Source of the DNA: Chitinophagales bacterium
Lineage (GTDB): Bacteria; Bacteroidota; Bacteroidia; Chitinophagales; UBA10324
Length of the DNA: 34,041 nucleotides
NCBI GenBank assembly: GCA_025057275.1
Contig: JANWXQ010000104.1
Coordinates: forward strand, 1 to 34,041
Reading direction: 5' to 3'
Below are positions 1 through 34,041 of the stretch, piece after piece. Position 1 is the first letter of the stretch. Every line of letters starts with the position of its first letter. The notes beneath the pieces were generated by a model, which did not search any database, had not been told where the DNA came from, and was given only the letters and a program-made list of their open reading frames with translations. The translations under genes were made by a program, and so were the position numbers.

Positions 1-1
1 T

Positions 2-442
2 CTTCTGCTCCTCACCATAACGCTGATTATTGGCGGCGAATGGCTGGTGAAGTGGCTGGTGAGTCAGATGGCCATGGAGGGACTGAACGTGTATTTCTGG
101 CTAAGTGTTTTGCGTGTAACCCTCGTCATTACGGCATTTTATGTTTCCGTCGGGCTGATTTATTACTTCGGTCCGGCCACTAACCGACCGATGCATTTTT
201 TTAGTCCGGGCACTGCCGTCGGCACCTTGTTGCTGTTGCTGGTAACGTTGGCGTTTTCTACCATCATCACCCGTTTTGTGCAATACAATCAGGTGTATGG
301 TTCCATCGGTACGGTTTTGTTTACCCAACTTTGGATTTATTACAACTCGCTGAGTCTGCTGATCGGCTTTGAATTCAATGCAGCCATTCATGTCAACCGC
401 AGCCTGACCCAACAGCGCCCGCAGGCGATAAACGTTAGTTGA
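2..442 (+). CDS. YihY/virulence factor BrkB family membrane protein, C-terminal part
   Basis: The gene enters from the left edge, so only the last 146 residues are visible and the start is outside. Four hydrophobic segments can be seen, near residues 1-18, 24-49, 62-83 and 92-115 of the visible part, with the closing pattern LWIYYNSLSLLIGFEFNAAI. This is the usual end of the YihY/BrkB family (once called ribonuclease BN), where an aromatic-rich last helix ends in G-x-E-F-N-A. These are inner-membrane proteins of uncertain function; the RNase BN assignment belongs to another protein and should not be carried over. It converges with the CUB-like protein gene, with only 12 bases between the stops. 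The family call is confident; the role is not known. Confidence 0.8.
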   Translation, partial: LLLLTITLIIGGEWLVKWLVSQMAMEGLNVYFWLSVLRVTLVITAFYVSVGLIYYFGPATNRPMHFFSPGTAVGTLLLLLVTLAFSTIITRFVQYNQVYGSIGTVLFTQLWIYYNSLSLLIGFEFNAAIHVNRSLTQQRPQAINVS

Positions 443-454
443 TGCCTGTGTAAG

Positions 455-2731
455 TCAGCGCTCATGCGTTTGTTGCGCATAGCGAAAAGCTTCAATCCGT
501 CCGTTTGAATAGTGCAACACCATCAGGTAAACACCAGTCGGAAGGGGACTGCTTTTGAGCCATGAATGCACGTCTTGAAGCGACAGATGACGAGAGAGCA
601 GCAAGCGGCCGGTTAAGTCATAGGCGTAGAGCCGCACCGGCTCATCAGGCAGTTGATAAACGCAGGAGGTGGTGTGCACCAGTTGTTCGGTTCCGTCGCT
701 GTCGGTCTGGCTCAGGCGATAATAGTTGATGCCCACTGCCGGACGGGGATCGGAGAAAACATAATGCGTGGGCAATGTGGAAAACGATTTTCCTTTTATC
801 GTGCCAATGCGTTCGAAGTGTTCACCGTCGGCTGAACGTTCTATAATCCAATGGTCGTTATTGAATTCGCTTTCTGATGTCCAACGCAGCAGCATCTGCG
901 CGGGAAGCGTTTCGCAGGTAAACGTGCTGACTTCCACCGGCAGCACCGGGCAGTCAATGGAAGCGCCGTTGGTCAATATCCAGTTCAGGTTAAAGCCGCT
1001 TCCTCCTGATGACCATTTGCTGATACACAGGTAATAGGTCTGGCCCGTCGAAACAGGCAAATCATTTACCCAGCAGTTGCCGCAGGCATCTTCCCAGGTG
1101 TCGTTGTTGGATATGCTGCAGTAGCCTGCGTACGTTTGATTGTAAGTGGTGCTGATGCCCGTGTTGCCGGCATTGCCGTTGTTGTTGTTTTGCCCCTGCG
1201 TGGTGGCCGTGGAGCACCGGATGGGATTGCCCAGATTGGAACAGCTTACATTAGGCCCGTAAAGTGCCCAGTCGTAGTCATCGGGCGCACCCGGACCTGT
1301 GGACAGGGGATCAATAACAAAACCCAGGGTTCCTCCGTTGGTAACGGTAAAAGCATACCAGTTGGTAAAGGTTTCGGCAATCAGGCAGGGATCATTGACA
1401 TCGCTGACCACACCGGGGCCTGTGCTGGCATCGGAAAACGTGGTGCTGGTGCACAGCGGCGTAGCCCGGATACAGTCGTTATTATCGATTCCGTTGGGCC
1501 CTGAGGCACAAGGCACACAGTCAAAGGTGGCCACCCATCCCGGGCCATTAGTGGTGAAGTTGGAGGAAAAAATAAACGTAATGCAGCCGCTCTGGTCATT
1601 GGACAGGTAGGGGCCCCAGCCTCGGGCCACACAGGCCTGGTAATTGGTGCAGCTTCCGTTAACCAGGTTGGAGCCGCCGCCAAACGGCAGACTTTGCATG
1701 GCCGGGCCGTTTCGGACTTCCAGCTTGTCGCCGCTTTTCAGATCTACATGGTGAAACTGAACGCGCAGACAGTGGTTAATCTGTGCCGGACAGTAAGTCT
1801 GGTAAATGGAATTGACGTTGTTGGCGTAATTGCCGCTCATCCCGCCGTTGTCGGTATAGGTTCCCGAACAGGTGGAGATCATGGTGCCTCCGATGTAGGA
1901 GTTGGCCAACCCAATCGTTGGATGCAGGTAATTAGCTGTGGCTCCGGGTGGGGAAGGGCAGGGCGCGCAACCAATGGCTGCTGACCAGCCTGCATTGGCG
2001 CCAAAGGCATTGGACTTAAAGGCAAAGGTGATGCATCCGGTGCTGGATAAAAATACCGGTGGCGTGCTGGTGGTGTTGGTGTAAAGCGTAAACAGGGGAG
2101 AGGCTGTGTTGGGGCCGTCGTAAACCCATAACGTATCGCCCGATCCGATATCTAAATTGTAGAAAACAAACTGCGCACAGTTGCCTAAAGAAGAGCAAAA
2201 GGTTTGGGTGACATTCAGGTTCGGGCCGTAGTTGGCTGAAGAGCCGCCCGCATCATAAAACAGCCCGTCGCATGTATTGTGCGTAGCAGGGGTATTGAGC
2301 AGGTAAATAGTGCCACATGGCGCACAGGTAATGGTTGCCGCCCAACCCGATTTGTTATTGGAACCGTTGGAAACAAATTTGAAGGTTAGCGAAGAAGTGC
2401 TGGAAACGATGGTGCCTGGTGATTTGGTTCCCGAAAAATTTCCGATAACGGGAGCACTGGTATTTGGACCATCGTAAATGGTCAGAATGTCATTACCGGC
2501 CTGGGTATGAAAGGAAGTGAACGTAAAGGTGAGGCACTCTCCGTTGCTGCTGGTGAACGTCATGGTCAGGTTGGCATTGTCGCTGTAGTTGGCGCCGCTG
2601 CCTCCGCTGTCGTAAAACGTTCCGCCACAGGTGGTTACCGATGAATTGGCCATGTTGTACGATTGGGCATGCAAGCCCAGGGCCATACCCGAAAACAGGA
2701 AAATCGCTGCTATAGATTTTCCCCTCACCAC
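455..2731 (-). CDS. Secreted CUB-like protein with T9SS type A C-terminal sorting domain
   Basis: 758 residues, secreted and probably surface-attached. A signal peptide (hydrophobic residues 7-20, cut likely after HA at 21-22) leads into three CUB-like modules, roughly 35-138, 150-258 and 285-410. Each has an early C-x-G-x-(F/Y)-x-D-x-G-G turn, a Y/V-x-G-P motif and an ending W-x-A-x-x-x-C-x-P-C. A fourth region (about 415-600) resembles the jelly-roll domain found after CUBs in Bacteroidota surface proteins, with DDYDWALYGP and a TYYLCISKW strand. A short linker strand region (WIIERSADGEHF) precedes a T9SS type A tail ending in LPTGVYLMVLHYSNG. The start is GTG: a stop codon lies in frame at 2735-2737, and the only other candidates are GTG at 2728 or ATG at residue 16, which would destroy the signal peptide. 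Ligand and function are unknown. Confidence 0.8.
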   Translation of the reverse strand: MVRGKSIAAIFLFSGMALGLHAQSYNMANSSVTTCGGTFYDSGGSGANYSDNANLTMTFTSSNGECLTFTFTSFHTQAGNDILTIYDGPNTSAPVIGNFSGTKSPGTIVSSTSSLTFKFVSNGSNNKSGWAATITCAPCGTIYLLNTPATHNTCDGLFYDAGGSSANYGPNLNVTQTFCSSLGNCAQFVFYNLDIGSGDTLWVYDGPNTASPLFTLYTNTTSTPPVFLSSTGCITFAFKSNAFGANAGWSAAIGCAPCPSPPGATANYLHPTIGLANSYIGGTMISTCSGTYTDNGGMSGNYANNVNSIYQTYCPAQINHCLRVQFHHVDLKSGDKLEVRNGPAMQSLPFGGGSNLVNGSCTNYQACVARGWGPYLSNDQSGCITFIFSSNFTTNGPGWVATFDCVPCASGPNGIDNNDCIRATPLCTSTTFSDASTGPGVVSDVNDPCLIAETFTNWYAFTVTNGGTLGFVIDPLSTGPGAPDDYDWALYGPNVSCSNLGNPIRCSTATTQGQNNNNGNAGNTGISTTYNQTYAGYCSISNNDTWEDACGNCWVNDLPVSTGQTYYLCISKWSSGGSGFNLNWILTNGASIDCPVLPVEVSTFTCETLPAQMLLRWTSESEFNNDHWIIERSADGEHFERIGTIKGKSFSTLPTHYVFSDPRPAVGINYYRLSQTDSDGTEQLVHTTSCVYQLPDEPVRLYAYDLTGRLLLSRHLSLQDVHSWLKSSPLPTGVYLMVLHYSNGRIEAFRYAQQTHER
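459..484. terminator. Hairpin at the YihY / CUB-protein convergent junction
   Basis: Seen in the sequence: CGCT (459-462) pairs with AGCG (481-484) and ATGCG (464-468) pairs with CGCAT (476-480), with one bulged C at 463 and a 7-base loop. The hairpin starts two bases past the stop codon of the minus-strand gene, inside its last codons. There is no strong T-run, only AAAA at 485-488. A bidirectional terminator or RNA 3'-end stabiliser is inferred. Confidence 0.4.
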
Positions 2732-2834
2732 GACTTAGCAGCCTATGCTGTTGGCAGTTGCCGAAAATTAAGCAATTCTTTTTCATAAATACATCGGCAA
2801 TAAAAGGGCGGTAAACAACGACAATGTAGACAGC

Positions 2835-4238
2835 TCAGTTGGCCGCCACTTCGGCGATGAGCTTCTGGAGGGTGCTCTTGGCGTCGCCGAACAGCATGCG
2901 CGTTTTGGGGTCGTAGAACAAGGCATTTTCTATGCCGGCATAACCTGCACTCATGCTGCGCTTCATGACGATGACGTTCTTGGCCAGGCTGACGTCCAGA
3001 ATGGGCATGCCGTAAATGGGAGAGGAGGCGTCGGTTTTGGCTGCCGGGTTTACTACATCGTTGGCACCCACGACAATGACGGCATCAGCCGTTCCGAACT
3101 CGTTATTGGCCTGTTCCATTTCCAACAGCTTGTTGTAAGGAACATCGGCTTCTGCCAGCAAAACGTTCATGTGGCCGGGCATCCGGCCTGCCACAGGGTG
3201 AATGGCGTAGCTGACTTCTACCCCTTTTTCCTCCAGCAATTTTTCCAGTTCGTGAATGGTATGCTGTGCCTGCGCTACTGCCAGTCCGTAACCGGGTACC
3301 ACCATAACCTTTCGGGAGTAACTGAGCAGCACGGCGGCATCGGAAACTGAAATTTCCTTGACGGCTCCGTGCTCGCCCGCAGCGCCAGCTGACGGGCTGC
3401 TGCTGCCAAAGTGACCAACCAGCACGTTGAGCAGCGACCGGTTCATGGCGCGGCACATCAGAATGGTCAGAATGGTACCGGCAGAGCCTACCAGAATGCC
3501 TCCGGTGAGCATAACCTGATTGTTGTAAATAAATCCTCCGCAGGCTGCAGCCACCCCCGTAAACGAATTCAGCAGGGAAATAACCACCGGCATGTCGGCT
3601 CCGCCAATAGGCATGACAAACAGGACGCCATATAAAAGGGTCATGGCCGTAAGCAACAGCAGCAACGGCATATTCGGCGATTGCTGAAACGTCAGGTAAG
3701 CGCCTAAAGCCAGCACCAATACCAGCATGATCAGGTTCAGCATCACCTGGCCGGAAAAACGGCGATCGCCGATGTTGCCATTCAGCTTGCCAAAGGCAAT
3801 CATGCTCCCCGAAAATGAGGTGCCGCCGATGAGCAATCCGGCAATGATCACGGCTGCCAGGTTCCAGCTTCCCGGTGCAAAATCGTGGTGCGGGTATTCC
3901 ATCAGGGAAATCACGGCGGCACAGGCTCCACCCATGCCGTTAAACAGCGACACCATCTGCGGCATGGCAGTCATCTTCACCCGCTTGGCGGCTACCCAAC
4001 CGATGGCCGTGCCTACCGCTATGCCGGCAAAGATCCAACCGCGGTTGCCTAACAGCTGACCGTCGGGGCTGCGGTACAGGAAAAGGGTAACCAGTATGGC
4101 CAGGGTCATACCGGCAGCAGCAATCAGATTGCCGCGGCGCGCCGTTTCAGGATGTGACAGCATTTTGAGGCCGACTATAAAGGTGACTGAAGCCGCCACA
4201 TAACTCAGCCAGACCCAGATTTCCTGCATGGCTGCCAT
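2835..4238 (-). CDS. pntB: NAD(P) transhydrogenase subunit beta
   Basis: Membrane and NADP(H)-binding subunit of proton-translocating transhydrogenase, which uses the proton gradient to drive hydride transfer from NADH to NADP+. The 467 residues match the family length. The first ~270 residues hold about nine hydrophobic helices (domain II), including the conserved GNLIAAAGM and GGADMPVVISLLNSFTG stretches. The C-terminal domain III begins near residue 300 with the Rossmann-like motif VPGYGLAVAQAQ (around 312-323), followed by YAIHPVAGRMPGHMNVLLAE, VVGANDVVNPAA and MKRSMSAGYAG, all diagnostic of NADP binding. It is the last gene of pntA1-pntA2-pntB; only two bases separate it from pntA2, so they are surely co-transcribed and probably coupled. 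Confidence 0.96.
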   Translation of the reverse strand: MAAMQEIWVWLSYVAASVTFIVGLKMLSHPETARRGNLIAAAGMTLAILVTLFLYRSPDGQLLGNRGWIFAGIAVGTAIGWVAAKRVKMTAMPQMVSLFNGMGGACAAVISLMEYPHHDFAPGSWNLAAVIIAGLLIGGTSFSGSMIAFGKLNGNIGDRRFSGQVMLNLIMLVLVLALGAYLTFQQSPNMPLLLLLTAMTLLYGVLFVMPIGGADMPVVISLLNSFTGVAAACGGFIYNNQVMLTGGILVGSAGTILTILMCRAMNRSLLNVLVGHFGSSSPSAGAAGEHGAVKEISVSDAAVLLSYSRKVMVVPGYGLAVAQAQHTIHELEKLLEEKGVEVSYAIHPVAGRMPGHMNVLLAEADVPYNKLLEMEQANNEFGTADAVIVVGANDVVNPAAKTDASSPIYGMPILDVSLAKNVIVMKRSMSAGYAGIENALFYDPKTRMLFGDAKSTLQKLIAEVAAN

Positions 4239-4240
4239 GG

Positions 4241-4561
4241 TTATGCCTGTTTTCCTTTTTTCTTCTTGAACATTTCCAGCATACGGTCGGTAACCACAAA
4301 GCCGCCGACCACATTCAGGGTACCCAGCACTACCGCCAGAAAACCCAAAACCAGTGCAGCGTAGTTGTCGGGCTCAGCCTGTCCCATGACGATGATGGCG
4401 CCAATGATGACCACGCCATGTATGGCATTGGCCCCTGACATGAGCGGCGTGTGCAAAATGGTTGGCACATGAGAGATCACCTCCACTCCCAGAAAAATGG
4501 ACAGGATGATGATGAACACCATTTCCCGGTGTTCGAAAAGAAAGTAAAGAAGTTGTTCCAT
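4241..4561 (-). CDS. pntA2: NAD(P) transhydrogenase subunit alpha part 2 (membrane part)
   Basis: 106 residues with three to four hydrophobic helices (about 10-30, 42-60, 66-90), including the family pattern SHVPTILHTPLMSGANAIHGVVIIGA. This corresponds to the membrane portion that in E. coli is fused to the end of PntA; here it is a separate gene, as in Rhodospirillum and many Bacteroidota. Together with PntB it forms the proton channel. It ends in a lysine-rich cytoplasmic tail (FKKKKGKQA). It sits 53 bases after pntA1 and two bases before pntB. Confidence 0.94.
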   Translation of the reverse strand: MEQLLYFLFEHREMVFIIILSIFLGVEVISHVPTILHTPLMSGANAIHGVVIIGAIIVMGQAEPDNYAALVLGFLAVVLGTLNVVGGFVVTDRMLEMFKKKKGKQA

Positions 4562-4614
4562 AAAGCGATCAGCTGATGCAATTGGGCATTAAGAAAAGCT
4601 GCATGATGCTGCGA

Positions 4615-5748
4615 CTAAACGGTGGTTTGGGCTAGGGCTTCGCGAACCCGCGGTGAAACAATTTCGCCCTGATGCGTGATGCAAGTGCCTTGGATGATCT
4701 CGTCCTGCAGGTTGAGCACCAGTTGTCCATCTTTAATCAGCAGCTTGAGAAAGTTGATCAGGTTGGTGCCGTACATGCGGCTGGCATCGGCAGGCAGGTC
4801 GGCCGGCAGATTGGAATGGCCTACCACCGTAATGTGGTTGTCGGTGCGCACCACCTCCTGGTTGCGCGTGGCTTCGCAGTTGCCGCCGGAGGCTGCTGCC
4901 AGGTCCACGATTACACTGCCCGGCCGCATGGCCTGAACGGTGGACATCGGAACCAGCAACGGGGCCCGTTTTCCGGGAATCTGTGCCGTGCAAATGACCA
5001 CGTCGGCTTTGGCGGCATGCTCGCATATTTTTTCACGCTGACGCTGTAAAAAAGATTCCTGCTGCTCCACCGCATAGCCTCCTGCTGCTGCCGATTCGGC
5101 AGCGCCTTCCACCTCAATAAATTTTGCTCCCAGAGATTGCACCTCTTCCTTTACCGCACTGCGCGTGTCGAAAGCTTCTACCACAGCACCCAGCCGGCGG
5201 GCAGTGGCGATGGCTTGCAGGCCGGCCACACCGGCGCCCAACACCAGCACGCGCGCCGGCGCAATGCTGCCGGCGGCCGTCATCAGCATGGGAAAAAATT
5301 TGGGCAGGTATTGCGCTGCTACCAGCACGGCGCGGTAACCCGCTACGGTAGCCTGTGAGGACAAAACGTCCATCGTTTGGGCCCGTGTGATGCGCGGCAC
5401 CATGTCCATGCTAAACGACGTGAGTTGTTGTTCCGCCAGTCGCAGGACGATCGGCAACTGAAACAGTGGCTGAAACTGTGCAATCAGGCAGGAACCTGAC
5501 TTGAGTCGGCTTAATTCGTCAGCGGCAGGTAGATGAATGCCAATCATCAGGTCAGCATGCAACACTTGCTGACGGTCGGTTATCAGGGCGCCTGCAGCCC
5601 GGTATGCATCGTCTTGTGCAAAGGCCTGAAGGCCTGCATGGCTTTCCACCCTGACCTCAAGTTGCATACGCTTTAATTGCTCTACGGCCTGAGGCAAAAG
5701 GGCAACGCGCCGCTCGCCTTTCGGTTCTTTAAGCAGACCAACGATCAT
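4615..5748 (-). CDS. pntA1: NAD(P) transhydrogenase subunit alpha part 1 (NAD-binding)
   Basis: Soluble NAD(H)-binding domain I of the transhydrogenase, 377 residues, related to alanine dehydrogenase. Visible signatures are the N-terminal VGLLKEPKGERRVALLP, the RAQTMDVLSSQATVAGYRAV stretch (around 122-141), the NAD-binding GAGVAGLQAIATARRLGA (around 172-189) followed by the acidic/basic AFDTRSAVKEEVQSLGAKF, and VIVDLAAASGGNCE. The start ATG gives the normal family N-terminus. A good Bacteroidota promoter (5785-5815) lies upstream, so this gene heads the three-gene operon and is separated from coaD transcriptionally. The complex supplies NADPH and works in the cytoplasmic membrane. Confidence 0.95.
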   Translation of the reverse strand: MIVGLLKEPKGERRVALLPQAVEQLKRMQLEVRVESHAGLQAFAQDDAYRAAGALITDRQQVLHADLMIGIHLPAADELSRLKSGSCLIAQFQPLFQLPIVLRLAEQQLTSFSMDMVPRITRAQTMDVLSSQATVAGYRAVLVAAQYLPKFFPMLMTAAGSIAPARVLVLGAGVAGLQAIATARRLGAVVEAFDTRSAVKEEVQSLGAKFIEVEGAAESAAAGGYAVEQQESFLQRQREKICEHAAKADVVICTAQIPGKRAPLLVPMSTVQAMRPGSVIVDLAAASGGNCEATRNQEVVRTDNHITVVGHSNLPADLPADASRMYGTNLINFLKLLIKDGQLVLNLQDEIIQGTCITHQGEIVSPRVREALAQTTV

Positions 5749-5784
5749 CCAATGTCCGGGTTATGGATTTTTTACGGAGGCGGC

Positions 5785-5815
5785 CAAAGTTAGTCGGGCA
5801 TAGACAAAAAGGCAA
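5785..5815 (-). promoter_or_regulatory. Bacteroidota-type promoter of the pnt operon
   Basis: On the minus strand a TTG (5813-5815) is followed, after 20 bases, by TAACTTTG (5785-5792), a perfect match to the Bacteroidota -7 consensus TAnnTTTG. The start codon at 5748 is 36 bases further on. The -33 part touches the base pairs just after the coaD stop, so pnt has its own promoter. The consensus is established knowledge; activity here is inferred. Confidence 0.6.
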
Positions 5816-5817
5816 GG

Positions 5818-6294
5818 TTATCGAGCAAGCCGCACGCTTTGCTCAATTTCCTCGGGCACAAAAGCGGCCGCATCACCGCCGTTAAGGATGATGTCGCGCA
5901 CAATAGAGGAAGAGACGATGGACAGTGATGGATTGGCCAACAGAAAAACAGTTTCCACTCTCCGGTTCAGCACCCGGTTGGCCTGCGATACGGCTTTTTC
6001 AAACTCAAAATCTGAAGAACTGCGGATGCCGCGCAAGATGAATTGTGCCGATTTCTGTTCGCAAAAGTTTACGGTCAGGCCGGTGTAGCTTTCAATGGAA
6101 ATGCGGGGCTCATGTTGAAAGAGGACTTGCAGCCAATGCAATCGCTTTTCCAAAGGAAACAGATACTGCTTCTGGCTGTTGATGCCTATGCCTATAATGA
6201 TGTGGTCAAAAAGAGGCAATGCACGCTGCAGAATGTCCATGTGCCCGATGGTAACCGGATCGAATGAACCGGGAAAAACAGCAATTCGTTTCAT
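5818..6294 (-). CDS. coaD: Phosphopantetheine adenylyltransferase
   Basis: Fourth step of coenzyme A synthesis: transfers AMP from ATP to 4'-phosphopantetheine, giving dephospho-CoA. The 158 residues match the family size. Visible are the nucleotide-binding PGSFDPVTIGHMDIL near the start with the TxGH signature (T15, H18), the RGIRSSSDFEFE motif (phosphopantetheine site), and SSSIVRDI near residue 130, the C-terminal ATP-binding serine motif. It is a cytoplasmic hexamer in known relatives. It is monocistronic by position: pnt downstream has its own promoter. No clear promoter of its own was seen; a TATTTTTC box (6299-6306) lies too close to the ATG to be convincing. Confidence 0.96.
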   Translation of the reverse strand: MKRIAVFPGSFDPVTIGHMDILQRALPLFDHIIIGIGINSQKQYLFPLEKRLHWLQVLFQHEPRISIESYTGLTVNFCEQKSAQFILRGIRSSSDFEFEKAVSQANRVLNRRVETVFLLANPSLSIVSSSIVRDIILNGGDAAAFVPEEIEQSVRLAR

Positions 6295-6379
6295 AAGCGA
6301 AAAATAAGGTCTCGGTAGCTAACATCGCTGTTGGATTGACCAGAAGGCGGATGGACAAAAGCCAAACCACCGCAAGCAG

Positions 6380-6387
6380 TAAATTTG
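6380..6387 (+). promoter_or_regulatory. Possible -7 box for tRNA-His
   Basis: TAAATTTG matches TAnnTTTG exactly but lies about 88 bases before the tRNA, and no TTG is seen at the usual -33 distance. It is the only perfect box in the 181-base gap 6295-6475, so it may drive the tRNA with a long leader, or be chance. Confidence 0.3.
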
Positions 6388-6447
6388 CCCCTGCTGCAGG
6401 CAGCCGTCCGGGGCGACTAAGCAGGCGGCGAAAAAGCGAAATTTCCT

Positions 6448-6470
6448 GCTGACCCTTTTCGAGGGGCAGC
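6448..6470 (+). other. Hairpin directly upstream of tRNA-His
   Basis: GCTG (6448-6451) pairs with CAGC (6467-6470), then after an A/G mismatch CCCT (6453-6456) pairs with AGGG (6462-6465), with loop TTTCG. It ends five bases before the tRNA 5' end. It could be a 5'-leader processing element in the pre-tRNA; it has no U-run to act as a terminator. Confidence 0.35.
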
Positions 6471-6474
6471 AAAT

Positions 6475-6549
6475 GGTGGTTGTAGCTCAGCTGGTTAGAG
6501 CACCAGATTGTGGATCTGGGGGTCGGGGGTTCAAATCCCCTCATCCACC
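6475..6549 (+). tRNA. tRNA-His (anticodon GTG)
   Basis: Full cloverleaf: acceptor 6476-6482 with 6542-6548, D stem GCTC/GAGC (6485-6488, 6498-6501), anticodon stem CCAGA/TCTGG (6503-6507, 6515-6519), loop TTGTGGA with anticodon GTG at 6510-6512, and T arm GGGGG/CCCCT with loop TTCAAAT (6530-6536). The extra G at 6475 faces C at 6549, the G-1:C73 pair required by histidyl-tRNA synthetase. CCA is not encoded. The acceptor has one oddity, a T-T opposition at positions 5 and 68 (6480, 6544). Confidence 0.96.
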
Positions 6550-6594
6550 CAAGGTTGACCCGGGCTGGCCATGCTGCCGGCGCAGTGGTAAAGC

Positions 6595-7932
6595 ATGGCC
6601 GACTCTTATCTTTCCTACCGCAACATTTTGCGTATTGCCCTGCCCATGGTGCTGGGCTCCCTGGGACAGAACCTCATTCAGTTTGCCGATACGGCCTTTC
6701 TTGGGCGCCTGGGAGAAATTCCTCTGGGTGCCGTGGCGCTGGGGGGGGTCTTCTATTTTGTCGTGTACCTGGTGGGGCATGCCTTCAACACGGGCATGCA
6801 GATTATCGCCGCACGTCGTGCCGGGGAAGGGCAAAAGGCCGCCGTAGGGCGAACGGTTGATCACCAACTGGTGCTTATGGGCCTGGTGGCGTTGCTGCTA
6901 TTTGGTTTTTTGGCAGCGGGAAGCGGGTCCCTGTTTCCGCTGCTGGTGCGCTCTGAGGCGTTGCAGCAGGAAGCGATAAACTTCCTTCAGGTCCGCGGAT
7001 GGGGTATTTTTTTCGGACTGGCCAACAGCGCCATGATGGCCTTCTTCCTCGCAGTGGGCCACACCCGCGTCAACCTCTTCAGTACGTTGGCCATGGCCAG
7101 CGTAAATGTGTTTTTGGACTATGTGCTCATTTTTGGCCGCCTGGGCATGCCGGCTATGGGAATAGCCGGAGCCGCATTGGCTTCCGTTATTTCCGAAGGA
7201 GTAGCAACGGCGATATTTCTTCTTTACCTGATCAATAGAGGATTTCATCGGGAATACGGGTTGTTTCGCTTTCAAAACATGCAGTGGACGCTAATGCGCC
7301 ACACCATCTGGCTGGCTGCACCTTTGGTGGCGCAGAATCTGATCAGCGTAGGCACCTGGTTTTTGTTTTTCGTAGCGATTGAGCAGGTGCTGGGCAAGAC
7401 CGCACTGGCCATTTCCAACATCGGCCGTTCGCTTTACACGGTGGCTGGTTTGCCGGTCTGGGCACTGGGGTCAACGGTCAGTGCCATGACGAGCCATCTG
7501 ATCGGTCAGGGCCGTGCAGCCGACGTGTTCCGGCTGTTGGGGCGCATCAGTTTGCTGAGCTTTGGGTATTCGCTGGTGGCCGGGGCTGCGATGGCCTGGT
7601 TGCCGGAATGGGCCATGCGGCTATATACCGAGGATCCGCTGTTGCTCGCTCAGGGGGTTGACACGGTGCGGGTGGTGGCGCTGGCCACTGTTTCGCTGTC
7701 GGTGTCCGTGCTGTTCATATTTGCCGTATCGGGAACCGGCTCCACCCACATGGCCCTGCTCATTGAAATTATATGTATTTTCCTATATGTGTTTTATCTG
7801 TGGTTCGTGATTTCGCAAACAAAAGCTTCCTTGCCGCTTTTCTGGCTGGCCGAGGTGGTGTATTGGGTGGCCGCTCTGGCCTTGTGTGCCGCCTATCTCA
7901 AATACGGCCGATGGAAATACCGCGTCGTCTGA
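6595..7932 (+). CDS. MATE family efflux transporter
   Basis: 445 residues with about 12 hydrophobic helices in two homologous halves, matching MATE antiporters that expel cationic drugs or metabolites using H+ or Na+ gradients. Typical marks are the N-terminal ILRIALPMVLGSLGQNLIQFADTAFLGRLG, the first-half AFNTGMQIIAARRAGEGQ, a second-half start at LMRHTIWLAAPLVAQNLISVGTW and the SAMTSHLIGQGRAADV loop that mirrors the first-half one. It starts 45 bases after tRNA-His on the same strand and no separate promoter box is clear, so transcription from the tRNA promoter is possible. Substrate cannot be told from sequence. It ends 11 bases from the convergent DinB-like gene. Confidence 0.92.
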   Translation: MADSYLSYRNILRIALPMVLGSLGQNLIQFADTAFLGRLGEIPLGAVALGGVFYFVVYLVGHAFNTGMQIIAARRAGEGQKAAVGRTVDHQLVLMGLVALLLFGFLAAGSGSLFPLLVRSEALQQEAINFLQVRGWGIFFGLANSAMMAFFLAVGHTRVNLFSTLAMASVNVFLDYVLIFGRLGMPAMGIAGAALASVISEGVATAIFLLYLINRGFHREYGLFRFQNMQWTLMRHTIWLAAPLVAQNLISVGTWFLFFVAIEQVLGKTALAISNIGRSLYTVAGLPVWALGSTVSAMTSHLIGQGRAADVFRLLGRISLLSFGYSLVAGAAMAWLPEWAMRLYTEDPLLLAQGVDTVRVVALATVSLSVSVLFIFAVSGTGSTHMALLIEIICIFLYVFYLWFVISQTKASLPLFWLAEVVYWVAALALCAAYLKYGRWKYRVV

Positions 7933-7934
7933 TT

Positions 7935-7959
7935 GGTTCAGGCCTACAGCCGGTGAACC
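7935..7959. terminator. Hairpin across the MATE / DinB convergent junction
   Basis: GGTTCA (7935-7940) pairs with TGAACC (7954-7959) and inside it GGC (7941-7943) pairs with GCC (7949-7951), with a two-base bulge (7952-7953) and loop CTACA. It begins two bases after the MATE stop and contains the DinB stop codon (7944-7946). No T-run follows on either strand. It is read as a possible bidirectional end structure. Confidence 0.42.
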
Positions 7960-8423
7960 CCCGAAGGAAGTGAAACCGGAGGATCCATTAGCCGGCGATG
8001 GTAGTTCACCTGGCCCAGATGATAGTTCAGATGGGCCAGCAACTGAAGCAGTCGGGCCTCTGTGGTTTTCCAGGGTTTGCCATCCTGAAGCGGGTAGGGG
8101 CCTTTGAGTTGCTCGTCGGTTAGAGCGGAAACAGTGGTTTTGATCAGATAAATCAATTCATCAATCTGTTTGAGCAGGGTGGCCGTGGGGATGGCTTTAC
8201 CGGAAAATTCTTGCTCCCGATGCCGCTGATAGCCGCTTCGACCCAGTACGGCACCGATGTAATGGTTCAGATTTCCCAGCAGATGCACGCAAAGCGTTCC
8301 GCCGCTGTTTTTGATATCGCCGGAAACCTGCCACATCAGGTCCCGGTGGGTATAGGCATTGATTTCGTTTTTTAACTGCAGCAAGGCAGACTCAAACTGC
8401 CGGGCCAGTTCCTCTTGCAGCAT
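7944..8423 (-). CDS. DinB-like / DUF1572-type four-helix protein
   Basis: 159 residues, mostly helical, with the histidine pattern of the DinB/YfiT superfamily: H47 in VHLLGNLNHYIG and H131/H135 in AHLNYHLGQVNYHRR, which usually form a metal site between the helices of a four-helix bundle. Many members are thiol-dependent S-transferases (bacillithiol or mycothiol) or have no known reaction; substrate is not predictable here. The start ATG is supported by a perfect TACTTTTG promoter box 21 bases upstream (8445-8452). It is divergent from the acyl-CoA carboxylase gene and convergent with the MATE gene. Confidence 0.8.
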   Translation of the reverse strand: MLQEELARQFESALLQLKNEINAYTHRDLMWQVSGDIKNSGGTLCVHLLGNLNHYIGAVLGRSGYQRHREQEFSGKAIPTATLLKQIDELIYLIKTTVSALTDEQLKGPYPLQDGKPWKTTEARLLQLLAHLNYHLGQVNYHRRLMDPPVSLPSGVHRL

Positions 8424-8444
8424 ATGGGTTACCGTTTACGCGCG

Positions 8445-8452
8445 CAAAAGTA
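8445..8452 (-). promoter_or_regulatory. -7 box of the DinB-like gene
   Basis: TACTTTTG on the minus strand, an exact TAnnTTTG match 21 bases before the start at 8423. No TTG is visible at the -33 distance. Confidence 0.5.
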
Positions 8453-8485
8453 GAAAGCGGGCCGAAGGGTAAAGGAATCCGGTGC

Positions 8486-8493
8486 TATATTAG
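8486..8493 (+). promoter_or_regulatory. Candidate -7 box of the acyl-CoA carboxylase gene
   Basis: TATATTAG differs from TAnnTTTG at one base and ends nine bases before the ATG at 8503, implying a very short leader. It shares the 79-base divergent gap with the DinB promoter. Confidence 0.35.
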
Positions 8494-8502
8494 CCAGCGT
8501 TC

Positions 8503-10041
8503 ATGCACCCGGCAGAAAAGTTAGAAGCCTTACGCCGCCAGGCTGAAGAAGGAGGAGGTCCGGTTCGCATTTCGGAGCAGCATAAAAAAGGCAAACTCAC
8601 CGCGCGCGAGCGCATTGCCTTGTTGCTTGATGAAGGTTCCTTTGTAGAGTTGGGTAATATGGTGCGCCACCGGTCCACGGATTTTGGACTGGATAAGGAA
8701 TACTACCTGGGCGATGGAGTCATTACCGGCACCGGTACCATTGCCGGCCGAAAGGTTTGTGTCTATGCACAGGACTTTACCGTCTTCGGAGGCTCTTTGT
8801 CCGAGACCCATGCCGAAAAAATCTGTCGCCTGATGGACCTGGCCATGAAAAACGGCCTACCCTTGATTGGCTTGAACGACAGCGGCGGAGCGCGTATACA
8901 GGAAGGGGTGGTTTCGCTGGGAGGCTATGCCGATATTTTTTACCGGAATACGCGGGCATCAGGCGTTATCCCCCAGTTATCGGCGATTATGGGGCCTTGC
9001 GCCGGCGGAGCCGTTTATTCACCGGCAATCACCGACTTTGTATTCATGGTGGAAAACACCAGCTACATGTTTGTAACCGGTCCCAACGTGGTGAAAGCGG
9101 TAACACATGAAGATGTAACGGCTGAAGAATTGGGCGGCGCTCAGGCCCATGCCCGCCGGTCAGGCGTCACCCATTTCGTGGCGTCCAATGAAGTGGAGTG
9201 CATCAGGCAGATCAGGCAGTTGTTATCGTACGTTCCGCAGAACTGCGAAGAACTACCGCCGGCAGTTGCCTATACACCGGCAAATGAGTTGAGACCGGCG
9301 TTGGATACCATCATTCCGGATCACCCCAACAAGCCATACGACATGAAGGAGGTAATCCGGCAACTGGCCGATGCCGACAGCTTCATGGAAGTACATGAAT
9401 CGTTCGCCGAAAATCTTATCGTCGGTTTTGCCCGCATTGCCGGCCGTAGTGTAGGCATTGTTGCCAACCAGCCTATGGTTCTTGCCGGAGTGTTGGACAT
9501 CAAGGCTTCTGTCAAAGGTGCGCGCTTTGTGCGCTTTTGCGATTGCTTCAACATTCCCCTGCTCGTTTTGGAAGACGTGCCCGGTTTTATGCCCGGTACT
9601 GATCAGGAATGGAATGGGATCATTTCCAACGGAGCTAAACTGCTTTATGCCTTCTGTGAGGCGACGGTTCCCAAAATCACTGTCATTACCCGCAAAGCTT
9701 ACGGTGGCGCCTACTGCGTAATGAACAGCAAGCATATCGGTGCCGATCTGAATCTGGCCTGGCCCTCAGCTGAAATCGCCGTCATGGGTCCGAAAGGTGC
9801 GGCCGAAATCATTTTCCGTAAACAGATTCAGCAGGCCGAAAATCCGGAGGCCAAACTGGAAGAAAAAGTCAGGGAATACAGTGAAAAGTTTGCGAATCCC
9901 TATGCAGCGGCAGCGCGGGGTTTTGTGGATGAAGTCATTCATCCGCGTGAAACCCGTGAACGACTGATCCGGGCCTATGAACTGCTGATCAATAAGGTGG
10001 ACCATATGCCGGAGAAAAAACACGGCAACATCCCTTTGTGA
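8503..10041 (+). CDS. Acyl-CoA carboxylase carboxyltransferase (beta) subunit, propionyl-CoA type
   Basis: 512 residues, the usual length of PccB/MmdA-type subunits. It transfers the carboxyl group between carboxybiotin and propionyl-, methylmalonyl- or acetyl-CoA. Both crotonase-like halves are present: the N-terminal [18 protein letters not shown] entry, [19 protein letters not shown] and [16 protein letters not shown] (first oxyanion hole), then [20 protein letters not shown] and [21 protein letters not shown] (second oxyanion hole), ending in [19 protein letters not shown]. No biotin carboxylase or biotin carrier gene is nearby, so its partners must be elsewhere. Whether it is a propionyl-CoA carboxylase or part of a sodium-pumping methylmalonyl-CoA decarboxylase cannot be decided from the sequence; a propionyl-CoA carboxylase role is slightly preferred. 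Confidence 0.9.
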
Positions 10042-10071
10042 CCTCTGGCCCGCCCGCCGGCGACTGAAAAG

Positions 10072-10117
10072 GGTTGAACCGCAACCGATTCAAAAATCGA
10101 ATGGAGTTGATGCAACC
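10072..10117 (+). other. Cluster of short alternative hairpins after the carboxylase gene
   Basis: Three inverted repeats follow one another: GGTTG/CAACC (10072-10076, 10082-10086), CGATT/AATCG (10086-10090, 10095-10099) and GTTG/CAAC (10106-10109, 10113-10116). GCAACC occurs twice (10081-10086, 10112-10117), so the first GGTTG can pair with either copy and the second GTTG with either neighbour. No T-run follows. It may end the upstream mRNA or shape the leader of the UbiA-like gene. Confidence 0.35.
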
Positions 10118-10141
10118 TAAAAATGAGTAAACTGTTTTCTG

Positions 10142-11038
10142 ATGCAGACCCGCCAACTGCTTCTGGATGTGTTGTATCAGCAAAGCATGCGGCTAATCAA
10201 CGTGTTGCTGTTTGGAAACCTGTTCATTGCACTTTGCGGCGCTGCCTGCACGGCTGCTACCAGCCTGCAGCTGGGAACCGGCGACTACGAGCATGCTCCG
10301 GTAGCCTTCGTGTTTTTTTCCACATTGGGTGTTTACAACCTGCATGCCCTGCTTGGTCGCCGGCAGCCCGTCGGTGAAGTTGTGGAGCCATGGGTTCGTG
10401 CTCATCGCTTTCACATTTTACTTCTTTGTATTATTGGTTTTGGTGGAGCAGCGGTTTTCTTTTTTCAGCTTTCCGTGGCTGCACAGGTGTTGGCCATATC
10501 GCTTGGCGTAGTGGTTGCCGGTTATGTTTTGCCTGTTTTTCATCCCTTGAGGCAGCGCATTTTGACCAGCCGGTTTGGGCTGATGAAAAGTTTTGTTGTG
10601 GCCGGAGTATGGACGTTGCTCACGGTATGGTTGCCGCTGTGGCAGGCAGAAAAGGAAACTTCCTTGTTACAGGCCGTCCTGCTGCTGGCCCAGCGCTTTT
10701 GCTGGCTGAGTATGCTTTCATTGTGCTTTGATACCCGCGACCAAAATGCGGACGAACGCAATCAGGTGCTCACCCTTCCGGTACGCTATGGCCCTTCTGG
10801 TACTGCTTATATGTACCGCCTGTTGGCGGCAGCAGCAACCGTTCTGACGGTTGTGACTTACGTTATCTTGTACTGGAATCTGGCTGTTGCCCTCCCTTTA
10901 CTCACCAGTGTGGTGCTGTCGTATGGGATTGTCCGGCGGGCCAACCGACAGCAATCGCCATACTATTATCTGCTTCTTGTCGACGGACAGATGCTCGTGC
11001 AGTGGCTCCTGTTGTTTTTCGGAGCGCAAATACGTTAG
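10142..11038 (+). CDS. UbiA-like membrane protein (divergent prenyltransferase fold)
   Basis: 298 residues, seven to nine hydrophobic helices, in the size range of UbiA prenyltransferases. The second aspartate-rich motif is recognisable as D197-T-R-D200-Q-N-A-D204, after a helix ending SMLSLCF, as in UbiA members that bind prenyl diphosphate through Mg2+. The first motif (NDxxDxxxD in true UbiA) is replaced by VYNLHALLGR (64-73), with no aspartate. Many Bacteroidota carry such UbiA-like proteins of unknown function beside unrelated genes. Start: ATG at 10142 gives a natural amphipathic N-terminus; an ATG at 10123 opens another frame and is not used. Enzyme activity is uncertain because of the missing motif. 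It ends two bases before the small minus-strand gene. Confidence 0.7.
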   Translation: MQTRQLLLDVLYQQSMRLINVLLFGNLFIALCGAACTAATSLQLGTGDYEHAPVAFVFFSTLGVYNLHALLGRRQPVGEVVEPWVRAHRFHILLLCIIGFGGAAVFFFQLSVAAQVLAISLGVVVAGYVLPVFHPLRQRILTSRFGLMKSFVVAGVWTLLTVWLPLWQAEKETSLLQAVLLLAQRFCWLSMLSLCFDTRDQNADERNQVLTLPVRYGPSGTAYMYRLLAAAATVLTVVTYVILYWNLAVALPLLTSVVLSYGIVRRANRQQSPYYYLLLVDGQMLVQWLLLFFGAQIR

Positions 11039-11040
11039 CC

Positions 11041-11196
11041 TCAAATGCTGTCCAGTGCTGCGGCAAGAAAGGTGCCTACAAAAGGAAAGGATACCCACGA
11101 CCATTCCGGCCTGAAAATGAACAGCAATATCATGGCAGTTACCGAAACCAAGGTCAACAGCCAGTAGATGGCCCGGGAATTTTTCTGTTGTTCCAT
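11041..11196 (-). CDS. Small two-helix membrane protein (51 residues), unknown function
   Basis: A short open frame below common length cut-offs. It begins ATG GAA CAA CAG, giving MEQQKNSRAIYW, then a hydrophobic helix of about 17 residues (12-28), the polar turn RPEWSW (29-34) and a second hydrophobic helix (35-48) ending in LDSI. This is a clean N-in/C-in two-helix layout. A perfect TACCTTTG promoter box (11215-11222) lies 18 bases upstream on the same strand, which argues that it is a real gene. It converges with the UbiA-like gene with a two-base gap. I recognise no family and assign no function. A longer frame covering it in another reading phase is judged a shadow. Confidence 0.7.
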   Translation of the reverse strand: MEQQKNSRAIYWLLTLVSVTAMILLFIFRPEWSWVSFPFVGTFLAAALDSI

Positions 11197-11214
11197 GATC
11201 TGGAAGTTCGGCGC

Positions 11215-11222
11215 CAAAGGTA
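11215..11222 (-). promoter_or_regulatory. -7 box of the 51-residue protein gene
   Basis: TACCTTTG on the minus strand, an exact match to TAnnTTTG, 18 bases before the ATG at 11196. No TTG at the expected -33 distance. Confidence 0.5.
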
Positions 11223-11292
11223 ACCCGCAACGGCCAAATGGTTTGGGCTGATTACAAACAGGGAGCTTCGGTTAAGATATTTTGAAATACCG

Positions 11293-11300
11293 TAATCTTG
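11293..11300 (+). promoter_or_regulatory. Candidate -7 box of the GH31 gene
   Basis: TAATCTTG differs from TAnnTTTG at one base and ends 13 bases before the ATG at 11314. A second near match, TATTTTG (11278-11284), lies just upstream. Either would support the start at 11314. Confidence 0.35.
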
Positions 11301-11313
11301 AGCCCGTCAACCC

Positions 11314-13818
11314 ATGCAACCACACCCTGAATCCAAGGACTCCACCGGACTAACCGGACAGACCGATGAAGCCTCCGAGCCGCAATTGCCAGAGACAACG
11401 GAAGCTACTGCAGAGGTTCCCTCCCTGGAAGTTCCACCCGTAACCAAACAATATTTCTCAGCAATTGCCGAATGGCAGAGCAGCGGCAACCGCGTTTATT
11501 GTGGCGATGGACGGGCCCGCATGGAAGTTTCGGTGATCAGCGATGACATCGTTCGTGTGCGGCTGGCCCCCCATGGTCAGTTCCTGGAAGATTTCAGTTA
11601 TGCCGTCGTAGGCAAGAAAGGACTTCTGTCACACCTGGATGTGGTGCGCAACGAGTCTGACCTGATGCTGACCACCAACTCGCTGCAATGCCGCATTCAG
11701 TTGGCAGACGGGCGCATCAGTTTCCATGACCTGGATGGCGAGCTGCTGAACGCAGACCGGCTTCCTCTTCACTGGGAGGAAAACATTACTTATGGCGGCT
11801 ATTACGTGTATTGCAGCAAGCAGCGACAGCAGGACGAAATTTTTCTGGGACTGGGCGATAAACCCATGTCGTTGAACTTGGCCGGAAAGCGGCTGCGCCA
11901 GTGGAACACCGATGCGTACCATTACGAACGCAACACCGACCCGCTATACAAAAGCATTCCTTTTTACATCGGCCTGTGGAATGGCCGCGCTTACGGTGTT
12001 TTTTTTGATAATACGTTTCAGACCTTTTTTGACTTTGGCTACGAGGACCCCGGCACCGTAAGCTTCTGGAGTGAGGGGGGTGAAATGAATTACTATTTCA
12101 TCAACGGCCCCCATATCATTGAAGTGATCCGTCGCTATGCCGAACTGACCGGCACCACTCCGCTGCCGCCTCTGTGGGCATTGGGCTTTCATCAGTCGCG
12201 GTGGAGTTACTACCCCGAACAGCGCGTCCGGGAGGTGGCAGAAACCTTCCGTCAGAAGAAATTGCCCTGCGATGTCATTCATCTGGACATTGACTACATG
12301 GACGGCTTTCGCTGCTTTACCTGGAACCGCCGCCATTTTCCCAATCCCAAACGCATGATAGCTGATCTGGCGCAGAAAGGATTGAAAACAGTACTGATCG
12401 TGGATCCGGGCATTAAGGTGGATGATCCTTATTGGGTGTATAAGGAAGGAACGGAACAAAAGCGATTCTGCCGGCGCGGCGACGATTACTACATGGAAGG
12501 GCATGTATGGCCCGGCCGATGCCGGTTTCCCGATTTTACTCATCCGGATGTGCGCGCCTGGTGGGGGGATTTGTTTGCCGGCTTTGCCGATCAAGGGGTG
12601 GCCGGCATTTGGTGCGATATGAACGAGCCGGCCGTTTTTGGCACCGGCACTTTTGCGTTGGATGTACGCCACGATTACGATGGTCAGGGCGGCTCGCATC
12701 GCAAAGGGCACAATGTGTACGGTATGCTGATGGCGCGGGCAACGTGGGAAGGCCTGAAAAAACTCAGGCCCAACAAGCGACCCTTCGTCATCACGCGGGC
12801 GGGTTATGCCGGCATGCAGCGCTACGGGTGCACGTGGACCGGCGATAACCAGTCTACCTGGGAGCACCTCCGGCTGGCTTCAATCATGTTGCAGCGCCTG
12901 AGTATTTCTGGCGTTTCCTTTGCCGGTTCCGATATCAGTGGTTTTGTGGGCACGTGTGATGCGGAATTGTATGTTCGCTGGATGCAGTTGGGAGCCCTGT
13001 CGCCGTTTATGCGCGTGCACAGCGCCGGCAATTCCAACAGCCGGGAACCCTGGGCTTTTGGTGCCCGAACGGAACGTATAGTAAAAAAATATCTGGAACT
13101 TCGTTACCGTCTGTTGCCGTACATCTATTCTGTGTTTTGGGAAAACAGCCGCCACGGTTTTCCTGTGTTGCGGCCCCTGATTGCCCTGGAGCAGGCCAAT
13201 CCCGATTTGCTTCAGTTTGAAGAATGTTTCTGCTTTGGCGACAAACTGCTGGTGGCTCCGGTAACCGAACCGGGAGCCGAAAGCCGGGCCGTTTACCTGC
13301 CTGCCGGCTTGTGGTACGACTTCTGGTGCTTGCACCTTTTTGAAGGCGGACGCACCCATCAGGTGGCAGCCCCGTTAGACACGCTGCCTCTTTTTGTCAA
13401 AGCAGGTACCGTATTGCCCGAAGGTCCGGCCATGCAATACGTAGGCGAAAAAACAGCAAGTCCGTTATCGCTTAATGTTTTCTTCGCACCCTACCACGTC
13501 AACTCCTTCCTGTTTGAAGACCATGGCGACACCTTTGCCTTTGAACAGGGCGTGTATTGCGAGAAAAAGTTTGAAGTCTGTGGTTCGGCGTCGCATCTGC
13601 TGATAACCCAGGCAGCAACAGGTATGTATGCTCCGCCTTATGACAATTACCGGATTAAGCTGATTGGATTGCCGTTTGTTCCGGCACAGGTGACCGTGGA
13701 TGGCCGTAAAGTTCGCGGGCTGAAAAAGGTGCGTTCCAAAAACATTTACATGGTGGATGTAACCCGTCATTTTTCCCGGCTGGAGATCCATGCTTCGGAA
13801 AGCGGTGAACGCCAGTAA
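11314..13818 (+). CDS. Glycoside hydrolase family 31 alpha-glucosidase
   Basis: 834 residues. Releases alpha-linked glucose (or alpha-xylose in some relatives) from the non-reducing end of glycans. Layout: an N-terminal beta-sandwich (about 55-270), the (beta/alpha)8 barrel starting at PLPPLWALGFHQSRWSYYPE, and C-terminal beta domains including a DUF5110-like part (about 715-810). The catalytic nucleophile is D435 in GIWCDMNEP; the likely acid/base is D511 in WTGDNQSTWEHL. HLDIDYMDGFRCFTW and MRVHSAGN further fit the family. The first ~45 residues are rich in Glu, Pro, Ser and Thr, with no hydrophobic signal, so the enzyme is probably cytoplasmic. No SusC/D pair or other sugar genes are nearby. 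Substrate is inferred only from the family. The ASST-like gene follows on the same strand but has its own promoter. Confidence 0.93.
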   Translation: MQPHPESKDSTGLTGQTDEASEPQLPETTEATAEVPSLEVPPVTKQYFSAIAEWQSSGNRVYCGDGRARMEVSVISDDIVRVRLAPHGQFLEDFSYAVVGKKGLLSHLDVVRNESDLMLTTNSLQCRIQLADGRISFHDLDGELLNADRLPLHWEENITYGGYYVYCSKQRQQDEIFLGLGDKPMSLNLAGKRLRQWNTDAYHYERNTDPLYKSIPFYIGLWNGRAYGVFFDNTFQTFFDFGYEDPGTVSFWSEGGEMNYYFINGPHIIEVIRRYAELTGTTPLPPLWALGFHQSRWSYYPEQRVREVAETFRQKKLPCDVIHLDIDYMDGFRCFTWNRRHFPNPKRMIADLAQKGLKTVLIVDPGIKVDDPYWVYKEGTEQKRFCRRGDDYYMEGHVWPGRCRFPDFTHPDVRAWWGDLFAGFADQGVAGIWCDMNEPAVFGTGTFALDVRHDYDGQGGSHRKGHNVYGMLMARATWEGLKKLRPNKRPFVITRAGYAGMQRYGCTWTGDNQSTWEHLRLASIMLQRLSISGVSFAGSDISGFVGTCDAELYVRWMQLGALSPFMRVHSAGNSNSREPWAFGARTERIVKKYLELRYRLLPYIYSVFWENSRHGFPVLRPLIALEQANPDLLQFEECFCFGDKLLVAPVTEPGAESRAVYLPAGLWYDFWCLHLFEGGRTHQVAAPLDTLPLFVKAGTVLPEGPAMQYVGEKTASPLSLNVFFAPYHVNSFLFEDHGDTFAFEQGVYCEKKFEVCGSASHLLITQAATGMYAPPYDNYRIKLIGLPFVPAQVTVDGRKVRGLKKVRSKNIYMVDVTRHFSRLEIHASESGERQ

Positions 13819-13863
13819 TCAATTAAGGATAAAGGCCCTTACGGAACAGGCCCCGGATTTTTC

Positions 13864-13871
13864 TACATTTG
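13864..13871 (+). promoter_or_regulatory. -7 box of the arylsulfotransferase-like gene
   Basis: TACATTTG is an exact TAnnTTTG match, located after the GH31 stop and 20 bases before ATG 13892. It supports choosing that start over an upstream ATG (13790) that would overlap GH31. Confidence 0.55.
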
Positions 13872-13891
13872 CACAAACCTCTTTCGTTCCC

Positions 13892-15976
13892 ATGCGGGCC
13901 AAGTTCCGTGCTTTCGCTGGCTTTCTTTTTATTTTCTTTTTGTTGCATGCATCTCTTGCTTTTTCCCAGTATCAGTACCTGTCGCCGATGCCCGGTTCCC
14001 GTTACCATCCGGCCAAAACGGGAATCATCATCCGGCATGGGGATGATCTGGATCCGCAGACCGTAAACCGTCATGCCTTGTTCCGGATTATTGGTTCAGA
14101 GTCCGGCGAGCATGATTTCACCATCTCGCTGGCTACCGACGGTAAAACCCTGAATCTGCGGCCGATTCGTTCGTTTGCTGATGGCGAAACGGTTACGGTT
14201 ACGGTTCTTCCCGGCATGAAGAGCCGTTCCGGCGCACAACTGGACGGAACGGAGTTTTCTTTTCAGATTCGGCCCTACTGGTCCCCTGATGATCGTAAAC
14301 GCGTGGCCGATCACATGCAGGAGGTGTACCGGCAGGATTTTTCCAATAATTCCTACCTGGCTAAGGGTGGCCCTGAGTCGGGATTTCCGGATTTTACCAT
14401 TAACACCAACACAGCGCCGGCTCCGGGTGAAGTTTTTTTCAGTCACTTTTCCATCTTCAGCGGCATTGGTGATCCTCATTACTGCATCATCAAAAGCAAC
14501 GGCGATTCGGTGTACGGCAAGTGGGATACCGTCAATTTCAACAATTTTGAATTAAACGAAAACGGTTATCTGACCCTTTACAACCGGCTGGACTCTACCT
14601 TCATCATGCTGGATTCCAATTACCGGCCGGTGGACACATTTCAAATGAAAAACGGCTATATCGCCGACGTGCATGAGTTCGTCATTTTTCCGAATGGCAC
14701 GCATTACATGCTCTGTTACGACCCGCAGATTGTGGACATGACGGTGTACAACCCCAATTACAACCCGGCGGCCACCGTCATCGGTTGTGTGTTTCAGAAA
14801 ATAGATAAAGCCGGAAATGTGCTCCTACAATGGCGCAGCTGGGATCATATTGATATTCTGGATGCCAGCAACGTGTTTTTTCAGAATCCGATTGTGGATT
14901 ATGTGCATGCCAATGCCATTTATGAAGACTGGGACGGCAACATCTGGCTCTGCAGCCGTCACCTGAGCGAGGTGACCAAGATTGATGCCAGCACCGGCGC
15001 CATCATCTGGAGGTTGGGAGGAAAAAAGAATCAGTTCACCTTTATTAACGACAACAACAAGATTTCCTATCAGCATGATGCCCACCGGTTGCCTAACGGC
15101 AACATGTTGTTGTTTGACAATGGGGTTTATCATAATCCTCCATTGACTGCTGCCAAGGAATATGTCCTGGATGAAGTGAACAAGACCGCTACGCTGGTTT
15201 GGAGCTACACCCGCCAGATAGGCACCAGCAAGGTATTCAGTAAGGCTATGGGCGGGGTGCAGCGTCTTTCCAACGGAAACACCTTGATTTGCTGGGGCCT
15301 GACCATTGCCCAGCCGGGAGCTCCAAAGCTGACCGAGGTAGATGCCAATAACCAGGTGGTCTGGGAAATGACCATCAATAACGCCGATGCCGTTTACCGC
15401 GCGCAACGTCATGTGTGGAATCCATGCGCTCGACCCACCACCTCCACCGTCACCGTGGATAAGATGAAGGCCACGTCAGTCCGTGTGGTCTGGGCACCGG
15501 CTACAAACGCCACGTCTTATGACTTGCAGTACCGTAAGCAGGGCGCTACCAATTGGAAAACCAAAGGCACCAACAAAACCCAGAAGCGCCTGAAAGACCT
15601 GCTTCCGGAAACCACCTACGAATACCGGATCAAAAGCAAATGCGCCAACAATCCAAACAGCCCGTCAGCGTTCACCGATATCAAAACCTTTACCACTCCT
15701 CCGCTGCGTCTGGAATACTTTGAACAACCCATCGAAAAAGCTGAGATGGTCGTTTATCCCAATCCCACCGACGACCGGCTTCATGTTGCAGTGAAAGGCA
15801 TCGAATACCCCTTTGTACTGAACCTGTACACCCTCACCGGTCGTATGGTGATGAGCCGGCGCTGCACAGACGCTACTTCCCTGGAGCTGAAGCTCAATGG
15901 GTTGCCCTCAGGCAGTTACCTTCTGGAACTACGCAATAACGAGCAGGTGCTCGTGCAGCGTGTGATCAAGCATTAA
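13892..15976 (+). CDS. Secreted arylsulfotransferase (ASST)-like protein with FN3 and T9SS type A domains
   Basis: 694 residues from the ATG at 13892, where a good signal peptide (FAGFLFIFFLLHASLAFS) begins and a promoter box sits just upstream; a longer frame from 13790 would add 34 residues read through the GH31 end. An N-terminal Ig-like domain (about 20-130) leads to a six-bladed propeller of Arylsulfotransf type (about 165-510), with blades carrying DVHEFVIFPNG, HANAIYEDWDGNIWLCSRH, STGAIIWRLGG and HDAHRLPNGNMLLFDNG. An FN3 domain (about 515-605) and a type A sorting tail (MVVYPNPTDDRL to GSYLLELRN) follow. ASST enzymes move sulfate between phenolic compounds; whether this member is active is not shown. 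It is exported by Sec and then T9SS. Confidence 0.82.
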   Translation: MRAKFRAFAGFLFIFFLLHASLAFSQYQYLSPMPGSRYHPAKTGIIIRHGDDLDPQTVNRHALFRIIGSESGEHDFTISLATDGKTLNLRPIRSFADGETVTVTVLPGMKSRSGAQLDGTEFSFQIRPYWSPDDRKRVADHMQEVYRQDFSNNSYLAKGGPESGFPDFTINTNTAPAPGEVFFSHFSIFSGIGDPHYCIIKSNGDSVYGKWDTVNFNNFELNENGYLTLYNRLDSTFIMLDSNYRPVDTFQMKNGYIADVHEFVIFPNGTHYMLCYDPQIVDMTVYNPNYNPAATVIGCVFQKIDKAGNVLLQWRSWDHIDILDASNVFFQNPIVDYVHANAIYEDWDGNIWLCSRHLSEVTKIDASTGAIIWRLGGKKNQFTFINDNNKISYQHDAHRLPNGNMLLFDNGVYHNPPLTAAKEYVLDEVNKTATLVWSYTRQIGTSKVFSKAMGGVQRLSNGNTLICWGLTIAQPGAPKLTEVDANNQVVWEMTINNADAVYRAQRHVWNPCARPTTSTVTVDKMKATSVRVVWAPATNATSYDLQYRKQGATNWKTKGTNKTQKRLKDLLPETTYEYRIKSKCANNPNSPSAFTDIKTFTTPPLRLEYFEQPIEKAEMVVYPNPTDDRLHVAVKGIEYPFVLNLYTLTGRMVMSRRCTDATSLELKLNGLPSGSYLLELRNNEQVLVQRVIKH

Positions 15977-15982
15977 CCAAAC

Positions 15983-17266
15983 TCATTTCAGTTGAGCAAG
16001 CCCTTCGCGCAGGCGGCGAAGGGCTTCTTCTGTTTCATGTTCCTTGCAGGTGCCTACACTCAAGCGGTACCAGGTAGATTCCGGCGAAGCGCCGAATGCA
16101 TAAAAGGGAACCAATGCAATGCCGCATTGATGCAGCAAATAGTCGGTTGCATCGGCGGTGGTAGTCAGCAGACGGCCATCGGCAGTTCGCTTTCCTTTGA
16201 GATTGATGTCCACCGTCAGGTATAGGGCCGCCTGCGGCGGGATGGCATTTACCGGAAAGCCTTCCCGGCGGAGTTCCATTAGTCCGTTGTAAAACGCCTT
16301 AAGCCGCCTGTTCAGCTGGTCGCGGAAATGCTCCAGGAAGTGATTAACGGCAACGGCATCATCCAAAAATCCGGCGGCGGCTACCTGCTCGGGCTTAGGC
16401 GCCCAGGCGCCGATATGCGACGATATGGATTTCATCTTTTCAATAATATGTGCCGGGCCAAAGGCCCAGCCGACGCGTAGTCCGGTGGCAGCAAACACCT
16501 TGGACATACCGTCGGCATACAGCGTGTACGGTCGCAGTTCGGGGCAAAGCGATACCGGGTCGTAATGCTGAGTGCCATCATAGGTTAGCGACCAGTACAT
16601 CTGGTCGTACAAGATGTACAGAGGCTTTTTGCGGCCGGCCCGCCGGCGGTTTTCCTCCCAAACCAAATCGCAGATTGCTGCCAGCCCCTGTTTGGAAAAA
16701 ACCGTTCCGGTGGGATTCTGCGGCGAGCAAAGGGCCAGAAGGGTGGCATCGGAAAGGTGGGGGCGCAGTTCATCGGCCGTAGGCATGAAATTGTTTTCGG
16801 CCCGGGTTTCTATCCCCACGGCAACAGCGCCAGCCAAGTGACAATAATGGTTGCTGTTCCAGCTCGGAACCGGAAACACCACTCTGTCGCCGGAATCCAG
16901 CAGGGTAATGTAAATGCAATAAATAGCCGGCCGCCCTCCGCTGGTAACCAACAATTCATCCGATGTCACGCTAATGCCGGTCATGCGTTTGAGAAACCGG
17001 CTGATGGCCTGACGCAGTTCAGGAATGCCATTGGCCGGAGGATAGTTGGTGTGTCCGGCCTGCAGCGCGGCAATTATGCGCTCCCGAAGGCCGGCCGGTA
17101 TAGGAAACAGAGCCGGATCAAAGTCGCCGATGGTGAAATTGAAAATGGTGGCGCCCTTTTTGATCAAATCGTTGATTTCCCAGGCCAGCCGGATGATTTC
17201 ACTGCCGATCAGGGTGTCGGCCATTTGCGAAACCGGACGAGGCATGGAGGCCGCTGTTCCGCTCAT
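15983..17266 (-). CDS. PLP-dependent aminotransferase, class I/II (aspartate aminotransferase-like)
   Basis: 427 residues from ATG 17266 (MSGTAASMPRPVSQMADTLI). Fold type I, PLP bound by K256 in GMSKVFAATGLRVGW. Other marks are the early TIGDFDPALFPIP, YPPANGIPELRQAISRF, the cofactor-binding SGGRPAIY, CSPQNPTGTVFS with the PLP-contact Asn and the Tyr of ILYDQMYW. An upstream ATG-like start would extend the frame by 90 residues back into the neighbouring gene in antisense, with no family similarity, so it was rejected. Substrate is not certain; members of this group act on aspartate and other amino acids. It follows trmH by 80 bases on the same strand, with a weak terminator in between, so it is probably transcribed separately. 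Confidence 0.88.
   Translation of the reverse strand: MSGTAASMPRPVSQMADTLIGSEIIRLAWEINDLIKKGATIFNFTIGDFDPALFPIPAGLRERIIAALQAGHTNYPPANGIPELRQAISRFLKRMTGISVTSDELLVTSGGRPAIYCIYITLLDSGDRVVFPVPSWNSNHYCHLAGAVAVGIETRAENNFMPTADELRPHLSDATLLALCSPQNPTGTVFSKQGLAAICDLVWEENRRRAGRKKPLYILYDQMYWSLTYDGTQHYDPVSLCPELRPYTLYADGMSKVFAATGLRVGWAFGPAHIIEKMKSISSHIGAWAPKPEQVAAAGFLDDAVAVNHFLEHFRDQLNRRLKAFYNGLMELRREGFPVNAIPPQAALYLTVDINLKGKRTADGRLLTTTADATDYLLHQCGIALVPFYAFGASPESTWYRLSVGTCKEHETEEALRRLREGLAQLK
15998..16026. terminator. Perfect 11-bp hairpin inside the aminotransferase 3' end
   Basis: AAGCCCTTCGC (15998-16008) pairs without error with GCGAAGGGCTT (16016-16026), loop of seven bases. On the plus strand it lies 21 bases after the ASST stop and is followed by CTTCTGTTTC, which is pyrimidine-rich but not a clean T-run. 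It encodes part of the aminotransferase C-terminus (RRLREGLAQ). It is the likely end signal of the ASST transcript. Confidence 0.55.
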
Positions 17267-17312
17267 AAGGCAATGCCCTTTTGGTAATGTGTTAAAGTTC
17301 GCAGGAATCGGC

Positions 17313-17341
17313 AATAAAAAAAATGAAAGGCTGCGCAAGCC
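17313..17341 (-). terminator. Candidate intrinsic terminator of prfC-trmH
   Basis: Reading the minus strand, GGCT-TGCGC-AGCC (17341-17329) is followed by TTTCA and eight Ts (17323-17316). The stem is only four pairs, but the U-run is good and it lies six bases past the trmH stop codon. Confidence 0.5.
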
Positions 17342-17346
17342 ACTGC

Positions 17347-17937
17347 TTAACGCTTCTGGTCGCGCAGCAGCCAATATGAAAATGTTTCTTCCATCCAAAC
17401 GGGATCGGGTGGCCGCTGATAGTAACCGGCCTGCCGGCGCTGTCGGAATGCTTCGTAGAGGATGACTGCACAGGCCACAGAGATATTCAGACTTTGTATC
17501 ATGCCTACCTGAGGAATGTGGATCAATCCGTCGCAACTGGCCAGCAGAGGCTGTGAAATGCCATCCTTTTCATTACCAAAGACAATGGCCGTGGGGGGCA
17601 GAAAATCCACTTCAAATAACGAAACCGCCTGGGGATTTATGGCCGCTGCGAGCACCCGGCCGTAGCGTTGCCGCACCTGCTGCATGCAGGCCACAACATC
17701 CTGATGGTGGTGCAGCGAAAGCCAGCGGGCTGCCGACGCCGAAGTTTTTTCGCTCAGGCGCGACTGGGTTTTGCCTTTGCTGTTCAGAATGAACACATCA
17801 CTAATACCTACGGCATCGCAACTGCGCAGACAGGCCGCTACATTGTGGGGATCGTCCACATTTTCAAAAACGACAGTCAGGTCCCTTTGCCGGCGCTGCA
17901 GCACTTCTCGAAAACGCTGCTGTCGCTGTTCGGTCAT
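17347..17937 (-). CDS. TrmH-family (SPOUT) RNA 2'-O-methyltransferase
   Basis: 196 residues. Uses S-adenosylmethionine to methylate a ribose 2'-OH in RNA, most likely G18 of tRNA as for TrmH. The knotted SPOUT fold is shown by [20 protein letters not shown] (motif 1, near 26-45), [11 protein letters not shown] (motif 2) and [22 protein letters not shown] (motif 3, with the conserved S-L-N-x-S). A C-terminal basic tail follows ([13 protein letters not shown]). Its start overlaps the prfC stop in an ATGA (17934-17937), so both are translated from one mRNA. The exact target RNA cannot be read from sequence. Confidence 0.9.
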
Positions 17938-19562
17938 GCACGCAGATGGTTTACCGGTTCGGCGAATCCCTCGCCGCGCGTCTTAAACTCGCTGGTGTGA
18001 TGAAACATGAGCCTGGGGTTAGTTTCTTTTACGTTATTAAGCATCCATTCCGAAGGCGCCATATACACGGCATGACCTTCTTTGTCGTAAAAAACATCCT
18101 GACTGCGCAGCCGGATAAATTCCTGCACAGCGCCGGCATCGGTGCCGGTAATCCAGCAGGCTTTGTAGTAGTTGCGAGGAATGAACTGGCATGAGGCGCC
18201 GTATTCGTGCTCCAGACGATAGCGGATGACTTCAAACTGTAATTCGCCCACTGTGCCTACCAGTCTTCTTCCGCTGCTGCTGTGATAGAACAACTGGGCC
18301 ACACCTTCTTCGGTTAGCTGCTGTATGCCCTTTTCCAGTTGTTTGCTTTTCAGCGGATCGCGGTTCACCAGTTCCTGAAAAATTTCGGGGGAAAAACTGG
18401 GAATCCCCGTAAACTGCAGTGGTTCACCGGCGGTGAGCGTATCGCCGATGCGAAACAGGCCCGTATCCGGCAGGCCCACTACATCGCCGGGCCAGGCTTC
18501 TTCCACCACCTGTTTGGAAGCAGCCAGGAAAGTGTACGGATTGGAAAAACGCAAATGTTTATTCAGCCGGCAATGGTAGTACATGGCATGCCGCTCAAAC
18601 CGGCCGGACACTACCCGTACGAAGGCAATGCGGTTGCGGTGCCGCGGATCGATGTTGGCGTGAATTTTAAACACCATTCCGGAAAATGCGGGTTCCGTAG
18701 GTTCCACAAACCGTTGAAGGGCCTGGCGTCCCGATGGGGCAGGCGCCAGGGTCAGGAACGTTTCCAACAATTCTTTTACACCAAAGTTGTTGCGCGCGCT
18801 GCCGAAAAACACCGGCGCTACCGCTCCCTGCAGATAGCGCTGCCGGTCGAACGGTCCATACACTCCCTGAAGCAGATCCACCGATTCACGTAGTTCGGCA
18901 GCGTCAGCAAAGCCGATCAGGTGTTCAATGGCGGGATGGCTCAGGTCATCAAACACCAGCCGTTCGGCTTCCACCCGCTGCTTATCTGGGGTAAAAAGCT
19001 GAAGGCTATGATCGAATAAATTAAAAACTCCCTTAAACTGTTGTCCTTTGTTGATGGGAAAACTCAAGGGATGAACGTGGATATTGAGCAAACGCTCGCA
19101 TTCGTCCAATAGGTCAAAGGGATTTTTTCCCTCCAGATCCATCTTATTGATGAAGATGATTACCGGCGTATGCCGCATCCGGCACACCTGCATGAGCTTT
19201 TCGGTCTGGGTTTCCACGCCTTTCACCGAGTCGATCACCAGGATGACACTGTCCACAGCGGTGAGCGTGCGGTAGGTGTCTTCGGCAAAGTCGCGGTGGC
19301 CCGGGGTATCCAGCAGGTTAATCAGGTAGCCACTGTAGGAAAAGGTGAGTACAGAAGTAGCAACAGAAATTCCCCGCTGGCGTTCAATTTCCATAAAATC
19401 CGAGGTAGCAGTCTTTCGGATCTTGTTGGATTTGACGGCGCCGGCTACCTGAATAGCCCCGCCATAGAGCAGAAACTTTTCAGTAAGCGTGGTTTTACCT
19501 GCATCCGGATGGCTGATGATGGCAAAAGTTCGTCGCCGGCTGATTTCGGCCTGAACATTCAT
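17934..19562 (-). CDS. prfC: Peptide chain release factor 3
   Basis: 542 residues, a translation GTPase that removes RF1/RF2 from the ribosome after peptide release. GTP motifs: [16 protein letters not shown] with K23 (G1), [16 protein letters not shown] (G3), FINKMDLEG (G4); switch I region [22 protein letters not shown]. The later EF-G-like domains carry [24 protein letters not shown] and [20 protein letters not shown], typical of RF3 rather than EF-G. The start is supported by alignment of [19 protein letters not shown] to the known RF3 N-terminus and by a promoter box only eight bases upstream, implying a nearly leaderless mRNA. Overlaps trmH by ATGA. Confidence 0.97.
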
Positions 19563-19570
19563 GGCGCGTG

Positions 19571-19578
19571 CAAAGATA
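19571..19578 (-). promoter_or_regulatory. -7 box of prfC
   Basis: TATCTTTG on the minus strand, an exact TAnnTTTG match ending eight bases before the prfC ATG. Initiation about seven bases downstream would put the mRNA 5' end at or near the AUG. Confidence 0.55.
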
Positions 19579-19630
19579 GGGGAGGGGGCCTGGCGCTTTT
19601 TTGGACGCTTTGAGCTAACTTCCTAGGCCT

Positions 19631-20692
19631 ATGGCTGACGGTCGTGCAATCCCTCCGCAACGGGGCAGAGGCGCTCAATGCCGGCCGCCGAACCGCTTCA
19701 GCAAGTGGCATCTGCAACCCGAGGCAGGTGATGACGAGCTGCCTTCTTCATTGCCCACTCAACTGTATGAAGATGTTCCCCGCCGGATCATCAATACCGT
19801 TTCCAGCCCTGATGTGGGCTTGGAATACTCAGCCAATCCCTATCAGGGTTGCGAGCACGGCTGTGTGTATTGCTATGCCCGCAACACCCATACCTACTGG
19901 GGATGGGATGCCGGACTGGATTTTGAAACGCGCATTATCGTTAAACCGCACGCTGCTCAATTGCTGGAAAAGGAAATTACCAGGCCGGGCTATAAGGTAA
20001 AACCGCTGATGCTTTCCGGCAACACGGACTGTTATCAGCCTGTGGAAAGAAAGCTGCGTCTGACGCGCGCCATGCTGGAGGTTTTGTGGAAGTACAGGCA
20101 TCCGGTGAGCGTGATCACCAAGAATGCGTTGATCCTGCGCGATAAAGATCTGCTGGCTTCCATGGCGGCATTGCGTCTGGCGAACGTAACCATCTCCATT
20201 ACCACGCTGCAGGAACCACTGCGCCGCTTGCTGGAGCCTCGCACCGTTTCCGCATCACGCAGGCTGGCAGTGGTGCAACAGCTAACTCAGGCCGGCATTC
20301 CCGTTCATGTAAACATTGCTCCGGTTGTTCCTTTTTTGAACAGCGAAGAAATTCCGGAAATCGTCAGGCAGGCTGCTGCTGCCGGAGCCAGAAGCTGTTC
20401 ACTGATCATGGTTCGGCTTAACGGTGACGTGGCTGTGATTTTTCAGGATTGGCTCAACCGGCATTTTCCGCAACGCGCACAACGTATCCTGCAGGCGATA
20501 AGCGATCTGCATGGCGGTTCGCTCGGTGATCACCGCTTTGGATTGCGCATGCGCGGCGAAGGACATCTGGCCGATTCCATTCACGATTTGTTTCGATTGG
20601 CCTGCAAAAAATATCTGGGCGAGAACTGCATGCCGGAGCTGGACTGCTCCCAGTTTCGCCGTCCGGCGGCTCAGGGCACTTTGTTTGCATAA
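19631..20692 (+). CDS. PA0069-family radical SAM protein
   Basis: 353 residues. The radical SAM cluster is C74-E-H-G-C78-V-Y-C81 (CX3CX2C), preceded by YSANPYQGCEHG as in the PA0069/Rv2578c family (SplB-like group). It binds a [4Fe-4S] cluster and cleaves S-adenosylmethionine; the reaction product of this family is unknown. Other conserved stretches are ARNTHTYWGWDAGLDFETRIIVK, LSGNTDCYQPVERKLRLTR and VITKNALILRDKDLL, with an RLNG/FGLRMRGEGHLAD tail. The first ~35 residues are basic and proline-rich (RGRGAQCRPPNRF) and contain an R-G-R-G element normal for this family. It diverges from prfC. Confidence 0.9.
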   Translation: MADGRAIPPQRGRGAQCRPPNRFSKWHLQPEAGDDELPSSLPTQLYEDVPRRIINTVSSPDVGLEYSANPYQGCEHGCVYCYARNTHTYWGWDAGLDFETRIIVKPHAAQLLEKEITRPGYKVKPLMLSGNTDCYQPVERKLRLTRAMLEVLWKYRHPVSVITKNALILRDKDLLASMAALRLANVTISITTLQEPLRRLLEPRTVSASRRLAVVQQLTQAGIPVHVNIAPVVPFLNSEEIPEIVRQAAAAGARSCSLIMVRLNGDVAVIFQDWLNRHFPQRAQRILQAISDLHGGSLGDHRFGLRMRGEGHLADSIHDLFRLACKKYLGENCMPELDCSQFRRPAAQGTLFA

Positions 20693-20710
20693 AAAGCGCT
20701 GGACGTTCGG

Positions 20711-20742
20711 CCTCAGCCAATCCGCAATCCGTTGGCTACAGG
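20711..20742. terminator. Hairpin at the radical SAM / csaA convergent junction
   Basis: AGCCAA (20715-20720) pairs with TTGGCT (20732-20737), and outside it CCT (20711-20713) with AGG (20740-20742) across a small internal loop. The 11-base loop is rather large. It covers the csaA stop codon and last codons. No T-run. Confidence 0.35.
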
Positions 20743-21069
20743 CTGATCGGGCTGTAGAAGCACCACGCCGCCTTCGGCCAGCACGCCCAAAACCAGACAT
20801 TCGCTGCGGAAATCCGCAATGTATTTTGCCGGCAGGTTTACCACTGCGATCACCTGCTTGCCGGGCAACTCCTCAGCCCGGTATCGCTCGGTAATTTGCG
20901 CCGACGACTTTTTGATGCCCAGCGGTCCAAAATCAACAGTAAGCCGGTAAGCCGGCTTGCGGGCCTTAGGCAGGGGAGCAGCTTCTGTAATCGTGCCGGT
21001 ACGCAAATCGAATAGCTGGAACTGATCTTCGCCCACTGTGTTTTTTTCGGAAGTTAATACCTTGGCCAT
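20713..21069 (-). CDS. CsaA-like tRNA-binding-domain protein
   Basis: 118 residues, one OB-fold tRNA-binding domain like the C-terminal part of methionyl-tRNA synthetase and B. subtilis CsaA. Visible: LFDLRTGTITEAAPLPKARKPAYRLTVDFGPLGIKKSSAQIT, then GKQVIAVVNLPAKYIADFRSECLVLG, the standard strand order of this family. CsaA has been described as a chaperone with export-related activity and dimerises; most homologues are unstudied. The start at 21069 is only seven bases from the start of xth on the other strand, so the two divergent genes must have promoters inside each other's coding sequence. Confidence 0.88.
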   Translation of the reverse strand: MAKVLTSEKNTVGEDQFQLFDLRTGTITEAAPLPKARKPAYRLTVDFGPLGIKKSSAQITERYRAEELPGKQVIAVVNLPAKYIADFRSECLVLGVLAEGGVVLLQPDQPVANGLRIG

Positions 21070-21076
21070 TCATCCC

Positions 21077-21856
21077 ATGCCGACTGCACTGCGCCTTGCC
21101 TGCTGGAACGTTAACGGCCTGCGGGCCATCTGGAAAAAAGGGTTTCCCCGGTGGTTTGCTAACGAACAGCCCGACATCCTGTGCCTTCAGGAAACCAAAG
21201 CCCATCCCGAACAACTGGAGGATGAAATGGTGCACTTCATGGATTACCGAAGTTATTTTTTCGCTGCCCAAAAGAAAGGCTATTCGGGCGTGGCTACCTA
21301 TTCGCGCCTCAAACCGCTCAATGTCCGCTACGGTTTCGGCGTTCCCCGATTTGATGCGGAAGGGCGGGTGATCGAACTGGATTTCGGTGATTTTTTACTG
21401 TTTAATGTCTATTTCCCCAACGGGGGCAGAGGACCCGAGCGTGTGCAGTTTAAGCTGGAATTTTATGAAGCTCTGTTTCAATATATCCAAGAGTTACGCA
21501 AGCAAAAAAGCAGAATAATTGTCTGCGGCGATTACAATACCGCACACAAGGAAATCGATCTGGCTCGGCCCAAGGAAAACGAAAAAACCAGCGGCTTTTT
21601 GCCGGAAGAACGTGCCTGGATTGACCGCATCGTCAATATGCACTATGTGGATACTTTTCGCCACTTCAATCAGCAACCCGGCTGGTATACCTACTGGGAT
21701 CAAATGACGCGGGCGCGCGAACGCAACGTGGGCTGGCGCATTGATTATTTTTTCGTCACCAGCGAACTGATGCCGTACGTGTCTGCTGCCAATATTTACA
21801 TGGAGGTCATGGGCAGCGACCACTGCCCCATTGATTTGCATCTGAAGTTAGCCTGA
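21077..21856 (+). CDS. xth: Exodeoxyribonuclease III
   Basis: 259 residues from ATG 21077, which gives the normal N-terminus LRLACWNVNGLRAI; an upstream in-frame ATG (21038) would overlap csaA and adds nothing conserved. It is an AP endonuclease and 3'-5' exonuclease in base excision repair. Active-site positions seen: N11 and N13 in WNVNG, E39 in CLQETKAH, the D and N of VCGDYNTAH (metal and phosphate contacts), and the final catalytic D-H in GSDHCPIDLHL. The WRIDYFF stretch before it is also standard. Its stop lies nine bases inside the convergent permease gene. Confidence 0.94.
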   Translation: MPTALRLACWNVNGLRAIWKKGFPRWFANEQPDILCLQETKAHPEQLEDEMVHFMDYRSYFFAAQKKGYSGVATYSRLKPLNVRYGFGVPRFDAEGRVIELDFGDFLLFNVYFPNGGRGPERVQFKLEFYEALFQYIQELRKQKSRIIVCGDYNTAHKEIDLARPKENEKTSGFLPEERAWIDRIVNMHYVDTFRHFNQQPGWYTYWDQMTRARERNVGWRIDYFFVTSELMPYVSAANIYMEVMGSDHCPIDLHLKLA

Positions 21857-23332
21857 GCGATTGCCGGAATCAGCAGGCTGTTTTTTCTTCCTGAACCATG
21901 CATAAGCCGGCAGGCCCAGCGCCACAATGATCAGACCGGGCCATGTATAGGTAGGTTTGTACATAAGAAGAATAATACAGATGAGTGCTACCGTAGCCAG
22001 GTAAATCAGAGGCAGAACGGGATAGCCCCATGCACGATAAGGCCGCTCGGCATGGGGATACTTTCGCCGAAGAACGAACACTGCGGCTATGGTTATAAGA
22101 TAAAACAGCAGCACAGCAAACACCACGTAATCGAGCAAATTGCTGTACGTCCCTGACAGTACGAGCAGGGATGACCAGCCTCCCTGAAGCAACAAGGCTG
22201 CCTGTGGCACACCACGCGCATTCAGCCGCTGCATGCGGGAAAAGAACAGACCGTCTTCTGCCATTTTGTAATACACCCTTGCCCCGGCCAGAATCAGCCC
22301 GTTGAGGCAACTGAAGGTAGAGACCACAATAAGCGCCGCCACAATCAAAACAGCCGTATGGCCGGCCAATGCATCGGCTACAGCTACACCTACGCGGTCG
22401 TGCGTGGCAAACTGAATGCCACGGGTAAAGAGGTTTCGGGTGTCGTCATTGGGTACACCCCGCAGTGGAAGATGCAACAGGTAAACCACATTCATCAAAA
22501 GGTAAATGACTGTGACCAAAGCCGTGCCGATGGCCATACTGCGCGCAAGCGTTTTGCGAGCATTCACCACTTCATCGCCGGCAAAGGTGATGTTGTTCCA
22601 GGCATCCATGCTGAACAGGCTGCCCACCATGGCCATGCCGATGGCAGCTACCAGTGCCCAGCCCTCCAGCGGCATGCGCACAACGGTTCCATCGGCTTGA
22701 ACGGTAGTGCGCACCGCATCCCACAGCTGGCGCAGGTTTTCGGCTACGGCATCTTCCTCCCAGCAACTAAAGCCGAAGGCAATTAAGCCAAACAAGGCTA
22801 CAATTTTGGCGCTGCCCAGAATGGTTTGAATCCATTTGCCGCCCCACACACCGCCTATGTTTACCAAAGTCAGCACGGCAATGACGGAAATGGCCAACAC
22901 CTGTGCTGCGCTGATGTGTAGCCGGCCGGCCTGAACCAACAAACGGTCTTCACCTAAGTTTGGAAAAAAAACACTGCTGAATTTGGCAAAGGCTACGGCA
23001 ACAGCGGCAATGGTTCCGGTTTGAATGACCAAAAACAATGTCCAGCCATATAAAAAAGCAACCAGCGGATTGTACGCTTCGCGCAGAAATACATATTGTC
23101 CGCCGGCACGCGGATATAAGCCCGTAAGCTCTCCGTATGCCAGAGCGGCCACCAGGGTCAGAAAACCGGAGAGTGCCCACACCAGCAACAGAAATCCGGA
23201 TGAACCTACCTGGCGGGCAATATCGGCACTGACAATAAAGATGCCAGAGCCGATCATGGTGCCCGCTACCAGCATTACGCCATCAAACCAACCGATCTCG
23301 CGTCGAAACTGATGGGTGGTGCTCATCCTCAA
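21848..23332 (-). CDS. APC-superfamily amino acid permease
   Basis: 494 residues with 12 hydrophobic helices. It imports or exchanges amino acids across the inner membrane. Helix 1 carries the substrate-site break VMLVAGTMIGSGIFIV (about 20-35), followed by GFLTLVAALAYGELTGLYPRAGGQYVFLREAYNPLVAF, the APC/LAT signature. The later SMDAWNNITFAGDEVVNARKTLARSMAIGT and LILAGARVYYKMAEDGLFF stretches also match. Substrate cannot be told. Two close in-frame ATGs (23332 and 23326) are possible starts. It overlaps xth by nine bases at the 3' end and diverges from clpS. Confidence 0.93.
   Translation of the reverse strand: MRMSTTHQFRREIGWFDGVMLVAGTMIGSGIFIVSADIARQVGSSGFLLLVWALSGFLTLVAALAYGELTGLYPRAGGQYVFLREAYNPLVAFLYGWTLFLVIQTGTIAAVAVAFAKFSSVFFPNLGEDRLLVQAGRLHISAAQVLAISVIAVLTLVNIGGVWGGKWIQTILGSAKIVALFGLIAFGFSCWEEDAVAENLRQLWDAVRTTVQADGTVVRMPLEGWALVAAIGMAMVGSLFSMDAWNNITFAGDEVVNARKTLARSMAIGTALVTVIYLLMNVVYLLHLPLRGVPNDDTRNLFTRGIQFATHDRVGVAVADALAGHTAVLIVAALIVVSTFSCLNGLILAGARVYYKMAEDGLFFSRMQRLNARGVPQAALLLQGGWSSLLVLSGTYSNLLDYVVFAVLLFYLITIAAVFVLRRKYPHAERPYRAWGYPVLPLIYLATVALICIILLMYKPTYTWPGLIIVALGLPAYAWFRKKKQPADSGNRSG
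21871..21886 (+). terminator. Weak terminator-like hairpin after xth
   Basis: A three-pair stem CAG-CAGG-CTG (21871-21880) is followed at once by six Ts and CTTCC. It lies 14 bases past the xth stop, inside the permease 3' coding end. The stem is too short for confidence. Confidence 0.3.
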
Positions 23333-23342
23333 CGAAGGGGGC

Positions 23343-23350
23343 TAAATATA
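23343..23350 (-). promoter_or_regulatory. Candidate -7 box of the permease gene
   Basis: TATATTTA on the minus strand, one base off TAnnTTTG, centred in the palindrome GGCTA-AATA-TAGCC (23340-23353). It ends 10 bases before ATG 23332 and 16 before ATG 23326. Confidence 0.35.
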
Positions 23351-23370
23351 GCCATTACCCCTTCGGCTCG

Positions 23371-23403
23371 TTGACCGCTTTTACAGAGGGGTCTGTAATT
23401 TTG
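23371..23403 (+). promoter_or_regulatory. Promoter of clpS
   Basis: TTG (23371-23373), 22 bases, then TAATTTTG (23396-23403), an exact -7 match eight bases before the ATG at 23412. A near-leaderless mRNA is implied. Confidence 0.55.
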
Positions 23404-23411
23404 CAAAAGCC

Positions 23412-23687
23412 ATGGAAGAAGTTTTAACTCTTGAGCAAATCACCGGCACGGATACCGACGGCACAGCCCGGGTGATTCTGTTCAACGACGACTGGCATAC
23501 GTTTGACGAAGTCATTGCTCAGCTCATCAAAGCTGTTCGCTGTTCTATTGCTGAAGCCGAACGCATGGCGCTTACTGTTCATGTGCAGGGAAAATGTCAG
23601 GTGTATGGTGGTCCCCTTGCCGAATGCCTGCACGTCAGTGCGGTGCTGGAGGAAATAGAGCTGAAGACTTCGGTAGAGATACCCTGA
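23412..23687 (+). CDS. clpS: ATP-dependent Clp protease adaptor
   Basis: 91 residues. ClpS binds N-degron proteins (Leu, Phe, Tyr, Trp at the N-terminus) and hands them to ClpA/C-ClpP. The binding-pocket signature N25-D26-D27-W-H-T and H57 in VHVQGK agree with the family pattern VxLxNDD...VHxxGK, and a C-terminal helix ([14 protein letters not shown]) follows. It is shorter than the E. coli protein (106 residues), as is usual for this phylum. clpA is not adjacent. It has its own promoter and is followed by the M49 peptidase, which again has a promoter box. Confidence 0.9.
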
Positions 23688-23723
23688 TGCCTGCGCCTTG
23701 CCCTGCTTTTGGCGTCAGGCTGC

Positions 23724-23731
23724 TACTTTTG
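23724..23731 (+). promoter_or_regulatory. -7 box of the dipeptidyl peptidase gene
   Basis: TACTTTTG, an exact TAnnTTTG match, 20 bases before ATG 23752. A TTG at 23698-23700 sits 23 bases upstream. It argues against translation starting at that TTG. Confidence 0.55.
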
Positions 23732-23751
23732 CCTTCCCGCAATCTACACCT

Positions 23752-25881
23752 ATGAACCGAACCATCCTTTTCGTGATGAGCCTTTTGATAATACCTGCCC
23801 TCTTGGATGCCCAGCAACCCATAAAACCAGCCGATAAGACAGTGATGCAAAACATGCCTGTTTTGCGGGCAGACCAGGCCGGCCTGATGGAGGAAGAACT
23901 GGATACCAACGACTTTGCTTTTTTTTCCGAACAGTTTGCTGACTTCCGCATCCTGCGCTACCAGGTGCCAGGTTTTGAATTGCTGACCCCTCAGCAAAAA
24001 GAACTGTGCTACTACCTGTATCAGGCTGCGCTGAGCGGCCGCGACATTTTCTGGGATCAGAACTACAAGTACAATCTGCTGGTGCGCAAAACGCTGGAAG
24101 CGATTCTGGCCAGCCGGTCAGTGGATCGCAAAAGCGAGGACTTCCGGAAGTTTCAGGAATACGCCAAACGCGTTATGTTCAGTAATGGCATTCATCACGT
24201 TTATTCCAATCACAAAATGCTTCCGGAGTTTTCGCGAACCTGGTTTACTGCACAACTAAAAGCCTGCAAGCCCGAAACGCTGCCCTTACTTCCCAATCAG
24301 TCGTTGGATGATTTTATCCGGTTCATTACGCCGATTCTTTTCGATCCTACTGTGGCTGCCAAAAGGGTCAATAAAGATGCGGGTGCCGATGTGGTGGCCA
24401 CCAGTGCGGTAAATTTCTATGAAAACGTAACGCAGGAAGAAGCATCTTCTTATTACAAAAATCTGTATTCCCGGGCTGCAGCCCAACCGCCTTCTTACGG
24501 ATTAAACAGTAAACTGGTGAAGGAGAATGGTCGCATAGTAGAAAAAGTCTGGCGCATTGGCGGAATGTACGGCCCGGCCATTGAACGAATTGTCTACTGG
24601 CTGGAACAGGCCGAACGCGTGGCCGAAAACGATAACCAGCGCCGCGTCATCCGCCTGCTGATGGAATATTACCGAAGTGGCGATCTGCGCAAGTTTGATG
24701 AATACGCCATAGCCTGGCTGCAGGACACTACGAGCATGGTGGATTTTGTCAACGGCTTTATTGAAGTGTATCACGACCCGCTGGGCTTCAAAGGCTCCTG
24801 GGAGGCCTATGTTTCCATCAAGGATCTGGAAGCTTCGCGCCGCATTAAAACGATCAGCGACCATGCCGCCTGGTTTGAGCAGCATTCGCCCATCATGGAC
24901 GAGCATAAGAAAAAGGATGTCAAAGGCATTTCGGCCAAGGTCATTAATGTGGTGGTCGAAGCGGGCGATCTGGCCCCGCTGACGGCTATAGGCATCAATC
25001 TGCCCAATGCCGAGTGGATTCGGGAACAACATGGCAGCAAAAGCGTCACGTTGGGTAACATCACTTATGCGTACAGCCAGGACGGTCAGCACAGCGGCGT
25101 ACTGGAAGAATTTTATGCCGATGGTCATGTGATTGAACGATTGAAAACCTGTGGTGCTCTGGCCGAAAATCTCCATACCGATCTGCACGAAGTGCTTGGC
25201 CATGCATCAGGACAGATCAATAAAGGCGTCGGCACCTTCCACGAAACACTGAAAAGCTATGCAAGCACTTTGGAAGAGGCCCGAGCCGACCTGGTAGCCT
25301 TGTATTACATTCTGGATCCCAAGCTGGTAGAAATCGGCGTTATGCCTAGTTTGGAATACGGCAAAGCCGCTTACGACCGGTACATCACCAACGGACTGAT
25401 GGTGCAGCTTTCGCGTTTGGGCGAAAAGGAAACCCAACTGGAACAGGCGCACATGCGTTGCCGGCAGCTTATCGCTTCCTGGGCGTTTGAGCAGGGACAG
25501 GCCGAACAGGTAATCAGTCGCAAGGTGGTGAACGGCAAAACCTTCTTTGTCGTTAACGATTACCAAAAACTGCGGGCCTTGTTCGGGCGGCTGCTTCGGG
25601 AAGTGCAGCGCATCAAATCGGAGGGCGATTACGAAGCCGGTAGCCGTTTGGTAGAGACGTATGGCGTGAAAATTGATAAAACCCTTCATCGCGAAGTGCT
25701 GGCCCGATACAGCAAGCTGGGTATTGCTCCTTACCGGGGGTTCATCCAACCGCGGTTAGACCCCATTCGAAACGACAAAGGGCAGATTATTGATGTAAAA
25801 ATTTCTTATCCTAAAGAATTTCTCCCGCAGATGCTTTACTACGGACGAGAATACTCCTTTTTGCCGGTAATCAATGATTAA
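23752..25881 (+). CDS. Dipeptidyl peptidase III family zinc peptidase (M49)
   Basis: 709 residues from ATG 23752, where a signal peptide begins (NRTILFVMSLLIIPALLDAQ); the protein is probably periplasmic. M49 enzymes cut dipeptides from the N-terminus of short peptides using zinc. The hallmark HExxGH is H479-E-V-L-G-H484, followed by ETLKSYASTLEEARADLVALYY, where E508 or E509 of the EExRAD box should be the third zinc ligand and E480 the general base. GSKSVTLGNITYAY and SGVLEEFYADG precede the active site as in other members. The distance between the two boxes (about 29 residues) fits bacterial M49, being shorter than in the human enzyme. A longer frame starting at TTG 23698 was rejected because of the promoter at 23724. 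Confidence 0.9.
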   Translation: MNRTILFVMSLLIIPALLDAQQPIKPADKTVMQNMPVLRADQAGLMEEELDTNDFAFFSEQFADFRILRYQVPGFELLTPQQKELCYYLYQAALSGRDIFWDQNYKYNLLVRKTLEAILASRSVDRKSEDFRKFQEYAKRVMFSNGIHHVYSNHKMLPEFSRTWFTAQLKACKPETLPLLPNQSLDDFIRFITPILFDPTVAAKRVNKDAGADVVATSAVNFYENVTQEEASSYYKNLYSRAAAQPPSYGLNSKLVKENGRIVEKVWRIGGMYGPAIERIVYWLEQAERVAENDNQRRVIRLLMEYYRSGDLRKFDEYAIAWLQDTTSMVDFVNGFIEVYHDPLGFKGSWEAYVSIKDLEASRRIKTISDHAAWFEQHSPIMDEHKKKDVKGISAKVINVVVEAGDLAPLTAIGINLPNAEWIREQHGSKSVTLGNITYAYSQDGQHSGVLEEFYADGHVIERLKTCGALAENLHTDLHEVLGHASGQINKGVGTFHETLKSYASTLEEARADLVALYYILDPKLVEIGVMPSLEYGKAAYDRYITNGLMVQLSRLGEKETQLEQAHMRCRQLIASWAFEQGQAEQVISRKVVNGKTFFVVNDYQKLRALFGRLLREVQRIKSEGDYEAGSRLVETYGVKIDKTLHREVLARYSKLGIAPYRGFIQPRLDPIRNDKGQIIDVKISYPKEFLPQMLYYGREYSFLPVIND

Positions 25882-25886
25882 GGAGT
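25853..25886. terminator. Compound hairpin at the M49 / CHU_C convergent junction
   Basis: ACTCCT (25853-25858) pairs with AGGAGT (25881-25886), and inside it TAATC (25868-25872) pairs with GATTA (25876-25880), loop AAT. The two stems stack on the 3' side, with nine unpaired bases on the 5' side. It spans the M49 stop codon. A second small hairpin TACCG/CGGTA (25908-25922) lies in the end of the opposing gene. No T-run. Confidence 0.4.
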
Positions 25887-25892
25887 GGTCAA

Positions 25893-27986
25893 TCAGCGGA
25901 TGAGTGTTACCGTACCCCGGTATTCTTCCGGTTCGCTTCGTTCACTGCAGGATACTTTAACATAATACATATACGTTTCCATTGCCTGACGTTGTCCCTG
26001 AAGCGTACCGTACCAGGGCAGGCCGCCTGCGGTTTCATAATCGTAAACCAGCATACCCCATCGGTTCCACACGCGGATGGTGTTGATCGTATAGCAACTG
26101 TGCGTAATGATTTGCCAGGCATCGTTGATTCCGTCGCCGTTGGGGGTAAAGGCATTCGGAATGTGCACTTGGGGTTCCGGAATGACGACCCGTACCTCCA
26201 CGCAGGCCGTGTCGCGGCAGGCATTGGTGCCGGTGGCAATCACGCAGTAGGTGACGGTGTCTTCGGGGGCAGCGATGGGATTTTGCAGGGTGTTGTCGTT
26301 AAGCCACTGGGCGGGTTCCCACCAAAAGGAGGCCAGATCGTTACCTTGTGCATACAGATACACCGGCTCCCAACCTTTTACGATACTGTCGGGCTGGGCA
26401 AAGGCGGTTACAGTGGTCGTCATGACATCCACGGTAACGGTTTCCGACAATGAACAACCTCGGGAATCGGTAACGGTAACCTGGTAGGTGGTGGATTCGT
26501 TAGGATAAACTGTGGTGGTGTCGGTGGTAGCGCCGTTACTCCAACTGTAGGTAAGTGTTCCGGTTCCTGTGGCCGTAGCCTTGAGTAAAGCGCCAGTGCC
26601 TTTACACACCGTGGTATCGTTGCTTACCTGCAGGCTCAAAGGAACGTAAGGTAGGGTAGGAATGTTGAGAGTGAGGCCGGTGGCAGACTGGCCGTCTTGT
26701 CCGGCCTGGGCATTGTTCGTGGCATTCAGGCAGGCAGTGCCTGAAACGGTTCCGGCTGCGCCGCCATTCATAGTGGCCGGCGGCAAAGCTGAAGCGGAAA
26801 CAAGCACGAGGCCACCGCCACCGCCACCGCCGGGGCCAAAGCAGGAGTCCGCTGCAAAGGCACCATTGTCCACATTTCCCCCTTTTCCACCTCGGGCCTC
26901 CACCGTGAGGCCGTTGAACGACGACACGTCGAGCAGCACCATGCCTGCGCCCCCGCCGCCGCCGGCGCCGTCAGCCTGCGCGGTGGCATTAACATCCAAG
27001 CCATTTGCGGCAATTCGGAATCCGTTTCCTTCAATGGCCTGGGCACGTATCAGGATAATGCCTCCGCCATTGCCTCCGGCCGTTGAGCCTCCGTTATTGC
27101 CATCGCCGGCGCCGCCACCTCCGCCAAAAAACAGTCGGCTGCCCGGGCTGCTGCTCAAGGCATAACCACCTGCTCCACCATGCATTCCTTCACAGCCACT
27201 TCCCGCATTATTGCGTCGGCCACCTGTTCCTCCCATACCCACATTGCTACCGCCGCCGCCACCGCAGTTGCTGTCATTGCCACCCCCGCCGCCGTTGGCG
27301 GGTGCTCCGCGACCAAACGGTTCGGATAACGGACCGGCTATACTTTCTCCCTTGTATCCTCCGGCATCAGAAGCAGCCGAGCGATAGCCAGCATAGCCGG
27401 TGCCGCTATTGTAACAGGTCATCTCATTGGCCGCAGTGCCACCGCGAAAGCCCGTGCCGCTGGCATCTATATCAGCTAACAAATGCACGGTGCCGGTGGC
27501 GGTCAATGCGATAACGCCCCCGCTCAACCCATCCCAGGGTTTGGCCTGAAGAGGTGCTGCCACCCAGACATCACCCAGGTAACGGGGCACGTGCACCAAC
27601 TGATATCTACCCGTCGGGGAAAAGGCAGGAGTGATCGCTTCCTCAAAGGTGATGTTGTTAAACGTCACATCACTGACGGTTAGCAACTCGTAGTAACCGG
27701 CTCCCTGCCAATCGGTGATGCTGCCATAGGTGGCCAGGTCGCTAAGGTCAATGGTGGCGCCATCCACCTGCATCAACAGGACCTGATCGCCAATGGTCAG
27801 ATTATTTACCAGAAAAGGAACAGAAACCCGGTTGTTGCAGATGTCCAGTGCCATAACCGGGAAATACGTATTAATAATTCCTCCAATAAGTTGTTGTGCT
27901 GCTGCGGGTACTGCGCACAGCAGCCATAAAAACCCGAATGCCGTCTTCAATACGCGATGCGTTGTATGCGGCCGGTATGGGGTCAT
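25893..27986 (-). CDS. Glycine-rich secreted protein with gliding-motility (T9SS type B) C-terminal domain
   Basis: 697 residues. A signal peptide (VLKTAFGFLWLLCAVPAAAQQ) is followed by a beta-rich N-terminal region (about 35-200), a long Gly/Ala/Asn-rich block (about 200-435) full of GGGGG and GGxGG repeats, a PKD-like domain (about 450-530, with TYSWSNGATTDTTTVYP and TYQVTVTDSRGC), another short Ig-like part, and the CHU_C tail beginning IPNAFTPNGDGINDAW and ending in EYRGTVTLIR. The glycine-rich block resembles those in large surface adhesins, but no binding partner is evident. It follows the CotH gene with a one-base TAATG overlap, so its translation is probably coupled. Confidence 0.85.
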   Translation of the reverse strand: MTPYRPHTTHRVLKTAFGFLWLLCAVPAAAQQLIGGIINTYFPVMALDICNNRVSVPFLVNNLTIGDQVLLMQVDGATIDLSDLATYGSITDWQGAGYYELLTVSDVTFNNITFEEAITPAFSPTGRYQLVHVPRYLGDVWVAAPLQAKPWDGLSGGVIALTATGTVHLLADIDASGTGFRGGTAANEMTCYNSGTGYAGYRSAASDAGGYKGESIAGPLSEPFGRGAPANGGGGGNDSNCGGGGGSNVGMGGTGGRRNNAGSGCEGMHGGAGGYALSSSPGSRLFFGGGGGAGDGNNGGSTAGGNGGGIILIRAQAIEGNGFRIAANGLDVNATAQADGAGGGGGAGMVLLDVSSFNGLTVEARGGKGGNVDNGAFAADSCFGPGGGGGGGLVLVSASALPPATMNGGAAGTVSGTACLNATNNAQAGQDGQSATGLTLNIPTLPYVPLSLQVSNDTTVCKGTGALLKATATGTGTLTYSWSNGATTDTTTVYPNESTTYQVTVTDSRGCSLSETVTVDVMTTTVTAFAQPDSIVKGWEPVYLYAQGNDLASFWWEPAQWLNDNTLQNPIAAPEDTVTYCVIATGTNACRDTACVEVRVVIPEPQVHIPNAFTPNGDGINDAWQIITHSCYTINTIRVWNRWGMLVYDYETAGGLPWYGTLQGQRQAMETYMYYVKVSCSERSEPEEYRGTVTLIR

Positions 27987-30748
27987 TATTCAGGCAGGAA
28001 GACCATTTTGATATACTGCTGAAAGCCCGGATAGCTGATATCCAGCAGATAAACGCCTGCGCTAAGTCCAAATTCCTGCAAGCTGATATCCACCCGGTGC
28101 TGACCCGGCTGAGCCAGTTCGGGATAGCGGCTAACCAGTTCGGCCTGTATCTGCCCTGTTGCAGACAACAGCCGGATCTGCAGGTCCTGTGGACTCAGGA
28201 GGCTATAGCTCAATGTGAAGCGATCCTGAGTGAGGGTGGGGAAAGCCATCAGGCCGGTGAGGTTATCGTCAGGCAAGCCGGTGGATTTTTCGAAATGAGC
28301 CACAATCTGATCGGCGCCAAAAAGGGCAAAGGAAGCCTGCGGGCTGGTGCTGTTCGGATTGACGAAGTGAATTCCCGCCGACCAGTAATCGAACTGGTAC
28401 CCCGTGGCCGGAACAGCCTGCAGATCAATATGGGTTCCGCTCAAAAAGGTGGCGGAATACGGAAAATTGGAGATACCCGTTCCTTCCACCACGAGCGAAC
28501 CGCTGCCTGCCGGAATGACATCGAAGGTGAGGGCAAATTCCGGAAGGATGATCTTGAACACAGCCGTTACCACATCGTCGGAGGTCAGATTAAGAAAAAT
28601 GGAATCTGAATTGGTTCCGGGATTGACTACGTTGTTGTTGACCAGCCAGTGGCTGAACATCATGTTGTTGTTCGGGATGGCTTTTGCCTTGAAGCCCAGA
28701 TTGATTCCGCCATAATACGAACCTGACCATGGGTAGTTTTTGGGAGTAAAGGTGTTTATGGTAACTGTGCCGGCGCCTGCAGGCTGCACATCCACGGTAA
28801 CCTGGTAGGGTCCGGTAACCTGGTAGCAATCCACGATGCCTGCAGCAATGGCAGCACACCGTTGCAGCATGAAGTTTTCCAGATAGTTCAGGTTGTTCTG
28901 CCAGCCGGTAACGGATCCGCCCCAGCGCGCCGTATGGCCGGGCATTTCGGCCAGCAGCAGGTCAGCAAATTCCTGTTTGAGGGCTACCATGCTGTCGCAG
29001 GAGAAAACGGTATTGAGCAATTCCGCATAGCGGTTGATATACATCGCTTTGAACTCGTCGTTCTTGAGCAGTTCGTCCAGAATGTCCAGATGACCCATGT
29101 TGGGTCCGGCATTGTTGAAAACGGAATTGAGGTCACACGGATCGGCAGTGTAATTGGTGGTAGGCCACCCGGAGTAGTTCTGTCCCAGTCCCAGAACATT
29201 ATCCTGATCCCACAGGGAATAGGTCCATTTGGTGCGGCCGCCGGTCTGGTCGCGACCCCGCCACCACATGGTGTTCCAGTTGATCCAGTCGCAGTTGACC
29301 AGAAAAGTGTTAAGCATCATGTAGTCAATCACGCTCTTCAGATTGAGGCGTTCCTTGACGTATTCATAGTTGGCCTGAACCGTCATGGAATTAATCATAA
29401 TAAAATTGTATAAATTCTTCCATGCCGTATCGCTGCCGTATTTGACGTTCAGACCGCCCCAATAGGCCAACACGTCAATGTATTCTTCTTCCTGGTCGTA
29501 GTAGTAATCGGTGAAATCGGGTTCATCCATTTTTTCCCTGACTTCATAAATGCCCCAGTATTGACCGTTGATATAGACGATGCCGTGTTCGTTGGTTCGC
29601 AGGTCCATTTCCAGATTATTGCGCAGGGCCAGGGTATGCACGAACGCATCGCGCATGTGGCAGGGAGCCGTTCCCCAACTAAACGGATAATTGTCGGAAG
29701 CTCCTGCCTTCAGGATGAGGTGATCAAAGGAAGGCCGGTCGCGGTCGGCAAAAATTTTATAGGGAATCTGATGAGCATATCCGTAATCGTCTTCGATCTC
29801 GAAGTCTATCCCTTTTTGTGGAAATGCCCAGGAATCGTTGCCGTGCGGGTCCACCTTGCCTTCTCCGTCAGCGCGCAGGATGCGGTCTTTATCGTAGAAC
29901 TCCAGGTAGGCATCGATATCATAGGTGCCCCAACTGTTGAACAAAGTGCTGAAATCTCCGGAGGCCAGCGACAGCACGTAGTACCGGGAATCATGGGTAA
30001 CATTGATGAAATACGTATTGGCCACTTCAAAACTGGGCAGCAAACCTGCAGCGCTGTTGAAGGCACGTGCCCGCAGAAACTTGGTGCTGGTAATACTGAT
30101 CGGTCCGGTATATACCGGTGAAGAGGTGGTAGGCCTTGAACCATCCAGTGTGTAATGAATGGTGGCATTGGGGTCGGCACAGCTTAACGTTACGGTAACA
30201 GATCCGGTATAAAATCCTTCCGGAAGGTCAGCGACCGGCGCCGGCACGTAGGCCGCGTAGCCTGTGCCGTTACTTGCATTCGGGGTAGGAGCAGTGAATA
30301 CCACCCAATTGGAAGATCCATTAGGTGAACGACCGTAAGAATGATTTTTCTGCGTCAGGGTAAGAGCCACCTGATCTACCACATTTCCTGATGCATCACT
30401 CAGAACAATATGTTCAAATTTGGTTTGGGTCAAACGAAAATTGGTATGCACGTGGTTGGTGGTAGTCAGGTTGCGATTGGATGCCCAGATCAGCTTAAAC
30501 TGTCCGGCATTGATCGTTACGCCGTTGGGAATCTTATACTTTAACGGATCAGCAGGGTCGTCGGAGATGTACCAACCGGAAAGATCGGCTGTTGTGGAAC
30601 CGGCATTGTAGAGTTCCACATAATCTTCGTAATCGCCAAAGTTGTCAGGGATGATGTTTCGGTTGGAACAGGAATACTCGTTAATGACTACCTGTCCCCA
30701 GATCAAACCGGGAAACAGCCATATAGGAATCAGTAACAATTTGTTCAT
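27986..30748 (-). CDS. Secreted CotH-kinase / lamin-tail protein with T9SS type A domain
   Basis: 920 residues. Order of domains: signal peptide (1-18), lamin-tail (LTD) domain about 19-140 (VVINEYSCSNRN, ELYNAGSTTADLSGWYISD), a chitobiase C-terminal-like beta domain about 170-240 (ATIHYTLDGSRPT), a CotH kinase-like region about 260-600 with GIVYINGQYWGIYEVREKMD and SLWDQDNVLGLG, two InlB/divergent Ig-like repeats (about 650-735 and 736-825, each with VxPAGxGxV and a HWxxN / YWSAG strand), and a T9SS type A tail. CotH is an atypical protein kinase of spore coats, but the kinase residues were not checked in full, so activity is open. It is the first gene of a two-gene unit; its promoter is at 30772-30799. 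Confidence 0.85.
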   Translation of the reverse strand: MNKLLLIPIWLFPGLIWGQVVINEYSCSNRNIIPDNFGDYEDYVELYNAGSTTADLSGWYISDDPADPLKYKIPNGVTINAGQFKLIWASNRNLTTTNHVHTNFRLTQTKFEHIVLSDASGNVVDQVALTLTQKNHSYGRSPNGSSNWVVFTAPTPNASNGTGYAAYVPAPVADLPEGFYTGSVTVTLSCADPNATIHYTLDGSRPTTSSPVYTGPISITSTKFLRARAFNSAAGLLPSFEVANTYFINVTHDSRYYVLSLASGDFSTLFNSWGTYDIDAYLEFYDKDRILRADGEGKVDPHGNDSWAFPQKGIDFEIEDDYGYAHQIPYKIFADRDRPSFDHLILKAGASDNYPFSWGTAPCHMRDAFVHTLALRNNLEMDLRTNEHGIVYINGQYWGIYEVREKMDEPDFTDYYYDQEEEYIDVLAYWGGLNVKYGSDTAWKNLYNFIMINSMTVQANYEYVKERLNLKSVIDYMMLNTFLVNCDWINWNTMWWRGRDQTGGRTKWTYSLWDQDNVLGLGQNYSGWPTTNYTADPCDLNSVFNNAGPNMGHLDILDELLKNDEFKAMYINRYAELLNTVFSCDSMVALKQEFADLLLAEMPGHTARWGGSVTGWQNNLNYLENFMLQRCAAIAAGIVDCYQVTGPYQVTVDVQPAGAGTVTINTFTPKNYPWSGSYYGGINLGFKAKAIPNNNMMFSHWLVNNNVVNPGTNSDSIFLNLTSDDVVTAVFKIILPEFALTFDVIPAGSGSLVVEGTGISNFPYSATFLSGTHIDLQAVPATGYQFDYWSAGIHFVNPNSTSPQASFALFGADQIVAHFEKSTGLPDDNLTGLMAFPTLTQDRFTLSYSLLSPQDLQIRLLSATGQIQAELVSRYPELAQPGQHRVDISLQEFGLSAGVYLLDISYPGFQQYIKMVFLPE

Positions 30749-30771
30749 TTGTCCCCCACCTTAGGAAGGCT

Positions 30772-30799
30772 TAAAGATAGGTAAATCGCTCAAAGTCAA
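30772..30799 (-). promoter_or_regulatory. Promoter of the CotH/CHU_C operon
   Basis: On the minus strand TTG (30797-30799) is followed after 17 bases by TATCTTTA (30772-30779), one base off TAnnTTTG, 23 bases before the start at 30748. It lies in the 53-base divergent gap shared with msrA. Confidence 0.5.
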
Positions 30800-30801
30800 C
30801 A

Positions 30802-31410
30802 ATGAGGCCCGATGCAAACGATTCCGGCTTATCCACGTCCCCGGGTGAACCCCATCGGCGTGAGGCCATCCAAACCATCTATCTGGGAGGCGGATGTTTC
30901 TGGTGTATGGATGCGGTGTTTCGCCGAATCAGAGGGGTGCTCCGGGTGCGTTGCGGTTATATGGGTGGCCATATTATCCAGCCTTCTTACAGGCAGGTTT
31001 GTAGCGGAACCACCGGCCATGCAGAAGTGGTAGAAGTCATTTTTGATGAAGAAGCCCTGGCATTGTCTGCCTTGCTGGAGGTGTTTTTTGCAGCCCACGA
31101 TCCCACCACGCTGAACCGGCAGGGTGCCGACGTGGGAACCCAGTATCGTTCTGTTGTTTTTTGCAGCAGCGCTGAACAAAGGCAAGCAGTAGAACGCTTC
31201 ATTAACGATCTGGAGCAGTGCCGGACTTTTGACCGGCCTGTGGTAACCCAGTTGGCCGATGCCGGCCCATTTTATCCGGCTGAGGACTATCATCAAAACT
31301 ATTACGATGGTAATTTATATGCCCCTTATTGTCAATATGTTATATTGCCTAAGTTAGAAAAGATAAACAAACAATTTCCCGGCCTTTTGGTCAATGCGAA
31401 GAACACCTGA
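30802..31410 (+). CDS. msrA: Peptide methionine (S)-S-oxide reductase
   Basis: 202 residues. Reduces the S epimer of methionine sulfoxide in proteins. The active site is C32 in GGGCFWCMDAVF, followed by the GYMGG, GTTGHAEVVEVIFDE, HDPTTLNRQGADVGTQYRS and YHQNYY motifs of MsrA. The CFWC form with a second Cys (C35) is a known variant. The first ~20 residues (MRPDANDSGLSTSPGEPH) are polar with no signal peptide, so it is cytoplasmic. Start: ATG 30802. It diverges from the CotH gene and its stop codon directly abuts the stop of the convergent gene, with no base between. Confidence 0.94.
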   Translation: MRPDANDSGLSTSPGEPHRREAIQTIYLGGGCFWCMDAVFRRIRGVLRVRCGYMGGHIIQPSYRQVCSGTTGHAEVVEVIFDEEALALSALLEVFFAAHDPTTLNRQGADVGTQYRSVVFCSSAEQRQAVERFINDLEQCRTFDRPVVTQLADAGPFYPAEDYHQNYYDGNLYAPYCQYVILPKLEKINKQFPGLLVNAKNT

Positions 31411-31452
31411 CTAACCGGTTGCTTTCCTCCATTTGCGGCGGTCAACGGTTAG
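31411..31452. terminator. Hairpin at the msrA / binding-protein convergent junction
   Basis: CTAACC (31411-31416) pairs with GGTTAG (31447-31452) and GTTG (31418-31421) with CAAC (31443-31446), ten pairs with one bulged G and a 21-base loop. It begins exactly at the minus-strand stop codon, so it is wholly coding for the opposite gene. No T-run. Confidence 0.42.
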
Positions 31453-32598
31453 AAGAAACAGCCCCTTGTTTTCCCGATAGATGACGTCTTCGCCTTTCAT
31501 TACGGGCACCACCTTGAAAACGCAGGCCAGGGGCGAGTAGGCAGGAGGAGGGAAGGCGCCCATCATCCAGCGACCAAAGCGATACAACTGATTTCCGAAA
31601 TACAGCCCATGGTCGTACCCCCGAACGGCATTTTCAGAAGGGGATAGCTGAAAACGACTCTGGTAGCGTTTGCGGAACGCTACAAGGGCGCTATCGTTAC
31701 GGTCGTAAAAGAAGGCAGAGGAGGCCAGACAATTCAGCGTATCCAACGCCGACAGCGACAGACGGTCCAGGGCCCGCCAGCCGGGCATTCCGATAAGCTG
31801 AATGCGTTTGCTGTTGTGGCGCACAAGTTGTGTGGTAACGGAGTTGATGAAATGTGCATCGGTGGAAGCGACGATCACCACGTTGGTAAGCAGACTGCTG
31901 AGCGAATCGTTCAGTTGACGAAGGAGCGGGCGAGCGGAATCAGCTAAAACCACCATGGGCAGCGGGTAAAGGCCGGAATCCACTTTTCTTTGATTGGCAG
32001 CCAGAAAAAGGGAGGTCAGTTCTTTTTCCTGTGCAACCTGAGGCTGGCCTATCAGCAGAATGCGGTCAGCAAAATGGCGTTGATAGATGTAGTCAAAAAG
32101 AAATTCGCAATGGGTACGTAGGGTGGCAGAAGTCAGAATAAAATACGGATTGTTCCAGGTCTGCATGGAGGGAACCGGTCCGGCATAAACCAGAGGCACC
32201 TGATGCCGGGCAGAGAACCGGTTGATATGTTTTAATGCATGGCCCTGGGCCGTAGTGAACAGCAGGTGAGCATTCTGTAAAAGGCGCAGGTCTTGCTCCA
32301 GTTGCGCAGAGTCGGAGGTGTTCACCACCTGTATGTCGGCATTCATACCCCGGTTGGCCAGCTCTTCCAGGGCCAACAGCAGCCCCTGGTAATACTCAAC
32401 TGCCGTCTGGGTTTCGGCAGGAAAGAAAAAATCCTCTTCGCTGTTAACGAAAACGCGGTTGCTGTGCAGCGGCAACAATACGCCGATTCGGAAAATCGTG
32501 TCGTTGCCGGTAAACCGGTTGGTATTTTGAGCATGCAGCAGCAGGGGTGCACCTGCCTGAAAAAGGAGAAGCAGCCATACGAGGGGTTTGGCGGTCAT
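31411..32598 (-). CDS. PBP1-fold (type I periplasmic binding protein-like) secreted protein, unknown ligand
   Basis: 395 residues from ATG 32598 (an ATG at 32604 is also in frame); the 32598 start overlaps the guaA stop as ATGA, which favours it. A signal peptide (PLVWLLLLFQAGAPLLLHAQ) has no lipobox Cys. The mature part shows the Leu/Ile/Val-binding-like fold: FRIGVLLPLHSN, EYYQGLLLALEEL near residues 70-85, VPLVYAGPVPSMQTWNNPYFILTSAT, and a second lobe with VVIVASTDAHFINSVTTQL, GYDHGLYFGNQLYRFG. In many Bacteroidota the gene after guaA encodes a LysM protein with such a lobe; no LysM repeat is visible here. It may act in cell-wall or nutrient sensing; no transporter genes are adjacent. Confidence 0.7.
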   Translation of the reverse strand: MTAKPLVWLLLLFQAGAPLLLHAQNTNRFTGNDTIFRIGVLLPLHSNRVFVNSEEDFFFPAETQTAVEYYQGLLLALEELANRGMNADIQVVNTSDSAQLEQDLRLLQNAHLLFTTAQGHALKHINRFSARHQVPLVYAGPVPSMQTWNNPYFILTSATLRTHCEFLFDYIYQRHFADRILLIGQPQVAQEKELTSLFLAANQRKVDSGLYPLPMVVLADSARPLLRQLNDSLSSLLTNVVIVASTDAHFINSVTTQLVRHNSKRIQLIGMPGWRALDRLSLSALDTLNCLASSAFFYDRNDSALVAFRKRYQSRFQLSPSENAVRGYDHGLYFGNQLYRFGRWMMGAFPPPAYSPLACVFKVVPVMKGEDVIYRENKGLFLLTVDRRKWRKATG

Positions 32599-34041
32599 TC
32601 CCATTCAATAGTTGCAGGAGGCTTGGAGCTAATGTCGTAAACCACACGGTTGATTCCGCGCACACGGTTGATGATGTCGCTGGAAATGCGGGCCAGCAGC
32701 TCATGAGGCAACCGGCTCCAGTCGGCCGTCATCCCATCGGTGCTTTCCACAGCACGAAGAGCAGCCACATATTCATAGGTACGCTCATCACCCATGACTC
32801 CGACGGAGCGACTGTCCAGCAAAATCACTCCGGCCTGCCAGACGCGTTGATAAAAGCCGCTTTGCTTCAAGGCTTCAATAAACACGGCATCGGCCTCCTG
32901 CAGCAGGCGTACTTTTTCTGGAGTTACTTCTCCCAAAATGCGAATCGCCAGACCAGGACCGGGAAACGGATGCCGGTTTAAGATGGCTTCCGGCACGTTG
33001 AGTTCCTTGCCGATGCGGCGCACTTCATCTTTGAAAAACATGCGCAAGGGCTCTACCACCTTCAGGTGCATGCGCTCAGGAAGTCCCCCGACATTGTGAT
33101 GCGATTTTATGGTAGCCGATGGCCCCTGAACCGATTGGGACTCAATCACATCCGGGTAGATGGTGCCTTGCGCCAGCCATTTCACCTCAGGTAAAGCAGC
33201 CGCCTGTTCTTCGAATATCCGGATAAACAGTTCTCCGATGATCTTTCGTTTGCGCTCCGGGTCGGTGATCCCTTTTAAAGCATCCCAAAAACGCTGCCGG
33301 GCATCTATACCGGTGACGTTGAGCTGCATGGATTGATAGGAATGCAGCACTTGTTCAAATTCACCTTTGCGCAAAAGGCCATTATCCACAAAAAAGCAGT
33401 GCAGCTGCGATTGCACGGCACGGTGCAGCAAGGCAGCCGTTACGCTGCTGTCCACACCGCCACTTAAAGCCAGCAGCACATGGTCGTTTCCCAAGGTTTG
33501 CCTGAGTTGTTCTACGGTGGCAGCTACCACAGAGGCAGGAACCCAGTCGCCGTTGCACTGGCAAACGTCGTAGCAGAAATTGCGCAAAATCTGAAGTCCG
33601 TAAACCGAGTGGACTACTTCCGGATGAAACTGCAGGCAATAAATCGGATAAGGCCAGCGGCCGTTGGCGCTACGGTAAGCAGCCACGCCAGCCTCGCCGG
33701 TTCGGGCAATGACTTCAAAACCCTCGGGCAGTCGGGTAATGGTATCAGCATGGCTCATCCAGACCTGGCTGTGCTGATGGACTTCCTTGAATAGCACATC
33801 GTTTTGCTGAAGCACGTGCAAGAGGGAACGTCCGTATTCGCGGGCAGTCGATCGCTCCACCGTGCCGCCCAGACTGTCGGCAATGAGTTGTGCACCGTAG
33901 CAGATGCCCAGTACGGGCAGGCGGCCAAGCCAGTACGGCAGGTCCAGGCGTGGGCTGTTGCCGTCGTGTACGGAAGCCGGACTTCCTGACAAAATCAGTC
34001 CTTTACACGTGGCGTCGGGTTCAGGAAGGGAATGAAAGGGA
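32595..34041 (-). CDS. guaA: GMP synthase (glutamine-hydrolysing), 5' end outside the window
   Basis: 481 residues visible; the frame stays open to the right edge, so roughly the first 30-40 residues are missing. Converts XMP to GMP using glutamine and ATP, the last step of guanine nucleotide synthesis. Glutaminase domain: LILSGSPASVHD, the catalytic Cys in VLGICYGAQ, and the His/Glu in LQFHPEVVHS. ATP-pyrophosphatase domain: ALSGGVDSSVTAALLH (P-loop), HNVGGLPERMHLKVVEPLRMFFKDEVR and HPFPGPGLAIRI; C-terminal dimer domain with DSRSVGVMGDERTYEY and the canonical end KPPATIEWE. A frame that seems to start at 33992 begins with a TTG inside the gene and is not a true start. Confidence 0.97.
   Translation of the reverse strand, partial: PFHSLPEPDATCKGLILSGSPASVHDGNSPRLDLPYWLGRLPVLGICYGAQLIADSLGGTVERSTAREYGRSLLHVLQQNDVLFKEVHQHSQVWMSHADTITRLPEGFEVIARTGEAGVAAYRSANGRWPYPIYCLQFHPEVVHSVYGLQILRNFCYDVCQCNGDWVPASVVAATVEQLRQTLGNDHVLLALSGGVDSSVTAALLHRAVQSQLHCFFVDNGLLRKGEFEQVLHSYQSMQLNVTGIDARQRFWDALKGITDPERKRKIIGELFIRIFEEQAAALPEVKWLAQGTIYPDVIESQSVQGPSATIKSHHNVGGLPERMHLKVVEPLRMFFKDEVRRIGKELNVPEAILNRHPFPGPGLAIRILGEVTPEKVRLLQEADAVFIEALKQSGFYQRVWQAGVILLDSRSVGVMGDERTYEYVAALRAVESTDGMTADWSRLPHELLARISSDIINRVRGINRVVYDISSKPPATIEWE

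Follow-up and report, generated by a model that had tools for sequence, protein, structure and literature searches.

The window, i.e., the whole stretch of 34,041 nucleotides that was analysed, carries on its minus strand two overlapping genes whose products end in different T9SS sorting tails. We consider that they probably form a clade-specific two-gene operon of outer-surface cargoes, which would be co-transcribed and exported by different sorting routes. Taken alone, this would be a modest surface operon limited to one clade; the broader and more useful result is that, according to a motif rule, the tail type has switched at least six times within the putatively exported family to which the first gene belongs. 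The two genes and their parts are:

27986..30748, minus strand: gene 1, LTD–CHB_HEX–CotH–InlB-repeat–type A tail protein, 920 aa
30365..30697, minus strand: lamin tail domain (LTD; residues 18–128; Pfam PF00932, 1.9e-18), whose model resembles lamin Ig domains (Z about 9)
30050..30223, minus strand: chitobiase/hexosaminidase C-terminal-like domain (residues 176–233; Pfam PF13290, 1.6e-21)
28820..29986, minus strand: CotH kinase-fold domain (residues 255–643 by structure, 301–631 by Pfam; PF08757, 4e-29)
28286..28456, minus strand: InlB B-repeat-like domain (residues 765–821; Pfam PF18998, 9.4e-12)
27989..28231, minus strand: weak type A T9SS tail (residues 840–920; TIGR04183, 18.1 bits)
27984..27988, minus strand: TAATG, in which gene 1 stops and gene 2 starts, identical in genome G001
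25893..27986, minus strand: gene 2, glycine-rich AgmC_N-type protein with a type B tail, 697 aa
26784..27881, minus strand: AgmC_N-like region including the glycine-rich stretch (residues 36–401; NF047640, 3.8e-58)
25896..26165, minus strand: type B (CHU_C) T9SS tail (residues 608–697; TIGR04131, 55.5 bits for a cut-off of 35)

The earlier note had described two cargoes with unlike T9SS tails joined by a TAATG overlap, and this description stood, with a weak tail in gene 1: the open reading frames are exact and share a single base, the A of TAATG (junction ...GAATAATGACC...). The motif is retained in G001, which belongs to the same genus as the window's own genome (G000), despite the divergence of the sequence around the junction, and the start of gene 2 is therefore probably real. 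The identification of gene 1 as a CotH and lamin-tail protein was borne out by the Pfam matches listed above, that to PF08757 reaching 102.6 bits for a cut-off of 23.8. Its type A tail falls below the curated cut-off of NCBIfam TIGR04183 (18.1 versus 23 bits, E 0.002) and is absent from the genome-wide type A matches at E <= 0.01, for which 150 of 173 candidates were scored. The orthologs in genomes G003 and G008 have type A tails above the cut-off (33.3 and 26 bits, respectively), and the ortholog in G001 gave no type A tail match by NCBIfam.

Gene 2 is a glycine-rich protein with a type B (CHU_C) tail, as the earlier note had stated, both TIGR04131 and CHU_C (PF13585, 2.2e-16, 60.2 versus 27 bits) being above their cut-offs. 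It matches the AgmC (adventurous gliding motility) profile NF047640 over positions 42–399 of 412 with 197.4 bits, below the equivalog cut-off of 275 bits, which was exceeded by no match in the 198 genomes searched in the phylum. The apparent likeness to AgmC is one of profile, and gene 2 differs in ending with a T9SS type B tail. AgmC originates from a Myxococcus motility screen, and we found no relevant literature on AgmC together with gliding and Myxococcus, or with T9SS and glycine-rich proteins, nor anything that looked relevant among the AgmC papers listed. The glycine-rich region contains 31% Gly, 15% Ser+Thr+Tyr, and 4% Lys+Arg. The structure model, built from two sequences, was unusable (mean pLDDT 36.9). 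In the reading that we favour, gene 2 would encode a structural glycine-rich surface protein or an adhesin, any fold or adhesin role proposed for it being a guess. A weak PHROGs match (best 1.8e-5), which would have made of it a virion structural protein, was taken for an effect of composition. Two more AgmC_N-type proteins with type B tails are encoded in G000 on contig C90 (52003–54438 and 100015–102669, plus strand), the sole CotH match and all PorP/SprF matches of the genome being located on other contigs.

The earlier note had also made its reading depend on co-occurrence in other genomes, and the two genes do recur side by side: they are adjacent and on the same strand in four of the 16 genomes of the family (G000, G001, G003, and G008), which represent three genera of a single clade, and the pair persists at CotH identities down to 57% with partly rearranged flanking genes. 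The intergenic gaps are -1, -1, +5, and +39 nt, respectively, the TAATG overlap being present only in the two genomes of the same genus. In six other genomes of the family (G002, G006, G010, G012, G014, and G015) the CotH gene has other neighbours, in two (G005 and G013) the contigs are too short to show them, and in three (G007, G009, and G011) there was no CotH match at E <= 1e-60. The last one, G004, has a close CotH ortholog, split in pieces over two contigs, followed by a gene that has no AgmC profile match and, on visual inspection, resembles a further type-A-like T9SS cargo. The proposal that the overlap fixes the ratio of the two products and that these act together is weakened by these results: the overlap is kept in one genus only, relatives of gene 1 have other neighbours, and a different gene occupies the position of gene 2 in G004.

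Outside the family, the gene pair was present in no locus examined. Three genomes (G027, G042, and G054) contain well-matching counterparts of both genes, located on different contigs, and the genes adjoining their AgmC-like gene are not CotH. A downstream gene is visible for 86 of the CotH loci compared; in three of these, all belonging to the family (G001, G003, and G008), an AgmC-type gene lies downstream on the same strand, and the window itself adds a fourth case. At locus L161, a weak AgmC profile match (5.4e-13) in a long type B protein encoded upstream probably comes from the region after AgmC_N. At G031:C34:324124–326338 (L028), the match to a CotH relative is split in two, and the second of its frames contains an in-frame TAA. 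At the level of whole genomes, with sets read by hand at E <= 1e-60 (CotH) and E <= 1e-36 (AgmC_N), both families were present in 21 of 60 genomes (including the window's own), CotH only in nine, AgmC_N only in seven, and neither in 23. This co-presence (Fisher p 0.0006) is weakened as an argument because the count ignores kinship.

The adjacency of a type A and a type B cargo gene is not remarkable by itself, because cargo genes are abundant in G000 and two further tandems, with type A preceding type B, occur there, as read from coordinates, on contigs C73 and C14 (the type A tail of the latter, 17.3 bits, being under the cut-off). This genome of 2.48 Mb, in which the pair is located on contig C57, contains 16 type B tails, all above the cut-off, and 147 type A matches at E <= 0.01 (150 of 173 candidates scored, some genes having two matches). 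On C73 (L194, 1–7021), a type A cargo gene is directly followed by two tandem type B cargo genes. The window itself encodes a further type A cargo (13790–15976, plus strand, 42.7 bits) and a gene with a weak type A match (455–2731, minus strand, 19.1 bits). The two genes could thus have become neighbours by accident, once, in a cargo-crowded genome, and have been kept together by descent without functional link, as might be suggested by the number of cargoes, the other tandems, the confinement of the pair to a single clade, and the varying neighbours of CotH. We nevertheless find this explanation unlikely, since adjacency was maintained across three genera, at CotH identities as low as 57% and among partly rearranged flanking genes, and since TAATG was retained in two genomes with diverged flanks. 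The conservation of the pair in four genomes is a stronger point than the A/B adjacency alone, and we favour the clade-specific operon, which would have been assembled once, in one clade, from two widespread T9SS cargo families otherwise found apart.

The structure model of gene 1 was built from 37 sequences (mean pLDDT 86.5). Its chitobiase/hexosaminidase C-terminal-like part resembles 8ayr (Z 11.7) and 6q63 (Z 11.3). The CotH domain has the fold of the spore coat kinase CotH (B. subtilis, B. cereus 5jd9/5jda; PF08757), the best superposition being with B. cereus 5jd9 (Z 31.6, rmsd 2.5 Å, 328 residues) and the next structure over this domain being another kinase (Z 12.2). According to a review (PMC12189002), CotH keeps equivalents of PKA D166, N171, and D184, and in the B. 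cereus protein the adenine is stacked between Tyr142 and Trp245. In gene 1, D487, N492, and D514 correspond to the three PKA residues and W513 to Trp245, as judged from a diverse CotH alignment (A5, 17 rows, 16 of 30 loci used) and from a profile alignment with 5jd9. The earlier note had made its reading depend on CotH active-site residues, and the Asp/Asn/Asp set is indeed present within the solved CotH fold.

These four residues are invariant both in alignment A1 (20/20), which consists of gene 1 and 19 of the 20 loci L062–L081 with rows obtained by protein search, and in A2 (37/37), which consists of gene 1 and 36 rows from a set of named loci (the 80 best of 526), mainly ATG starts under a length limit. 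In the diverse set A5, D487 and D514 are conserved in 17/17 rows and N492 in 16/17, and position 513 is Trp in eight rows, Tyr in eight, and Phe in one. E405 is also conserved by column counts. A feature of the LTD–CotH proteins lies near the active site, in residues 302–315: they have HG(N/Q)DSW (HGNDSW in gene 1) and Gln311, instead of the RGN(T/S)S-like (RG..S) motif and Lys of other CotH. Gln311 is found in 20/20 rows of A1 and 37/37 of A2, versus Lys in the 16/16 other rows of A5; the presence of HGNDSW in the named set of 80 loci is biased, as it was one of the two search patterns used to assemble this set. B. cereus CotH also has the Lys of the KKS motif where gene 1 has Q311, a replacement that counts against full activity, although this Lys is not a settled defining feature of CotH kinases.

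The kinase-fold domain of gene 1 probably binds a nucleotide, as predicted from these residues, and may act on surface material by transferring phosphate or another group. One could alternatively suppose that LTD–CotH proteins no longer carry out phosphotransfer and act instead as binding scaffolds at the surface, in line with the replacement of Lys by Gln311 throughout A1 and A2 and with predicted export to a place where ATP is presumably scarce. The catalytic Asp, the metal Asp, the Asn, and the adenine-stacking Trp are however invariant in both alignments and a dead domain would need none of them, which makes this explanation improbable to us.

Compared with the spore coat kinase, gene 1 adds the LTD, chitobiase-C-like, and InlB-type domains and a T9SS tail, and has no Ser/Lys-rich partner. 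The Bacillus cotB/cotH/cotG module offers a parallel, as a CotH gene is found there beside the gene of a surface structural protein, and its substrates have Ser/Lys-rich repeats (PMC7821199). In contrast, gene 2 is rich in Gly, has few Lys/Arg, carries its own export tail, and lacks, by composition, Ser/Lys-rich repeats of the known CotH-substrate kind. The earlier suggestion that the kinase modifies its glycine-rich partner thus found no support, and we hold a dedicated kinase–substrate pair, in which an exported CotH would phosphorylate the glycine-rich protein as in Bacillus, to be quite improbable: it would agree with the catalytic residues and the CotH fold, with the adjacency kept in three genera, with the single CotH match of the genome, and with the Bacillus example, in which the gene of the kinase lies in a cluster with those of its substrates (same source), but it conflicts with the composition of gene 2, with the two AgmC_N paralogs on contig C90, away from the sole CotH, with the presence of another gene beside the close CotH ortholog of G004, and with the replacement of the conserved CotH Lys by Gln, and leaves the supply of ATP outside the outer membrane unexplained.

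Another protein combining LTD and CotH in one extracellular polypeptide is the cellulosome protein Cthe_0239 (LTD–LTD–Fn3–CotH; PMC6083626), which is cellulosomal and not a T9SS cargo, and for which the available text of this source mentions no glycine-rich partner. This cellulosome work was the only literature that we found linking CotH with a lamin tail. Our searches recovered no publication on CotH with T9SS, none on an exported Bacteroidota CotH among those on CotH kinase and secretion in Bacteroidetes (judged by titles), and no functional study of the LTD–CotH subfamily in Bacteroidota.

Gene 1 is a member of a large subfamily of LTD–CotH proteins predicted from their sequences to be exported, and the tails of this subfamily vary. 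We compared 95 distinct CotH loci, namely L062–L081 (20 loci) and 75 loci from the named set (the 80 best of 526), from which four copies and one locus without a CotH frame had been dropped. Tails were classed by a motif rule rather than by the curated profile, gene 1 being entered as type A by hand; 64 loci were type B, 24 type A, six were cut, and one was unclear. An NCBIfam check of six CotH tails gave type B for L145 and L066 and type A for L063, L064, and L176, these five being above the cut-off, and no tail match for L062. In a quick maximum-likelihood tree of 96 rows, based on the domains preceding the tail, the tail type (by the motif rule) changes at least six times on starred branches and seven times on the best tree. 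The four CotH proteins of the conserved pairs form one clade (SH-aLRT 100), all classed as type A, among type B rows (support 94).

In F. johnsoniae, PorV is the shuttle for type A tails, and type B tails rely on PorP/SprF-like shuttles, the genes of which often lie immediately downstream; both the shuttle and the final location of the cargo are set by the tail type (PMC12618676). At the surface, PorP-like proteins serve as binding partners of type B cargo (PMC9143113). Among the CotH loci, a PorP/SprF gene is present within two genes downstream in 33 of the 64 type B loci versus none of the 21 type A loci with a visible downstream gene, with gaps of -4 to 198 nt (at most 24 nt in 31 of the 33). 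For one of these neighbours, an NCBIfam check gave a match to TIGR03519 with 129 bits. The association with PorP needs only three changes on the tree, and the test on six independent pairs was not significant (same direction 0.9, no difference 5.1); it is thus possibly due to descent.

Gene 2 shares its type B tail with cargoes of the SprB/SprF type, and many type-B-tailed CotH relatives precede a PorP/SprF gene as in that system, whereas the neighbour of gene 2 is a type A cargo. G000 has six PorP/SprF matches, five of them above the cut-off, none of which is located on the contig of the pair, and such a gene lies directly downstream of two of the 16 type B genes (on C61 and C58). In the operon that we propose, gene 1 would use the PorV shuttle, typically to a lipopolysaccharide-type anchor, and gene 2 a PorP/SprF-like shuttle encoded elsewhere in the genome. 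Sharing an operon would provide co-expression, which we regard as the likeliest meaning of the pair, and a dedicated kinase–substrate relation would not be needed.

A more elaborate scenario, which we consider very improbable, is that the LTD–CotH proteins with HGNDSW and Gln311 are extracellular kinase-fold enzymes of altered chemistry, the location of which would be reset by swaps of T9SS tails, here by exchange of a type B anchor for a type A one, with the AgmC_N-type glycine-rich protein as substrate or scaffold. The subfamily in any case raises the question whether kinases work outside the outer membrane. The switching of tails detected by the motif rule parallels, in nature, the tail swaps made in the laboratory in Flavobacterium johnsoniae, and this family offers a route to study how the tail sets anchoring. 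Finally, five loci of genus g6 (L065–L067, L079, and L080) have a gene of 351–364 aa upstream of CotH, whose product there carries a type B tail; that of L066, the one examined, encodes PorQ (NF033711, 286.7 bits).
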